Shown here piece by piece: positions 1 through 64,000 of a stretch of DNA of 64,000 bases. This DNA is from Xenorhabdus griffiniae (GTDB lineage Bacteria > Pseudomonadota > Gammaproteobacteria > Enterobacterales > Enterobacteriaceae). The position numbers and the translations under genes are program-made. Every line of letters starts with the position of its first letter. Position 1 is the stretch's first letter. A model generated the notes under the pieces. The model was not told the origin of the DNA. It worked only from the letters and a program-made list of their open reading frames with translations, and ran no database searches. The stretch lies in contig NZ_CP147737.1 in NCBI RefSeq assembly GCF_037265215.1, positions 4,186,001 through 4,250,000 of the forward strand, given 5' to 3'.

Positions 1-2640
1 GTTATCAGACCAGCGAGTCAGCCTGATATTTTCCGGTGCATAACGCAGCACCTGATATTGCGCAATAAATTCAATATCCGTGATCCCTCCTGGATCAGCT
101 TTGATATCAAATTGATCTTGTTGACGGCTACCCAAATGCCGATACATTTTTTCTCGCATCTCACGCACCTGTTGGCGCAAAAGATCGGGATCACGGGGAA
201 GACATAAGGTTTCACGGCGAATGCGTTCAAAATCATGACGCATTTTCTCGTCACCGAAAACCATGCGTGCACGAACCAGCGCCTGGTGTTCCCAGGTCCA
301 CGCTTCATTTTTTTGGTAATCATCAAAGGCTTCAAGAGTGCTGACCAACATGCCCGATTCACCGGATGGCCGCAAACGGGCATCAACATCATACAATACC
401 CCCGACACAGTTCGGGTACTGAACAAATGCAAAATGCGTTGAGTCAGGCGCAAATAAAACTGGCGCGCCTCAATGGAACGGGGGCCTTCTGTCATCACTC
501 CCATTGGACAATCCAGCAAGAACACCAGATCCAAATCAGAACCATAACCCAGCTCCCAGCCACCTAATTTGCCATAACCAATAATGGCAAAACCCAACCC
601 CTGCCGCTGGGATAAATGAGTAGGTGCGCCATAGCGTTTTACCATTTGATTCCACGCCAGTTGCACAACAGCCTCAATAATGGCTTCCGCCAGATAAGTC
701 AGGTGATCGCTCACTTTCATCACTGGCAAGACGCCCGCAATATCTTCTGCTGCAATCCGCAATAGTTGTGCCTGCTTAAATTGACGTAACGCCTCCAGCA
801 ATTGCTCTTCATCATCTTCAGGCAGGCGCAATAAATATTGATAAAGCTCATCACGATAAGCTTCCATCGGTAACGGTTGATACAGTGATTTGGGATCGAG
901 TAACTCATCCAGCAACAACGGATGTCGGGCAAGCTGGCTGGCTATCATCGGAGAAGCAGCACAAAGCCGGATAACATGGATCATAACCTGCTCTGATTCC
1001 AGTATCAGCTCCAGGTAAGTCGTGCGGCTGACGATGCTGAGCAACAGAGAAGTAATCCGCGCCAAAACGGTATCGGCATCTTCCCTGGCTGCAATTTTTG
1101 CCAACAAACGTGGCATCAACTGATCCAGCACATCCCTTCCTCGTGGGCCAATAGTTCGCTTACTGACGTCCTGACGGAAGATCGCCATAACATCAAGCAT
1201 TTTCTGGGCTTTTTCTTTATCAAGATGAGGAATCAATGCGATAAGTTCATCTGTGTGCAAAGCTTCATGCCATAAGCTCTTGAACGGGATATGGCCGGAC
1301 GCTTCACTATGCTCTTCTATTTCATCGCCAATCAACTGTTGGAAAATACTTCGCACCGCACCCATTTTGCGCTCGGTTTCTGCCAGTAACTCATCCCAAT
1401 TGGCAAAATTCATGCCCCAGAAGAGACGGGCACGATCCAACTCATTATCCGGTAAGGTCTGCGTTTGTTGGTCACGAATAGATTGCAGCAAGTTTTCAAG
1501 CCGCCGTAAAAACAGGTAACTGTCTTCAAGCTGCTTTAATTGTTCCGTTGGTAATAAAGCCAAATCGTCGATAGCCTTTAATGTCGGCAGCAATGAGCGG
1601 GATTGCAGGCTCGGCTCCCTTCCTCCACGGATAAGCTGAAAAACTTGGGTGATAAACTCAATTTCACGAATTCCACCCGCACCTAATTTAATATTGTCTT
1701 TTAATCCCCGACGACGGACTTCCCGTTCAATCATGCCCTTCATATTGCGCAAAGCTTGAATTGCACTGAAATCGATATAACGACGGAAAACAAATGGCCG
1801 CAACATCTGGCGTAATTCCTGACAATAGACCCGATCATCATTGCCCAAAATACGCGCTTTCACCAAAGCATAACGCTCCCAGTCACGCCCTTGTTCCTGA
1901 TAATAATCTTCCAATGCCGGAAAACTGAACACTAAAGGACCACTGTCACCAAATGGACGTAATCTCATATCGACACGATAAACAAAACCGTCTACGGTTT
2001 GTTGATCCAGTGCCTTAATCAATTTCTGCCCTAAGCGGGTAAAGAACTGGGAATTATCCATTTCCCGACGCCCGCCTTGCGTTACGCCATTTTCTGGATA
2101 AGCAAAAATAAGGTCAATGTCAGAGGAAAAATTAAGTTCTCCACCCCCCAATTTTCCCATGCCCAAAATCAGCAACGGCTGTACTACTCCATCACGATTG
2201 GCAGGTGTTCCCCAATCCTGACAACAACGCAGATAAAGCCAATCACGGGCGGCTATAATCAAGGTTTCAGCCAACATGCTTAATTGCTGCAATGTCTGTT
2301 CTGTCGTACTGCTTTGCAATGCCTGCGACCATGCAATTCTGACCAGTACCCGATGGCGGAAAAGACGTAAGCATCGCATTAAACCATTTTCATCATTTAC
2401 CGCCAGCAGCGCTTGTGCCAGCCAATGGGAATAATGTTGCCACTCTTCCGGTTGGGGCGGATTTTGGCGAATATCCTCTAGCCATGCGGGATGTGATAAC
2501 ACGTTTTCTGCCACAAACTCACTCAATGACAGCACCGCCTGCTCATCAGGTGAAAAGGGTGTGATTGTCTCCCCTAATGGCGGAAGATCCGCAACGATAT
2601 GCTGTAATTGTCGGGCTAAAGGCGATGAAAGTGGCCGCAT
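1..2640 (-). CDS. glnE: glutamine synthetase adenylyltransferase/deadenylase, 3' end cut by window edge
   Basis: Bifunctional enzyme that adenylylates and deadenylylates glutamine synthetase in response to PII, tuning nitrogen assimilation in the cytoplasm. The frame is open from the ATG at 2640 to base 1, giving 880 codons of a family usually near 950 residues, so only the C-terminal tail is missing. Two nucleotidyltransferase cores are visible: GMGKLGG followed by a DIDL motif in the N-terminal (deadenylating) half, and GYGKLGG followed by DLDL in the C-terminal (adenylylating) half. Transcribed downstream of ygiF (41-bp gap), the usual enterobacterial order. No frameshift seen. Confidence 0.95.
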
Positions 2641-2679
2641 AACTGGTTTTCCTTATGACCGTTTTTTTAATAAAAGGGA

Positions 2680-3633
2680 TTATCGGGACTGAGCCAGCAG
2701 CCACTGCATTAATGCTAGCTTACATTGCAACCAAGAAGTGCTATAAGACAATGTTTCAGCCTCCGCATTGTTCATAGATAAAGCCGCCTTTAATTCCAGT
2801 AATAAATCCAAGATCGGTAGACGTTCAGTTTGTCTTTCAATCAGCTTTATCACCCACTGCAAAACCTGCGCTAATCCCGTCTTACCTTCTGAAAAACCCG
2901 CCAGCCATCCTTCTTCTTGCTCCTGCCATTGCGCCAAAATTTCAGGTAAAAGCACAGACAACGGCTGCCGCCATTCCAACTCTCTCGGTACTTTTGGCAA
3001 TGTCTTATGGGATAAACCAACAAGCGCATACCCCCGTGCCGCCTTGCTTTGATTTGCTAAACGCAGACCATTTTGCGCAGCAAGTCTGTTTGCCAATGAC
3101 AGAATATCGATGATATTTCCATTTTTTAGCTCCAGTTCAAACTCACAAATAGGTGACGTTTGATCTCCTGAATCTTTATTGCCAGAAAAAATAATTCCCT
3201 GATCCAACACCACTTCAATTTCGCTTTCTCCATAGGTCACAAGCCATTTTTCACGGTTAAAGTCGGTGCTGAATAATTTCGTCAATTGTGCCTGTAGATG
3301 GGCGAGATCGGTATTTTCAGGCCAGATAGGGGCGGGAAATAGGGTCAGGTCTAATTTAGGTTGGGATAAAGGAATGTTGAATTCAGGGCGTTGGTGTAAC
3401 CCACCTATTACTTTACCTGCAGTTTTGATGGTCATCTCATAGTGTCCGTCGAAACCACGGATACGCAACCCCATATCCCAACGCCGCAATTGATTATCAG
3501 GCGTCTCAAAATAAATATTAGTCAGGTGTTGTGGGGAAGTGTAATCATGAGGAAACTGCAATAACTGCTGGCGAACTGCCGGTATCGCGTCAGGCTTCAC
3601 AGACAGCTTCAATTCTATTTCTACCGAACTCAT
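2680..3633 (-). CDS. ygiF: inorganic triphosphatase, CYTH domain (YgiF)
   Basis: CYTH-fold metal-dependent inorganic triphosphatase. The N-terminus carries the diagnostic ExExK signature (EIELKL, residues 5-10), and the tunnel-lining charged residues continue to about residue 200 (for example CEFELELK). E. coli YgiF is about 433 residues with a C-terminal CHAD domain; this one has 317, so the region after about residue 215 is too short for a full CHAD helical bundle. Starts at ATG 3633 and lies just upstream of glnE on the same strand, probably co-transcribed. The shortened C-terminus could be a lineage feature rather than damage, since the frame ends cleanly. Confidence 0.88.
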   Translation of the reverse strand: MSSVEIELKLSVKPDAIPAVRQQLLQFPHDYTSPQHLTNIYFETPDNQLRRWDMGLRIRGFDGHYEMTIKTAGKVIGGLHQRPEFNIPLSQPKLDLTLFPAPIWPENTDLAHLQAQLTKLFSTDFNREKWLVTYGESEIEVVLDQGIIFSGNKDSGDQTSPICEFELELKNGNIIDILSLANRLAAQNGLRLANQSKAARGYALVGLSHKTLPKVPRELEWRQPLSVLLPEILAQWQEQEEGWLAGFSEGKTGLAQVLQWVIKLIERQTERLPILDLLLELKAALSMNNAEAETLSYSTSWLQCKLALMQWLLAQSR

Positions 3634-3920
3634 ATTTTTTATTCCTCAATGGATATTACAGAATTTTTTTTCTTAATCCTGTTTACACTTTCTTTCACAG
3701 AAGAGAAAAATAAACCACAATAGGGTGTTATCTCAACAAACATCACTTTCACTTCGCCAAAAAAAACCTCAAAAGGCGTGTATTCGGCCAGTTGATATCG
3801 CATTCATTCTGGTTTACTGATTGCACCCACAAACTTAACTCTTTACTATCCTTTAAGTAGTTTAAATTACGATTAGTCCATACTTGATTGATCCATACAC
3901 AGAGAACAGTTGAGCACAGA

Positions 3921-4541
3921 ATGCAAAAACTACATCGATTATTTATCTTGTTATTGAGTTTTACTCTTCCATTATCCGTACATGCTGAAGAAAAGCGTTA
4001 TGTTTCCGATGAGTTATCAGCTTATATTCGTAGCGGCCCCAGCATTAAAAACCGTATCATTGGCTCATTGAATGCCGGCGAAGAAGTCATATTAGTCAGC
4101 CCTAAATCAGATAATGGTTTCCTGCAAATTCAGGACCGCAAAGGGCGTACAAGCTGGATACTCGCAAGTGAACTCAGCGCCATTCCAAGCCTGCGTGAAC
4201 GCCTTCCTGCAATGGAACAAGAGATCAAAACACTGACTGAGAATCTGGCCACCATTGACGATAAGTGGAATAAACGCACCGCTGAATTGCAGAACAAAGT
4301 GGCAAACAGCGATAAGATCATCAGTGATCTGAAAAAAGAGAATACTCAGCTCCAGAGTAAATTAACCGTGGCTGAGAAAAAGGTCGAAGTTGCCAATTTG
4401 CAGTTGGATGATAAACAAAGAGAGATCATCTTACAGTGGTTTGCCTATGGCGGTGGCGTTGCGGGAATTGGCCTGATTTTGGGGCTTATCTTGCCACACA
4501 TCATTCCTCGCCGGAAAAAGAAAGATCGTTGGATGAGCTGA
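3921..4541 (+). CDS. ygiM: TIGR04211-type SH3 domain periplasmic/membrane protein (YgiM)
   Basis: Envelope protein of unknown biochemical role, divergent from ygiF. I chose ATG 3921 rather than TTG 3888 because it gives a clean signal peptide (MQKLHRLF, then a hydrophobic core, cleavage near SVHA). Residues about 25-90 form a bacterial SH3 domain (SAYIRSGPS, then NGFLQIQDRKGRTSWI). A coiled coil follows (about 95-165), then one C-terminal transmembrane helix near 170-190 and a basic tail. Length of 206 residues matches the E. coli protein. cca begins immediately after the stop, so the two are probably co-transcribed. Confidence 0.88.
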   Translation: MQKLHRLFILLLSFTLPLSVHAEEKRYVSDELSAYIRSGPSIKNRIIGSLNAGEEVILVSPKSDNGFLQIQDRKGRTSWILASELSAIPSLRERLPAMEQEIKTLTENLATIDDKWNKRTAELQNKVANSDKIISDLKKENTQLQSKLTVAEKKVEVANLQLDDKQREIILQWFAYGGGVAGIGLILGLILPHIIPRRKKKDRWMS

Positions 4542-4556
4542 TTGAAGGAAATAAAC

Positions 4557-5702
4557 GTGAAAGTCTATTTGGTTGGCGGCGCCGTTCGCGATCAATTATT
4601 GGGTTTGCCCATTACCGAACGGGACTGGGTTGTCGTTGGTAGCAACCCAGAGGAATTATTGTCTCAGGGATATCAAAAAGTTGGGAAAGATTTTCCTGTT
4701 TTCCTGCACCCTAAAACCCATGAAGAGTATGCGCTGGCACGCACTGAAAGGAAATCCGGTCAGGGATATACCGGTTTTACCTGTTATGCAGCCCCCGATG
4801 TGACGCTGGAAGAAGATCTGCTGCGCCGTGATTTAACGATTAACGCTATTGCACAAACTCATGAAGGCGAATTAATCGATCCTTATCATGGTGTCAATGA
4901 TCTCAGCAATCGTATCTTGCGCCATGTTTCCTCTGCGTTTGCAGAAGATCCATTACGTGTGCTGCGTTTGGCTCGTTTTGCGGCTCGTTTTGCCCATTTA
5001 GGCTTTTCAATTGCACCAGAAACGCAAACGCTCATTACAGAGATGGTCGCCAGCGGTGAATTATCCTCATTAACACCTGAGCGCGTTTGGCAAGAAACGG
5101 AAAAGGCGCTCACTTCACAATCACCACAAATCTATTTTCAAATTCTGCGTGATTGCGGAGCGTTAGCTGTACTCTTTCCTGAAATCGATAAGCTGTTTGG
5201 CGTTCATGATACCGGACTTCATTCATTGCGCGTGTTGCAAATATCCACCCAATTGAGCGAAGAGACAGACATTCGTTTCGCCTCACTATGTAGCCATATC
5301 GCAATAAAGCCACTGCAACAAATGTGCGAACGACTGCGTATTCCCAACTCAGCTCGCGACCTAGCCACGATTGTGACGCAATATCACAATTGGGTACATA
5401 CCGTAGAACAATTACCACCAGAAACCTTGCTGAACTTGTTTAATGCCGTGGATGCCTGGCGCAAACCACAACGCATTGAACAACTGATTACCTGTAGCGA
5501 AGCAGACAACCGTGGATACCCAGGGGCAGAAACTTCACCTTACCCACAAGCTGAGTATTTACGCAAAGTGTTCGCCATTGCCAGCCAAGTCAGCGTTCAG
5601 GAAGTGATTGCCCGTGGATTTCAGGGTGCCGAGATCCGCACAGAATTGGAACGTCAGCGACACATTGCCATCGCAGACTGGAAACAACAATCGATTGATT
5701 AA
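4557..5702 (+). CDS. cca: CCA-adding tRNA nucleotidyltransferase lacking a functional HD domain
   Basis: Adds or repairs the 3'-CCA end of tRNAs. The N-terminus carries the NTase core (YLVGGAVRD, then RDW) and the class II NTP-binding motifs ([20 protein letters not shown]). I favour GTG 4557, which aligns with the E. coli start; TTG 4542 would add five residues. E. coli Cca has 412 residues with a C-terminal HD phosphohydrolase; here 381 residues remain. The loop before the HD motif is shortened ([11 protein letters not shown]), and the metal-binding CHDLGKG segment is replaced by CSHIAIKP, so the 2'-phosphatase/phosphodiesterase activities are predicted absent. A type 2 CCA enzyme without HD is known in some relatives, so this may be lineage-typical. 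Confidence 0.93.
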
Positions 5703-5718
5703 ATTTCCCCATCAATTT

Positions 5719-5755
5719 AGCGTCCCAAGCCATTCATTAAATTGGGACGCTTTTT
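5719..5755 (+). terminator. rho-independent terminator after cca
   Basis: A 10-bp perfect stem (AGCGTCCCAA at 5719-5728 pairing with 5742-5751) with a 13-nt loop and a following T run ends the ygiM-cca transcript. It also separates cca from the convergent folB. Confidence 0.9.
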
Positions 5756-5758
5756 CAA

Positions 5759-6112
5759 TTAGCCCGCACTTCGCTCAATCACTACGCCGACACTTTTTGC
5801 ATGTGCAACCGCACCTGGTTTACTGACCTTAACCTTAACCCAAGGAGAGTGAAATTGGTGTAGCAAAATACCGGCCACTTCTTCTGCGACTCGTTCGACC
5901 AGAGCAAAACGTTGGCCGGCCACATGATTAATAATCGCCTCACTCACCTTGGCATAATCCAGACAGTGTTCAACATTATCACTGGAAGAGGCGCGTTTGT
6001 TGTCCCATCCCATTTCGATATCGAACACTAATTTCTGTTTAATTGTTTGTTCCCAGTCATAAACACCAATAGTGGTAATCACAGTTAATTCTTCAATAAA
6101 TACGATATCCAT
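5759..6112 (-). CDS. folB: dihydroneopterin aldolase
   Basis: Folate pathway enzyme converting 7,8-dihydroneopterin to 6-hydroxymethyl-dihydropterin and glycolaldehyde. The ATG at 6112 is preceded by an AAAAGG ribosome site and gives a 117-residue protein, close to the usual 120. Typical motifs: [21 protein letters not shown] at the start, LDYAKV, and [12 protein letters not shown] with the catalytic Glu region. The longer in-frame extension to 6178 lacks homology and overlaps the promoter region shared with plsY. Divergent from plsY, as in E. coli. Confidence 0.93.
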
Positions 6113-6221
6113 CACGACCTTTTCCCCATTTTTCGGTTCGCCAGATACCACTTCCGACGAAATGTGCGTATTATCCATTGTTAGACTTAAGAAAACGACC
6201 CTTATTCATTGGAGATATCTT

Positions 6222-6872
6222 ATGAGTGCAATCGCGCTTGGCATGATCATCTTCGCGTACTTATGTGGCTCTATATCCAGCGCGATATTGATCTGCCGTT
6301 TGGCAGGGCTTCCCGATCCCCGTCAGCATGGTTCCGGCAACCCTGGGGCAACAAATGTACTGCGCATTGGTGGTAAATGGGCTGCATTGGCAGTGCTGGT
6401 TTGTGATGTCCTAAAAGGGCTAATACCGGTTTGGCTGGCATACAAACTCAACGTTTCCCCATTTTATTTAGGTATTACCGCTATTGCTGCTTGTCTGGGA
6501 CATATTTATCCCATCTTCTTCCATTTCAAGGGAGGGAAAGGCGTTGCAACCGCTTTCGGTGCCATTGCTGCCATCGGTTGGGATCTGATGGGATTGATCG
6601 CAGGGACATGGATACTAACAGTGCTGTTAAGCGGCTACTCCTCATTGGGTGCCATCGTCAGTGCATTAATTGCACCTTTTTACGTCTGGTGGTTCAAACC
6701 TGAATTCACTTTTCCTGTTGCCATGCTGTCATGTCTGGTACTTGTACGTCATCACGATAATATTCAACGTCTGTGGCGAGGGCAGGAAAGCCGCATCTGG
6801 CAGAAATTGAAAAAGAAACAGGCAATGACCGAAAAAGAGAAAACTCAAGCAGCTAAAGAGCAAGAGGAGTGA
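6222..6872 (+). CDS. plsY: acyl-phosphate:glycerol-3-phosphate acyltransferase
   Basis: Integral inner-membrane enzyme that transfers an acyl group from acyl-phosphate to glycerol-3-phosphate, the first step of phospholipid synthesis. ATG 6222 follows GGAGA. The conserved loops are present: [12 protein letters not shown] (about residues 37-48), FKGGKGVAT (about 104-112) and the C-terminal VLVRHHDNI with the family's His and Asn. Five or so transmembrane helices and a charged KEKEKTQ-type tail are visible. 216 residues, normal for the family. Confidence 0.94.
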
Positions 6873-6930
6873 CATGGACAAAGCCGATGAAAGCACTGGT
6901 TTATCATAGCGTCGGCAAAATTTTCTGCTT

Positions 6931-6990
6931 TCCGTGTCACCGGGTTAATACTTTGCCCGGTAACACGAAGAAGGCAAGCACAGTGCGTCA
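6931..6990 (-). repeat. palindromic intergenic repeat, family C, copy 1
   Basis: About 60 bp downstream of plsY with an interrupted palindrome (CGTGTCACCGGG against CCCGGTAACACG). Read on the minus strand it matches 58920-58985 over nearly its full length, so it is a dispersed family element and not merely a local terminator. No T run follows the hairpin. The rest of the 6873-7145 gap shows nothing else I can name. Confidence 0.65.
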
Positions 6991-7145
6991 GAATTATCTT
7001 CTACAATAGGAAAGATTCCCTTGCATTTGGAGCCGTATTTTATCGATAGATTATAGTCTAATTTCATAGACGGATATGGTCTGAAAAGAAATTTTTGTGT
7101 ATTAATATCCGACAATTTTTTGCGGATTAAATTAATATTGGTGAA

Positions 7146-7595
7146 TTACTTCCAGATACAGTCTTGTTTTTCTTCATCATAAGCTTTCTTATTTTCCTCA
7201 AAACCAATATATTTATTTTGTTTATCTCTATATGTGAATGCAATATATTTATCACCTTTTAATTCAACAAGATAAGATCCACCTGGCTTTCCATTTATCA
7301 TTTCATCCCATTCCATAATATATACCGATGTACCATTTTCAACTAATATTGTAAATTCATCATCATTAAGAATGATAGGTATGGATTTATCGGATTTTTC
7401 ATATTTAACATAACCAAAAGCATCATCATACCCATGTATTTTTGAAATCATGTTAACAAAATTTATATTTATTGGCTTCTTTCCATGAAAAGTAAAGCAC
7501 CCTACATTAGTAGTCCATTCATTATCAGACCATTCAGAAGAAAAAGAATCGGAACATAAAACAATCAGAGATAAAAAAATAATTTTCTTAATCAT
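7146..7595 (-). CDS. small exported protein, candidate immunity protein
   Basis: Not a family I recognise. ATG 7595 sits after AAGGAAA and gives 149 residues with a clear signal peptide (MIKKIIFLSLIVLCSDSFSS), so the mature protein should be periplasmic. Two Cys in the mature chain (in NVGCFTF and the C-terminal QDCIWK) could form a disulphide. The gene starts one base beyond the stop of the upstream 131-residue gene, so the two are translationally linked. The pairing of a small VgrG/PAAR-tail-like protein with an exported partner suggests immunity against a periplasm-acting toxin; this is inference from context only. Confidence 0.55.
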   Translation of the reverse strand: MIKKIIFLSLIVLCSDSFSSEWSDNEWTTNVGCFTFHGKKPININFVNMISKIHGYDDAFGYVKYEKSDKSIPIILNDDEFTILVENGTSVYIMEWDEMINGKPGGSYLVELKGDKYIAFTYRDKQNKYIGFEENKKAYDEEKQDCIWK

Positions 7596-7596
7596 T

Positions 7597-7992
7597 TCAA
7601 TTTCCTTCCAAAGCAATAATTCTTTTATTTATATGATTCAGAACGTCAGAATATTTAATTCCATATATTTTCGTTTCTTTTTTATTTAGGGCAAAAGGGT
7701 TTTTTATAATTAACTCCTGTGATCTTTTATAACCTCTCAATGCTTCATTTTTATTCTTCATTGTTCCTTTATATTCTTTTGCATCAGGATCTGTTATAGG
7801 CGTTGACGGCAGGTATTCTTCTCGTAATATCCCCTTTCCATCCGTTTTACCGGTGCGCTGATTCGCACGGCTTTTTAATTTATAAGGTATTCCTACTAAT
7901 GGCTTACCTTGTTCATCTACAAGCTGAAACTCAATCCAATTTTTCAGTATCTTCTGACAATCATGACAATAAATTGAATTTTCGTTACTCAT
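7597..7992 (-). CDS. small protein with T6SS-effector-like linker domain
   Basis: 131 residues from ATG 7992. Residues 17-60 (IEFQLVDEQGKPLVGIPYKL and the following GKTDGKGIL turn) resemble the short beta-rich domain that often links VgrG or PAAR proteins to toxin tips. The remaining 70 basic residues (KNKNEALRGYKRSQ onward) match nothing I know and could be a small toxin domain. N-terminal CxxC (CHDC, residues 9-12) may bind metal. No VgrG, PAAR or other T6SS gene lies next to it, so it would be an orphan cargo. Low-GC codon use unlike plsY suggests transfer. Confidence 0.5.
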   Translation of the reverse strand: MSNENSIYCHDCQKILKNWIEFQLVDEQGKPLVGIPYKLKSRANQRTGKTDGKGILREEYLPSTPITDPDAKEYKGTMKNKNEALRGYKRSQELIIKNPFALNKKETKIYGIKYSDVLNHINKRIIALEGN

Positions 7993-8188
7993 AATCTGTT
8001 GTTCCTGTTACTTTTCATTATTTTTTTGTAATGTTAGTTATCCGTAAGGTCAGTTTATTTTACACACTCATCAACAAAATTAATCAACCAATTAAATCCA
8101 ATTTTTGCCTGATTTAATGGAGTACGGTGAGATTAGCGAGATATGCACGGTAATTCAGACAAAGTTCTCCGGTTAAAGCCATCAGATT

Positions 8189-8293
8189 TATACCAATCTC
8201 ACTTCAAGATGCGTGTGATTTCTTCCCACGAAGCGGGAAGAAATCAGGTTTCATAGAGTGTTGTAAATTGCAACTTGAAGTTTAATGTGTATA
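8189..8293. repeat. 105-bp MITE-like palindromic repeat, family A, copy 1
   Basis: Begins TATACCAATCT and ends ATGTGTATA, with terminal inverted repeats built on AACTTCAAG. The inner hairpin is GATTTCTTCCC...GGGAAGAAATC. Near-identical copies are at 26179-26284 and 47037-47141. The 7995-8431 gap contains nothing else apparent. Confidence 0.8.
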
Positions 8294-8395
8294 AATAGCA
8301 GCCTAATTTAACCACTTTTAAATCCAATGGATTTTTTATTTTAAGATGACGATAAAACACAATAAATATTGTAAAAGTCACCACATTGATGAGAA

Positions 8396-8421
8396 ACACC
8401 CCAAATTAGGGGCGCTGTTAA
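8396..8421 (-). terminator. possible terminator after the ABC-F gene
   Basis: A short CCCC-TAATTT-GGGG hairpin followed by TGTTT on the minus strand, 10-35 bp past the stop codon of the ABC-F gene. Weak T run. Confidence 0.4.
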
Positions 8422-8431
8422 TTATATGAAT

Positions 8432-10159
8432 TCACTCCAACATTTCATACAGCTTCTTAATTTCCTTTCTCCAGCTCTCCTGATTTTTGGGCTTCTGGTG
8501 CTTCGGTTTCCTTGCCAAATCCTGCGCCAGATTTTGCTCCAATACCACAATGCGTTGCAGGATCTCTTCCTCATCTGCTAATGTTTCCACCCCATCAAGA
8601 GTGCTTTCCTGCTCCTTAACCACTGCTTTTTGATAAGGGATCACTTTTTCATTCAGAAACTGATAATACCCTTCACTGGATGTGACTTCTTCCAGTTTGC
8701 CATTTTTAATCAGCCAAAAACGATTAGCGACGTTATCGATAAACGCCCTATCATGCGAAGTGATTAATATTGTCATCTCGGTATTAATCAATTCATTCTC
8801 CAATTCCATTTTGCCAAAAATATCCAGGTGGTTTGTTGGCTCATCGAGGATCAGGAAATTATGTTTATTTAATTTTAAGATCAAAAACATTAATCTCGAA
8901 CGTTCACCGCCACTTAATCGCCCCACCCGTTGGTTAAAATCGGCATATTTAAAACCTGTTGCAATCAGTTGCTGTTTACAGGTGATATCATCAATATTGG
9001 GCGTGTTATTCCTGACTGCATCGAAGATCGATTCGTTCAACGGAATTTTTTCCAATTCCTGATCGAGATAGCCCATATTACACTGCGGGGAGAAAATATT
9101 TCTGGTCTGGTTATAAGCCTCAACAAGCGTATGAATAAAGGTGGATTTCCCCACGCCATTATCACCTAACAGGGCTATTCTATCACCCGGCCGGATATAC
9201 ATGCCATTAATTGAAAATAAAGGATTAAACTGCCCATCCTGATGATAACCAATCCATTCCTCCCCAATTTGCAGCATATTTTTCGATTTTATTGAATCGG
9301 CATCCAATGATAATCGGTAAGTTTCCCCTTCAGTGATTTTGGTTTTACTCTTTTCGAGTTTTTCGGCCCGTTTTTCCATCGACTTGGCTTTTCTGGCAAA
9401 CTTTTCGTTATCGTGGATTTTTCCCCACAATGCCAAACGCCTGGCACTTTCCTGTATACGCTGAATGTTCTTTTCTTCCGCTTTCAAACGTAATTCATCC
9501 GCTTTATCTTTCTCTTGTAAGGCAGTAAATGCCTGGCTAAATGGTAAAGAAAATGTGGTCAATTGTCGGTCTCGCAAGAAAATCGTCTGGTTAGTGACGT
9601 TATCCAGAAAGTTTCGGTCGTGGGAAACAATATTAAACGCGCTCTTTAAGCTATTATTAAAAAAATCCTCGAAAAATTTCAGGGTGTTGGCATCCAAATG
9701 GTTACTGGGTTCGTCAAATAAAATAATATCGGGTTCTACAATCGCACTCATGGCAAACATCAATTTTGTTTTTTGTCCACCACTGAGATCAGCAACTTTT
9801 GTCGTAAAATCAGCATCCTGAAAGCCAAAATCATAAAGCATAGATACCGCTTTGTAATCACCATATTCATCTATTTGTTTTACCTTCTGGGAAATAGATT
9901 CAAGTAAGGTCATCTCAAGCAATGCGTCATCAATAAACTGAGAAACCATCTCCAATCTCAAACCATTAGCATATTCGATTACCCCATCATCCGGCTTTTC
10001 CATACCCGCTAATAGCTTAAGTAAATGGGTTTTTCCCGTGCCGTTATAACCAACCAAAGCAATTTTGTCATTTTCTTTAATAGTTATGGAGAGATTGCTA
10101 AATAGTGGCTTTGAATTAATGCTAAAGTTAACTTTATTACACTGGATCAGCGTTGACAT
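8432..10159 (-). CDS. ABC-F family ATPase
   Basis: Soluble twin-ATPase of the ABC-F family, proteins that bind the ribosomal E site and either modulate translation or protect against antibiotics. 575 residues from ATG 10159. First cassette: Walker A GYNGTGKTH (about 37-45), signature LSGGQ, Walker B IILFDEPSNHLD. The interdomain linker (about 205-285) is charged and helical. Second cassette: GDNGVGKST, LSGGERSRL, LILDEPTNHLD. A helical C-terminal extension follows (EEEILQRIVVLEQNL onward). Both catalytic Glu residues are present. No transmembrane segment. I cannot assign it to Uup, EttA, YheS or YbiT; an antibiotic-protection role is possible but unproven. Confidence 0.85.
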   Translation of the reverse strand: MSTLIQCNKVNFSINSKPLFSNLSITIKENDKIALVGYNGTGKTHLLKLLAGMEKPDDGVIEYANGLRLEMVSQFIDDALLEMTLLESISQKVKQIDEYGDYKAVSMLYDFGFQDADFTTKVADLSGGQKTKLMFAMSAIVEPDIILFDEPSNHLDANTLKFFEDFFNNSLKSAFNIVSHDRNFLDNVTNQTIFLRDRQLTTFSLPFSQAFTALQEKDKADELRLKAEEKNIQRIQESARRLALWGKIHDNEKFARKAKSMEKRAEKLEKSKTKITEGETYRLSLDADSIKSKNMLQIGEEWIGYHQDGQFNPLFSINGMYIRPGDRIALLGDNGVGKSTFIHTLVEAYNQTRNIFSPQCNMGYLDQELEKIPLNESIFDAVRNNTPNIDDITCKQQLIATGFKYADFNQRVGRLSGGERSRLMFLILKLNKHNFLILDEPTNHLDIFGKMELENELINTEMTILITSHDRAFIDNVANRFWLIKNGKLEEVTSSEGYYQFLNEKVIPYQKAVVKEQESTLDGVETLADEEEILQRIVVLEQNLAQDLARKPKHQKPKNQESWRKEIKKLYEMLE

Positions 10160-10370
10160 CTTTATGTCCCCATCATAAGACCTTTATTAATCTCAAGATA
10201 TTGATTATTTTCAGCCAAAACTTATATATTCAAAGAAAAATAAGGTCAAGTTTTTATCATAATAAATGAAGGGATAACCACGAAATCTTATATCCACATA
10301 TACCCATCACACGTATCTTGAAGTTAGATGGATATATATCTTAATGTGATTATTTATTTGATTAACTTAT

Positions 10371-10413
10371 AAAAATAAACGCTGCTCATATTAAGGAGCA
10401 GCGTTTATTTTTA
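10371..10413 (-). terminator. strong bidirectional terminator
   Basis: A 15-bp perfect stem (AAATAAACGCTGCTC against GAGCAGCGTTTATTT) flanked by A and T runs on both sides. It lies between the end of the SphA operon and the start of the ABC-F gene, so it should stop minus-strand read-through from the operon. A separate small palindrome (TATATCCCC...GGGGATATA) is at 10433-10457. Confidence 0.85.
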
Positions 10414-10465
10414 TTTATCACCACGTTGTTTATATATCCCCACTACGTGGGGATATAAATAGGTA

Positions 10466-10559
10466 TTCATAATACTGAGAGTATCAGATGTTGGAGTTCC
10501 TTACCCCGCGCGGAGCGCGGGGTAAGGAATACTCCTATCATTTTGAAACGCTATTTGTA
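10466..10559. repeat. 94-bp palindromic repeat, family B, copy 1
   Basis: Central hairpin ATTCCTTACCCCGCGC/GCGCGGGGTAAGGAAT. Nearly identical to 36416-36509. Half of a family A element (GCATCTTGAAGTTAGATTGG) abuts it at 10563-10582. Confidence 0.8.
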
Positions 10560-10605
10560 AAACGCATCTTGAAGTTAGATTGGTTGGTATTAAAAAAATA
10601 CGTCC

Positions 10606-11511
10606 TCAAAATGGAATGGCCGCTTTTAAGAAAATTTGAGAACCTGATGGGCGATTACTGACAACAAAATCTTTTTGCCACTTCAAAGTCAGCAGCCAGC
10701 CTTTATCATTGGCATAGCGAATGGAAGGACCGAAACCCACCGCCCTCGCTTTACCCTGTGCGGAGTTTGAGCCACTATCATTCGTGATCTGCTGAAAAAC
10801 ATAACCGCCAACGCCTGCGACCAGACCGTTGCCAAATCCCCAACCCAACGCATAATCTGCATGTAGTGCCTGGCCGGAGGTTGTTTTAGTGTCCTTGTTG
10901 CGGAAGTTGACATCATACATCACTTTTAAATCCGCATTGATACCGTCAACAGGGAAATAGCTGATTGCCCAGACGGGTTGCGCTGTCCAATAGTTTTTTC
11001 CCAGGCTGGAAAGATCGTTGCGGTCATAGTGGCCGGTCGGTGCATTGACATTCAAGCCAATAACATAAGCCAAATCAGGCGCGGGATGGTAACCCAAAGC
11101 AGGGCCAAAGGTGATATCCCCTATCCCTTTGCTGTTGTCATGTTTGCCAGCAGCATCAGCGGTAACATCCAATAATGGCACGATAGCATGATAAGCCAGC
11201 TGCCCGCCAAAGACTTGCGTCTCGGTCACCCAAACCAATCGCGGGGCAAGGACATTCACATTGACTTTAAAACCAGGAACAGGAATCAAATTGCCGTGAT
11301 TGCCCTTAAGCTTGGTATAGTGAATATTGCCACCATAAAACAGGGTATGAAGGCCCGCAGGCGGTAAAGCACCGGATAAGTAATTATCCAGACCATCAGG
11401 ATAGGCGCCGACACCACCTTCTGTTGCCATCGCGGAATGACTTATCATAGCCAAGAAACCTGGCAGTGATAAAACCGCTGCATAAAAGAGCCGTCTGAAT
11501 TTAGACGTCAT
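10606..11511 (-). CDS. SphA/phenol-MetA-type outer-membrane transporter
   Basis: Predicted outer-membrane beta-barrel of the SphA/phenol meta-degradation family (301 residues), thought to admit or export hydrophobic aromatics. A Sec signal peptide ends near SHSAMA (about residue 30). After it come the family's TEGGVGAYPDGLDNYLSGALPP start and alternating amphipathic strands ending with the C-terminal aromatic IPF typical of barrel insertion. Last gene of the minus-strand operon running from 16646. The association with a flavin monooxygenase suggests traffic of an aromatic substrate or product across the outer membrane. Confidence 0.82.
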   Translation of the reverse strand: MTSKFRRLFYAAVLSLPGFLAMISHSAMATEGGVGAYPDGLDNYLSGALPPAGLHTLFYGGNIHYTKLKGNHGNLIPVPGFKVNVNVLAPRLVWVTETQVFGGQLAYHAIVPLLDVTADAAGKHDNSKGIGDITFGPALGYHPAPDLAYVIGLNVNAPTGHYDRNDLSSLGKNYWTAQPVWAISYFPVDGINADLKVMYDVNFRNKDTKTTSGQALHADYALGWGFGNGLVAGVGGYVFQQITNDSGSNSAQGKARAVGFGPSIRYANDKGWLLTLKWQKDFVVSNRPSGSQIFLKAAIPF

Positions 11512-11571
11512 ATAACCCTCCTCTCTGTAAGAGATGAATTGATAAAAAATGAAAATAATTGGCTACTTTGA

Positions 11572-13173
11572 TCAGCGTCGCGCAAGTCGACGAGCGACAA
11601 GATAGCCGGAAGTCCCACTTAATCCGGGGCCTGGATGGGTTGAAGCCCCAATGTGAAACACGTTACGGACTGGAGTTTGATGCGCCTTGGCACCTTGCGC
11701 AGGGGCAAACGGGCGTAACCAGAAAAATTGATCAGGTGAGCAAATGCCTGAATAGGGATCTCCCCCTGACAAGTTACAGTTCAATGCCTGTAAGTCCGCC
11801 GGAGAATACGCTTTGCGGCCAACAATCGAAGATGAAAAACCTGGCATCACTGTTTCCAAACGAGCCTGCACCCGATCCGCAACCGCTTCGCGAATAGCCT
11901 CATTCCAATTGCCATCGACAGGAATGGGAATTTCTCCCAAAGCATCGCCTTTTAACTGCGTGGGTAATTCCTGCATTTGAATCCACAAAATCCAACAGCC
12001 TTTTGGCGCACGGGAAGGATCAAGAGCTGTTGGCTGTCCTATCGCCAGTGTCGGATGACTGGGTAGATAACCATTATTAGCCTGTGTCACGGATAAACAG
12101 ACTTGTTCCATACTCTCCGTTAAATGAACCAGTGGCACATGGCACAATTCAGGCTCACACCACGGCGGTGGGGCGTTCAAGGCAAAATGAATCTGCATTC
12201 CTCCGCGCCCATAACGATAGTTCCGTGCTTGTTGCAAAAGAGTATCGGGAACCCTATCCAGCAAGTGACCATAAAGCTGTTGGGGGGTTACATTGCAGAC
12301 TATCGCTTCGCTGGCATGATAAACCTGCCCCGCAACCATCACACCAGAAGCACGACGCTTTTTGCCCTGCCCTTGGGTGATGATACGGTCAACTTGAGCA
12401 TGGGTGATAAGCTGACCGCCGTGTTGCTCAATGATCCCTGTTAGCGCTTCTACCATACGCATACTGCCACCTTTTACCACCGGCATCCCGCCGGCAACTA
12501 CAGCAGTAAAGGTGAGTTTACCGATCAGAGCGGAGCTGGCATCATCCGGCCCTAACCCCGTATGCAATACCCACGGTGCCAGCAAAGCACGGCTGAAATC
12601 AGACTGTAACTCACGTTCAGCCCAGCGCCGGAAAGTTTCCAGCGAACTGCCGGCAAACCTAGCCAATCCATCCAGGCCACGTTTGCGCCATTCAGAGAAC
12701 AATAATTTGAGTATCCCGCAACCATAGGGATTTTGCCCTAATAAACCAAAGATCAGCGCCGCATCATCATGGAAGATTTGTTGTGCCATGCGACGCAATA
12801 TCTCTCCATCACCTGCCGCGATTTCATCAAGCCGCAAAGCTGAGGCCAGAATATCGTGCTTTAAGGCAATTCCCTTGCCATTAGGTTGTACCAACCCCGT
12901 TGAATAATCGCTTTGCAAAAACTCCAAGCCTGCCTTTTCCAACGCAGGCTTGAGTTCCTGATAGGCTGGGCTGCCTAAGAACAATGGATACCAGCAAGAG
13001 AGCACATCATGGGTATAACCGGAAAAAAGTTCTTCCGTGCGAATACAACCGCCAGGTACTGCGTTGCGTTCCAGTACCAAGACCGATTTACCCCATTTTG
13101 CCAACAAAGCGGCACATACCAACGAGTTGATGCCACTGCCGACAACGATCACTTGTGGTCTGGAATCTGTCAT
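11572..13173 (-). CDS. FAD-dependent oxidoreductase, CrtI/PYROXD2-like
   Basis: 533 residues. The N-terminal dinucleotide-binding fold is clear (VIVVGSGINSLVCAALLAKWGKSVLVLER, residues 8-36), followed by GGCIRTEE. The C-terminal FAD-contact motif is VFHIGASTHPGPGLSGTSGY, characteristic of phytoene-desaturase-like amine/carotene oxidases. The start ATG overlaps the stop of the upstream cyclase gene by four bases (13170-13173), so translation is coupled. No carotenoid gene is nearby; in this operon it more plausibly oxidises an aromatic or indolic intermediate. Substrate unknown. Confidence 0.8.
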   Translation of the reverse strand: MTDSRPQVIVVGSGINSLVCAALLAKWGKSVLVLERNAVPGGCIRTEELFSGYTHDVLSCWYPLFLGSPAYQELKPALEKAGLEFLQSDYSTGLVQPNGKGIALKHDILASALRLDEIAAGDGEILRRMAQQIFHDDAALIFGLLGQNPYGCGILKLLFSEWRKRGLDGLARFAGSSLETFRRWAERELQSDFSRALLAPWVLHTGLGPDDASSALIGKLTFTAVVAGGMPVVKGGSMRMVEALTGIIEQHGGQLITHAQVDRIITQGQGKKRRASGVMVAGQVYHASEAIVCNVTPQQLYGHLLDRVPDTLLQQARNYRYGRGGMQIHFALNAPPPWCEPELCHVPLVHLTESMEQVCLSVTQANNGYLPSHPTLAIGQPTALDPSRAPKGCWILWIQMQELPTQLKGDALGEIPIPVDGNWNEAIREAVADRVQARLETVMPGFSSSIVGRKAYSPADLQALNCNLSGGDPYSGICSPDQFFWLRPFAPAQGAKAHQTPVRNVFHIGASTHPGPGLSGTSGYLVARRLARR

Positions 13174-13970
13174 GGTATCGCTCCAGAGAAAGATTCAGCC
13201 AATGCCAGAACACGCAACGGACTTCCCGAACCACCACCAATTTTGAGAGGAGCAGCAATAATGACCACCCCCGTGGGAGGCAACAAATCGAGGTTTTTCA
13301 GACACTGCAAGCCATATTTATTCGCCCCGTGCATTAACGTGTGGCAGGGATATGCCACTGGCCAGGCATACGATTGCCCGGCATCCGTATTAATGGTTTC
13401 TACCCCAAACCCTCGAATATCCCGCTCGTGGATCAACCATTCCACCGCTTCCTGACTAGGACCTGGTGTATGGGCACCATCATCATGCAGGTTGAGAAAA
13501 CGTACCGGATCGTCTGCCCATTTCGACCAATCTGTCCTGAACAGCAACCATGCTCCGGCGGGAATATGACCATGCTGCTCTTCCCAGGATTGTAAAAACT
13601 CAACCGTCAATATCCAGTCTGGATCTTGTGCCACCTGCTGGCTGGCATCCACCACCACAGCAGGCGCAACAAAATTATGCAAGGGAATAGTATCAACACT
13701 GTTATCCGGCTGATCTTTACCGCTGATCCAATGTATTGGCGCATCAAAATGCGTGCCGGTATGCTCACCACAACTAAAATTATTCCAGTACCAACCTGGG
13801 CCATTCTCGTCATAGTGAGAAATGCGTTCCACATTGAAGGCCCAAACTTGTCCAAATTGTTCAGGCAACTGCAAGGCCGGAAAATCCGGCGTCAATGTTT
13901 GTGTAAGGTCGATGATTTTCACACTGCCTTGATTTAACGCCATGACAAACGCATTTAACGGACTATTCAT
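13170..13970 (-). CDS. cyclase-family metal hydrolase (kynurenine formamidase/isatin hydrolase-like)
   Basis: 266-residue member of the metal-dependent cyclase family. The metal site motif HTGTHFDAPIHW is intact near residues 70-81, and the second block HTLMHGANKYGLQCLKNLD, followed by APLKIGGGSGSP, matches isatin hydrolase and kynurenine formamidase relatives. Such enzymes open amide or lactam rings. Next to a StyA-type monooxygenase and an SDR, isatin or a related oxindole is a reasonable substrate; this is inferred from operon context. Start ATG 13970 follows GGAGAG. Confidence 0.8.
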   Translation of the reverse strand: MNSPLNAFVMALNQGSVKIIDLTQTLTPDFPALQLPEQFGQVWAFNVERISHYDENGPGWYWNNFSCGEHTGTHFDAPIHWISGKDQPDNSVDTIPLHNFVAPAVVVDASQQVAQDPDWILTVEFLQSWEEQHGHIPAGAWLLFRTDWSKWADDPVRFLNLHDDGAHTPGPSQEAVEWLIHERDIRGFGVETINTDAGQSYAWPVAYPCHTLMHGANKYGLQCLKNLDLLPPTGVVIIAAPLKIGGGSGSPLRVLALAESFSGAIP

Positions 13971-14010
13971 TAATCATGCTCTCCTGAATGTTTTCCAACA
14001 GAATCATTTT

Positions 14011-14559
14011 TTATATTCCGTGAATATCATGCAGACCGGTAAACATGCCGCCGTGAAAAACCAATGGCTTACCTTCGATACTGGCAATGCGTTTGACCTC
14101 TCCGATGACCAGCAAGTGATCACCAAGATGCGTTTGCTGGTGATTGGCGCACACCAATGTCGCTATCGCTCCTCCAATCGAAGGGATACCTTCGGGTGTT
14201 TCCTGCACCGAAATACCCTGAAATTTATTTTCTACCCGCGAACTGGCAAAACGCAGGGCCAATTCCTGATGATCACAACTCAGGATACTGATAGTGAAAT
14301 ATTCGCAATCACGGAACACGGACAGATTAGGTGAATGATTAACCAAACTCCAGAGCACCAAAGGCGGCTTCAGTGAAAGTGAAGCAAATGAATTGATGGT
14401 CAATCCCACATTACGTCCCTCAGCAGTACGAGTCGCAACAATGGCAACCCCTGTCGGATACTTCCCAAAAAGCGTGCGCAAATCTCCCGTTTCAAATTCC
14501 GTTGCACCCCATTCACTATCAAACAGCGGCATTTGGTTATTCAGGGTAGTTATGCTCAT
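14011..14559 (-). CDS. flavin reductase (small component of two-component monooxygenase)
   Basis: 182 residues with the flavin-reductase-like split-barrel fold: FGKYPTGVAIVATR (about 29-42), GLTINSFASLSLKPPLVLWSL with the SLxPP motif, and the C-terminal HxGxF segment FHGGMFTGL. Supplies reduced FAD to the adjacent monooxygenase by free diffusion. The gene starts 15 bp after the stop of the monooxygenase gene, consistent with a matched StyA/StyB-type pair. Confidence 0.87.
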   Translation of the reverse strand: MSITTLNNQMPLFDSEWGATEFETGDLRTLFGKYPTGVAIVATRTAEGRNVGLTINSFASLSLKPPLVLWSLVNHSPNLSVFRDCEYFTISILSCDHQELALRFASSRVENKFQGISVQETPEGIPSIGGAIATLVCANHQQTHLGDHLLVIGEVKRIASIEGKPLVFHGGMFTGLHDIHGI

Positions 14560-14574
14560 ATTTATTTCCCCCGT

Positions 14575-15819
14575 TTATGCCCGAATTTCTTCAATCAGTT
14601 GTGAATGGATATATTCTTCACAGGCATTGGCATCTTCCCACCATGGGAACAGTACCGGAGGATGGTTGAACGCATTGGCAATTGTGCTGGCAAGTGTCGG
14701 TAAACGTTGGGCTGCCCCTAATAATTCCAGAACGTGTGGCTTTGGTGGGATAAGAAGGCTGTTTGTCCATTCCACAACGTAATGACCATATTGCCAAAAT
14801 TGTTCAAACGTGTTGTTCATCCATTCAGCCGTAAAAGGTTTGTCGCCGTGGGCAAGAATGGCTTCGTAATAGACTTTGCAGGCTTTTGTTGCGTTATTCG
14901 AACCCTGCCCGGTCAGCGGATCATTGGTAACCACGGCATCCCCCAGTCCAAAAACCTGACGACCAGAAGGCAAAGTCAGCACGGGCTTACGCACTACTGG
15001 CGCAAAACGTCCCGCCAGAATGCCATTTTCATCGGTCAGCTCGATATGCTCACAACGTTCAAATTCCCACGGCAGGAAAGTTTTGAGGATCTGCTTGCTA
15101 TAGGCCAGATGTTCTTGCGGTGTTCTTGCCTCTTGCCAGCCATCCATTGCCCCCCCAGGAATACCCTCGAAAACCATGATGTCGCAGGGACCACTGAGTG
15201 TCAGGGCAGGAAAAACGAAATATTCCCCTACACCCGGGATCAAGTTAAAAGAGACACGGGAATATTGAGGCGTTGGCAGCATACCATTCACATAGGTCAA
15301 TGCCAGTGCACGCCGCGGTGTATCATATGGTGAGCGTGAAGCATCGCGTTCCAGCAATTTTACAATCTCCCCTTTGCCACCCGCCAGAATGACCAGTTCA
15401 TGGCTGGCCGCCAGGCGTTCCAGTTCGGCAACGCCCACATCGCTAATTTCCAGATTACCGCCACGAGAAGCAAATAGTTCCAACCAAAATGGCATCTTGA
15501 TGCGTTGATCGACAGCTTGCGCATATTTGTCGAGCCGTGCACTCCATTCAATGGCTTTGTCATGGGGAATTTCAGGATGTGGTACGGTGAAACCGATCCC
15601 TTCAACGGGCGGGCATTGCGTTTCCCACTGATTCAATCCCAAATCACGTTCAAACTGCAAAGAAACATCAAACATGCACTGACTCGACAGAACCCGACCA
15701 TGACGAACATCATCAGGCGTGCGGTTGGTGACTACAGTGACTTGATAGCCCTTGTCAAGCAGACCAAGGGCCAGAGGCAGTCCGGCCTGGCCACCTCCGA
15801 CGATAGCGATACGACGCAT
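14575..15819 (-). CDS. styrene/indole monooxygenase, StyA family
   Basis: 414-residue single-component FAD monooxygenase of the StyA family, which epoxidises styrene or indole using externally reduced FAD. N-terminal Rossmann motif IAIVGGGQAGLPLALGLLDKG (residues 4-24), then the family's RHGRVLSSQCMF block (about 40-51). The FAD-site motif VFGLGDAVVTNDPLTGQGSNNATKA is present near residue 290. No second NAD(P)H-binding fold is evident, consistent with dependence on the reductase encoded next. Downstream StyC/StyD (isomerase, aldehyde dehydrogenase) are absent, so the styrene route is less likely than indole oxidation. Confidence 0.85.
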   Translation of the reverse strand: MRRIAIVGGGQAGLPLALGLLDKGYQVTVVTNRTPDDVRHGRVLSSQCMFDVSLQFERDLGLNQWETQCPPVEGIGFTVPHPEIPHDKAIEWSARLDKYAQAVDQRIKMPFWLELFASRGGNLEISDVGVAELERLAASHELVILAGGKGEIVKLLERDASRSPYDTPRRALALTYVNGMLPTPQYSRVSFNLIPGVGEYFVFPALTLSGPCDIMVFEGIPGGAMDGWQEARTPQEHLAYSKQILKTFLPWEFERCEHIELTDENGILAGRFAPVVRKPVLTLPSGRQVFGLGDAVVTNDPLTGQGSNNATKACKVYYEAILAHGDKPFTAEWMNNTFEQFWQYGHYVVEWTNSLLIPPKPHVLELLGAAQRLPTLASTIANAFNHPPVLFPWWEDANACEEYIHSQLIEEIRA

Positions 15820-15857
15820 AGTATTTTCCTCTTTTGTTTTGGATGTCGGAACTGAAC

Positions 15858-16646
15858 CTATTCCGCCAACCGTGGAATAGCGGGTTTCGCCTGTTCTGGT
15901 CCCATTACTGAATAGCCACCATCAACGGCATAATCCGCACCGGTTACAAAACTCGCTAAATCTGATAGGAGAAATGCCACGACCTGCGCAATTTCTTCGG
16001 GATCACCGACACGACCAAGCAGGTGATAATCTGCGGCAACGTTATCGGCTTTCTGTCGCTTCCCCTGGGTTAACTCATCCATAACCCGTGACCAAGTCCA
16101 CCCTGGTGAAACAGAATTAACGCGGATGTGGTCAGCGGCATAATCCATTGCCATACTACGGGTGATTTGCAGTAATGCGGCTTTTGAAGCGGGGTATAAC
16201 CAGCGGCCTGTCTGGGCAATTGAGGAAGAAATGCTGGTGAAGTTAACAATAGCGCCGCCTCCCGCCGCAGTGAGGTAAGGCCGGACAAATTGGGCTGCTC
16301 TGATGGCACTGATCACATTGATATTCAAGGCGGTCAGCCATGTTTCACGGCTGGAGTCGGCCCCCTCATCCAGATAAGTCGCTGCAAGGTTGATGAGGTA
16401 ATCCAGACGGTGATAACAAGCAACAACCTCATGTATTCCCTGAGAAAGTTGATTATCGTCAGTAATATCAATATGCCAGAAACGGATGGATTCCGGTTGC
16501 AGACTGGCCGCTTTCGCCCCGCCTGCCTGATCAATATCAAAAATTGCAACCTTCACCCCATATTCACTCAATACCCTGGCAACGGTTGCCCCAATTTTGG
16601 TAGCCCCACCAGTGACAATAGCGACTTTATTGTTTAAGCCCTGCAT
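15858..16646 (-). CDS. short-chain dehydrogenase/reductase
   Basis: Classical SDR of 262 residues: cofactor motif TGGATKIGATVAR (about 12-24), Asp after the second strand (FDID, NAD preference), NLAA, catalytic Ser in TSISSS and YPASK, C-terminal VTGADYAVDGGYS. First gene of the six-gene operon; ATG 16646 follows GGGGAACC. In indole-oxidation clusters an SDR of this kind dehydrogenates the dihydrodiol or hydroxyindoline formed by the monooxygenase; the assignment here is by analogy. Confidence 0.83.
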   Translation of the reverse strand: MQGLNNKVAIVTGGATKIGATVARVLSEYGVKVAIFDIDQAGGAKAASLQPESIRFWHIDITDDNQLSQGIHEVVACYHRLDYLINLAATYLDEGADSSRETWLTALNINVISAIRAAQFVRPYLTAAGGGAIVNFTSISSSIAQTGRWLYPASKAALLQITRSMAMDYAADHIRVNSVSPGWTWSRVMDELTQGKRQKADNVAADYHLLGRVGDPEEIAQVVAFLLSDLASFVTGADYAVDGGYSVMGPEQAKPAIPRLAE

Positions 16647-16825
16647 AAAGGTTCCCCTTTTGTCATATGCTCACCAGAGTAATTAATCATGGAGGGTTAT
16701 CATTACGTGAAACAGGGAGATGCAAGTAGCCGCTATATGCAAAAAAGATCCATTCAGTGCAGATTTGACATCTTATCTGCTTCAAAAACACAGGTAAGAG
16801 AACACGAAAAGGGAGATTAAAGATG

Positions 16826-17543
16826 TAATACCGCTCGCTTAAGCGTGAGCGGTTCTCTTTTTATAAGGGTAACGTGATGATTTGCAAAGCACTTGCCTGG
16901 GGATGGATTGGCGTTTTCGCTTTTGAGGTAAAACCAGCCTCTTACCATTTTCTCTGAGCGCTTTCAGTTTTTGCGGGTCGTGCCCGGGGCTGAACCCACC
17001 CACTGCTGAGCGTAGCTAATCTCACTTTGAGTGATGGGGCCAAATGCCACATCGGAGATAAAGGGTGTCCGTGCAGACATTAGCGTCACCGCCAACACCG
17101 AGGGAAAGGCGGCTTTGCCGCAGGCATAACCCAATTGTTGATTATCGCCGGTTTCAGGTAGCTTAAACTGAGTGCCATCCACACAGAAAATTTTCAGGCC
17201 ACACGCCGAAATAAGCCGTGTCTTCTTTTTCCCCTTCAGTGGCGGTGGTATGAAAAAAATGCCGTAATGGTTCAACACCAATGCGGCGTCTGGCTTTCGC
17301 GATACTGCTTGACGCTAATGAAGACAGCTCTCCTTTCGCGTCAGGAAAAGCCAGATCTAATTTTGACGGCTTCAGTCACCCATGCCATGAGAATGTTTTG
17401 GCTAAACGCATCCAGGGATTCGGGGTAATTAAATGCTGCAGTGGCTTGGAGTTCACGAGAAAATTCAGACATAAAAATCAGCCTCAAACAATCAGTTGAG
17501 GCCGATTATGACTTATCTTGATTTGCTTAAGCGAGCGGTATTA
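16826..17543 (-). mobile_element. decayed IS4-family element with intact 19-bp terminal inverted repeats
   Basis: Perfect 19-bp inverted repeats (TAATACCGCTCGCTTAAGC at 16826-16844 and its complement at 17525-17543) bracket only 718 bp, about half a normal IS4-family element. The minus strand holds fragments of the transposase: an N-terminal piece near 17472-17340 (SEFSRELQATAAFNYPESLD) and a central DDE piece at 16964-17281 (FCVDGTQFKLPE, then VLAVTLMSARTPF). Stops, frame changes and loss of the C-terminal half make it inactive; the intact ends could still be mobilised in trans. Confidence 0.8.
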
Positions 17544-17545
17544 CG

Positions 17546-17835
17546 CTAACACGGCAGCCTTAGAAACGCTCAATATTGGTAAACCCGAAGAGGAAACTAT
17601 TGCAATCCGACAAAGCAAATACCGCAATAATTTGATAGAGCAAGATCACCGTAATATCAAACGTCGAACACGCTCGATGCTTGGGTTTAAATCCTTTCGG
17701 CGAGCCCAAACGCTGCTAGCGGGCATAGAAATCATTCCGATGTTACGTAAAGGTCAATATGTTCAACCGAAAGGAAAGATCTTATCACCCGCAGCCACAG
17801 GGCGAGAGCATACTTTGATTAATATTTGCACTTAA
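17546..17835 (+). pseudogene. IS6-family transposase, C-terminal fragment
   Basis: The frame encodes YRNNLIEQDHRNIKRRT and then GFKSFRRAQTLLAGIE, the catalytic Glu region and C-terminal helix typical of IS6/IS26-family transposases. The N-terminal two thirds are gone, cut at the terminal repeat of the neighbouring IS4-type remnant, so that element probably inserted into this one. Confidence 0.7.
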
Positions 17836-18231
17836 AATGTCAGCATTGTTCTTTAACTCTTTTGTTAACTATAAATGTCTAAAGAACTGTAATTTAGTTT
17901 AATTATTACCCGATATAAAACTGTGATAATCAAATATTGAAAATTATTAATCTTTAAAAAGCAGTAAAAATAGTGTGATCGCGCCCTGGCTTCAATCCAG
18001 CGTCTCTATGGGTAAGGATGCCTATACCACGATGAGTTCCGCGCCTGATAAAGCACAGGCAACCACATTCGCATGCTTTTTACCCAGTTGTTTCGAACCC
18101 ACTCAACAAGTCTACTCTTCTGGATATTCAAGCCGCATCATGAACGCGCGGGCGAACGGAATCAGGGTAACCTGCGCAAATTTTTGTCGCTTCGTTTACT
18201 AATACCCAGCAAGGTGGATTTGCCACCCGTA
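17836..18231. other. non-coding stretch with an unidentified coding-like fragment
   Basis: 17836-17960 is AT-rich. 17965-18231 has higher GC and partial open frames on the plus strand but no complete gene I recognise; it looks like debris of an older element. Its last 16 bases share a string with the adjacent CRISPR spacer (see findings). Confidence 0.4.
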
Positions 18232-18321
18232 CGATTTATCCCCATACACATGGGGAACAGGGTATTTGCCACCCCGTATTTCAGGTAGCACCCGGTTTAT
18301 CCCCATACACATGGGGAACAG
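18232..18321 (-). CRISPR. minimal type I-E array: two repeats, one spacer
   Basis: Repeats of 29 bp at 18232-18260 and 18293-18321 around a 32-bp spacer (18261-18292). On the minus strand (crRNA sense) the repeat reads CTGTTCCCCATG...GGGGATAAACCG, with the type I-E 5' handle ATAAACCG and a CCCC/GGGG stem. The copy at 18232-18260 has the handle changed to ATAAATCG, as expected for the leader-distal terminal repeat. The array is therefore transcribed in the same direction as cas and lies downstream of cas6e. Confidence 0.9.
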
Positions 18322-18649
18322 ACCAACTCTATTATTATGTTTTTAAATAACTTTTTTAATAGAAAAAATCCCACCACGTTTTTTACTTAAAAACTTCATT
18401 TTATCAAATATAAAAACACTGATTTTTCATCATGTTAAAAAAACAAAACTAAAACCCATGCCAATCTACCAAAATTTCCAATACGAAATATTTTTATCTC
18501 TAACGCTCAGCAGCTATGTTACTAAGCAAATCCATATAACAGATCTCCCTCATATTGGATTACAAAGTCTTCGTCCACGCTTTCAATGATGACTCTTGTC
18601 ACTAAAAGAATTTCCCAATCCCAAAAGGCTAGTCATCAACAATAAAATT
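18322..18649 (-). other. AT-rich leader region; no cas1/cas2
   Basis: 328 bp between cas6e and the array, where cas1 and cas2 would normally sit (about 1.2 kb). The part next to the array is very AT-rich and is in the position of a leader. Only a 25-codon minus-strand open stretch near 18525-18605 is seen, with no similarity to Cas1 or Cas2. Acquisition machinery is absent from this locus. Confidence 0.6.
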
Positions 18650-19249
18650 CTAACCAAGCGCCAAAGAGAGTAAACCACATCCCATGGCTTTAGCTGGCCC
18701 AATTCCTTGACGCAAAAGAGAGGTGAAAACATCACCTTCCTGTACAATGAGTTGTCCTTCAAAACTTATTGGCTGAATTTTCCCCTTAATATCATCTTTG
18801 CAAAAATAGATTGGGGACTCCGGTGTCACCCATACCGTCGATAACAGCGCAGCTCCTGCCAATTTGCGTGATAACCACTGCAACTGCTCCTCCTCATGGA
18901 TAAGCGGCACTCGGCAACATTTGACCCTTCCATTACGATCACGGCGCTGTTCCCCGTCTTTGATAGTCTTAACCGGATTAGCCCGTAGCTTAAAGCGTAA
19001 CTTGGCACCATTGGGAATACTCCACTGAATAGGTTTATTCACGATAACCTGAGCCGCTTGTGCCGACGAAGGTGCCAGTGCTGATTGTAATAGAGCTTCC
19101 GCGCCACGACCAAAGTGCTGTGCCTCAATCCGAAAGAGAAAATCACGTGCCTCATTAGGACGATTGGGGAAAAGCTGCCATAAGGCCCGATGCAATTGAT
19201 AGGGATCTTTCGCCCATCGCCAGTCGATCCAAACTTTACTTAAGAACAT
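18650..19249 (-). CDS. cas6e: Cas6e/CasE crRNA endoribonuclease
   Basis: Cleaves the repeat hairpin to give mature crRNAs and stays in Cascade. I chose ATG 19249 (MFLSKVWIDWRW), preceded by GGGAGA and overlapping the end of cas5e by 10 bases; 199 residues, as in E. coli. The catalytic His20 is in YQLHRALW, and the C-terminal glycine-rich loop GIGPAKAMGCGLLSL is intact. It should process both the short array and the solitary repeat between cas3 and cse1. Confidence 0.93.
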   Translation of the reverse strand: MFLSKVWIDWRWAKDPYQLHRALWQLFPNRPNEARDFLFRIEAQHFGRGAEALLQSALAPSSAQAAQVIVNKPIQWSIPNGAKLRFKLRANPVKTIKDGEQRRDRNGRVKCCRVPLIHEEEQLQWLSRKLAGAALLSTVWVTPESPIYFCKDDIKGKIQPISFEGQLIVQEGDVFTSLLRQGIGPAKAMGCGLLSLALG

Positions 19250-19923
19250 GACGCATCTCCCTGAACCACAAACCAATCATGCGCTGAAAATTGACGAGGC
19301 AAGGCAACGATAGGCTCATCCCGTACGCGTAAAGGATATCCTTTTGAATCGATAGCCTCTTCACTATAAATCGTTCCTCCATCACCAAATTGATTTAACG
19401 CTAATCGAGAATTGTCTGCCTCACACTGCCCCAAATAGAGTGGATGACTCAATGGACAACTACGTCTCCCCAAATAAGGAGTAAACCAAGGCTTTTGGAC
19501 AGCAGTAACTAAACTTGCTAATTTGTAATGACTATCAGGTAAACACCAAACAGCGACAGTAAAGTGCGCATCACAGAGATATTCACGCCAGGTTTGAATG
19601 ATGTCATGGCTTTTCAGACTAACGTAATCCACTCTGGCATCTTTGATGGTGTGATAATCCGTAATTTTGCTAACCTTCACAGACTTATTCTTCACAGAAT
19701 CATCATCCAATTTATGTTCATCACAGCGCACTGCGAAACGAACACTGTCAGATAAAGCCTGAAGCGCAGTTTTATCATTTCGGCGTATCCCCAGACATGC
19801 TCCTAGCAACCCTAGTAAACCACTACGAGTGGGGAAATTAGCAGTAGGACGCATACCTTCAAATGTGGGTTGCCCCCAAAACTGCATAGGTCCAGAAAGG
19901 CGTAATATGAGATAAGAAACCAT
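19240..19923 (-). CDS. cas5: Cas5e/CasD Cascade subunit
   Basis: Binds the crRNA 5' handle at the foot of Cascade. 227 residues starting MVSYLILRLSGPMQFWGQPTFEGMRPT, the standard Cas5e N-terminus with SGPMQxWG, followed by the PTRSGLLGLLGACLGI loop that contacts the handle. Two bases separate it from cas7; it overlaps cas6e. No catalytic function expected. Confidence 0.94.
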   Translation of the reverse strand: MVSYLILRLSGPMQFWGQPTFEGMRPTANFPTRSGLLGLLGACLGIRRNDKTALQALSDSVRFAVRCDEHKLDDDSVKNKSVKVSKITDYHTIKDARVDYVSLKSHDIIQTWREYLCDAHFTVAVWCLPDSHYKLASLVTAVQKPWFTPYLGRRSCPLSHPLYLGQCEADNSRLALNQFGDGGTIYSEEAIDSKGYPLRVRDEPIVALPRQFSAHDWFVVQGDASCS

Positions 19924-19925
19924 AT

Positions 19926-21017
19926 TTAACCCTCACCGTTATTACGGATCCAAGTTTTCAGCTCTTCTAACCCTGATTTGGATACAACACCGTTTGCAAG
20001 TTCCGTATCCAGCAAAGAGAATTGTGCGGCTGGTCCAGTTAGTCCATAGACTTTAGCAACACGGTTCCAGTAATCGGTAAACGCTTTAATCGAAGGTTTG
20101 AGATAACCCTCTTGCTCTGCTCTGACAGGTGATTCAAAAGCATTAGCCATAGATATTGGCACATCGGAAAAGTTGACTATCACCAGATCCGCTGGGTTAA
20201 ACGCTGCAAATGTACGCTGTTTAGCATTCGGGGTTTCCGTCGCCAGCATATGCGCCAGATGTGCAGCAATATCTAACGCCTTGCTGCGTTCAATACCGCC
20301 GAGATTTTCCTGTAATTGTGCAAAATTCAGGCTGGCATAACGGTAGAACACACCAGCAGAGAACTCCTGCGTCCCCAAATGAGCAGATCCTAAATCTTTT
20401 AAGTCATCAACGGCAGCAAACCAGTCAATATCCGATGCCACAGTATGGGTAGTGATGGCGTGTGCAATAGACATCGCCCCATCCACTTTACCCAATTCCT
20501 TCATCATACCGCTAGTCGCCATACGGCCACTTAACGCCAGATCAACGCCATTTTGTAAATTAGCGCGCATAGCCGCAATGTTTGATTTCAGTTGTTTTGT
20601 CAGTTTCTTGTCATCGACCCCTTCAGCATCTGCCTGAGCAACCTGTTCACAGAACCAGGCAACTTCGCCTACAACCCAGGGAGATATGGCACTCCCAAGA
20701 ATTTCCTCCGAATCATCAATTGGTTCTCCAGTCAGTAGTGTCAGTGAACGATCAATCAATGCTGTTTCAAAGCGTGTCCCTAAACGTTCATGTAAAACAT
20801 TTCTCAGTTCAGCCAGTTGGATAGTTCGAATACTCGACTCACCCAGATGCCGCATATAGTAGTCACTCTTACGCATCGTACGTTTAAGGCTTTGGCTGGA
20901 AATACGAACTCGACGCCTGCCACCAAAGATGGCATCTTTTTGCATATTCATATCATCACGGTTCAGGCAGGCCGGACTATGGGAGATTAATACGTGGAAG
21001 TTAATAAAATTGTTCAT
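19926..21017 (-). CDS. cas7e: Cas7e/CasC Cascade backbone subunit
   Basis: Six copies form the Cascade backbone along the crRNA; the Cas7e thumb flips out every sixth crRNA base, which matters for the pseudo-spacer described at 23431. 363 residues, [22 protein letters not shown] start, [20 protein letters not shown] and the [18 protein letters not shown] block are classical. No defects seen. Confidence 0.94.
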
Positions 21018-21029
21018 TATGTTACATCC

Positions 21030-21530
21030 TTATGCTTTTTTCTTTTGAGGAAGGGCAAGTATGAAATCTTCTAATATCCGACTGCGATCATGTCGGTTCC
21101 ACCGGGTTAATTGTTCAGCTAAAGTTGGCCAATCAAGCTTAGGTTCAGCATGGATAAGCAAACGGCGCAACTGCACCATATCGTTAGGCCAGTCAGCTCG
21201 CAGCATTTGGTACAGCCGGCGTTCACTGATACGCCCACTATTTGCCAGCGCTTTACCCAAGGTAATCACTTTTTTATTCTTGTCATCTTCTGACTCAATA
21301 TGTGTGATAACGTCTTTCCCTGCGCTCAGACAAAACACCATACGGAGCAATGGCAATTGATTCTTGGGGGCATGCCAGCCAAAATCTCTCACCAGATAGT
21401 AAAAAGCGGGAATATTTTTCAATTCTCTAGGTTCAGTCACACGCCTAAGTTGGGCAATGTCACCGTTATTCATTTTCTTCCAGGCCTTGTAGAGAGCCAT
21501 AGCATCAAAATTAGGATCAGAATCAGACAT
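21030..21530 (-). CDS. cse2: Cse2/CasB (Cas11) small Cascade subunit
   Basis: Helical small subunit stabilising the R-loop in Cascade. 166 residues; recognisable blocks are DIAQLRRVTEPRELKNIPAFYYL and the C-terminal WNRHDRSRILEDFILALP. Four bases from cse1 and 12 from cas7 in the same operon. Confidence 0.92.
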   Translation of the reverse strand: MSDSDPNFDAMALYKAWKKMNNGDIAQLRRVTEPRELKNIPAFYYLVRDFGWHAPKNQLPLLRMVFCLSAGKDVITHIESEDDKNKKVITLGKALANSGRISERRLYQMLRADWPNDMVQLRRLLIHAEPKLDWPTLAEQLTRWNRHDRSRILEDFILALPQKKKA

Positions 21531-21533
21531 AGG

Positions 21534-23075
21534 TTATTTTCCCTGAGGTTGACGAAAAGTGGCAAATTGTTTGCTTAAGCTGCGGCGTGCAACAGCAAGC
21601 GCCTTAACCCTCTTAGGATGATGACTATAAGGAGTGGTAATCTGTGCAAAAATATTCAAACACAAAATCTCTAATTTCTGTCTCAATTGCTCTTGGTAAT
21701 TAACGGCATTGGCAAAATCAATAGATGCCAGCAAGTTAAGGATTAGCAAATCACTCTGCCGGTAATATTCTCTCTCCCCCTTTTCATGCACGGCTATTCC
21801 AGATCCTTTGATATCATGCTCTTTGATACCTTCAGCAAAGATGTAAAGCGCTTTACGCAAAGCTGTCTTGTGCTCAAGACCTATTTTGACAATTTCATTG
21901 ATTACTTTAGGATGGTTTTGCCAGCCTTGATTAACAACCATCACATCATGCCGGCGCTCCAAAATGGACGCCTGATTATTACGATAACCACCGACAATCA
22001 GTTGCAATCGCGCATTGGGAAATAAGACTCTGCTTTGATCCACCACAGTGGCAGGAAGATGTCCTCCCGCATTTTTTTTCCTTTTTTCATCTTCCTTCTC
22101 CTCCAGCTGAACCTTGACCAGCAAACGGCTAAGATGGGTCCACGATGGAGCAAAGGTTGTAAAAGCCAGGAATTTCTCTTCCGCTGCCCCTTGTTTTACC
22201 TGTAATACACGGGGAGAGTGAGGATGTGGCCACACGCCCTCTACCGTGAAAACAAACTTTTCTTTCAGGAAGCCGGTATAGCGTTGTGCAACGTGTTGTC
22301 CGCAACCGCTGCATTGACCAGCCCCTATTGGCGGACATAATTCAATATGGTTAGGTTGCCAGAACAGCCCTCTGAGTAAACCAATACGTGCAGCAGGAAT
22401 GGTTTCCCCTGCCTGAATCGGCTCCTGCCATACTGGCAATGGGTTAGTTTGCACATCCTCGCTAAACCATTTTTGCAGAGAAGGTTTAATCAATACATTC
22501 AACCAGACAGTTGTACGTAGATCCGCCCTGCGGTTATCTACTGCCTGTATCAACGTGGTAATAGGAGCACCTCCACGTAAACCACTTTTAAACCCGCCAC
22601 CAAAACTGGGGGCATTATTTGCCTTGTTAAACAGGGCAACAGCGGTGCACCCACCGCATAATGCATTCCCTTGTCCCGGTTCATTAATGAAGGTACAGTT
22701 GGTGGCGCCTGTCAATCCGGCCAACAGCGTATCCATACCGGTTACATCCTTGGCTGACACACCTTTAAACTGCATAAATGGCTTTTCAGGATGATCAAGC
22801 TGAAAAGTATCACCCCAAGCAGAAATTCCCTGTACGAAATCATCTGGTGTTAGCGGCTGCGTTATACGCAGGCGCAAAGTCTGCTCATCTTGCGGTGTCC
22901 AAATTACCTGAGTAAGGCAAATCAGTAACTGGAGCGCAGCCAGCTCCATATCGTCTCTGGGTAAACATAACATCCATTGTTCGTCCGAACACAATAATGT
23001 TTGCAGAGAAATTGTAGTGGGTGTTCCCCCTGCCATCGGGCGGACAGGGATCCAATTATGAACCAGTAAATCCAT
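21534..23075 (-). CDS. cse1: Cse1/CasA (Cas8e) large Cascade subunit
   Basis: Recognises the PAM and recruits Cas3. ATG 23075 is preceded by a perfect GGAGG and gives 513 residues starting MDLLVHNWIPVRP; the upstream in-frame start at 23096 lacks its own ribosome site. The zinc-binding cysteines are in LCGGC and CSGCGQHVAQRYTG. First gene of the cse1-cse2-cas7-cas5-cas6e operon, whose promoter I place at 23300-23335. The stop of a short upstream frame overlaps this start (TGATG). Confidence 0.94.
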   Translation of the reverse strand: MDLLVHNWIPVRPMAGGTPTTISLQTLLCSDEQWMLCLPRDDMELAALQLLICLTQVIWTPQDEQTLRLRITQPLTPDDFVQGISAWGDTFQLDHPEKPFMQFKGVSAKDVTGMDTLLAGLTGATNCTFINEPGQGNALCGGCTAVALFNKANNAPSFGGGFKSGLRGGAPITTLIQAVDNRRADLRTTVWLNVLIKPSLQKWFSEDVQTNPLPVWQEPIQAGETIPAARIGLLRGLFWQPNHIELCPPIGAGQCSGCGQHVAQRYTGFLKEKFVFTVEGVWPHPHSPRVLQVKQGAAEEKFLAFTTFAPSWTHLSRLLVKVQLEEKEDEKRKKNAGGHLPATVVDQSRVLFPNARLQLIVGGYRNNQASILERRHDVMVVNQGWQNHPKVINEIVKIGLEHKTALRKALYIFAEGIKEHDIKGSGIAVHEKGEREYYRQSDLLILNLLASIDFANAVNYQEQLRQKLEILCLNIFAQITTPYSHHPKRVKALAVARRSLSKQFATFRQPQGK

Positions 23076-23077
23076 CA

Positions 23078-23299
23078 ACTTTCCTCCCTTAACCAAAAAT
23101 TTTCGCTATTTCCAACAACAACGCCAACGCTGCCACCGAAAGAGATACAATCGCAATTCCCATAGGGGTGACTGAATTTATGGCATTGATTAATAACCTG
23201 ATATTTTTGACAAACTCCCGCATGTCCAAATCTCATTCTGAATATTTGGCATTTAGGGTAGCGAAGAACGATATAAACGGCAATAAAAATAGAAGTCAT
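23078..23299 (-). CDS. possible small Cys-rich protein in the cse1 leader
   Basis: 74 codons from ATG 23299 to the TGA that overlaps the cse1 ATG. A hydrophobic start (MTSIFIAVYIVL) is followed by a Cys/His-rich stretch (five Cys, two His between residues 17 and 51). Codon choice in the last third looks coding-like. No ribosome site precedes ATG 23299, which lies about one base from the predicted transcription start, so it would be leaderless; it could equally be untranslated leader. No known family. Confidence 0.3.
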
Positions 23300-23322
23300 T
23301 ATGTACATTAAGTCATTATGTA
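23293..23322. promoter_or_regulatory. two tandem AAG-PAM target sites for the solitary crRNA in the cse1 promoter
   Basis: Plus-strand AAGTCATTATGTA occurs at 23293-23305 and 23310-23322. After the first AAG, bases 23296-23311 match pseudo-spacer positions 1-16 except position 6. After the second AAG, 23313-23322 match positions 1-10 except position 6. Site 1 overlaps the -10 box and the expected start of cse1 transcription; site 2 lies in the -10/-35 spacer. Confidence 0.75.
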
Positions 23323-23335
23323 TTAAACATGTCAA
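23300..23335 (-). promoter_or_regulatory. predicted sigma70 promoter of the cse1 operon
   Basis: On the minus strand TTGACA (23335-23330) is followed after 17 bp by CTTAAT (23312-23307), placing the start near 23300. It is the only perfect -35 box in the cas3-cse1 gap, and the crRNA target sites lie across it. Confidence 0.6.
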
Positions 23336-23363
23336 ATACCCTACTCTTGTAAGATTAAATTTA

Positions 23364-23400
23364 TTGCCTACGACAAACCATAACGTATACTACTTCGCTG
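23364..23400 (+). promoter_or_regulatory. predicted promoter of the solitary CRISPR RNA
   Basis: TTGCCT (23364-23369), 16-bp spacer, TATACT (23386-23391); the start would fall near 23398, immediately before the repeat at 23402. Orientation is opposite to the cas operon. Confidence 0.6.
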
Positions 23401-23401
23401 T

Positions 23402-23492
23402 GTATTCCCCGTGAGTACGGGGATAAACCGTCATTCTGTACATTAATAATGATGTTTATCATCAAGTTCCCAAACCCTTTTGGGATTTATTT
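23402..23492 (+). ncRNA. CreR-like solitary mini-CRISPR RNA between cas3 and cse1
   Basis: A full type I-E repeat at 23402-23430 (GTATTCCCCGTGAG...GGGGATAAACCG, intact handle and stem) reads on the plus strand, against cas. It is followed by a 33-nt pseudo-spacer (23431-23463) and a degenerate 29-nt repeat (23464-23492). The second repeat keeps the TTCCC and GGGAT arms at the correct spacing and forms a 7-bp hairpin followed by TTTATTT, a plausible terminator; it overlaps the end of cas3. Processing by Cas6e would give a crRNA whose positions 1-16 match the cse1 promoter except at position 6, beside an AAG PAM. Proposed role: guiding Cascade to repress cse1. Functional role is inferred. Confidence 0.75.
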
Positions 23493-26171
23493 GGGGATGA
23501 CTAATATCATCCCCTGTTCATGACTGTAACGTAATCTGCCGTCCTGGCTACTCCAGGCCCAATCAGCACTATCTCTGTTTCCTTCCAACCAAACCCTGTT
23601 CCATTTATCCTGAACTAGGCCCAATTTTTTCTTCCATCCCAAAGGAATATTCACCTGATTACGCGTTAATGCTTCCTGCTGCTGATATTTCTCTAACTGC
23701 TCATAGATACTGCCATCTAACAACTGTCGACCAGCTTCGGTTGAAATAAAAGGCACCAAAGGAATACTCATAGCACCATCACGGGTGACCGCTCTTTCAT
23801 TACCTTCAACGTCCTCCAACCCAACGACTTCAGCCCAATCCATTATTCGCTGTGCTTTCATACGCTGAGTAAAGTTATTTTCTTCAAAGAGTTTCATACC
23901 TTCTGTCACCCATTGCGGCTCAGGTTCAGAAATATCTTCCCGATAGATAGGTTCAATCCATTTACGGTAGGCATCAGGAAAGATAAGTGGTTTACCTTGC
24001 AGAGCTTCGATCCACTTTTGGGTACGCCACATCACGCGGGTATGACTGTAAATTTTGCCATGTAGCCCATAAGTGCCAGAAGCAGGGAAGAGCACCGTCG
24101 CTATGGGATCCTCAAAACCATAGGGACGCACTAGCCACCAATGACGATGCAATCTGCCCAGACGCTGGAATAAAAGATCCACCGGGCAGTGTTGAGTAAT
24201 TAACCAATCGAAATCGACATCCAACGATTGTTCTATGACCTGAGTAGCCACCAGAATACGTCCATCACAACGATCTCCTCCTTTACCAAAGTAACTCAGT
24301 GCAGCGTTCTCTTTTTCTTGCCGGTCCACCAGACTAAAACGCGCATGAAACAACATAACGTCAACACTGCCTGCTGCCAGCTTTTTAAGTCGCCTCCAGG
24401 TCTGTTGAGCTACATCAACCAAATTACAGATCAGACAGACCTGAGCCCCCTTACGGGCAGCATCAACCATACGTTCCAGTAAAGCATTATCTGGCATAGC
24501 ATCTTCAGTGTAATAAGGTTCAAGCTGGAGAGAGAATGAAGCAGGGTATTGTTCGGGTTGATTTTGCAAGTCAAAAAACCGCATTCCTTCATTACCAACC
24601 CAGCTAATCAGAGGATAAGGAACATCTTCTGCTGCCACTGTTTGTTTATTGCTATCATCATTTGGCTGGGGAGCATAACTGCTTAATAGTTGCTGTTTCT
24701 GCCATTGCGGTAACGTAGCCGACAGTAATATTGCCGAGCTTCCGGCACTCAACTGATTGTGCAAAACTGCATCCAGCAAGCCATACATGTATTGATCATA
24801 AGCATGTATCTCATCAACAATTAGCACACTACGGCCAACACCAAAGCCACGGATAAAACGATGACGGATCGGCAATACAGAAACTAGCACCTGATCGATA
24901 GTACAAACCCCTATTTGCCCTAAAAAAACCCGTTTTCGTCCCTGCGATAACCATTCGCAGCACTGGCTCCAGGCATCTTCTTCTTGAAGATTAATCCCTT
25001 GCTGTTTGATCGCTTGAAAAGTCGTATTAAAACGCGCATTACCATGAGCAAGAATCAGGTTCGGGGCAGTAAAGATTATTTTTGCTAACTTGTTCATACG
25101 TTCCAACATCTCGTTAGCCGTAGCCTGGGTCGGTAATGCAAAGATAATGCTATCGGCCAGATTATGCTCCAGCAATCGCCAGGCATAAGCGAGGGCAGCT
25201 TCCGTCTTACCGGAGCCTGTGGATGCTTCGATCAATGTTAGCCCAGGAGCAACAGGAAGATTATCAACCAGAGTCTGTACTTGCCGAGGCTGATAACCAG
25301 AATCAAGCAATGCCTGTACTGAAGCCCCCTGTTTTACCTGACCTATTAATCCACTATGTGTCACTACACGCATAGCGTCTTCTTGGTAACGTTGCTCGAA
25401 GTAAGCCCGTAACTCTGCCACATCAGAAACAGCCGCCGCACGGTAGTTAAAAGTATCTTCGGTTGACCTAGAGCCTAGCCAGTCCGCTATAGAACAAAAC
25501 CCAGCCATCAAAACGGAACAGTCAGGTGGCGTATCTTGTAATGAAAGTCCAACAGGCGCTAAAAACAATTCCGCTGCAACATCTAACCAAGCGAGCCGGG
25601 CTTGTTTATCACGATCTTCATGGTGGTGTAATGAAAATAATAATGAGTAGACATCATCACGTTGGATCACACTCTTTTTTTGTTTGATAGTACCATGATG
25701 ACCAAATACGGCTTCTACCCAGGGGAGCCAATCTTGGTAAGGCTGTGTTTCTGGCTCAGAAAACCCATCGTCATCTTCAGATGATTCTGGCTGATGATCC
25801 TTAATAAACCAGTAAAGCCCAGAAGCACCATGATCGTAACCTTTACAGTCATTGATTGAAGGCAGGAGGGATTGTTTATCTTCTGGGTTTAAAAACAGCC
25901 AAATTTGGGATGACTTACATTGAAAGCGGATTTCAAATTTACCCAGATCATGCAGTGCAACAAAAAAGAGCACCCACGCTCTTATTTCTCGCTCACTTCT
26001 GTCTTGATGGATACAAAACAGGCGCCTTAACCCTGGGCTATGATCCCACCAGTACGCAGCTACACTGACCACATCCAGACTGTGGAAAGGTAACAGATGA
26101 TATTCAACACTTTCTGTATATTTTCGCTTCCGTGCTTTTCCCCAATATCGAAATATTATCGTAATATTCAT
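23487..26171 (-). CDS. cas3: Cas3 helicase-nuclease (type I-E)
   Basis: Recruited by target-bound Cascade to degrade DNA. 894 residues. N-terminal HD nuclease: YHLLPFHSLDVVSV (about 25-38) and LHDLGKFEIRFQ (about 73-84), then DHGASGLYW and FGHHG. Helicase: Walker A EASTGSGKTEAAL (about 317-329), LPTQATANEM, DEIH box LIVDEIHAYD, LLSATLP, and QRLGRLHRH motif VI. All catalytic motifs look intact. Its stop codon lies in the degenerate second repeat of the solitary CRISPR element. Upstream DNA holds a family A repeat and a CRP-like site. Confidence 0.95.
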   Translation of the reverse strand: MNITIIFRYWGKARKRKYTESVEYHLLPFHSLDVVSVAAYWWDHSPGLRRLFCIHQDRSEREIRAWVLFFVALHDLGKFEIRFQCKSSQIWLFLNPEDKQSLLPSINDCKGYDHGASGLYWFIKDHQPESSEDDDGFSEPETQPYQDWLPWVEAVFGHHGTIKQKKSVIQRDDVYSLLFSLHHHEDRDKQARLAWLDVAAELFLAPVGLSLQDTPPDCSVLMAGFCSIADWLGSRSTEDTFNYRAAAVSDVAELRAYFEQRYQEDAMRVVTHSGLIGQVKQGASVQALLDSGYQPRQVQTLVDNLPVAPGLTLIEASTGSGKTEAALAYAWRLLEHNLADSIIFALPTQATANEMLERMNKLAKIIFTAPNLILAHGNARFNTTFQAIKQQGINLQEEDAWSQCCEWLSQGRKRVFLGQIGVCTIDQVLVSVLPIRHRFIRGFGVGRSVLIVDEIHAYDQYMYGLLDAVLHNQLSAGSSAILLSATLPQWQKQQLLSSYAPQPNDDSNKQTVAAEDVPYPLISWVGNEGMRFFDLQNQPEQYPASFSLQLEPYYTEDAMPDNALLERMVDAARKGAQVCLICNLVDVAQQTWRRLKKLAAGSVDVMLFHARFSLVDRQEKENAALSYFGKGGDRCDGRILVATQVIEQSLDVDFDWLITQHCPVDLLFQRLGRLHRHWWLVRPYGFEDPIATVLFPASGTYGLHGKIYSHTRVMWRTQKWIEALQGKPLIFPDAYRKWIEPIYREDISEPEPQWVTEGMKLFEENNFTQRMKAQRIMDWAEVVGLEDVEGNERAVTRDGAMSIPLVPFISTEAGRQLLDGSIYEQLEKYQQQEALTRNQVNIPLGWKKKLGLVQDKWNRVWLEGNRDSADWAWSSQDGRLRYSHEQGMILVIPK

Positions 26172-26178
26172 ATTTATT

Positions 26179-26284
26179 TATACCAATCTAACTTCAGGAT
26201 GCGTGTGATTTCTCCCCGCAAAGTGGGGGAGAAATCAAGCTTCATACAGTGTTGTAAATTGCAACTTGAAGTTTAATGCGTATA
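26179..26284. repeat. 106-bp MITE-like palindromic repeat, family A, copy 2
   Basis: Begins TATACCAATCTAACTTCA and ends TTTAATGCGTATA; hairpin GATTTCTCCCC...GGGGGAGAAATC. It starts only 7 bp upstream of the cas3 start codon, so it would be in the cas3 leader RNA. Confidence 0.8.
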
Positions 26285-26402
26285 AATGTTATTAAACCAC
26301 CCTTTAGAGATTAAATGATTATCTTTAATATGCTAATAAATCAAAAAATAATGAAATATTATTATCTTAAAAGTTGTCCATTATCATAAAAATCTAAGAA
26401 AT

Positions 26403-26418
26403 TGTGACATTAATCACA
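26403..26418. promoter_or_regulatory. CRP-binding site, perfect palindrome core
   Basis: TGTGACATTAATCACA fits TGTGA-N6-TCACA at all ten positions. It lies 59 bp past the kdgA stop and about 230 bp upstream of cas3, so it most likely regulates the cas3 promoter (a TTGATT/GATAAT-like pair is near 26325-26350, minus strand). Confidence 0.6.
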
Positions 26419-26476
26419 AAGCAGATAATGATGTGGTCCCTTTCGATGACTAACACATTAAGTCATAAAGGGTTAT

Positions 26477-27121
26477 CTATTGTGAAATGGATATTCCCTT
26501 AGCAAGCTCCACCGCTTCCCTCACCAATCTACCAACCTCCTTCCAGTCCTTACCTCGAATCAACTGTGGGCTGACCATCCAGGAACCACCACATGCCACA
26601 ATTTGTGGGACAGCAAGATAATCGAGAATATTCTTCACGCTGATCCCACCGGTTGGCATGACTTGCAACTGTGGGTACGGTGCAAGTAGTGCTTTAATCA
26701 TCGCAATGCCACCAGAAGGCTCAGCCGGGAAGAATTTGACAAAATCGGTGCCTAATTCCAGCGCTTGTTCAATAGTACTGGGATTATTCACGCCAGGAAT
26801 GATAGGAATACCAATTTGCTGACATGCTTGTACAGTGTTTGGATTAAGCCCTGGTGAGACGACAAACTCTGCCCCCGCGGCTTTTGCCTGACGAACATGT
26901 TCACGATGAAGCACGGTTCCTGCACCGATCAACATATCTGGCCGCTCAGCCTTCAGTAGACTGATCGCTTCGGCGGCACTCTCGGTACGAAACGTGATTT
27001 CAGCCACAGGCAGGCCGTTGTCTGCTAATGCATGACCAAGGGGAATGATATCTCTGGCCTCTTCAATAGCTATCACAGGCACAATTTTAATCTGACGCAG
27101 ACGCGCCATTATCTCTTGCAT
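26477..27121 (-). CDS. eda: KDPG/KHG aldolase
   Basis: Cleaves 2-keto-3-deoxy-6-phosphogluconate to pyruvate and glyceraldehyde-3-phosphate, ending the hexuronate route. Start ATG 27121 lies 8 bp after GGAGAG; 214 residues. Motifs: VPVIAIEEA, AEITFRTE with the catalytic Glu, GAGTVL, VSPGLNP, VKFFPAE with the Schiff-base Lys, and PTGGI. Overlaps the end of kdgK by 35 bases, so the two are translationally coupled. Confidence 0.93.
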   Translation of the reverse strand: MQEIMARLRQIKIVPVIAIEEARDIIPLGHALADNGLPVAEITFRTESAAEAISLLKAERPDMLIGAGTVLHREHVRQAKAAGAEFVVSPGLNPNTVQACQQIGIPIIPGVNNPSTIEQALELGTDFVKFFPAEPSGGIAMIKALLAPYPQLQVMPTGGISVKNILDYLAVPQIVACGGSWMVSPQLIRGKDWKEVGRLVREAVELAKGISISQ

Positions 27122-28097
27122 TATCATTCTCTCCGATTTCGTTCGAATTAAAAAAACGGGCGGTAACTGGCTGTGTCGCTGTCTGCGGAATAATCGCACC
27201 TTTATGCTGGATCACAACCCTTGCGAGCTGATGCCCCATTAATGCTGAATCATAAATGGATTTCCCATTTAACAGCCCCGCGATAAAACCCGCATTAAAT
27301 GCATCGCCTGCCGAAGTGGTATCAACGACAGGTGTAACAGGTTGAGTCTCAATATGTTGCGTGGCATCGCAGCCGCTTGAGTCACGATAAAAACAGCCCC
27401 GTTCACCCGCTTTGATAATGGCTTGTTTAACCCCCATTCTTTTCAGGCGGTTAAAGCTTTCCTCAATTGATGAATCTCCCCAGAGACGCGCTTCATCATC
27501 GTCAGTGACTAACGCGATATCAGTGATGGCATACATTTGCTGATAACACTCACGGGCTTGTTTTTCGTTTTCCCATAAAGCGGGACGATAATTACTGTCA
27601 AAGAAAATCAATTTCCCTTCAGCAGCCAACTGGTTCAAATCAATGAGCAGCAATTGACGATCATGCTCAGGCAAAATCGCCAGGCTGATCCCACTGAGAT
27701 AGAGTACGTCCATATTCTGCAATTGCTGGCGCAAGAAAGGATAATCAGGATGGCGCCAGAGATAACGCGCCGCCGAGTTATTGCGCCAGTAAAGAAACGT
27801 GCGCTCACCTTTTTCATCAAGTTGGATTAGGTATAAACCGGGCTGATGGGTGTTATCACTTAACACGAGCGAAGTATTAATGCCCTCTTGCTGCCAGCGT
27901 GAGATCATGCCTTCGCTCAAAGGATCTGTACCCATCGCTGTGACAAAATGGACATCAAGTATATCGCCGCCAGCGCGAGCCAGATAAACTGCACTATTTA
28001 GCACATCACCGCCATAGCTTTGTGTCATGGCACCAAATGGAATGCCATTTAGCTCAACCATGCATTCGCCAATCAGGGCAATTTTCCGCATCTGCAT
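27087..28097 (-). CDS. kdgK: 2-keto-3-deoxygluconate kinase
   Basis: PfkB-family kinase phosphorylating KDG to KDPG. 336 residues; the N-terminal IALIGECMVELNG and GGDVLNSAVYLAR, and the C-terminal DTTSAGDAFNAGFI anion-hole/catalytic Asp motif, are intact. About 20 residues longer at the C-terminus than E. coli KdgK because the frame runs into eda. Three bases after uxaC in the same operon. Confidence 0.92.
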   Translation of the reverse strand: MQMRKIALIGECMVELNGIPFGAMTQSYGGDVLNSAVYLARAGGDILDVHFVTAMGTDPLSEGMISRWQQEGINTSLVLSDNTHQPGLYLIQLDEKGERTFLYWRNNSAARYLWRHPDYPFLRQQLQNMDVLYLSGISLAILPEHDRQLLLIDLNQLAAEGKLIFFDSNYRPALWENEKQARECYQQMYAITDIALVTDDDEARLWGDSSIEESFNRLKRMGVKQAIIKAGERGCFYRDSSGCDATQHIETQPVTPVVDTTSAGDAFNAGFIAGLLNGKSIYDSALMGHQLARVVIQHKGAIIPQTATQPVTARFFNSNEIGENDNARDNGASASD

Positions 28098-28100
28098 TCT

Positions 28101-29534
28101 TTAATCCTTTATAGCCTGAAAATAACGTTCTGCATTATTAAAGCAGATGTCCTGGACTATCTGCCCCAGCATCTTCTCATCATGGGGGATTTCACCATTT
28201 TCGACCCAATTTCCCAGCATATTGCAGAGAATTCGCCGAAAATATTCATGACGGGTATAAGATAAGAAACTGCGTGAATCTGTCAGCATACCGACAAACT
28301 GACTCAATAAACCTAATTGGGAAAGTTGCTCCAATTGACGCTGCATACCGTCCTTTTGATCGTTGAACCACCAGCCCGATCCAAATTGGATCTTACCCCG
28401 AATACTTTTATCACCCTGATCCCCGCCCTGAAAATTGCCAGTCATAGTTGCGATCACTTCGTTATCTCGGGGATTTAAGCAATACAGAATGGTCTTCGGT
28501 AATTCATCTGTTTTATCCATCTCATCCAGCAAGCGAGATAATGGGTAAGCGATAGGGTTATCCCCAATGGAATCAAAGCCGCTGTCTGCCCCTAACCGCT
28601 TAAACATACGCGTGTTGGTATTGCGTAAGGCGCCAATATGCAGTTGCATGACCCATCCACGTTTTGCGTACTGTTTACCTAACCAAACCAGTAGCGCTGT
28701 CGTAAATTGTGCTATTTCTAATTCACTGAGTAATTGCCCTTGTCTGCGCTTTTGCAAAATGATGTCTAACACTTTTTCGTCAGGTATCGGCGCATAACGC
28801 AACTGTTCAATACCATGATCCGATGCCACACAACCGTGCTCTTGAAAGTGTTCAAGTCGGCGCTCTAATGCCTGCAATAAATCAGCAAAACACCCGATCG
28901 CGACATCTGCGACTTCTCCTAATCGTTCGAGATAGTCACAAAAACCCGATAACTCAATTTTGCAGACTTTGTCTGGACGCCAGCTTGGTAATACTTCGAT
29001 GGTAAAATCTTTATCTTTGGCAATCTGTTGATGATATTCGAGAGAATCGATGGGATCATCCGTTGTTCCTGCCATGCGTACCTGCATTTGCTGCATAATG
29101 CCACGGGCAGAAAATTCATCTTGTGAGAGTTTCTCGTTCGCTTCATGCCAAATAGCCTCAGCAGTATCAGGCGCAAATAGTTTTCCGCTAATACCAAAAG
29201 GGCGCCGCAATTCCAGATGAGTCCAGTGATAAAGTGGATTGCCAATCGTCAGAGGAACCGTTTCCGCCCATGCGAGGTATTTTCCATAATCACTGCTTTC
29301 AGCACCGGTAATTCGTGCCTCTTCAATCCCTGCCGCACGCATCGCGCGCCATTTATAATGATCGCCCTCTAACCAAATTTGACCAAGATTGTGGAAACGG
29401 CGGTTTTGCGCTATCTCTTTGGGATTGAGATGACAGTGATAGTCATAAATAGGCATCAACGCCGCGTAATCATGATAAAGGCGGCGGGCAACGTCATTAT
29501 TTAACAGGAAATCTTCACACATAAAGGTTTTCAT
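28101..29534 (-). CDS. uxaC: glucuronate isomerase
   Basis: Interconverts D-glucuronate/D-galacturonate with D-fructuronate/D-tagaturonate. Start ATG 29534 ([14 protein letters not shown]) follows AGAGGAAA; 477 residues. Signature [15 protein letters not shown] near residue 32 and the C-terminal [26 protein letters not shown] block are typical of the amidohydrolase-fold UxaC family. Lies between uxuB and kdgK in the operon. Confidence 0.95.
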
Positions 29535-29551
29535 GGGATTTTCCTCTATGG

Positions 29552-31015
29552 TCAAAGGGCCGCGACCGCTTGGCGGGCGCCAACATTGAGTAAGTTTTGG
29601 TAGGCTTTGGTGACGTTATCGACAAATTCACGGTTGTTGACCAGTTTCTTGCCAAAGATCGATTCAATTGCCAGTAATTCTTTCACCACCTCGACCGACT
29701 GACCATATTTGGCAAAAATCGTCACAAAGGTTTCTTTTAATGGATCACGCACATCAATGGGTTGGCCTTGTTCATCCACGCCGCTGATATAACGCATCCA
29801 ACCCGCTACACCAAGCGCTAAATGGCGATAATCACTTCCCCGCAAAAGATGCCATTCAATGGAATCAATCATGCGCTGCGGCAATTTCTGGCTGCCATCC
29901 ATCGCAATTTGCCAGGTCTGGTGTTTTAACGCTGGGTTAATGAATCGTTCGAGCAATTTATCCGCATAGGCCATCAGGTCGATATCTTCTGGCATTGATA
30001 GCGTTGGGGCTTGTTCATTTAACATCAGTGCATACACCGCCCGACGATAATCAGCATTTGTCATGGTATCGGAGATATGCGCATAGCCACCTAAATACCC
30101 CAGGTAGGCCAAAAATGAATGAGCGCCATTTAACATACGCAATTTCATCATTTCAAAGGGCACCACATCGTCCACAAATTGCGCACCGGCCAGATCCCAA
30201 TTTGGGCGCCCATTGACAAAGTTATCTTCAATCACCCATTGACGAAAAGGTTCGCAGGCAATAGCACACGGATCGGCAACACCCAGCTGTTGGGCAATTT
30301 CAGTTAACGTTTCTGGAGTGGCGGCCGGCACGATGCGATCTACCATCGTACAGGGAAATGTCACCTGGTTTTCTATCCATTGCGCCAATTTTTCGTCCTG
30401 CAAACGCGCCAGACCTAATACAGCCTCACGGGCAACTTGTCCATTTTCCCGCACGTTATCACACGACAAAATCGTCACAGCGGGTAGGTTTCGTTCAAAA
30501 CGCAATCTTAGCGCCGCCGTAATATAGCCGATAGCTGATCTTGGCACCGCGGGATTAGCAATATCTTTAATAATCAACTCATTATTTGGATCTAACCGCC
30601 CTGTCACGGCATCGGTACAATAACCTTTTTCCGTGATTGTCAAAGAGATGATGGCAACATCAGGATCAGCCATTTTTTCGATAATCGCCTGAACGCCATC
30701 AATTAATGGGTGCATACCTTCTTTCATCGAACCAATAATTTTTAATCTGATTTCTTCCTGCCCTTTTTCTGCAACGGTATAGCGCATAGATTGTTTTTTC
30801 AGATTTTCAATCAGTGAAGCATCATTTAGCATCAAATTAACTTCACAAAATCCCCAATCACTGTCTGTCTGTTCTAATACGTAATGTGTATAAAGCGCCT
30901 GATGCGCCCGATGAAATGCACCGCAGCCTAAATGCACCATACGGGAAGTCAGACGTTCGGTTGTCCAACCAGGGTATGGGACAGAAGTTATCGCATTGAC
31001 AAGATTTTTTTCCAT
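29552..31015 (-). CDS. uxuB: D-fructuronate reductase (mannonate dehydrogenase)
   Basis: NADH-dependent reduction of D-fructuronate to D-mannonate. Start ATG 31015; 487 residues, same as E. coli UxuB and very similar throughout: [58 protein letters not shown] and [10 protein letters not shown] with the catalytic Lys. Part of the uxuA-uxuB-uxaC-kdgK-eda operon. Confidence 0.95.
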
Positions 31016-31081
31016 AATGGACTCACCAATAAGCGGTAGTGGGTGATATTCATCCACCACCATGTAGGGTTAGCTCAGAAA

Positions 31082-32266
31082 TTATTTTTGGTAAAATGCG
31101 CGATGAATACCCAACTCAAGGCCACGAATTTCAGCCAGCCCTTTCAGGCGGCCGATTGCCGAATAGCCAGGGTTCGTTTTCTTTTTCAAATCATCAAGTA
31201 TTTGATGACCATGATCAGGCCGCATGGGAATCAGGTGATTTTCACCCGCCGCCAACCGACGGTGTTCTTCTTCCGCAACCGCTTTGATCACTTCATACAT
31301 ATCCACATCACCCGCAAGATGTGCCGCTTCATGGAACGTGGATGGGTTTTCTTCACGCACGGTTGAGCGCAAGTGGAGAAAATAGATACGGGAACCAAAT
31401 AATTTGATCATCTTTACCAAATCATTATCCGCCCGCACACCGTAAGATCCGGTGCACATCGTATAGCCATTGGCATTGCTGTCTACCGTTTCAGCTATCC
31501 AACGCATATCTTCTAGCGTAGAAACAATGCGTGGTAGGCCTAAGATCTCACGCGGTGGATCATCAGGATGAACCGCCATGTTGATACCGTACTCTTCCGC
31601 TACCGGAATGATCTTTTGCAGGAAATAAGCAAAGTGCTCACGTAATTTTTCCTTATCAATTCCTGTATAACGTTTCAGGTGTTGGCGAAATTGTTCCAAG
31701 CTATAGCCTTCCTCAGCGCCAGGAAGGCCAGCAATAATCGTATCTGTCAGTTGTTGTTTTTCTTCTTCTGTCATTGCAGCGAAGCGTGATTGTGCTTGCA
31801 CAATTTCATCTGCGGAATAATCTTTTTCTGCACCACAACGTTGCAAGATGTGGATATCAAAAACAGCAAATTCGATTTGATCAAAGCGCAGCGCTTTTGA
31901 TCCATCAGGCAATTCATACGCGAGATCTGTCCGTGTCCAATCCAGAACCGGCATAAAGTTGTAGCATACTGTTTTAATCCCGCAGACAGCGAGGTTACGC
32001 AAGGTTTGTTGATAGTTTTCGATCCACCGATCGTATTCCCCAGTATACGTTTTGATATCTTCATGAATGGGAACACTTTCTACCACTGTCCATTCAAGTT
32101 GATTAGCTTCAATCAGTGCCTTACGTTGCGCTATCTCTTCGACAGGCCAGATTTCGCCGTTGGGAATGTGGTGCAACGCCGTCACAATCCCAGTTGCTCC
32201 CGCCTGACGGATATCCGCTAATGAAACAGGATCTTCCGGCCCATACCAACGCCAGGTTTGTTTCAT
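31082..32266 (-). CDS. uxuA: mannonate dehydratase
   Basis: Dehydrates D-mannonate to 2-keto-3-deoxygluconate; Fe/Mn-dependent TIM-barrel enzyme. 394 residues with [24 protein letters not shown] at the start, [28 protein letters not shown] and RPDHGHQ metal/active-site blocks. Eight bases downstream of the TRAP large permease gene, hence co-transcribed with the transporter. Confidence 0.95.
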
Positions 32267-32274
32267 AACTCCCC

Positions 32275-33579
32275 CTATAACTTATTCAAGACTAATTCAG
32301 GTAACCACAAACTTAGTTGCGGCAGGTATGTCACCAGCGCTAATGCCGAAATCAGCGCAATGTACATCGGCAACAGCGGTTTCAGTACCTTATCGATACT
32401 CACCTCCCCCACAGAACACCCCACAAATAACGCGCTGCCTACAGGAGGAGTACAAATCCCAATCGCCAGATTAAATGTCATGATGATGCCAAAATGCACA
32501 GGATCGATACCCATGCTCGTCGCAACGGGTAAGAAAATCGGCGTGAAGATCAAAACGGCAGGTGTCATATCCATAAAGACCCCCACTATCAGCAGGATGA
32601 TATTGATGACTAGCAAGATGGTCAGTGGATTATCAGAAACCGCCATCAACGCATCGGCAATTAGATAGGGTAGATCAGCATTGGCCATCGCCCAGGACAT
32701 ACCCATTGATACGCCAATCAGTAGCAAAACAATAGATGTGGTAATAGCTGAATCAAGAATAATTTTGGGCAGTTGTTTGAGACTCACTTCACGATAAATC
32801 ACCACTGCGAGAATAAAACTGTAGAGAACAGCAATGGCTGAGGCTTCTGTCGCCGTGAAGATCCCCGCAATAATACCGCCCATAATGACCACAATGAGCA
32901 TTAATGAGGGTATCGCTTGCCACGCTGTAACAAAAAATGCGCGCCACGTTGGCCGAGGTGCAACAGGATAGCGCTTCCTCTTGGCAATAATGGCAGACAC
33001 AAACATGAGTGAAATACCCATAATAATGCCTGGGATATAACCCGCTAAGAACAAGGCAGCAATAGATGTTCCCCCTGAAACCAACGAATACACAATCAAG
33101 GTATTACTGGGTGGGATCAGCAAACCAGAAGGACAAGAAGCGATGTTCACAGCAGCAGATAAGTTAGGATCATATCCTTCTTTTCGCTGCATCGGTGCCA
33201 TTGTTCCCCCAACCGCAGCAGCGGATGCCACTGCCGAACCTGAAATTGCCCCAAACAGCATGTTCGCCATGATATTGACGTGCATTAATGATCCCGGCAA
33301 ACGGCCGCCAATCATTTTGGCCAGATTGATCAAACGGGCAGCTATCCCACCTTGGTTCATAATATTTCCGGCCAGAATAAAGAACGGGATCGCCAATAGA
33401 GAGAAGTTATCGACTCCCGCAGCCATACGTTGTGCAACAACCGTGATCGCGGATTCCAGCGGCAATGTCATCGTAATAGCAACTAACGAAGATAAGCCGA
33501 TTGCAAAAGAAACGGGAACACTCAATGCCAGCAATATTGCAAATGTGCCAAAGAGTGCGGCAATGATATACCAATCCAT
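32275..33579 (-). CDS. TRAP transporter large permease, DctM type
   Basis: 434-residue membrane protein with about 12 transmembrane helices; channel subunit of a tripartite ATP-independent transporter driven by a sodium gradient. Family signatures: [49 protein letters not shown]. The operon order dctQ-dctM-uxuA-uxuB-uxaC-kdgK-eda says the substrate is a hexuronate (glucuronate, galacturonate or fructuronate), replacing the ExuT permease of E. coli. Confidence 0.92.
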
Positions 33580-33603
33580 ACTCTAACCCCTTATCTCCAC
33601 AAG

Positions 33604-34110
33604 TTAATCATTCTCAGGCACCACGGGTGGTTGACCAGAAAAATGTTGAATAATCGAGATCACATCAACGGACGCATAGAAAATCATCAATATTCCGCTA
33701 ATCGGCAGACACAAATAGATGTACCCCATTTTCCAGCCTAATACGGGGGTGATTTGGCCATTTTCCAAGGTCGATGAAACCAGCAGGCCGCCACCATAAA
33801 GCAGCACAATGGCAGAAAATAAAATAATGGCTGCCTGAATAATCAGGTTGATAACGCTTTTCTTGACTCCGGTTAATTTCATCATCAGCAGATCGATAGC
33901 AAGATGCCGATGCTGTCCGGTTGTGTAGGCAGCACCAATTAAGGCGACCCACATAAACAGATAACGTGCTAATTCATCTGTTTCTGTGCTTGGTGTACCT
34001 AAGACATAACGTGAAATGACTTGCCATGACACGCATAAAACCAGAAAGGCCAGCAGGCAGATGGTAAAAAATGCCAAACTTTTATTGGTCATCGCCAGAA
34101 GGTTTTTCAT
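33604..34110 (-). CDS. TRAP transporter small permease, DctQ type
   Basis: 168 residues with four predicted transmembrane helices and the DctQ hallmark region VISRYVLGTPSTETDELARYLFMWVALIGAAY. Bridges DctP to DctM. First gene of the hexuronate operon; 24 bases before dctM. Confidence 0.9.
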   Translation of the reverse strand: MKNLLAMTNKSLAFFTICLLAFLVLCVSWQVISRYVLGTPSTETDELARYLFMWVALIGAAYTTGQHRHLAIDLLMMKLTGVKKSVINLIIQAAIILFSAIVLLYGGGLLVSSTLENGQITPVLGWKMGYIYLCLPISGILMIFYASVDVISIIQHFSGQPPVVPEND

Positions 34111-34210
34111 TTATCCGATCCCCATCATTTTGGTTTACCAATTAAAGCCCGTCCAAAAATGAGAATCTATACTGATCGTACTAAAAACCCTGAAATAACT
34201 TCCGAAAGAG

Positions 34211-34226
34211 AGTGAGGCAGATCACA
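34211..34226. promoter_or_regulatory. CRP-binding site in the dctQ/dctP divergent promoter region
   Basis: AGTGAGGCAGATCACA matches TGTGA-N6-TCACA at nine of ten positions. It lies 101 bp before dctQ and 146 bp before dctP, fitting catabolite activation of both. Two ACCAAT half-sites (34241-34246, 34273-34278), resembling ExuR/UxuR operator halves, lie beside it; the operator call is tentative. Confidence 0.6.
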
Positions 34227-34371
34227 AACCCAAAAGGTCAACCAATATCGACGTTTTTTGCGAGTAAGATCGACCAATTGAATTTTGCCCTTTGCCCAGT
34301 CAATAAAATCTGATTATGGTTTGCCCACAAGAAAATAACAAAAACCGACCCTCACCTCTGGAGAACCAAAC

Positions 34372-35355
34372 ATGCAGAACAATAAACGACAGGTTTCAGG
34401 CATAGCGGCTGGCATCATATTGATGATAGGGGCATCTCAGGCTTTCGCCGTGACAACGCTGAAACTTAGCCATAACCAGAACCGGGCTCATGCAGTCCAT
34501 CAGGCCATGACCCAGTTTGCTAACGAAGTGAAAGAAAAAACCAATGGGGAAATTCGCATTCGCATCTATTCTGATTCTCAATTGGGCAACCAACGTGAAT
34601 CCATCGAATTGATGCAAAATGGCGCCTTGGATATTGCTAAATCCAATGCAGCAGAATTAGAAGCCTTTTCTCCCGCGTATTCCATTTTTAACCTGCCCTA
34701 TTTGTTCCGCGATAAAGAGCACTACCAACAAGTCATCGATAGCGATATCGGCAAAGAAATCCTCGCTTCAAGTCAAAACATGGGATTTATTGGTCTCACT
34801 TACTATGATGCGGGGGCACGCAGTTTTTATGCGAAAAAACCGATTAGAACGCCTGAAGATCTAAAAGGCTTGAAAATTCGCGTACAACCCAGCCCAACCG
34901 CTATTGCCTTGGTGAAAGGGTTGAAAGGAAATCCAACACCACTCGCTTATGGTGAACTTTATACCGCCTTGCAACAAGGGGTTGTGGATGCGGCTGAAAA
35001 CAACATCACCTCTTTTACGCTAAGCCGCCACAATGAAGTGACAAAATTCTTTTCTCTGGATGAGCACACGATGATCCCTGATGTCCTGTTAATATCTAAC
35101 AAGTCATTGAATAAATTAACCACTGAACAGCAAGAGATTGTGAAAAAAGCAGCGCTGAACTCCTCAAAATACATGATTCAACTGTGGGAAAAATCAGAAA
35201 AAGAAGAGCGGGCAAAAGCAGAAAAACAAGGCGTTGAGTTTATTACTGTGGATAAAACCCTCTTTCAGGACGCGGTTAAACCCATGTATGACGATATCGC
35301 TAAAACCCAACCGGCATTATTCGAAATGGTAAATCGAATACGTAAAATAGAATAA
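34372..35355 (+). CDS. TRAP transporter substrate-binding protein, DctP type
   Basis: 327-residue periplasmic receptor. Signal peptide up to about residue 26 (ASQAFA). DctP features: LKLSHNQNRAHAVHQAM start of the mature chain, ESIELMQNGALDIAKSNAAELEAF, and the conserved Arg in KGLKIRVQPSP that contacts the substrate carboxylate. Divergent from dctQM, which is unusual since the three TRAP genes are usually in one operon; hexuronate specificity inferred from context. Confidence 0.92.
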   Translation: MQNNKRQVSGIAAGIILMIGASQAFAVTTLKLSHNQNRAHAVHQAMTQFANEVKEKTNGEIRIRIYSDSQLGNQRESIELMQNGALDIAKSNAAELEAFSPAYSIFNLPYLFRDKEHYQQVIDSDIGKEILASSQNMGFIGLTYYDAGARSFYAKKPIRTPEDLKGLKIRVQPSPTAIALVKGLKGNPTPLAYGELYTALQQGVVDAAENNITSFTLSRHNEVTKFFSLDEHTMIPDVLLISNKSLNKLTTEQQEIVKKAALNSSKYMIQLWEKSEKEERAKAEKQGVEFITVDKTLFQDAVKPMYDDIAKTQPALFEMVNRIRKIE

Positions 35356-35366
35356 TTTTCTCTCAA

Positions 35367-35402
35367 AACCACCTATTGTAACAAGAATAGGTGGTTATAT
35401 TT
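35367..35402 (+). terminator. terminator after dctP
   Basis: 11-bp perfect stem AACCACCTATT (35367-35377) with 35386-35396, 8-nt loop, followed by ATATTTCT. Separates dctP from uxuR. Confidence 0.75.
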
Positions 35403-35475
35403 CTGGCATTGATGCCTTAGAATAACATCATTTTTAGTCGATCCATTTAAGTATATGACCTTACGGCGGCATTAA

Positions 35476-36225
35476 ATGATGAACTTTGCAGACTCCAGAC
35501 GTCCCTATCACGAAGTAGCCCAATCATTACGTCAGATGATTATAGAGATGGATTATTCTCCCGGTGATCGTCTACCGACAGAACGTGAAATTGCAGAAAA
35601 ATTCAGCGTTTCGCGCACGCTTGTTCGTGAAGCGTTAATTGTACTGGAATTGGAAAACCTCATTGAAGTACGCAAAAGCTCAGGCATTTACCTCATCCAA
35701 TTGCCACGCTCCTATTCAAGTGATACGACCATCAATGCCGCAGGGCCTTTTGAGCTGTTACAAGCGCGCCAATTATTGGAAAGTAATATCGCTGAATTTG
35801 CAGCGCTCCAGGTGACTCCAGCCGATATTGCTAATATGCGCAACGCATTGGAAAAGGAGAAAAAGGATCTGATTTCGGGGGAAAGTGAATCCGGTGACAG
35901 AGAATTTCATTTAGCTATCGCACAGGCAACGCATAACAGTATGTTAGTTGAATTGCTTAAACAGTCCTGGACGTGGCGTGAAAATAATCCCATGTGGATG
36001 AAACTGCATAGCCGAATTACCAATACTGATTACCGTAAAGCGTGGCTGAATGATCATCAGGCAATTTTGGCAGCGATGATAAAAAAAGATCCCGCAGCAG
36101 CGAAGCAAACAATGTGGCAACACTTAGAAAATGTGAAACAGAGTTTACTGGAATTATCCGATGTAGATGACCCTAATTTTGACGGGTATTTGTTTGAGTC
36201 GTATCCGGTTGGGATTGGGAAGTGA
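35476..36225 (+). CDS. uxuR: GntR/FadR-family hexuronate repressor UxuR
   Basis: 249 residues. N-terminal winged helix (RPYHEVAQSLRQMIIEMDYSPGDRLPTEREIAEKFSVSRTLVREALIVLE) and C-terminal FCD ligand domain containing AAGPFELLQARQLLESNIAEF and QATHNSMLVEL. Nearly the whole C-terminal domain aligns with E. coli UxuR, more closely than with ExuR. Predicted to repress the adjacent TRAP/uxu genes and be relieved by fructuronate. An inverted repeat at 36225-36277 just past the stop may be its terminator but lacks a T run. Confidence 0.9.
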   Translation: MMNFADSRRPYHEVAQSLRQMIIEMDYSPGDRLPTEREIAEKFSVSRTLVREALIVLELENLIEVRKSSGIYLIQLPRSYSSDTTINAAGPFELLQARQLLESNIAEFAALQVTPADIANMRNALEKEKKDLISGESESGDREFHLAIAQATHNSMLVELLKQSWTWRENNPMWMKLHSRITNTDYRKAWLNDHQAILAAMIKKDPAAAKQTMWQHLENVKQSLLELSDVDDPNFDGYLFESYPVGIGK

Positions 36226-36415
36226 GTTTTGGGGATTGGGGAGTTGCGACTATTTGCAGCTCCCAAAAACTCACTCATCAGGCCGATCTCGCCTTTCATG
36301 ACATAAACAAAAACCAAGAATAAATAAAAACACTGGCTAATGACTTTCAGTATTATAAGGAAGGAAAAAACTTATCCGGTCACGTATTCAATCCGTTGCT
36401 GATTATAAATAAGTT

Positions 36416-36509
36416 TTCATAATACTGAGAGTATCAGATGTTGGAGTTCCTTACCCCGCGCGGAGCGCGGGGTAAGGAATACGCCTATCATTTTGAAACA
36501 CTATTTATA
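36416..36509. repeat. 94-bp palindromic repeat, family B, copy 2
   Basis: Nearly the same as 10466-10559, with hairpin ATTCCTTACCCCGCGC/GCGCGGGGTAAGGAAT. It lies 30 bp upstream of the IS1-type remnant. Confidence 0.8.
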
Positions 36510-36539
36510 TAGTCGTTATTTTTTCGGGAGGAAATAAAA

Positions 36540-36750
36540 TGGCAACGGTTGAAGTAAAGTGTCAATTTTGTCAGCAAACGGAGTTTATTAAAAAACACGG
36601 CAAAGGCGATGCGGGTCACTAACGTTACCGCTGCTTATCCTGCAAACGCACGTTTCAACTTGAGTACGCCAACAGAGCATACTAGGCGGACATAAAAGAA
36701 CAATTTGTTGATCTTACCATGAATAATTATAGTGTTGCGCTTAATATGTG
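36540..36750 (+). pseudogene. IS1-type InsA remnant
   Basis: Frame from ATG 36540 (after GGAGG) reads MATVEVKCQFCQQTEFI, KHGKGDAGH, stop, RYRCLSCKRTFQLEY, stop, DIKEQFVDLTMNNYSVALNM: the zinc-finger and helix-turn-helix start of InsA with two nonsense changes. No InsB follows. Confidence 0.75.
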
Positions 36751-36810
36751 AATCCGAAAATATATTCTCTTATGATATTGATATATTATGAAAATAATTT
36801 ACAAAAGTAA

Positions 36811-37338
36811 CTACCTAGTAAGTTCCCATTTATCAAATTGATCCTTAATTTCTTTAATAGATGTCAGTTTGATTTTGGGTATGGTTAATTGTTCAAACAA
36901 ACCCGCATAGCATTTTCTGCTGTTGGGGGTAACAACAGAAATATGATGGATCATTTTCCATTTGATACTATCTCTACTACCTTCCAGACCACCATAGCGC
37001 TTGCGTTGAAATAATGTTCTGTTTACATAACGTAGCAAGCTTGATGACGTTGAAACATCTAATAAGATCACTCCAGTTGCCCTGAATAGGCGTTGTGATA
37101 GACATTTTCTATAATTCCCATCTATAACCCAGTTATCTTCCTTTATTGCCATATCATGCAATGAGATGAATTCATCTACGGAACGTTCCTGCCAGTTTGT
37201 ATTGGGTAAATGAAAAAGCTGATCCAGATGAATTACCTTCAAGTTACACTTCCTTGAAATTGCATTAGCAAGTGTGGACTTACCACTATTTGATGGCCCC
37301 ATAATGCAAATTCTATTTCCTAAATCTGAAAGTTTCAT
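36811..37338 (-). CDS. P-loop NTPase, adenylate-kinase/topology-modulation-like
   Basis: 175 residues from ATG 37338 (GGAGG upstream). Walker A ICIMGPSNSGKSTLA (about 9-23), HLDQLFHLPNTNW with an aspartate for base binding, and VIDGNYRKCLSQRLFRATGVILLDV typical of the small FlaR/DNA-topology-modulation kinase family. Likely a cytosolic nucleotide or small-molecule kinase; substrate unknown. Isolated gene between mobile debris and the WYL regulator. Confidence 0.7.
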   Translation of the reverse strand: MKLSDLGNRICIMGPSNSGKSTLANAISRKCNLKVIHLDQLFHLPNTNWQERSVDEFISLHDMAIKEDNWVIDGNYRKCLSQRLFRATGVILLDVSTSSSLLRYVNRTLFQRKRYGGLEGSRDSIKWKMIHHISVVTPNSRKCYAGLFEQLTIPKIKLTSIKEIKDQFDKWELTR

Positions 37339-37531
37339 GACATCCTCCAATGGTAATAGTGGCAGTTTTTGTTATCGGAATGACTATAAGTTCACTGACC
37401 TTAATTGAGTTATGGTATGGGTAAATTATAATGGTATAGGTGATCAAAGTTCTGAGAAAAATTTCATAATACTTTAAGCTCAAATATATACCTTTTCATC
37501 ATAGTGAGACACTGATATTTATGAATATCAC

Positions 37532-37556
37532 TTACTTCTCGCGCTGCGAGAAGTAA
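37532..37556. repeat. short palindrome TTACTTCTCGC-GCT-GCGAGAAGTAA
   Basis: Perfect 11-bp arms around a 3-nt loop, 50 bp past the WYL regulator stop. Could act as its terminator stem or be the core of a further dispersed repeat; no second copy seen in the window. Confidence 0.5.
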
Positions 37557-37605
37557 AAGAAGTGTCCTACGATATTGAATTTTTATTTATTACGCCATGG
37601 ACAAA

Positions 37606-38520
37606 TCAACCACTTGTCAGCTTGAAGTGGCATCCTAGATTAACTAAATCGGATCGGTTGGCTAATACCAGTGGATGTAGTAGAGGCTTCTCATTATATT
37701 CCCCGTCAAAATTCACTTGTAAAAGCCCAAGAGCATAATGGAGTAAAGGGATACGCTGAGTGATCAGCAATTTTCCATCATTCATCGCGTAATCACTGGC
37801 GATAATTTTTTGCTGAGTAGTGCTGAGCTTGGGGTTAGGCACTACTATAGCAGTCACCAGAGTATTCCACTCAACATCTTGCTCTCTTCCATTTTCGGAA
37901 GCATCCAGCAAATCAGGCACACCACGAAATCGACTCATTACAAAGTCCAGGTAATCTTTTTTCTTCTCACAATATGCACGTACATGCCAACGGATCCCAT
38001 CATAGACCAACGTATGAGGTACGATATTGCGTCCACTTTGTTCTTCCGAGCTTAAGGATACATAGTCAACATCTACCCTCAACTGATAACGAGCCGCTTG
38101 CACCAAACCCCGAACGATCTCTGGATCGATATGGCGGGCTGGCACATTTAAAATCTCAATATGACCGTAACGTAAATCCATTAAAGGGAGAGCCATTCCC
38201 CGTTCTAGATGCCGACGCACCTGCTGTTTTTCCTGATGCAGGAGTGTCAGATACTCATCAACCTTACCTTCACTAAAACGGGGAATAAAAAAAGCGGTGG
38301 GTTTATAACCCCTGAGTTTACTATCGTATTCTAACCCATTAGGAGAATATTTCTTGATGTAGCGATTGATGTCTTTAGATGCCTGCTGACGACCAATATT
38401 AAAAGCAGAGCAAAGGTGGTTTGTCGTTAAACGCCCTTCCCACTGCAACACTATTTCAAGTAAACGAAAGCGTAAAGTTTGATCCCAAGTTAGCTCACCC
38501 ATTGCCTTTATGTGCTCCAA
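37606..38520 (-). CDS. WYL-domain transcriptional regulator (BrxR/CapW-like)
   Basis: 304 residues. N-terminal winged helix (RFRLLEIVLQWEGRLTTNHLCSAFNIGRQQASKDINRYIKK, about 17-57), a central WYL domain (about 130-215, LRVDVDYVSLSS, then GIRWHVRAYCEKKKDYLDFVMSRF), and a C-terminal extension. This layout matches BrxR/CapW repressors that guard phage-defence loci by sensing nucleic acid. Divergent from the Wadjet genes; an ACATG-TT-CATGT inverted repeat (38527-38538) abuts its start and may be its operator. Confidence 0.8.
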   Translation of the reverse strand: MEHIKAMGELTWDQTLRFRLLEIVLQWEGRLTTNHLCSAFNIGRQQASKDINRYIKKYSPNGLEYDSKLRGYKPTAFFIPRFSEGKVDEYLTLLHQEKQQVRRHLERGMALPLMDLRYGHIEILNVPARHIDPEIVRGLVQAARYQLRVDVDYVSLSSEEQSGRNIVPHTLVYDGIRWHVRAYCEKKKDYLDFVMSRFRGVPDLLDASENGREQDVEWNTLVTAIVVPNPKLSTTQQKIIASDYAMNDGKLLITQRIPLLHYALGLLQVNFDGEYNEKPLLHPLVLANRSDLVNLGCHFKLTSG

Positions 38521-38777
38521 AATGCGACATGTTCATGTAACCAGTATCGGAATATTATTCCCTGCCGAATATACTGAACTCATTCATCACATGTAGATAA
38601 GAGAAATCAATTGCCTGTGACTTTCCACCACTACTTGTTCACTTTAACCCATATAATTTTAAATAAAAAATAAAATACCAAAATCGAACATGACGGTGGA
38701 AATTACTCTGTGTTTTAAGAATGAATCTTTTCAAAAGAAAAAGGGGCGATATTTAAACGGGAGGCATAATGAAACTG

Positions 38778-39025
38778 AAGCAGGCGCGTAGTCTAGAATA
38801 TAGGAAAAGACATCACAGCAGAGGAAGCGGATAAACTTTTTTCTGAGGGACTCCTAACCTCAAAATATCTTTTTGAATACCCAGAACCGAATTGTCAAAC
38901 TCAGGTGACCTGCGCCAATCTGGATAAACCGAAGTATCTTCGTAAGCGCAAGCCATACTTCAAATTTGTTTCTGAGCATAACCCAGACTGTTACCTTAAA
39001 ACCGAAATAGATGAAGGTCTGCGAT
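38778..39025 (+). pseudogene. CoiA-like/zinc-domain protein fragment
   Basis: Out of frame with any good start, the DNA encodes NIGKDITAEEADKLFSEG, then TCANLDKPKYLRKRKPYFKF and HNPDC, resembling the N-terminal region of competence-CoiA-like proteins that precede a nuclease domain. It runs without a stop into the beginning of jetA, and the rest of the protein is missing. Family call is tentative. Confidence 0.4.
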
Positions 39026-40521
39026 ATGAAAGAAAATATCAAGCAACGCACAGACAGTTATATTTCAGCAAGAAATCAACATCCAGCTTGGTTACTCCTT
39101 GCCACCCGACGCGCCCCACTCGTATTAAGTTGCCTGAAAACCTTGTTTGAGGAATCAAACGACGGTATTCCTCTTGAACATGCTATTCAGCATCTTGCCA
39201 ACATTCTTATGGATCACGTAAACCACGAACAATATGAAATTAAACAGGATAACCCCATCTTCAGGCAAGCCGTGAACTACGAGAATGGATTAAACGTCGC
39301 CTAATTGTCGAGCGTGATGGACGTATATTTGCAACCGATGCACTTGAGATTTCCATCACTTTTGTTGAAACGCTTGATAACCGCTTTATGACTTCCACCG
39401 CTTCTCGCTTATCCATTGTACAAAGAGAAATCGAAAACCTGGAAACCAGTCTTAATCCTAATCCGGCTAACCGAATTTTTGTGTTACGCCGCCGAATAGC
39501 CGAGCTTGAACGCGAGTTACAAAAGGCAGAAGCCGGACATATTGAAATACTAGAAACACATCAGGCAATTGAACATATTCGCGAAGTCTTCAATCTGGCC
39601 ACGAGTCTGAGAGCCGATTTTCGGCGTGTTGAAGATTCTTGGCGTGAAGCCTATCGTGTTCTCCGACAATCGATTATTGGTGAGCAATATCATCGAGGGG
39701 AAATCGTTGATCGTCTGCTTAACGATCAGGAAGCGCTACTCAATACTCCTGAAGGAAGGGTATTCGACAGTTTTCAACAACAACTTCGCCAGTCTGCTGA
39801 ACTGACCACAATGAGTAAACGATTAAGCGTTATTCTTAGTCACCCTGCCGCTGCTAATGCATTAAGCCGTATACAACGTCATGAACTGCGTTGGCTAGTA
39901 AAACGCCTTGTAGATGAATCGCAAACGGTACTTCAGGCGCGAGCCCGCAGCGAACAAGATGTTCGAAGCTTTATGAAAACCGGCCTCGCCGCGGAACATC
40001 ATCGTGTCGGACATTTGCTTAATGAATTCTTTAACTTAGCATTAAAACTTAATTGGCAGCGCCAAGCTGTACGCAAAAAGGAAGTGCCATTTCCCGCTGT
40101 TGGAGTAGCCGTAGGGGGGATCCCTGTCATTGAACGCCTTCGTTTCAAAGAAGTCGATGATGAAGCAGAGCAAACGCTCGATCTTAGTCATCATGTCGCC
40201 GATCTAGCACAAATCGGTGATGATTTCTGGGATGCTTTTCATGGGTTAGATCGTGAAACGTTATTCTATCAGACACTACAGCTATTGAAGGAGGAAAATA
40301 GACCCATTGGCCTTGCTGAACTGGCGACATTGCTGCCGCCTGTTCACGATCTCGAAACTTTTGCCTTCTGGATTGGAATGGCAAGAGAAGCAGGCATCGA
40401 CGTGAGAGACGATCAACGTGAGTATGTTGAACTTAGTGAGGACGAAGATCACCTCTGGCGATTCAATCTACCTACCACTAGGCTGGAAAGCCAGGCACTG
40501 GAAGATATTGACTGGGAGTGA
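39026..40521 (+). pseudogene. jetA: Wadjet JetA (DUF3375), split by a one-base frameshift
   Basis: Kleisin-like subunit of the Wadjet anti-plasmid SMC complex. ATG 39026 starts MKENIKQRTDSYISARNQHPAWLLLATRRAPLVLS, the usual JetA beginning. At about 39262-39264 (ATCTTCAGG) the reading frame slips; adding one base restores QASRELREWIKRRLIVERDGR and continues unbroken to 40521. The downstream part is also open from 39388 alone. A lost T in a short T run is the simplest explanation; a sequencing error is possible. If real, JetA is truncated at residue 92 and the system is probably disabled. Confidence 0.8.
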
Positions 40522-40526
40522 CAAGC

Positions 40527-41291
40527 ATGGCGGGATTTTTTGACAAATTTATCAATCAGCATAATGCAATAGATTCTGACAATAATTCGGCTCAGCAAGG
40601 CAATGATGTAACCGAGCATAACGATGTAACCGAGCATATAGAGGAAAACATCGCTGGCAGCGAAACGCGAACCGTGAAAAAAATACGAGAGGCCGCCCAA
40701 GAACTGCTTAAGTATGGTCTGCTAGAAGAGGCAAATAAACCCAAACTGTACCGCACTGTGTTGACCCACCCTGAAGAAATCATCCGAATTTTAGAACCAC
40801 TCGATCTAGATATTGGTATAGATGAAATTCGCGGTGTGCTGTATGTCAAAGTCAAGCTTGATGAGGTTCAGGAGCAGAATGAATGGTCACATCCACTGGT
40901 GCGGCGGCAGAGGTTAAATCTAGAACAATCGTTGTTGGTAGCTATTTTGCGCCAGCATTTTATCGCCTGGGAGCAAGAGAGTGGAATCGGAGCTAACCAG
41001 GTGCAGATAGCCATAGACGATCTTCTTCCACAATTACAGGTCTACCTTGGCGATCCGGGAAGCGAGTCAAAAGAGCGAACACGGTTGATTAATCTATTGG
41101 ATCAATTGAAAGTCCATGGATTAGTGACGTCGCCAGATGACCATGAGCGAATCACTATTCGTCCAGTCATTGCCCATCTCGCTGATCCGGTAAACCTTCA
41201 AGCATTACTAACATGGCTACGGGAACAGGTCGCACACCAGACTCCCTTTGATGACACATCTAAAAAAGATAACAGCGAGGAGGAAGCATGA
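40527..41291 (+). CDS. jetB: Wadjet JetB (DUF4194)
   Basis: KITE-like subunit (DUF4194) bridging JetA and JetC. ATG 40527 lies 8 bp after GGAG; GTG 40518, overlapping the jetA stop, is the alternative. 254 residues: an acidic, low-complexity first 45 residues including a duplicated NDVTEH, then the winged-helix region RKIREAAQELLKYGLLEE-like and HPLVRRQRLNLEQSLLVAILRQHF. Overlaps jetC by ATGA. Confidence 0.85.
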   Translation: MAGFFDKFINQHNAIDSDNNSAQQGNDVTEHNDVTEHIEENIAGSETRTVKKIREAAQELLKYGLLEEANKPKLYRTVLTHPEEIIRILEPLDLDIGIDEIRGVLYVKVKLDEVQEQNEWSHPLVRRQRLNLEQSLLVAILRQHFIAWEQESGIGANQVQIAIDDLLPQLQVYLGDPGSESKERTRLINLLDQLKVHGLVTSPDDHERITIRPVIAHLADPVNLQALLTWLREQVAHQTPFDDTSKKDNSEEEA

Positions 41292-44200
41292 AGCAAGAGA
41301 CTTTCCTGATGAAAAATGACTCTTTTATTCTCACCAGTATCGAACTATTTAACTGGGGGGGATTTCAAGGATTGCATCAGGCGGCCATCAATCAGGCAGG
41401 TACGGCAGTGATTGGCCCAACCGGAAGTGGTAAAACGACTCTAGTAGACGCACTGATGACACTGCTTTGCGCTAATCCTCGCTATAATCTGGCCTCAACG
41501 GGTGGGCATGAAAGTGACCGGGATTTAATCTCCTACGTACGGGGAGTGTCTGGCCCTGGTGATGGAGGAGAAGGACAATCACATATCGCCAGATTAGGGA
41601 AAACTGTGACAGGTATTGCTGCAACACTGGAGCGTGAGGGGCAACTGGTACGCCTGGGGGCGCTGCTGTGGTTTGACACAACCAGCTTCAGTGCAACGGA
41701 TATGAAAAGGCTTTGGTTATTCAGCGATAGTCCAGAACAGACACTTGAACGCTGGCTGAACATCTATCATGACGGCGGCACACGGTTGCTAAAGCAAATG
41801 GAAAAAGAGACGACCGGACTCTGGACATGGTCGAATAAAAAACAATACCTGGCTCGTCTGAGGGACTACTTCGATGTGGGAGAGAACGCCTTTACTCTGC
41901 TCAACCGTGCTGCAGGATTAAAGCAGCTAAACAGTATCGATGAAATTTTCCGCGATCTGGTACTTGACGACCATTCCGCTTTTGAGCGAGCAAAGGAAGT
42001 CGCCAACAGCTTTGATGACCTGACCGAGATCCATCAGGAGCTGGAAACCGCTCGCAAGCAACAACAATCCTTACAGCCTATTGCCCTAAACTGGGCTAAA
42101 CATCAAGAACAGCAAATACAGCTTGCTGACAAGCTGGTACTGGAATCGTTGTTGCCCATCTGGTTTGCAGAACAGGCAAGCCATCTCTGGCAACAAAAAA
42201 TCCGTCATATTGAGACGGCGCTTGATGAGGCAGAAACCAAAGAAGCTCATCTTCGGGTGCAGCTTGAATCTCAGAAAAAAGTCATTACCGACTGCATGCA
42301 GCGTTATCTACAGGTTGGTGGTGCAAATATTGATGAACTGAACGACCGTATTAACGACTGGCAGAGCACCCTCACCCAACGAGAAACACTAGCGCACCAG
42401 TACCAGCAACTGACACATAATCTTGGATTTTCATCTGTACTGACTCAACCACAGCTGGAGGAGAACCAGCATGAAGCTGAGGCCAGATTGGAGCAACTCA
42501 CCCACGAGATAAAGCTTAAACAAGATGAGGTGTATCAAAAAGGCGCTCTCAGGCACAACGTGGCCGAGCAACTTCGTCAGCTGGAGTTGGAAAGCACCGA
42601 GATTTCACGACGTCCGGACTCTAACCTCCCCGTTCATTATCAGGCATTCCGCAGTGAGTTAGCACAAGCACTAAATATTGATGAAACCAACCTTCCTTTC
42701 GTGGCAGAACTGATTCAGGTTAAGCCGAAAGAAGCTCCATGGCGTGGTGCCATTGAACGCGCTATCGGTAGCCATCGGCTGCGTATCCTTGTCTCACCGG
42801 AATCTGCACCAGTAGCGTTACGCTGGGTAAACCAACGCCATAATCGTCTGCATGTGAGATTACTGGAAGTAAAATTACCGCATTCTCCCGCCAGATTTTT
42901 TGACGATGGTTTCACCCACAAACTGCTGTGGAAGGACCATCCCTGGATAGAGGCAGTAAAAGTGCTACTAGCAAATATTGATCGCCATTGTATTGACAGC
43001 CCCGAACAGTTGCGCAATATCCCCCATGCCATGACCGTTCAAGGACTAATGTCTGGCAAGCAACACTTTTACGACAAACAGGACCAGAAACGCCTTGATG
43101 AGGACTGGTTGACAGGGTTTGATAATCGGGATCGCATGACCTTCCTGGCGAAGGAAATTTCCAGGCTTCAGGAACAGATGGTGATCGCAGATCAAGAACT
43201 AGAGTCGGTAAAAGGTGAGGCAAGCCAGCTCCAGCATCAGGTTATTTTACTCCAAAAAATTCAGCAAATTGACTTCCATAATATCGATGTTCAGGGCGCC
43301 ATGAGACGGCTAGCTGAACTAAAGGAAAAACTGGAAAACTTAACCCACCCAGATTCTGATGCAAGTGCTGCCAAGTTACTGATGACCCAGGCACAACAAG
43401 TTGAAAATGAACTAGAAAAGCAGCTTCAGAAAGCCAATAAAGACTCCGGCAGACTGGAAAAAAGCCTCGAAACGGCTTTAGCTACAGAGCAACAGGCACA
43501 GCGGGTTGCACAACAAGGAATATCGGCGGAAGATCGGCAATTAAGCGCCCTACACTTCCCAATAATAACAATAGAACAACTGTCTGATATTCATGAGCTG
43601 GAACGCCAACATATGCGCAAACTCCAGGATGAAATCGAAAAGCTTAAAGAAAAACTGCACGACTTGAACATGGAACTGACTCGGCGCATGTCCGAAGCCA
43701 AACGCGTGGATACTGGGGCACTTGCTGAAATAGGCACAGTTCTGGAAGATATTCCAGCTTATTTGCAGCGCTTGCAGAAACTGACCGAAGAAGCCTTACC
43801 AGAAAAACTCCACCGTTTTTTGGACTATTTGAACCGCTCGTCCGATGATGGCGTAACACAATTGTTCAGCCATATTGAACATGAAGTGTTAATGATCGAA
43901 GAGCGTCTAAGCGAACTAAACGCCACAATGTTCAGGGTTGATTTTCAGCCAGACCGCTACCTACGGCTGGTAACAAAGAAAGTAAACCATGAAAGCCTAC
44001 GCACGTTTGAAAAAGCTCAGCGTCAGTTAAATGCCGCACGGTTTGTTGATGATAACGGTGAAAGCCATTATAAAGCCTTACAAGAATTGGTTGCATTGCT
44101 TCGGGATGCCTGCGAGAGAAATCGAACTCTAGGTGCAAAAACGTTGCTGGATCCACGTTTTCGTCTGGAGTTCGCCGTGTCGGTGATGAACCGCCATACT

Positions 44201-44572
44201 GGTAATGTGATTGAATCACGCACTGGCTCACAAGGCGGTAGCGGCGGAGAAAAGGAGATTATTGCTTCCTACGTGCTTACCGCATCGCTCAGTTATGCAC
44301 TTTGCCCCAAAGGTAGTAGCCATCCGCTTTTCGGCACTATTATTCTTGATGAAGCTTTTTCCCGTAGTTCTCATGCGGTTGCAGGCAGGATCATTGCCGC
44401 ACTCAAAGAGTTTGGTCTGCACGCAATATTTATCACACCTAACAAGGAAATGCGGCTGTTGCGCCATCATACTCGCTCGGCTATCGTCGTCCATCGACGC
44501 GGCCAGAATTCAAATATGGTTTCCCTGAGTTGGGAAGAGCTTGAAAAACACGATCAACGGAGAACACACTAG
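41288..44572 (+). CDS. jetC: Wadjet JetC, SMC/MukB-like ATPase
   Basis: 1094-residue motor of the Wadjet complex, which extrudes DNA loops to detect small circular plasmids. Walker A GPTGSGKTT (about 43-51), two long coiled coils (about 260-400 and 640-900) around a globular hinge, ABC signature GSQGGSGGEKE and Walker B TIILDEAF near the C-terminus followed by HAIFITPNKEMRLLRHHT. All ATPase motifs intact. Coupled to jetB; ends just before jetD. Confidence 0.92.
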   Translation: MKQETFLMKNDSFILTSIELFNWGGFQGLHQAAINQAGTAVIGPTGSGKTTLVDALMTLLCANPRYNLASTGGHESDRDLISYVRGVSGPGDGGEGQSHIARLGKTVTGIAATLEREGQLVRLGALLWFDTTSFSATDMKRLWLFSDSPEQTLERWLNIYHDGGTRLLKQMEKETTGLWTWSNKKQYLARLRDYFDVGENAFTLLNRAAGLKQLNSIDEIFRDLVLDDHSAFERAKEVANSFDDLTEIHQELETARKQQQSLQPIALNWAKHQEQQIQLADKLVLESLLPIWFAEQASHLWQQKIRHIETALDEAETKEAHLRVQLESQKKVITDCMQRYLQVGGANIDELNDRINDWQSTLTQRETLAHQYQQLTHNLGFSSVLTQPQLEENQHEAEARLEQLTHEIKLKQDEVYQKGALRHNVAEQLRQLELESTEISRRPDSNLPVHYQAFRSELAQALNIDETNLPFVAELIQVKPKEAPWRGAIERAIGSHRLRILVSPESAPVALRWVNQRHNRLHVRLLEVKLPHSPARFFDDGFTHKLLWKDHPWIEAVKVLLANIDRHCIDSPEQLRNIPHAMTVQGLMSGKQHFYDKQDQKRLDEDWLTGFDNRDRMTFLAKEISRLQEQMVIADQELESVKGEASQLQHQVILLQKIQQIDFHNIDVQGAMRRLAELKEKLENLTHPDSDASAAKLLMTQAQQVENELEKQLQKANKDSGRLEKSLETALATEQQAQRVAQQGISAEDRQLSALHFPIITIEQLSDIHELERQHMRKLQDEIEKLKEKLHDLNMELTRRMSEAKRVDTGALAEIGTVLEDIPAYLQRLQKLTEEALPEKLHRFLDYLNRSSDDGVTQLFSHIEHEVLMIEERLSELNATMFRVDFQPDRYLRLVTKKVNHESLRTFEKAQRQLNAARFVDDNGESHYKALQELVALLRDACERNRTLGAKTLLDPRFRLEFAVSVMNRHTGNVIESRTGSQGGSGGEKEIIASYVLTASLSYALCPKGSSHPLFGTIILDEAFSRSSHAVAGRIIAALKEFGLHAIFITPNKEMRLLRHHTRSAIVVHRRGQNSNMVSLSWEELEKHDQRRTH

Positions 44573-44576
44573 CAAC

Positions 44577-45722
44577 ATGAACTCCCCTGACGAAATCGCT
44601 AAGAAACTTTCCAACCAATGGTACAACTCAAAGCTCCGTGCTGAACGCCTACTCCCCCCAGGTAACTGGCCATTGAGTATCCCCATTGGTAAACCCACCT
44701 CAAGGGAATTTACTAAAAATACTCAACAAGTTTTGGAACATGTTCAGGCATGGAGGAATGTGAAGATCGGACGAGTCGAATGGGAGTTAGTGAGTTATCG
44801 GGCAAGTAATATGCCAATATCCATGCCATTGCGTTGGGTTTTACAGAAGCCTTCAGAATGGATTAATGCCACCAAGGATCCAGTGGTCAGCTGTGAGTTC
44901 AGATTACTTGAGGAAATTATCGAACATGTCAACACAGTTTTTCATCCACTATTGATCAAGAATCGTTCGCTTTGGATATATCGAAATCCTCAAGAGGTCA
45001 TTACGGCAGCCAAGTTGGCCAACCGCTTAACACCGGGATACGCAAATGGACTACCATTGAGATTATTGTCAGGGCTAGGGGTGGATACAAAATTTATTGA
45101 AAATAATACATCATTACTAACCAGGCTCTTGGACGAACGTTTTATGGGAGAAGCCAGTAAACAAGGTTTAACAGATTTTCTGAATGCTCTTGATGAAAAC
45201 AACCATTGGGTACTAGTAATACCGCTGTCACCAGAATTATTACCCTTTAAAAAAAGTAAAGTCACCACGGCAGAACTGGCTGAAATTAAACTGCCTGCTC
45301 CACGCTTGCTCATCATTGAAAATGAACAATGCCAGCATCAACTACCAACTTTACCTGACACTATCGCCATCTTAGGCACAGGACTTGATTTGCAATGGTT
45401 ATCTAACCCTGCTCTGAAAGAAAAATCCGTTGCCTACTGGGGAGATATGGATACCTGGGGACTTTTGATGTTAGCAAGAGCCAGAAAATATCACCCAACT
45501 CTTTCTGCATTACTAATGCATCGAGAGTTGTTTGATGAACATGCCAGTCATAAGGCTGTTCCTGAGCCGGTAAAAGCACAAGACACCATTCCTGATGGTT
45601 TGCTGAACGAAGAAGCTGATTTTTATTACTATTTAGCTAATCTACAATGCGGACGCCTTGAACAAGAATTCCTCCCGATAGATGTAGTAACTTCGGCATT
45701 AATGAGCTGGGGAACGGATTAG
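44577..45722 (+). CDS. jetD: Wadjet JetD, Toprim-type nuclease subunit
   Basis: Topoisomerase VI-related nuclease that cuts plasmid DNA sensed by JetABC. ATG 44577 gives 381 residues; the earlier TTG 44541 lies inside jetC. N-terminal DUF3322-like region (PDEIAKKLSNQWYNSKL) and C-terminal DUF2220 Toprim region with LLIIENEQ and VAYWGDMDTWGLLML, whose Asp pair is the metal site. Intact. Confidence 0.9.
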   Translation: MNSPDEIAKKLSNQWYNSKLRAERLLPPGNWPLSIPIGKPTSREFTKNTQQVLEHVQAWRNVKIGRVEWELVSYRASNMPISMPLRWVLQKPSEWINATKDPVVSCEFRLLEEIIEHVNTVFHPLLIKNRSLWIYRNPQEVITAAKLANRLTPGYANGLPLRLLSGLGVDTKFIENNTSLLTRLLDERFMGEASKQGLTDFLNALDENNHWVLVIPLSPELLPFKKSKVTTAELAEIKLPAPRLLIIENEQCQHQLPTLPDTIAILGTGLDLQWLSNPALKEKSVAYWGDMDTWGLLMLARARKYHPTLSALLMHRELFDEHASHKAVPEPVKAQDTIPDGLLNEEADFYYYLANLQCGRLEQEFLPIDVVTSALMSWGTD

Positions 45723-46014
45723 TACATATAAAAGCCGAAAAATTAAGTGGCGAAGAATGATATTTGGGCCAATCCTTATAACACGCACTGTTGCCCGACA
45801 TCCCATTAATGGCCATTGCTTATGTGTGCCAGGATAACATGTGGTATAAACAAATTTCAGTTGCCAAGGATGACGGAAAGTGTACTCCAAATAGGCATAC
45901 TATGTACGATTCAATAAATTGATGTCATACCCACTTTCACTATTCATCAGATTAGCAGACTTATGAAGTGTCCGAGATCCTGATACCACTATAGTGCGAT
46001 CACGGCTTGTAGAT
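45723..46014. other. intergenic remnant
   Basis: 292 bp between jetD and the C58 protease gene. Short open stretches (one reading ITRTVARHPINGH on the plus strand) hint at old coding DNA; nothing identifiable. Confidence 0.3.
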
Positions 46015-46554
46015 TTATACAATTGAGTACACAAGAATGTCATTACATGGCCTTGCAATCGCCCCTATTCCATCACGGTTAGGCCAATATCTTTCCTTAA
46101 ACCATTCTCTAAGATGACAACGTGTCGGGAAATGAACGCAACCAAAATTAGGATCAAAAAAGTCGACACCATAGAAAGTTACTGCTAACCCAATAGCATG
46201 ATCTTCATAAGCCAAAGCTTCATAACCTTCATTGATAGTTGCCAAGTTTTTTACAATATTGTTTTCATCATAACGGCTTAAATGTATATATAATAATCCA
46301 TTTTCATTAAGAAATTTAATGCTATCCATACTTTTAGCTTTAAGATTTTCAACTATTTTTATGTAACTAGGAAATTTTATATTTCCTGGAAATAGGTGAG
46401 ACTTTCCTGATTTGTGCATCTTTACCCAAGCCATTACTAAACTACTACAGGCTCCATTTTGCATAGTTGAAGAGAAATTAAGGGGAAAATGCAGAGTTTG
46501 ATTGAAGCGAAATACCCAATTTCCTCCAAATTCATTAGCATCTAATAACGACAT
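46015..46554 (-). CDS. YopT-like (peptidase C58) cysteine protease, putative effector
   Basis: 179 residues from ATG 46554 after GGGGGGA. A Cys-His-Asp triad in the correct order and spacing for peptidase C58: Cys36 in NGACSSLVMAW, His119 in YEDHAIGLAV and Asp134 in FFDPNFGCVHFPT. C58 enzymes (YopT, AvrPphB) cleave host proteins, for example near prenylated Rho GTPase tails. No N-terminal signal peptide; delivery route unknown. Lies alone between the Wadjet locus and effector genes. Low GC indicates transfer. Fold assignment is from motifs only. Confidence 0.65.
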   Translation of the reverse strand: MSLLDANEFGGNWVFRFNQTLHFPLNFSSTMQNGACSSLVMAWVKMHKSGKSHLFPGNIKFPSYIKIVENLKAKSMDSIKFLNENGLLYIHLSRYDENNIVKNLATINEGYEALAYEDHAIGLAVTFYGVDFFDPNFGCVHFPTRCHLREWFKERYWPNRDGIGAIARPCNDILVYSIV

Positions 46555-46575
46555 TTTTAAATCCCCCCCATTCAC

Positions 46576-47036
46576 TATAAGTTTGGTTTACGAAAAAAAT
46601 TAAGGGCAAAAATATGTTAAAAACAGGATATATTGGTTTTGCCTAATGTAAAGGTTTTTAAAAAGCATTTTAGTAAAGATTCTGAACAAGCTTTATATGC
46701 CAGTAAATTAAGTCGATTCCACTAAAACGCCGGAATTAAACTCAACTCATTGATATTCTCAGAATCCTCCAATGAAGGAAGCCGAACGATGTGCAGCTTT
46801 ACATATCGCTCCAAACTCTGCGCTTCAGGGTATTTTAGCTTTATCAATGGGTTATAAGGTCAGGTGAAAGTTTTACGCAATTTTGTGAGTTAAGTCCGCT
46901 AAAGGGCTTTGCATTGTCCGCAGCACCTGGGCTTTGTACCCTGTGAGCTGGTGGAGCCGTTCGCTGGTAATTGAGCGGGCAGTAATCCCCACAGACACCT
47001 TTCCTTATTTCAGTTACGTATATTAGCTTGAACATC
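46576..47036. other. intergenic debris
   Basis: No complete gene. The minus strand at about 47012-46880 reads KVSVGITARSITSERLHQL and then GYKAQVLRTMQSPLADLTHKIA, a coding-like fragment of unknown family. The rest is AT-rich. Confidence 0.3.
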
Positions 47037-47141
47037 TATACCAATCTAACTTCAAGATGCGTATGATTTCTCTCCGCGAAGCGGGGAGAAATCAGGCTTC
47101 ATATCGTGTTGTAAATTGCAATTTGAAGTTTGATGCGTATA
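47037..47141. repeat. 105-bp MITE-like palindromic repeat, family A, copy 3
   Basis: Same ends (TATACCAATCTAACTTCAAG ... GATGCGTATA) and hairpin GATTTCTCTCC...GGGGAGAAATC as the copies at 8189 and 26179. Confidence 0.8.
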
Positions 47142-47259
47142 TATCATAACGGAAAGGTATTTTTCTTGGTATAACCTCGGGGCTCCACCTGCATAAATAA
47201 TAAAATCGCCTGAATCGGCGCTTTTATTATAATTAACGATTGAGCCATATTATTTGTGA

Positions 47260-48072
47260 TTACTCTTCTTTCGGGGTGTAATTCCAACCGGACGAACCAC
47301 CAAAAGTAGCACCACCGTAACCACTACTTTGAGTGCCTAACGTATCCGAAGATTTAGCACCAACACCAAGTACTCCTTGCACTTTCCCCGCTCCATTTAA
47401 AGGAACTAATCCTTTAGTATTCCTCATCTGTTGCTTAAAACTCCATGTAACATCAGTGATAATCATACTTTTTTTAAGTGTATCAATATCATTCATATAT
47501 ATTCGCAATGAATATGGGATGGTAAAATCCTCAGTATAATTGATAGAAAATATATTTTTTCTTTTAAAAACTACACTGCCTGCGAAATTAAGTGCTTTAA
47601 CGGAGTGAGTTGTACAGTTCACTCCAGTTACATCATAAGTATCAATTATTTTTCCAAATCTCTGAGTGGATTCGGGCGCGGAAGTTTCACCTATATTTTT
47701 ACCTGTGTACCATAGTCCTTTAAAATATCTAGTTATTGCAAAAATATCAGCATCTCTAATATTATAAACTTGAGCTTCCATTCTATAAAGCTCGGTTGAC
47801 ATATATTCTATTGCTTCATTATTTTGCAACCAAATTAAAACACCATCCCCAGTTATTCCTAACGGCCCAGTATCAGCGTAACGACCATAGGTAAATACAC
47901 TTATTCCACTTTCTGCATGAACAGAAATAAATGTATGGCCTGTTCCCTTTGTTTCCACCCATAAAAAAACATCCTTAGGCAACCATCGACAGGTAGTGTC
48001 ATACATATTTAATGTATGTGAATCAAGTTCATCTAAGATTCTTGACTGCCTAATTATCTCTCTATTGTTCAT
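47260..48072 (-). CDS. putative toxin with permuted NlpC/P60-like (papain-fold) domain
   Basis: 270 residues from ATG 48072 after GGAAG. Residues 36-155 resemble permuted NlpC-type hydrolases: His46 in TKGTGHTFISV comes before Cys153 in VNCTTHSVKALNFAG. Relatives are amidases or lipid hydrolases. The C-terminal 40 residues are Gly/Ser-rich. No signal peptide. The gene overlaps the end of an upstream four-helix membrane protein by 11 bases. The pair has the form of a secreted toxin with a membrane-bound immunity partner; no VgrG or PAAR is adjacent. Assignment rests on motif order only. Confidence 0.5.
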   Translation of the reverse strand: MNNREIIRQSRILDELDSHTLNMYDTTCRWLPKDVFLWVETKGTGHTFISVHAESGISVFTYGRYADTGPLGITGDGVLIWLQNNEAIEYMSTELYRMEAQVYNIRDADIFAITRYFKGLWYTGKNIGETSAPESTQRFGKIIDTYDVTGVNCTTHSVKALNFAGSVVFKRKNIFSINYTEDFTIPYSLRIYMNDIDTLKKSMIITDVTWSFKQQMRNTKGLVPLNGAGKVQGVLGVGAKSSDTLGTQSSGYGGATFGGSSGWNYTPKEE

Positions 48073-48487
48073 ATGTTTTCTTCCTTGCAAGGATATAAAT
48101 AATAACTATTGATATAGGAAATGAAATTAATATAAAATGTATGTTATGGTTTTTAATAAATTTAAAAAAAGCCGAAAAGTTTAAAACATAGATAAATATG
48201 TTATTTAATGAGGCAATTAAAAATATAAAAAAAATCATTCCTAAACTGTTTTTTAATTTTTTTCGTAACAAAAACAGAATGGTACATAAAACAAATAAAA
48301 AATTATTAGTCAGCATTATATAATCAGTAGCACTAATAAAAAAAGACAATTCAGATGGAGTGTATTCTTTGCTTGCCCGTAGAGTTATTACTTCTTTTAT
48401 AGTTAAATCAATAGAAATAAACCCTATGTTGCTAAAAATAAATAATAACATTATTATCAGCATATTAAATAATGACTTAATCCACAT
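48062..48487 (-). CDS. four-helix inner-membrane protein, candidate immunity protein
   Basis: 141 residues, very AT-rich, with four predicted transmembrane helices (about 5-25, 50-72, 80-105, 115-135). No recognised family. Overlaps the following toxin-like gene, so they are co-translated. Immunity role is inferred from pairing and membrane topology. Confidence 0.5.
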   Translation of the reverse strand: MWIKSLFNMLIIMLLFIFSNIGFISIDLTIKEVITLRASKEYTPSELSFFISATDYIMLTNNFLFVLCTILFLLRKKLKNSLGMIFFIFLIASLNNIFIYVLNFSAFFKFIKNHNIHFILISFPISIVIIYILARKKTYEQ

Positions 48488-48640
48488 TTAACTCTCCCTA
48501 TCATTTCGTTTCTAAAACTAACCTAGCTGAAAAATTCTTTATCTTGCCCATGATAATTGCATGTTTTTGATATACCGCAGGACAGGATATACCAGAATTA
48601 TTTATATATTCTAGTATAGGTGACAATAAAGCAGGAAAAA

Positions 48641-48857
48641 TTATTCTTCTGGCAGGCTATTCCTTGTCAGTTTCAGCATCCATTCGATAGCACTATCAAG
48701 ATTCAGGCTCAGGTTGCTACGAATACCTTGTTTACTTTTCTTACGCAAGTAATGCTGACCATACTCCGCAAGCGCCACCGGCATATCCATGCCAAAACGA
48801 GTTACAGAAACGGGTTTATTCAGATTATTGCCTTTCATAATAAGCAAGATAGGAGTG
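48641..48857 (-). pseudogene. second copy of P4-like helicase C-terminus, truncated beside an IS
   Basis: The minus-strand frame ends MKGNNLNKPVSVTRFGMDM...NSLPEE, the same tail as the helicase at 59313-60520 with about 90% identity by eye. Everything upstream is missing; the IS4-family element starts at 48861. Remnant of an older P4-like satellite. Confidence 0.8.
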
Positions 48858-48860
48858 ATA

Positions 48861-50246
48861 CATAGACAGGATCTTAAGAATTAAGCCTTTCAAAACACGC
48901 ATCCAATGTCTTGTTTTTGCATGATTTTCTTTGTTGCGTTTTACAGGCATTCCGAAATAAATATCCTCTCGCCTTTTCGAGAAGAAAGTCGGTTTCCGAC
49001 CAGGCTCGTTGGAGCAAATTTTCTATTATCGGCCGTAACCATGTATCTGTATTTTGGGCGGCTTTAAGCAAAGCCACCTCTGGAAATAGTCGTCTTGCCA
49101 TTGTTCGCCTGACCAGCAATGCGAGCAAACTTGACCAGATAAGCCCGGTGACTAACGACGCTTTTCGGGGGGTAAATCCTTGCCAGTTGGTGTGTGATTT
49201 CAATTCCTTGAATAACAATTCGACCTGCCAGCGGCAACGATAAATGTCCATGATGTTATTCGCGGTAAACTCCTCTGGCGGTAAGTTTGTCAGCCAAATG
49301 CAGAACCGTTTCTTTTCTGCAAACCAGCGACGGATGATCCGGAATTCATAGCCTTTTCTCCTACAACATAGGTCTAAGACTTCTGACCGGTTAGTTCTGC
49401 GGGTGACTTCTTTTAAGGTTTTTCCGGCCAGTTTTCGCAGTGGTTTCCCTTGTCCATTATGCGCGGCGACAATCTGAGAATTCAGAGATTTGCTTCCTCT
49501 GACAATAAATGAAGCGCCAAAATGGGAGAGTTGTTCAAAATAATCAAAATCCGGATATCCTGCATCCGCAAGCAAGAGTTGCCTCCGTAATGTTGCCGGC
49601 GCAGGCAAATAAGCCCGTTCAGACGCGGTATCCGCCGTCACCGCCATGCCCGTTGGTGTCTGGCTCAATAACGACATCGTCATATGGCATTCAATGGCGG
49701 CAGAGGTTGTTTTGAATCGAGAGGGGAAAACCTCCGCGAGAGCAGGATGCACGTTGAATGAACTGCCATCCTGCAAAATAACATTTTGAAATTGAGCTAA
49801 TTTTTTAGGTATCGACACTTGTTTTTCAACCCATTGTGCCATGACAAACCTAACGATAATTTTTACAAATTCCTCAAAGGCCGGTTTACGTAACTGATTG
49901 TAAAACGGTCGGTAACTGACTTGTTGCTGAGCCTCAGGGCACAGGCCATTAAACTTCTGATGTAATTGGGCAATAGAGGTGATTTTACCTGTGCTGAGCG
50001 CTGCAATCAGGCTAAGAAGCAAGGTACGGGGTTCAATATTTCTAATGCGTTGGGTAAATCCACAGCCAAACGCTATCTTTTGCAAAGAAACGTCACTAAA
50101 AAATTGCATTAACTGGTGTTTTATAGCGATAATTGTCACAGGCTTCATCCGTGGTTTTGATATGAATTTGGCGACGATTATCAGATCATAAATGAAGCCT
50201 TTTTTCTATCTAAAATATACAGTTAATGCTTAAGATCTTGTCTATG
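48861..50246 (-). mobile_element. intact IS4-family insertion sequence
   Basis: Imperfect terminal inverted repeats CATAGACAGGATCTTAAG (48861-48878) and the complement of CATAGACAAGATCTTAAG (ending 50246) enclose one full-length transposase gene. 1386 bp, normal for the family. A target duplication is not evident. Confidence 0.85.
48874..50148 (-). CDS. IS4-family transposase
   Basis: 424-residue DDE transposase. First Asp in VILQDGSSFNVHP, second in LLLADAGYPDFDYF, catalytic Glu in the YREK-like block IYRCRWQVELLFKELKSH. Full length with no internal stops. Unrelated in its ends to the remnant at 16826-17543. Confidence 0.9.
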   Translation of the reverse strand: MKPVTIIAIKHQLMQFFSDVSLQKIAFGCGFTQRIRNIEPRTLLLSLIAALSTGKITSIAQLHQKFNGLCPEAQQQVSYRPFYNQLRKPAFEEFVKIIVRFVMAQWVEKQVSIPKKLAQFQNVILQDGSSFNVHPALAEVFPSRFKTTSAAIECHMTMSLLSQTPTGMAVTADTASERAYLPAPATLRRQLLLADAGYPDFDYFEQLSHFGASFIVRGSKSLNSQIVAAHNGQGKPLRKLAGKTLKEVTRRTNRSEVLDLCCRRKGYEFRIIRRWFAEKKRFCIWLTNLPPEEFTANNIMDIYRCRWQVELLFKELKSHTNWQGFTPRKASLVTGLIWSSLLALLVRRTMARRLFPEVALLKAAQNTDTWLRPIIENLLQRAWSETDFLLEKARGYLFRNACKTQQRKSCKNKTLDACFERLNS

Positions 50247-50949
50247 AATATTAGCATAACAATCAACCCCGAATTAAATATAATAAAATCAGTTAATTAT
50301 AATCAACTCCATTCATGAAAAACAATATTGCTTTCCTGAATATTTGCACTCTACAAGGGTCCGCTTTGGTACGAAGCGGGCTTTAAATCATAAGCTTACA
50401 ATCTTCTTATTAAAGCCCTGCGACGATAACGGCTTAACTTGAGAAGTGTGATCAAACCGATAGGCAACAGAGAGGGGACTCATCCTCCCGAAGGCTCTAT
50501 GCCCGCTGACTACGGACCTCTACATCTATTAAAGCTAGCATGCTTACGACAACATTAGATTACGCCAGATACTGCGAGCAATATTACGGGTGATGACTGT
50601 CATCGTTTTGTCCAGTGGTTGAAACAACCAGCAATCGAAGGAATGTTCCTGATGTATTGCTCAATACTTATCTACATTGCCATCGAGCGAAGGAAGGAAA
50701 ATGAGAAAACTCATCAAGCTATTGGAACAAGATTTCTATCTGGTTTAACACGGCATCGGGTCCCTTCGCGATACGTTCAATATTGGTCGAGCAAGTTAGC
50801 TCATTATGATCGGTTAAACTTCAGTTTCTTTTTGCATGATATTTTGTCCGTAATAAACAAACGCGCCTGCAGGGAATAGCAGGCACATTTTGAAAGGAGT
50901 AAACACGGAAGAAATATTAAGGATGTAATTCGGGTGGCTGCTCGGAAAT
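50247..50949. other. gene-poor debris between the IS and cbtA
   Basis: 703 bp with no complete gene I can support. The plus strand at 50590-50700 encodes ITGDDCHRFVQWLKQPAIEGMF, a coding-like fragment of unknown family, then stops. A small hairpin (CGCGCCTGCAGGGAATAGCAGGCACA) is at 50861-50886. Confidence 0.35.
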
Positions 50950-51290
50950 TCAGGGAATCGCGAGATTGCGGCTATGTCGCAACAAACCAGTTATTTGTCG
51001 CGCTCGCAGAATATCGACAGCCCGCAGGTATGGCGACTGCTCTTGCCAGCTGAATCCCCTGCGATCAATACGAACCAGCTCGTACTTTTCCACCAGAAAA
51101 TTAACGGCATCGGCCAAAGAGATACCCGCATCGATATGTTCCTTAATAACAGTTTCATCACTGAATGGCGTGTCGTTCAGTGTCAGACCATAGTGCTGCT
51201 CCAGCAAGCGTGTCAGTAGCATTTACCAGACAATAATTGGTGACGGGCATGGTTTAGCCGTCCGCAAAGTGTAGTGATGTGATGGACGTC
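50950..51290 (-). pseudogene. cbtA: CbtA/YeeV-family toxin, nonsense-mutated
   Basis: CbtA-type toxins block cytoskeleton assembly (MreB/FtsZ). The frame 51222-50950 reads [49 protein letters not shown], closely matching the family. Upstream in the same frame the DNA continues PCPSPIIVW, then a TAA where relatives have a Gln codon (SPVxVWQxLL), then the ATG at 51222. The toxin is thus split by one substitution after about 20-25 residues; restart at 51222 would give a 90-residue truncated product. No CbeA antitoxin gene is found upstream. Confidence 0.7.
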
Positions 51291-51462
51291 CCCTTTTTCA
51301 GTGGCAGTCGCGGCGCGGCCTGAATCCACCTTTTCACCTGCATTAAAAGCGCCTCCTTAAGCGGGCAGGCGTGGCGGGGAGAGAATTGCGCGCCAACCTG
51401 TTTCAACAATTAATCTCCATATCGCCATGTATTGGATATAAAAATTTTTCAACCTAAGATAA

Positions 51463-53130
51463 TCAAATAAAAAGAAATACCTCTTCAAGGTCTTTTGCTT
51501 CTTCATACTCAGAAGATGTAAGTATTTTTCTTTCGTCCAGACGAATGACTTTTGCATCTTGTGAAAGAGTATCCAATGCACTATGTTGCATTGCACAAAT
51601 AATATATTGTTTGTTCTCCGTAACCCCTCTAGTAATGGCCTCAACTATTTTATTATAGTTCTCGGTAGATTGTTCTTGTTGATTAGGGGTATCAATAACA
51701 AGAGGCGGAACAACTTCGCCACAATGCTCTGAAATATGCTCATATAAAGCCAAGTAATATCCTAAAATCGCTCTTGCATCTTCAGCAGCTCCCCCCACTT
51801 CATAAATTTTGTTATAATCAAGAGGGCTCTTTATAAAAGAAGCATCAATATTAACCCTCAATTTCGTTATATACTTAAAGAAAGTATCTGCAAAATTCTC
51901 TTTTATTTTATTTTTTTGTGCCTTTGTGACTAGATCTCTTTGCGTCTTTTTCAACCCCTGTTCTTTTACTTTTTTGGTTTCAAGATCAACCGATTTCTTT
52001 CCGACAATGACCTCGACTTGCTTGTCGACATTATTAGTTGTAAACTCGGAGAACTCCTTCGAATTGCTTTTTTCAAATGCCAATTGTACATTTGTTAATT
52101 TTTCTTTAAGCTCTAAAAGCCCTTTATTCAAACTAGTTAAATTATTTTGAAGAAGTGACTTTTCATTCAGTAATAAAGACAATTGTCTTTCGGCAGTTTC
52201 TTTGTCAATAAGAATGCTACTTCTGTGAGCTATTGAATTTTCGTGAATTGTTCCACATGTAGGACACTCAATGCTTCCTTCATTCATATTCTCAACAGAA
52301 AAGATGTAATCTTTGTCTAATTCGCTGATTATGGACTCAGCAAGTTTTAATTGCGAATCAAGGCCAACAATATCGATTTTTAAGTTAGAAGATTCTTCCA
52401 AGTTGAGTTTAATTAACTCTTCATATTTTAATATCTCACTAACCAAACTTTCAGAGTCGGCAGTGTAATCTTGCTGAGTAATATTGTTTTTTAAAATCGT
52501 AACGGCATTAGTTAATTCATTGATATTATTTTCAACTTCATTCACCTGCGCCTTAACTTCATAGATATCCTCTTCAATAGCAAAGTGCTCCTTAGAAATA
52601 AGGCCGCTATGAAAAGATATAACAGGCTTTGCCCACTTACTATACTGTTGCAAATTTGCAAAGGAATCCCATGCTTTCACCCATGTTCGTTTCTGGTCAA
52701 TATAGAATGGCAAAAAATAATAAGCAGGAGGAGGGACCTCTAAATTAAAAGTGTCTTTTTTAGGCAATAAGACATCAAATTTGACTAACTCTGCAAATAT
52801 CTTTGAAAAAGCATCTGTGATTTTATCATAAACCTTCAATAGTTGGCCGCTTTTGCGAAGGCTCATTTGATTTTTATAACGGTGAAGAGCGAATGACTCA
52901 CCATCAATACTAAAGCTAATAATCGATGAGCAATCCAGTTCTTTCCAAACTTTGGAAAACAAAGGCTCACAACCAAATGACCAAAAAATCATTTTAGCTA
53001 ACGTCGATTTACCAACGCTATTACCATCATTAGCTGTTATTAGAGTCAGATTCCTTCCGAACTCGAATTGCCTCGCGGATTTTGTTGAATGAGATATTAT
53101 TATTATTTTCTCTAAGATTAATTTTCTCAT
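51463..53130 (-). CDS. SMC/Rad50-like ATPase, Lamassu LmuB-like
   Basis: 555 residues. Walker A ITANDGNSVGKSTLA (about 31-45), two coiled-coil arms (about 180-280 and 300-400) meeting at a zinc-hook-like CPTC, and a C-terminal Walker B-like PPLVIDTPNQQEQ. Such small SMC proteins are the sensor/ATPase subunit LmuB of Lamassu defence systems. Encoded 48 bases after a Cap4-type nuclease gene, which supports this. Cytosolic; expected to sense phage DNA ends or structures. Confidence 0.78.
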   Translation of the reverse strand: MRKLILEKIIIISHSTKSARQFEFGRNLTLITANDGNSVGKSTLAKMIFWSFGCEPLFSKVWKELDCSSIISFSIDGESFALHRYKNQMSLRKSGQLLKVYDKITDAFSKIFAELVKFDVLLPKKDTFNLEVPPPAYYFLPFYIDQKRTWVKAWDSFANLQQYSKWAKPVISFHSGLISKEHFAIEEDIYEVKAQVNEVENNINELTNAVTILKNNITQQDYTADSESLVSEILKYEELIKLNLEESSNLKIDIVGLDSQLKLAESIISELDKDYIFSVENMNEGSIECPTCGTIHENSIAHRSSILIDKETAERQLSLLLNEKSLLQNNLTSLNKGLLELKEKLTNVQLAFEKSNSKEFSEFTTNNVDKQVEVIVGKKSVDLETKKVKEQGLKKTQRDLVTKAQKNKIKENFADTFFKYITKLRVNIDASFIKSPLDYNKIYEVGGAAEDARAILGYYLALYEHISEHCGEVVPPLVIDTPNQQEQSTENYNKIVEAITRGVTENKQYIICAMQHSALDTLSQDAKVIRLDERKILTSSEYEEAKDLEEVFLFI

Positions 53131-53178
53131 GTAATTTTGCCCTTAAATTCCTAATCAACAATTTATAGTTTTTTTCCA

Positions 53179-54279
53179 TTATATTTCACTCGATATAACT
53201 TCGTATATAATCGCTGCAACCAATGATCTTTCCGAGTCAAATAAAGATTTTGTTTTCTCTGGTATTTCATTGCTGAATCTTTCGAGTAAATCGTACATTA
53301 TAGCACCACCTAACTCGCAACGGTTTTTAATAATGACTTCATGGATGCTCTTTCGGGCTTCAAGCATAGCTAATGAAGGAGATAAAACACGCAAAGAGTA
53401 TGTATTAATCTCTTTTAATAGCTTAGCTTTTTCTAAACCACTAACAGTTAAGTCATCAATAATATATTTAGCGGCTTCAAGATCGACTTCTGAATTATCT
53501 CCAGATATACCTTTTGTTACTACCTTATGCAGGTCATCATAAGTTAATGCCTTTTTAACAAGCACTTCATCCCATTTTTCATAATCAAAAGTATCTTTGC
53601 CCCGAATTCTAAGTGCATCCATTAAAACCCTATAAATATCTTTTGGTTTCAAAAGATGTTTAGGAAATACGACTTCAACACTATCTGTAATTCTTGTTAT
53701 CGTATGCTCATAATAACTCTGAAGTGGTATATCAGAATAAACAAACCTAATTATCCCCTTCGGAAAGGAAGCGAACTCATCGACCTCTTTATTTAGATGG
53801 TTTGTAATAGAAGTTAAATCACCGGAATTCAGATCAGACAACCCAATGGCTCTCAATTTTAATCCATCTTTAGGCGAAAAATTGAAACCTATTGTGCTCA
53901 CGAAATTTAACTCAGTCACTTTCCCTAAATAACCTTTCTTATTAACGGAAGAGCATAATTTTCCTAAAAGAGAAGGTTTCTCACCCTTTTTCCCCTTATC
54001 TCTCTTAGTAAGCTTACTAATCGTATAACTACCAGAAGAGTTAGCTTTAACTTGGTTAAACTTAAATTTAACTTTTTCTTTATCGAGAGAATCAGCAATA
54101 ATCACATCTTCATGATATTCCATGAATACAGCGAAGTCTTTAGCATCTTTGTATGCCGAAAAGGCCTGACATAAAGCCCAATGATATTGATATTCAAAAC
54201 GGTCATAGGAGTCAGCGCCAGCGGACTCTCTCTGAGGTGATGCAAGTGGGTTATCCATTTCTATTTCGCTATCCATCAC
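53179..54279 (-). CDS. DUF4297/Cap4-type nuclease, Lamassu LmuA-like
   Basis: 366 residues. N-terminal nuclease domain with the Cap4/DUF4297 pattern: ESAGADSYDRFEYQYHWAL (about 18-36), EYHEDVIIAD, and FKFNQVKAN with the E...QVK catalytic end near 75. The C-terminal 200 residues are helical with no known domain. With the downstream SMC gene this forms a two-gene Lamassu (Cap4 type); no separate LmuC gene is evident. Start ATG 54279; TTT-rich, low-GC composition differs from core genes. Confidence 0.75.
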   Translation of the reverse strand: MMDSEIEMDNPLASPQRESAGADSYDRFEYQYHWALCQAFSAYKDAKDFAVFMEYHEDVIIADSLDKEKVKFKFNQVKANSSGSYTISKLTKRDKGKKGEKPSLLGKLCSSVNKKGYLGKVTELNFVSTIGFNFSPKDGLKLRAIGLSDLNSGDLTSITNHLNKEVDEFASFPKGIIRFVYSDIPLQSYYEHTITRITDSVEVVFPKHLLKPKDIYRVLMDALRIRGKDTFDYEKWDEVLVKKALTYDDLHKVVTKGISGDNSEVDLEAAKYIIDDLTVSGLEKAKLLKEINTYSLRVLSPSLAMLEARKSIHEVIIKNRCELGGAIMYDLLERFSNEIPEKTKSLFDSERSLVAAIIYEVISSEI

Positions 54280-54430
54280 ATTTCCTCGAACGTCTAATTC
54301 AATGCGTCAGTCAAAAAGATTATCAAGAAAAACTGGATTTGGAAGTAAAAAGAGAGCATTTATCAATCCAACTCACAGCAAATCTTCTGAAACTTTCATC
54401 AAGACCGCTAACTTACTGATGAAGAAGGGT

Positions 54431-55447
54431 CATAATTTATCAATCTGTGCAAACTCATATGGTGCGATCTGACATTGACTACAGCCATCAAGATAATCAG
54501 CCCACCACTGCACCATTAATCTACGTTCATCCAAATGCTCAGAAGTATGAAGATATGCCGCTCTCACATTATTGCGCTCTGTGTGACTCAACTGACGCTC
54601 AATAGCATCATCGCTCTCAATGCACTGTTTACCGTATTTTCACTCATAACCTTAGTTGCATCGTGATCCCCCGGGAACAGCAGCTCTTTATCACCACTAA
54701 TCTGCTTAAGCTGCTGTAACAAAGTCATCGCCTGGCGACTAAGTGGAACTATATGTTCCTCTTTCATCTTCATGCCACGGTACGAGTAACGCACGCCCTT
54801 AATTTCTTCCCGTTTCGCAGGTACACGCCAAAGAGATTTATCAAAGTCGAATTCATCCCAACGCACGAAACGTAACTCACTTGGACGCACAAAAGTGAGT
54901 AATGAAAGCTCAACCGCGATCCGTGTCATCACGCGGCCACGATATGCCGCAAGATGTGCGAGAAACTCAGGGAACCGGCTAGAGGATAGAGCTGGATAGT
55001 GTCGCGCTTTGGTTGTCGATAAAGCACCTGCCATATTACTGGCTGGATTAGAGTCGATGTAATCTTCTGCACGGCATAACGCATAATGGCCGTGACGCGC
55101 TGTTGCAGGCGCTGAGCAACGTCGTGTTTACCACTGGCATCAACTTTTTTAATAGGGGCTAACAGGTGGCTGGTTTTGAGCTGGCGAATGTCGGACGAAC
55201 CGATATGAGGGAAGATATAAAGCTCAAGATAGCGTAGAACGCGCGATCGGTGGTCTTCACTCCAGCGCTTGTTACTGGCATGCCATTCACGAGCGATAGT
55301 TTCGAAAGTATATGCCCCCGAATTCTCAGCTTGAGCTTCTTTCTGTTCGGCTTTTGGATCGATGCCCTGTACTAAGAGCTTTTTAGCTTCATCGCGCTTT
55401 GCTCTTGCCTGAGCAAGCGTCACAGTAGGCCAAACACCAAAAGATCT
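54431..55447 (-). pseudogene. P4-type tyrosine integrase, broken copy
   Basis: The sequence parallels the intact integrase at 61748-63022: FGVWPTVTLAQARAKRDEAKKLL through ATVMRYAVQ-like DNA, then a frameshift near 55030, then KARHYPALSSSRFPEFLAHLAAYRGR to SENTVNSALRAM. A deletion near 54610 removes the GHGFRTMA catalytic block, and the tail AIERQLSH...RNNVRAAYLHT, DERRLMVQWWADYLD remains to 54431. N-terminal 90 residues are replaced by the CD-NTase. Inactive. Confidence 0.85.
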
Positions 55448-56176
55448 ATCACACCGATCTTCTATACGTTTGATATGGAGAAAGGGTAAGTTAGAAATAT
55501 ATTCATAATTTTTACTATCATAAATAGCTATTCCGCGATACTCCTCTTGCTGGAACCGCTGGTAATTGGATGTATCCCACCATATTGCTGGAACAACATC
55601 GACCTCTCTTGGTAGAGAGCCACCTGTGATTTTAAGGGATTTAGCTCCTGATCTATCTCCCCTTGCCGCTGGGAATGCGGCATCCAAGACATCAGCAGCT
55701 TTATTACGTAGTGTTCTGAGTACATCGAGTGCTGATCTAGTCGCTGCCGGATAGCTTGATGCTTTTATACCTTCTCGGTCAACCAGCAGTAATGCTTCAT
55801 CAATAGTGATCAAATCAACATCACTCACGCCTTTGATATGAATATTGAGAGGTACAGAACCTTGCAGGTGGAATGATGCATTAATTCTTTCTTTAGAAAG
55901 CCCTGACTTGAGCTGATTTTCAACTCGTTCAGCAGTCTCATAGCAGATTCTAGTATAATTAAGATCCACTTCCTGCATAGCTCCTAGGGCATAGCGTGTT
56001 GCTGAATCGAGCTTTCCTCGTGTTTCCCACTTTTCAGTAAAAGCAGCTTTATTCAGATTAGCTGTAATACTCTCAAAAGCTGCGATACTCTCAGCAGAGT
56101 CATAAGTCGCAGTATAAGATCGGGGTAATTTACGGCGCTCGCTAAGCCGCTTAATCTTCTGACTATAATCCGCCAT
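55448..56176 (-). pseudogene. CBASS CD-NTase, 3' end replaced by integrase
   Basis: From ATG 56176, residues 1-243 are a CD-NTase/OAS-like nucleotidyltransferase: GSVPLNIH (about 106-113) with the DVDL Asp pair (119, 121) and the third Asp in REVDVVPAIWW (about 193). At about residue 244 the frame passes directly into the integrase fragment and stays open to 54929, a 415-residue chimera. The NTase core motifs survive but its C-terminal helices are lost. Follows the split Cap15 gene with a 14-base overlap, as in two-gene CBASS operons. Confidence 0.8.
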
Positions 56177-56806
56177 TTTTGTTTTTTCTCCTCAAAGTCA
56201 TGGTACCGTATGTATTTCTCCCTCTACCATTGAAATACTCTCCTATGGCAGAATTAAGATCCTCAGAAAACTCAAGATCCACAAATCCCACATGAGACTG
56301 CATCTCATCATTACCCGCCAATGGTCTGTTGGTATAGTTGTAAAGCAGGCGGTAACTGATACCCTGATCGTTAATCACGGATGCAGTAATACTATCAGAC
56401 TGCGAGGTGTTCGTTGTCTGCCGGATGCGTACTTTATCCCAAGTTTGCACTATGCGAATGACTCCTTTCCACTCGCATATACGCTCTTCAGGGTGAAGTG
56501 TCTTACCTATACCTCCCACTCACCACTAAGGTTCGGCATGCTGATAAGCTGACCAACAAAAGGGCGTTTCCAAAGGTACTTGTTTAGAACATGGTATAGC
56601 AGAAAATAAATCATTCCTGCACCAGCAAGCGATAAGACAGACGGCGGTAATGTGGCATCGATTCCCCACCACAATTGCGACAGGTCAACCAGTTTGAGGA
56701 GGAAGTAAATAGTAAAAGCAGATAGCACTGAGGCAGCAATGGACAATATACGCCCCATATTGCTGCGACTAAAACCATCAATGACGATATATTCATGATG
56801 CTTCAT
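56163..56806 (-). pseudogene. cap15: CBASS effector Cap15, split by frameshift
   Basis: Cap15 is a membrane effector with two transmembrane helices and a lipocalin-like barrel that disrupts the inner membrane when triggered by cyclic nucleotides. ATG 56806 begins MKHHEYIVIDGFSRSNMGR with two helices (about 17-38, 52-73), then PNLSGEWEV and a stop at 56507. In another frame from about 56512 the barrel continues GKTLHPEERICEWKGVIRI, IRQTTNTSQSDSI and EYFNGRGRNTYGTMTL to 56163. One missing base near 56512 explains the split. Confidence 0.8.
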
Positions 56807-57040
56807 GGGACTTCCTACTATAATCTATAGATATTTAATGAGTTATATGTATGTTATCGTGCTGGTGTGACTAACATAGTAACTCACAAAATTCTTATAT
56901 TTTGACTAAGCTATATGTTTAAGTGTCTTGTGCAAACATATTAATAATGTTTACCGTGATGCAGCGTAAGATAGTAGTTGATTTTAATTTATTAATCATA
57001 TAATTATATAATTTTTATACGAAAAGTTTTCACTTTCTGC

Positions 57041-57403
57041 TTAAAAATGACTTGTCAATTTTTTCTTCAAATGTTGCCACTCTTTTTTAAGATACCAGCG
57101 TAAAAAACACCACCTAATATTTACTTGCATTTTTCCTATCATCCCTGCTGCCATCTGTTTTCTCCGTAATTCCTGAATATCCTCCCAAAGTTGCTCACGT
57201 TCAAAAAAAATCCATACAGGGGGTGTGGGTGTAAAACCATTGGTATAACACACCGGAGCTACCCACTCGAAAAGAACCATTTCAACATGTTCAAGAGGGA
57301 AATTTTTCGCTACAGAAGCGATATACTCATAATCCACTTCATTATCTACAAAGATACTAGATAGCGCTTCACATAAATCTATATCAGTTAGTTGATTGCC
57401 CAA
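57041..57403 (-). CDS. putative immunity protein of the PAAR-linked toxin
   Basis: 120 residues, ATG 57403. The central stretch ALSSIFVDNEVDYEYIASVAKNFPLEHVEMVLFEWVAPV resembles the DUF7079-type immunity family; the C-terminus is basic. Starts inside the last codons of the toxin gene (57388), so translation is coupled. No signal peptide. Confidence 0.6.
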   Translation of the reverse strand: MGNQLTDIDLCEALSSIFVDNEVDYEYIASVAKNFPLEHVEMVLFEWVAPVCYTNGFTPTPPVWIFFEREQLWEDIQELRRKQMAAGMIGKMQVNIRWCFLRWYLKKEWQHLKKKLTSHF

Positions 57404-58167
57404 CGGGTAAATTCCTCTATTTCTTCATCTAAAGTATCAGCAACCACCGAACCAACAATTGCCCCTGCTGCGCTACCCACTAATACCAGAACAACAGCAC
57501 AGACAGGAGCACCAGGCCCACATACCGGAGATACAGCTAAACCAGCAAGTGCTCCACCAGCAGCACCGCCTCCAATTTGTATTCCTTGTTTAACCGCTTC
57601 TTTAGGTTTATTTTCAGCATTCAATATTTCATGTGTTGCCAATACTGCCGTAAAGATAATTCCAACTTTTCCTATAACCTTTAATCGTTTATTTGCCGTT
57701 GTGAATTTAGGGTTATCTCTTGCTGAGGCTTCTATGATCTCATAGTAAATTGTACTTTTTTGATCTGGAGTAAGGCTACCAAATACTTTTCCAAATTTTT
57801 TCTGAGAATATTTATCAATAAGTTTTTCAAAAGATGGAGGTGTTTTTTTATGTCTCTCAGCAAAGGCCAACCCTTGTGCTGACGTGAATTTTCTATGCTC
57901 TGCCATAATTTGGTTACGCATTTCGTAACAAAATTCAGCGGCTTCTTTCACTGATATTTTTTTTGTATTCACCATCTGCTTAATTTCAGAAACCGTTCTT
58001 TTAATATTTGAAGTATAGCTTTGTCTGACATTAGCATCGTTAATTACATCGGTAGAAAATTTAATTGAAGCACCTTCTAACGCTGCCACTGCCTTATCTA
58101 AAATAGGATCTTCAATAGGATGTTCTTGCTTTCCTACATAAGTCCCTTCTACCACTTCATATGCCAT
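57388..58167 (-). CDS. PAAR-associated toxin with glycine-zipper membrane domain
   Basis: 259 residues from ATG 58167. The first 190 residues are charged and mostly helical with no known domain. Residues about 195-245 form a glycine-zipper hydrophobic hairpin (GGGAAGGALAGLAV, then VGSAAGAIVGSVVAD), as in pore-forming or membrane-inserting toxins. Between a PAAR gene and an immunity-like gene, so it is probably the T6SS cargo of that PAAR tip. Activity unknown; pore formation is inferred. Confidence 0.6.
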   Translation of the reverse strand: MAYEVVEGTYVGKQEHPIEDPILDKAVAALEGASIKFSTDVINDANVRQSYTSNIKRTVSEIKQMVNTKKISVKEAAEFCYEMRNQIMAEHRKFTSAQGLAFAERHKKTPPSFEKLIDKYSQKKFGKVFGSLTPDQKSTIYYEIIEASARDNPKFTTANKRLKVIGKVGIIFTAVLATHEILNAENKPKEAVKQGIQIGGGAAGGALAGLAVSPVCGPGAPVCAVVLVLVGSAAGAIVGSVVADTLDEEIEEFTRWAIN

Positions 58168-58171
58168 GATT

Positions 58172-58726
58172 TCACCCAATAATTTTATTTAATAAGATTT
58201 CTGTCAAACTTTGTGGAGAACTTTCTTTTTCAAAATGTTCTATTTCAAGTTTTACACACTTATGGCCTGTTATTGATGTAAACATGACTTTATTTTCTTG
58301 GTTAAATTCACCATTAAGAATTGAGCCATCATCAAGCGTCGCAATACATTTTATGCCGCAATAATCAATTTCAGGGGAAACACTAAAACCAATCCATTTT
58401 TTGGTTTCTGAGAGTAATTCCTGTGTTTCTGTCTTTCCAGGAGAGAGGACTGTATTTTGGTAACTATCTGGAATAGAGTGAATAAGATTTGCTCCGCAAG
58501 GGCAAGTGCTCTGGCTATCTAACGTTCCAGCCAGTTTAGTTCCCATATCAAAAAAGCAATTCACACCACCTACGATAGAAAAATTACCCGAATGATTTCC
58601 ACAAGTAACAAGAGATCCTTCTGTTGCAGCCTGTCGCCCATAAAACGTGATGTTGCTGATTCCTGTAAGGATTATTCCTCCACAACTTGTTTTATCTCCT
58701 ACAGTCAAAAAGTGTCCTATAGCCAT
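58172..58726 (-). CDS. PAAR-domain protein, T6SS spike tip
   Basis: 184 residues. N-terminal PAAR fold (residues 1-90): MAIGHFLTVGDKTSCGGIILTG, AATEGSLVTCGNHSGNFSIVGG and AGTLDSQSTCPCGA contain the His/Cys zinc ligands at the tip. The C-terminal 90 residues are a Cys-containing extension that may hold the toxin. PAAR sharpens the VgrG spike. No VgrG or T6SS structural gene is in this window, so it must use a system encoded elsewhere. Confidence 0.85.
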   Translation of the reverse strand: MAIGHFLTVGDKTSCGGIILTGISNITFYGRQAATEGSLVTCGNHSGNFSIVGGVNCFFDMGTKLAGTLDSQSTCPCGANLIHSIPDSYQNTVLSPGKTETQELLSETKKWIGFSVSPEIDYCGIKCIATLDDGSILNGEFNQENKVMFTSITGHKCVKLEIEHFEKESSPQSLTEILLNKIIG

Positions 58727-58919
58727 ACTCCTTTCTCCCTATGCCGATACAATTTTACTGATAGAACAATTTATAATCTCCATGATATACCAGAAAATTT
58801 TAAGCATTCCACTATGAGCAAAGATCATTCAATAAAAATGTGACAAATGTCATTTCCAATCCAAAATCAAGTGATTACCTACCTTAAATTTAACGTAGTT
58901 CAATAGCTTAAAACCACAC

Positions 58920-58985
58920 TGACGCGCTACGCTTTTCTTCTCCGTGTTACCAGGCTAATAAATTAACCCAGTAACACGGAGAGCT
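58920..58985 (+). repeat. palindromic intergenic repeat, family C, copy 2
   Basis: TGACGCGCTACGC, then CTCCGTGTTACC...GGTAACACGGAG-type stem. Matches the minus strand of 6931-6990. Confidence 0.65.
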
Positions 58986-59044
58986 GAAAGATCACCTGCC
59001 AGAGAAAAAATTTTTATCTACCCCCCTATTAAAGAATTAGTAAT

Positions 59045-59275
59045 AAAACTGTTCACCCTGTTCACCTTTAAATATTTTTATTTAAGTTCATACTATTAAG
59101 TGGTGATGACTTGAAATCAAACTCATCACCACTCTTCACCCAACCGTTCACCTTGAACCGGAAAATAAGGTGAACAGTGATGAATAGTTGTGAACAGTTT
59201 TAAAATAACTATTCACCCTGTAATGTTTTGATATATCTGATTTAAATTATAGGGTGAATAGTGGTGAACACTTTT
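59045..59275. other. P4-like replication origin iterons
   Basis: At least seven copies or near copies of the decamer GGTGAACAGT/CTGTTCACC in both orientations (59049-59057, 59058-59066, about 59144-59152, 59169-59178, 59190-59197, 59208-59216, 59252-59270). The P4 alpha protein binds GGTGAACAGA-type iterons at ori and crr. The cluster lies directly downstream of the alpha-like genes, as expected. Confidence 0.7.
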
Positions 59276-59312
59276 TTATATTTCTTTGGAAAACGATTAT
59301 AATCAGAAGAAA

Positions 59313-60520
59313 TTATTCTTCTGGCAGGCTATCCTTTGTCAGTTTCGGCATCCATTCGATAGCAGCATCAATATCTAGGCTCAGATTGCTACGAATACCT
59401 TGTTTGCTTTTCTTGCGCAGGTAATGCTGACCGTACTCCACCAGTGCGCCCGGCATATCCATACCAAAACGAGTTACAGAAACAGGTTTATTCAGGTTAT
59501 TACCTTTCATATAAGCAAGGTAGGCGTGATAAAGATATTTACGGGGATTGAACGGCATAATTTCTGCATTGCCGATTAACAAACCGTCAGTTTCATGGGA
59601 AGCTATAAGATAACCGCAGAAATCGACCAGTGAATCTGTGCCACGCTTAATATCCAGCGCTTCTGCTGATTTCTGTTGCTCTGCCAATAAGTGCCTTGCA
59701 GCTTGTGGATCATCGAACCGATGCAACAAATGCCGGATAATAACAGGCAATTCTGCCGCGATTTTATCCCGTAGGAGTGGATCACGCTCGTTTTCTGGCA
59801 CAACTTCGGAAAAGTTGAAAATCACACGGCGGCGCGATACTCCACCACTGCGATCACTGAAACTCATGGCATTATTGTTTACTGCCAATACCACCGCTGG
59901 AATACGAGTTGAATAGGGCTGTTTGTGCTTCGGATCGATAGCAACTTCATCACCACCCGTGATTGCCTTGGTGCCGGAACCATCGCCCACATAGCGAGTT
60001 TGGTCTGGCAGGATAATCAGCGAATAACCGACAATCAACGCCCGTTCCCGTGAGTTTTCCAGTGCTGCCAGCACTCTATTTGTTTTATTTTCACAGTTGG
60101 CTGTTGCCTGATTGAGCCAGCGCCAGAACTGTGGCGCGTGATCTTGCAGGATTTCCCCCGAAATAGGGGAATTAAATTCAACGTCATTGGCAAGCAATAA
60201 CCAGTCATTTTTGCGATGAGGCCGAAACTGGCTAGTTTTCAGGTCAAATACGCCGTTACTGAATCCGATTAAGTGGCGTTTTGGTGGTTGCATCATGGGA
60301 AGCTGTAATTTCAGGGCATCCACGGCAGAGCTGATACCATGTGGTAAGTACGGTAGTTTCTCTTCCATAAAAGCAGCGACCATTTCCCGTTTTAAATCGC
60401 GTCACTGACTGGACGCCAGACAATGCCGTCATAGTGATGTACGGTTTCCGAAGCGCCATCCAATGCTAAATCTCCATCATAGCGCGTCAATAATACTTCT
60501 CCGCGTTGGCTGGCTCCCAT
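59313..60520 (-). pseudogene. P4 alpha-like/D5-type helicase, frameshifted and lacking Walker A
   Basis: Candidate start ATG 60520 (MGASQRGEVLLTRYDGDL). At about 60404 the frame slips one base; from there LKREMVAAFMEEKLPYLPHG runs to 59313. Helicase motifs after the Walker site survive: LPDQTRYVGDGSG, KAITGGDEVAID, IPAVVLAVNNNAM, SGGVSRRRVIF. However RVLAAL is joined directly to ENSRERA, so the roughly 50 residues that carry the Walker A P-loop in relatives are deleted. Replication helicase function is very probably lost. Confidence 0.8.
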
Positions 60521-60562
60521 CTGACATAATGTCAGCTTTGAAGGTTCGGTATCATTATTAAG

Positions 60563-61609
60563 CTAAACGGCTGCTTTTTTCTTGATTAGTGTTGGTTGAT
60601 AAAGCTCCTGAGTAAAGGCTTTCCGTGCTATTCCCACTCCATGTTGCTGGCGATAATCGTCCCAGTCGGTTTTGTACTCAGTTGGTGGTAACGTTACCCA
60701 TCCATTGATCGCTTTGGCGGCCTTTTCTGCCGCAATTTTGCCAACATTCTTTTTCGGTTTACCGTTCTTATCCAACTCATCGGGAAGATACCAATCATTA
60801 TCTGCGGCAATAATGATTTTCGTATCAGGCCAGTGTTCCCGGACTGATTGAGCTACAGAGAGCAAATTACCTGCATCTATTGCAGCCAGAACGGTGCCTT
60901 GATGTAATTGGCTAACGGTCAATGCCGTGGCGTAACCTTCGGTAATGATCACTGTGCCTGGATGTTCTCCCAACTTTGATAATGCAATAAAAGCACTTTT
61001 CTTTTGGCTACCAGACAGTAATTTCTTTGTTCCATCCAGTTTGATGATCTGCGCACCTGTAACTTTTTTATCCAGTGTTACCAATGGCAATAATAACGAA
61101 CCATCTTTCAGTAATCGCTGGTTAGAACAATGCAATCCTTTTGCAGTCAAATAGGGCGATTCTCCGGCGACAGTTAGCGTCATTAGTGCCGCTACTTTTT
61201 CGGCAATTGGCTGTGTTGTTTGAATGGTTTCTTTGGCTGGTTTGGATTCTGGCAAAGGCAGCGCCAGCACGTTAGCCACAACTTTAGCAGCTTCCGTAAT
61301 CGAGATCCTGTTGGTTTTTGCCACTAAATCCAGTCCATCGCCATAGTTTGGAGCGTCACACTGGCGGCAATGCCAGTTGCCGTTATGGTGATCATCAATA
61401 AAGTGAAAACGGTCAGTTCCGCCGCAAATAGGACAGGTGCCATGTTTGCCTTTTGCGGGAATATCAACACCACAGGCAGGTAGAAGATTTTCCCAATGAT
61501 ACATAGCAGATTTTTTCACGGATTGGATTAGGTCGAGCGGTTTTTGTCTGCCTGTTTTATCTGAATATGTAAATTTAGGGTGAGTTTGGGTATGCTGTAT
61601 ATCAGCCAT
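60563..61609 (-). CDS. P4-like primase, zinc-finger plus Toprim
   Basis: 348 residues, ATG 61609. N-terminal zinc ribbon (TCPICGGTDRFHF, then NWHCRQC) and Toprim domain (VIITEGYATALTV, AAIDAGNL, IIIAADND). In P4 these domains are fused to the helicase as alpha; here they end at a TAG after KKKAAV, and the same frame continues open toward the helicase start. The split may be natural for this satellite group. Located between the integrase and the helicase remnant. Confidence 0.83.
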   Translation of the reverse strand: MADIQHTQTHPKFTYSDKTGRQKPLDLIQSVKKSAMYHWENLLPACGVDIPAKGKHGTCPICGGTDRFHFIDDHHNGNWHCRQCDAPNYGDGLDLVAKTNRISITEAAKVVANVLALPLPESKPAKETIQTTQPIAEKVAALMTLTVAGESPYLTAKGLHCSNQRLLKDGSLLLPLVTLDKKVTGAQIIKLDGTKKLLSGSQKKSAFIALSKLGEHPGTVIITEGYATALTVSQLHQGTVLAAIDAGNLLSVAQSVREHWPDTKIIIAADNDWYLPDELDKNGKPKKNVGKIAAEKAAKAINGWVTLPPTEYKTDWDDYRQQHGVGIARKAFTQELYQPTLIKKKAAV

Positions 61610-61638
61610 CATCGTTACTCCTAATAACGGTCATTGGT

Positions 61639-61686
61639 TAGACGCCTCAGATGTGTATCAGCACACTGGGGCGTTGTTTTTTTATG
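61639..61686 (+). terminator. hairpin with T run between integrase and primase
   Basis: Stem GACGCCTCA / TGGGGCGTT with an inner TGTG/CACA pair, followed by seven T on the plus strand. It would stop plus-strand transcripts antisense to the island. Confidence 0.5.
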
Positions 61687-61747
61687 TCATTCTTTTATGC
61701 AATATGTAATTGGTTATCCCATAAGTAAAAAATTTTCGTTGATCGAG

Positions 61748-63022
61748 CTACTGATTTTTTCTATCACGAAACGGTTTGGCAAAATCATAAGGAGTTACAA
61801 ATTGCTCCTTGTTAGCATCTAGGTAATCCGCCCACCATTGCACCATCAGCCGCCGTTCATCCAAATGTTTGGATGTGTGAATATACGCCGCCCGGACATT
61901 ATTTCTTTCTATATGGCTTAGCTGGCGCTCGATTGCGTCATCACTCCACAGGCCAGATTCGCCCATTGCTCCGCGTGCCATTGTGCGAAATCCGTGTCCG
62001 CAAACTTCTGTTTTGGTGTCATAGCCCATCGCTCGCAACGCATTATTAACGGTGTTTTCACTCATCACTTTCTTTGGATCGTGATCACCGGGAAACATTA
62101 CCTCACTCTCTCCGCTCAGTCTGTGTAAGGTTTCGATAAGCGAAATAGCCTGATGGCTCAACGGTACAATGTGTTCTGTTTTCATTTTCATACCACGTTG
62201 AGAATGCTTAACACCATCAATGGGTTTTCGTGTCGCTGGTATATGCCAGACAGCCCTTTTAAGATCGATTTCTTCCCAACGGGCGAATCTCATTTCACTG
62301 GAACGAACAAATGTTAATAAAGTCAGTTCTACTGCAATTTTGGTCAGCAAGCGCCCGCGATAACAGGAAAGACGAGCCAAAAATTCAGGCAGACGTTCAT
62401 GAGGCAATGCAGGGTGATGTTTGGGTTTTACTATGGTGAGAGTGCCCGCCATATCATTGGCAGGGCTATATTCAAGAATGTCATTTTGAACTGCGTAACG
62501 CATAATGGCAGCTACACGCTGTTGTAATCTCTGGGCTATATCATGTTTACCATCAGTATCAACGGCTTGGATTGGTGCCAACAGTTGACTGGTTCGTAAA
62601 GCGCGAATATCGAGAGTACCAATATAAGGGAAAATGTATTGTTCAAAACTTCGCATAATCCGGTCTCGATGGTCTTCACTCCACCGTTTATTGCTGGCGT
62701 GCCATTCACGGGCGATCCGTTCAAAAGTATATGCCCCCTTTGATTCGGCTTGTGCGTCTTTTTTCTCTGCTTTGGGATCAATCCCTTGAGCGAGCAATTT
62801 TTTAGCTTCATCCCGTTTAGCGCGAGCATCAGCTAATGAAACGGCAGGATAAACACCAAAGGCCAACCGATCTTCTTTTTTGTCGGTGGGACGGTGATAC
62901 TTCATGCGCCAGTATTTAGAACCGCGCGGCGTGATTTCGAGATATAAGCCAGCGCCATCCGCTAATTTATAGGATTTCTCTTTAGGTTTCGCAGTCTCGA
63001 TTTGTCGGGCGTTTAGTTTCAT
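61748..63022 (-). CDS. int: P4-type tyrosine recombinase/integrase
   Basis: 424 residues from ATG 63022 (MKLNARQIETAKPKEKSYKLADG), the classical P4-integrase start; the longer frame to 63091 runs toward the tRNA. DUF4102-type N-terminus, then the catalytic domain with LTFVRSSEMRFARWEEID (first Arg), GHGFRTMARG (His-x-x-Arg) and the ERNNVRAAYIHT Tyr. Intact. It lies 165 bp from leuX and is transcribed away from it, typical for integration into this tRNA. Confidence 0.93.
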   Translation of the reverse strand: MKLNARQIETAKPKEKSYKLADGAGLYLEITPRGSKYWRMKYHRPTDKKEDRLAFGVYPAVSLADARAKRDEAKKLLAQGIDPKAEKKDAQAESKGAYTFERIAREWHASNKRWSEDHRDRIMRSFEQYIFPYIGTLDIRALRTSQLLAPIQAVDTDGKHDIAQRLQQRVAAIMRYAVQNDILEYSPANDMAGTLTIVKPKHHPALPHERLPEFLARLSCYRGRLLTKIAVELTLLTFVRSSEMRFARWEEIDLKRAVWHIPATRKPIDGVKHSQRGMKMKTEHIVPLSHQAISLIETLHRLSGESEVMFPGDHDPKKVMSENTVNNALRAMGYDTKTEVCGHGFRTMARGAMGESGLWSDDAIERQLSHIERNNVRAAYIHTSKHLDERRLMVQWWADYLDANKEQFVTPYDFAKPFRDRKNQ

Positions 63023-63186
63023 TTTTGGGGCACATTTAAAATCGAAGTGTCGGTGCCCCAAATTATGCCCCTTGCTGCGTGTTGATTGCAACAGACCACA
63101 ATAGACATCAAAATAACAAACTTTATTGATTTATTGGAGTTTTTTGGGAGTTTGTAGACTTGGGTAGACGTTAGGAAACTAACGAA

Positions 63187-63271
63187 TGGTGCCGAAGGCC
63201 GGACTCGAACCGGCACACCCGAAGGCGGTTGATTTTGAATCAACTGCGTCTACCGATTTCGCCACTTCGGC
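63187..63271 (-). tRNA. leuX: tRNA-Leu (anticodon CAA)
   Basis: Folds as a class II tRNA: acceptor GCCGAAG, D-loop AAATCGGTAGACGC, anticodon loop TTCAAAA, long variable arm, GGTTCGAGTCC T-loop, and encoded CCA (63187-63189). Its 3' end is the expected attachment site for the neighbouring P4-type integrase. Confidence 0.95.
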
Positions 63272-63298
63272 ACTGAAATGATTCGGAGAACGGGGGCC

Positions 63299-63326
63299 AT
63301 TATACCTGTCAGAAGCGCATTCGCAA
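63299..63326 (-). promoter_or_regulatory. leuX promoter
   Basis: Minus strand TTGCGA, 16-bp spacer, perfect TATAAT (63304-63299), then a GC-rich discriminator (GGCCCCCG) typical of stringently controlled stable RNA genes. Confidence 0.75.
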
Positions 63327-63523
63327 CACTTATCCTTTCGATTTTGTTCAAGTGACGAAAAAAGAATCGCTTATTCTATTTTTTCACCAGATTTTACCAG
63401 CAACACGTAAAAACCAAACCGCTATTCCACCAATTCCTCCTCACACAATTCTTTTCAGCCAATAGACAACCTCTAAACTCCTTATATAATTCAAAACAAT
63501 ACACTGCTATGAGGTAAATTATC

Positions 63524-63610
63524 ATGACTATTATCAGTTGGATTTTTACAGGTATCCTGTTAGGTATCGTTATTGGTGCCATTATGGCGATATTTAAGAA
63601 AAACAAATAA
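63524..63610 (+). CDS. 28-residue single-span membrane protein
   Basis: ATG 63524 follows GAGG at 8 bp; the product MTIISWIFTGILLGIVIGAI then MAIFKKNK is one hydrophobic helix with a lysine tail. Too short to assign to a family. Real start signal and codon use make it a plausible small protein. Confidence 0.45.
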   Translation: MTIISWIFTGILLGIVIGAIMAIFKKNK

Positions 63611-63657
63611 CAGCTTTATTCTTCCACTTGAATGCCCCCTGATTGGTTAATCCAAAA

Positions 63658-64000
63658 ATGAAAAAACGGCTATATAAACTGTGTGCAGTTTCCGTCATGA
63701 CATGGGCGATTTCAGCTTGTGCAGATTCTGGTTATTCACACCAGAAAAAATTTCAGCAATCTAATGCGCAACCAGCAAAATGGGAAGTGTTCGAGAGTAA
63801 TGACAAGATTAAGAACATAGCTACGGCATTGGTCAATCAGTATTCCCAATCCATCTTTGCAGAAGGCAATCCTTTGGGAATGGCGATGGTGGTGATCGAT
63901 AATAATCAGATTATCCATCGCAGTTTTGGAGAAACCTATCCAGGCAGCGGTATTAAGCCACACCAAGACTCTTTAATTCGTATTGCTTCTATTACCAAAT
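63658..64000 (+). CDS. ampH: AmpH-like penicillin-binding protein, cut by window edge
   Basis: 114 codons visible. Lipoprotein-like signal (MKKRLYKLCAVSVMTWAISAC). Then GMAMVVIDNNQIIHRSFGET and DSLIRIASITK, aligning with E. coli AmpH, a class C DD-carboxypeptidase/endopeptidase; the SxTK-type catalytic Ser-Lys is just at the edge. E. coli AmpH is not a lipoprotein, so the lipobox is a small difference. Confidence 0.75.
   Translation, partial: MKKRLYKLCAVSVMTWAISACADSGYSHQKKFQQSNAQPAKWEVFESNDKIKNIATALVNQYSQSIFAEGNPLGMAMVVIDNNQIIHRSFGETYPGSGIKPHQDSLIRIASITK

Follow-up and report, generated by a model that had tools for sequence, protein, structure and literature searches.

A solitary type I-E repeat between cas3 and cse1 of Xenorhabdus griffiniae probably guides Cascade to the promoter region of its own operon

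A mini-CRISPR lies antisense to the cas genes in the 414-nt gap between cas3 and cse1 of Xenorhabdus griffiniae, and its guide matches the promoter region of the adjacent Cascade operon. The element is very probably a CreR-type mini-CRISPR through which Cascade represses its own operon. The same arrangement is present in relatives with other guides, which match their own promoter regions, and the immune complex therefore most likely limits its own production. A single sequence coincidence is thereby extended to a conserved regulatory family, in which the guide-target mismatches of six lineages fall on the sixth position of Cascade. The window, which is the whole analysed stretch of 64,000 nucleotides, contains the following features.

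18232..18321, minus strand: local array with one spacer between two repeats, which are of another type than the solitary repeat
18650..19249, minus strand: cas6e (PF08798)
19240..19923, minus strand: cas5 (PF09704)
19926..21017, minus strand: cas7 (PF09344)
21030..21530, minus strand: cse2 (PF09485)
21534..23072, minus strand: cse1, or cas8e (PF09481), 58% identical to E. coli K-12 CasA
23089..23223, minus strand: unannotated 44-aa ORF (MREFVKNIRLLINAINSVTPMGIAIVSLSVAALALLLEIAKIFG) that lies between cse1 and the target and has a single predicted membrane helix
23293..23311, plus strand: target site 1, with the AAG PAM (23293-23295) and the matched part of the protospacer (23296-23311)
23298..23326, minus strand: predicted cse1-operon promoter TTAATA-17-CATAAT, a weak consensus call, with its -10 box (23298-23303) within the target
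23310..23323, plus strand: target site 2, near tandem, with AAG at 23310-23312 and TCATTATGTA from 23313; seed match 9 of 10
23364..23391, plus strand: predicted mini-CRISPR promoter TTGCCT-16-TATACT, whose end is 10 nt from the repeat; a weak prediction if the scan is taken by itself
23402..23430, plus strand: solitary I-E repeat GTATTCCCCGTGAGTACGGGGATAAACCG, with a 7-bp stem, a 4-nt loop and an intact 3' handle
23431..23463, plus strand: pseudo-spacer of 33 nt; the guide part is positions 1-5 and 7-16
23464..23492, plus strand: psi-R2, a degenerate second repeat, with a hairpin at 23468-23485 followed by TTTATTT
23487..26171, minus strand: cas3 (PF18019 and PF22590), whose 3' end overlaps psi-R2

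The initial annotation of this DNA had described a lone complete I-E repeat, a 33-nt pseudo-spacer and a decayed repeat, antisense between cas3 and cse1, and this description holds. The repeat at 23402-23430 on the plus strand is the repeat of the genus with one mismatch, is the only match in the window at up to three mismatches, and folds with a z score of -2.4. Consisting of one repeat and a degenerate hairpin, the element falls outside CRISPR arrays in the sense of at least two regularly spaced, near-identical repeats. The psi-R2 hairpin has the same 7-bp stem and 4-nt loop as the repeat. Its proposed likeness to a terminator was recovered in the scan (one found versus 0.2 expected) but not in the folding energy, which is ordinary (equalled by 31 of 200 shuffles); psi-R2 is possibly a terminator or a weak Cas6e site. 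Across the eight elements found in this analysis, the stem of the first repeat shows compensatory changes in three pairs. The second hairpin has a conserved core, and of its seven pairs two are disrupted in one or two elements. An Rfam scan of the window's element gave no match at E <= 1. By eye, a further hairpin-like stretch of the type GGGATGA..TCATCCC follows psi-R2 at 23493-23512 and recurs at the cas3 end in several loci; it is perhaps a terminator.

Guide positions 1-5 and 7-16 are identical to 23296-23311 directly behind AAG, with a mismatch at position 6, exactly as first reported. A full 32-nt protospacer at this site would extend to 23327. Target site 2 is an addition to the earlier description. 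Eight places in the 4.77-Mb genome are at most two mismatches away from the AAG-plus-guide pattern AAGTCATTNTGTACATT: the target with no mismatch, the element itself, and six others with two mismatches. When compared with permuted guides, the score in the window has p = 2e-5, which is the floor of 50,000 permutations. The expectation of once per 10^9 positions that had been attached to the 15-base identity is only nominal, as it equals 4^15 per position.

The target overlaps the -10 box predicted for cse1 (CATAAT, 23298-23303, minus strand), in agreement with the initial annotation. The promoter claimed just upstream of the repeat is present as TTGCCT-16-TATACT, but the yield of the scan is near chance. 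Because two sites were found versus 1.7 in shuffles, neither promoter call is evidence by itself. The TTGCCT-16-TATACT sequence is conserved in both other Xenorhabdus loci described below, and no cas-strand promoter above the scan threshold was found in the loci of two other family genomes, G089 and G217.

The comparison covered eleven K-12-type cse1 loci, namely the window, two other Xenorhabdus loci, seven other genomes of the family, and E. coli K-12, which was selected by name. An antisense solitary repeat is present in the cas3-cse1 gap of 8 of these 11 loci, representing six lineages; the original observation was real and under-called. Within the genus, 21 of 30 genomes have some cse1 match, and the eda type occurs at >=78% identity in three only. 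The repeat, guide and target are all kept in the two besides the window's, X. thuongxuanensis 30TX1 and X. kozodoii DSM 17907, and in the latter, position 11 has changed from C to T in guide and target alike. In X. kozodoii the solitary repeat is also preceded by a second spacer and a further degenerate repeat (L031, about 11168-11231).

Beyond the genus, a search of 392 family genomes gave a close cse1 (E <= 1e-40) in 8, one of which is the genome of the window. Four of the seven others (G089, G217, G076 and G198) carry the antisense solitary repeat, and the remaining three have none in their gaps of 49, 38 and 207 nt. The distance from target to cse1 is 180-224 nt in seven loci and 107 nt in G198. 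In the fetched stretch of G198 (L070), only the first 203 residues of cse1 were found, directly followed by a 16-repeat array, and the guide and target are retained. Because this truncated cse1 is accompanied by no cse2, cas7, cas5 or cas6e in the fetched stretch, the G198 element sits in a decayed operon. An order-level search gave 3 of 394 genomes at E <= 1e-30; two had been found before, and the third, G520 (E 2.6e-34), is distant. Genus searches around G089 (one genome), G217 (two) and G198 (two) gave no further locus. The start of the window's guide was found only in the window's own genome among 295 family genomes, a set that had four genomes of the genus and neither of the guide-sharing relatives.

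The pairing between guide and target was compared across these lineages. The seed score of each guide on its own locus is 9-10 of 10 in all eight loci, versus 3-8 for foreign guides, with the three guide-sharing Xenorhabdus loci set aside. When each locus (16-64 kb) is searched from end to end with no PAM imposed, the best non-self seed match is the AAG site in the cas3-cse1 gap in 8 of 8 loci. Relatives that retain the repeat and lack the match had been named as the finding that would speak against the initial annotation; all eight keep the AAG seed match though their guides differ. In a per-position tally with one locus for each of the six lineages, 58 of the 60 cells at guide positions 1-5 and 7-11 are matches, versus one of six at position 6 (Fisher p 1.4e-5). 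Cascade leaves every sixth base unpaired, and the free position 6 therefore falls where pairing does not count. Position 12 matches in three of six, positions 13-16 in 15 of 24 (position 16 in two of six), and positions 19-23 in 7 of 30; matching is at background level beyond position 15. The guide of G217 has a mismatch at position 1, and its repeat ends in CCA; the K-12 guide has a mismatch at position 9.

Permutation p values for the individual loci range from 2e-5 to 2.8e-4, and none of 680 array spacers used as controls attains any locus's own score. The combined p is 2e-20 for the six lineages if they are independent, a value bounded by the number of permutations (50,000). The guides of G089 and of Xenorhabdus each reach 8 of 10 on the other's loci. 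Because of this mutual score, the two guides may share descent, and the six lineages are not fully independent. Taken as a sequence comparison, these data strongly support a guide that would target the promoter region of its own Cascade operon.

The arrangement agrees with that of X. griffiniae ID10, which is probably the same strain; its authors placed a unit of this kind "at the end of cas3 in the eda locus", and regarded these units as remnants (PMC11566119 section 19). A degenerated CRISPR unit that no longer has a function would fit the presence of only one clear repeat and the position of the G198 copy beside a truncated Cascade operon. However, the element stands in the same place in 8 of 11 loci from six lineages, with seed and target matched and the flanks divergent. 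We rejected this explanation, which we consider extremely improbable, on the basis of the 58 of 60 cells versus one of six at position 6, together with the AAG gap site as best match in every locus.

The steps of autorepression by Cascade in X. griffiniae, from transcription and processing to binding, repression and relief, can be proposed from these features. The predicted promoter at 23364-23391 would produce a short RNA from the strand opposite the cas genes, Cas6e would cut this RNA within the solitary repeat, and Cascade would load the guide. The seed (positions 1-5 and 7-16) would then pair with the AAG-flanked 23296-23311, and RNA polymerase would be kept off the cse1 promoter. Because the pairing ends after about 15 nt, the expected outcome is binding of Cascade that does not license cleavage by Cas3. 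The amount of free Cascade would set the strength of repression, which would weaken once array crRNAs or anti-CRISPR proteins occupy the complex.

The counterpart in E. coli K-12 is located in the cas3-casA gap of 414 nt, which contains a repeat-like hairpin ending GGGATAAACCG, a guide beginning TTATTGGTCTTATTATC, and AAG-TTATTCGTTTTATTATT 125 nt before the repeat.

8482-8543 of L072 (NC_000913.3), cas3-casA gap: K-12 solitary repeat and guide

Of 5426 E. coli genomes, 1123 contain at least 80% of the 90-nt unit; for the 1,021-nt K-12-type stretch, the number at the same cut-off is 1118. Among seven aligned strains (K-12 and six variants), the guide differs only at position 12, a flipped base, and position 28, which is outside the seed. 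Several stretches of the gap are replaced in strain P276M, with target positions 1-13 retained; casA is annotated with an internal stop in P276M and O6:H16. E. coli IAI1 has the other I-E type, and no solitary repeat was seen in its 97-nt cas3-casA gap. Rfam returned two snoRNA matches only, far below thresholds, for the E. coli element.

A TATAAT box ends 87 nt before the K-12 repeat, and we estimate that an RNA from the TATAAT start through the hairpin after the unit would be about 190 nt long. An anti-Pcas transcript was reportedly described in E. coli by Pul et al. in 2010. According to the accessible part of PMC7074321, a folded RNA of 150-200 nt is detected from the anti-Pcas strand, and the available text of a 2023 review states that "Its role is unknown" (PMC10011333). 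This RNA of 150-200 nt and the K-12 guide unit are on the same strand, and we propose that anti-Pcas makes the guide. The E. coli anti-Pcas RNA appears to be this guide, which would be released as a crRNA-like RNA with the 5' end ATAAACCG-TTATTGGTC. This would give a direct and easily tested account of anti-Pcas in a much-studied type I CRISPR system, and may imply a hidden feedback loop in E. coli Cascade studies with hns mutants.

Transcription of the mini-CRISPR into the 3' end of cas3 might instead disturb the termination or translation of cas3, with the guide match being secondary. The transcript would be antisense to cas3, psi-R2 overlaps the cas3 stop, and an antisense role is the suggestion made for E. 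coli anti-Pcas in the available text of PMC10011333. We nevertheless hold this to be very unlikely, since it leaves unexplained the covariation of the seed with the cse1 promoter region, the AAG, and the free position 6 in six lineages.

The repression proposed here may also affect a small ORF. In 6 of 8 loci, the stretch from the target to cse1 contains an ORF of 36-46 aa with one hydrophobic helix. In pairwise comparisons of the three Xenorhabdus copies, changes at codon positions 1, 2 and 3 number 4, 3 and 11; 2, 4 and 11; and 4, 5 and 15. Third positions dominate, a substitution pattern that looks like that of a coding sequence. Four peptides were tested, and gave no Pfam match above the cut-off and no NCBIfam match. 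Both observations on the ORF, its recurrence and its third-position changes, would suit a guard module, in which the guide restrains a membrane peptide whose ORF comes first in the cse1 transcript, the peptide is freed when Cascade is lost or inhibited, in the manner of CreTA or CrePA, and cas autorepression is a by-product. The peptides have no family match, however, and E. coli K-12 and G198, both of which keep guide and target, have no such ORF in this interval; we regard a guard function of this kind as rather unlikely. A combined form, which we judge slightly less probable still, would have the conserved guide (anti-Pcas in its K-12 copy) control a transcript whose ancestral first gene encodes the tiny membrane peptide. 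Cascade would repress itself and the peptide alike, and the module would be a cas autorepressor as well as a guard, with the peptide set free once Cascade is disabled by phage inhibitors.

The genome of the window has a second I-E system, with cas1, at the gnt locus (3.92 Mb). The solitary repeat is of the type of this second system and not of the local array type; the local one-spacer array (18232-18321, minus strand) was missing from the initial annotation. A similar stretch (TGGCAAAT) is common to the flank and the spacer of this local array. The repeat type would be in line with cross-regulation, in which the Cascade of the gnt locus mainly loads the guide and represses the first system. 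In X. thuongxuanensis, however, that stem-loop type is present in the array of the eda locus itself, and the E. coli K-12 locus examined has a single system. Cross-regulation is quite unlikely in our estimation.

The gnt loci have mini-CRISPRs of their own. A two-repeat mini-CRISPR is located upstream of cas3 in 9 of 21 gnt-type stretches; the 21 scanned include some short contigs, and the nine were picked by eye for a mini-CRISPR with a related spacer.

gnt mini-CRISPRs, by locus and position: L036 2014, L038 2026, L045 2027, L047 2013, L048 17427 (minus strand), L051 2105, L052 16072 (minus strand), L044 16229 (minus strand), L039 1917

The mini-CRISPR is followed by a small HTH ORF in eight of the nine (transposase-like, with PF01527 in both copies tested), an ORF labelled glyoxalase-like by resemblance, and cas3; no HTH ORF of 60 aa was found in L051. 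The gnt guides match AAG sites downstream, before the HTH ORF, in 80 of 90 non-flip seed cells and at position 6 in two of nine, counts inflated because, for each locus, the AAG site that matched best was taken. The guides covary with their targets, and L036 has three AAG sites in tandem. For seven of the loci, 0 to 2 of 359 array spacers attain the score. The matches of L048 and L051, at 7 of 10, are not distinct from array spacers, of which 6 and 24 of 359 attain the score. None of the 12 other gnt-type stretches is in the tally, and the five of them that were tested have no AAG site with >=9 seed matches. The related gnt guide and the HTH ORF start are both missing in the window's genome (L032 5390-5480) and in L049 (15713, minus strand). 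A repeat resembling the last one of the module persists at both places. Because these guide-target pairs exist besides the cas3-cse1 element, Xenorhabdus seems to retain two separate Cascade-guided circuits. A conserved repeat-spacer unit was also seen at the end of cas2 in the gnt locus (L032 15057-15085; also in L049 and L050). It has 23 places within three mismatches, none below two except the unit itself, and its best AAG place in the genome matches 9 of 10 seed positions (G000:C1:1420454-1420472(-)).

Several known systems resemble the element. The CreR, or cas-regulating RNA, was reportedly introduced by Liu et al. in 2023 in Cell Host Microbe, and Shmakov et al. (2023, NAR 51:8150) are said to have described mini-arrays, mostly of type I, with spacers partly complementary to cas promoters, notably that of cas8; cse1 here is cas8e. 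NilD of X. nematophila is reportedly a solitary, Cas6e-dependent crRNA, and would share with our element the form of a solitary crRNA in Xenorhabdus.

A CreR is defined, in the accessible parts of PMC13131331, PMC12948488 and PMC12737573, as a mini-CRISPR-derived RNA partly complementary to a cas promoter, and the logic of this regulation is described in the available text of PMC12737573. CreRs are reported there for I-B, I-E and V-A systems (PMC13131331, as far as its available text goes); the initial annotation, which placed CreR-type RNAs in other subtypes, needs correction accordingly. As judged from these citing papers, the likeness lies in a mini-CRISPR guide partly complementary to a cas promoter region. 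The element in question has a standalone repeat inside a cas locus, a guide of limited complementarity behind a PAM in the cas promoter region (the promoter position being a consensus call), and a guide-target pairing kept by selection in six lineages (58 of 60 versus one of six). A difference is that, in six of the eight loci, a small membrane-peptide ORF follows the target.

In CreTA and CrePA, ectopic degenerate repeats similarly steer Cascade to a promoter by a partial match (available text of PMC9458426 and PMC12737573). In these systems the repressed gene is a toxin; here the repressed genes would be the Cascade operon, preceded in six of eight loci by the small membrane-helix ORF of no known family. 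Racrs are also solitary repeat units, which in the accessible part of PMC10651486 are located in mobile elements and block Cas assembly. In contrast, our element is located in a cas locus, between cas3 and cse1, and has a guide matched to a target. The E. coli anti-Pcas resembles it in lying on the opposite strand downstream of cas3, and the K-12 gap has the same succession of repeat, guide and hairpin together with the target. The difference is that the available texts of PMC10011333 and PMC7074321 assign no guide function to anti-Pcas, and that this transcript is repressed by H-NS. Type I-E CreRs are thus known, and what the present analysis appears to add to them is the E. coli anti-Pcas as a guide and the membrane-peptide ORF in six of eight loci.
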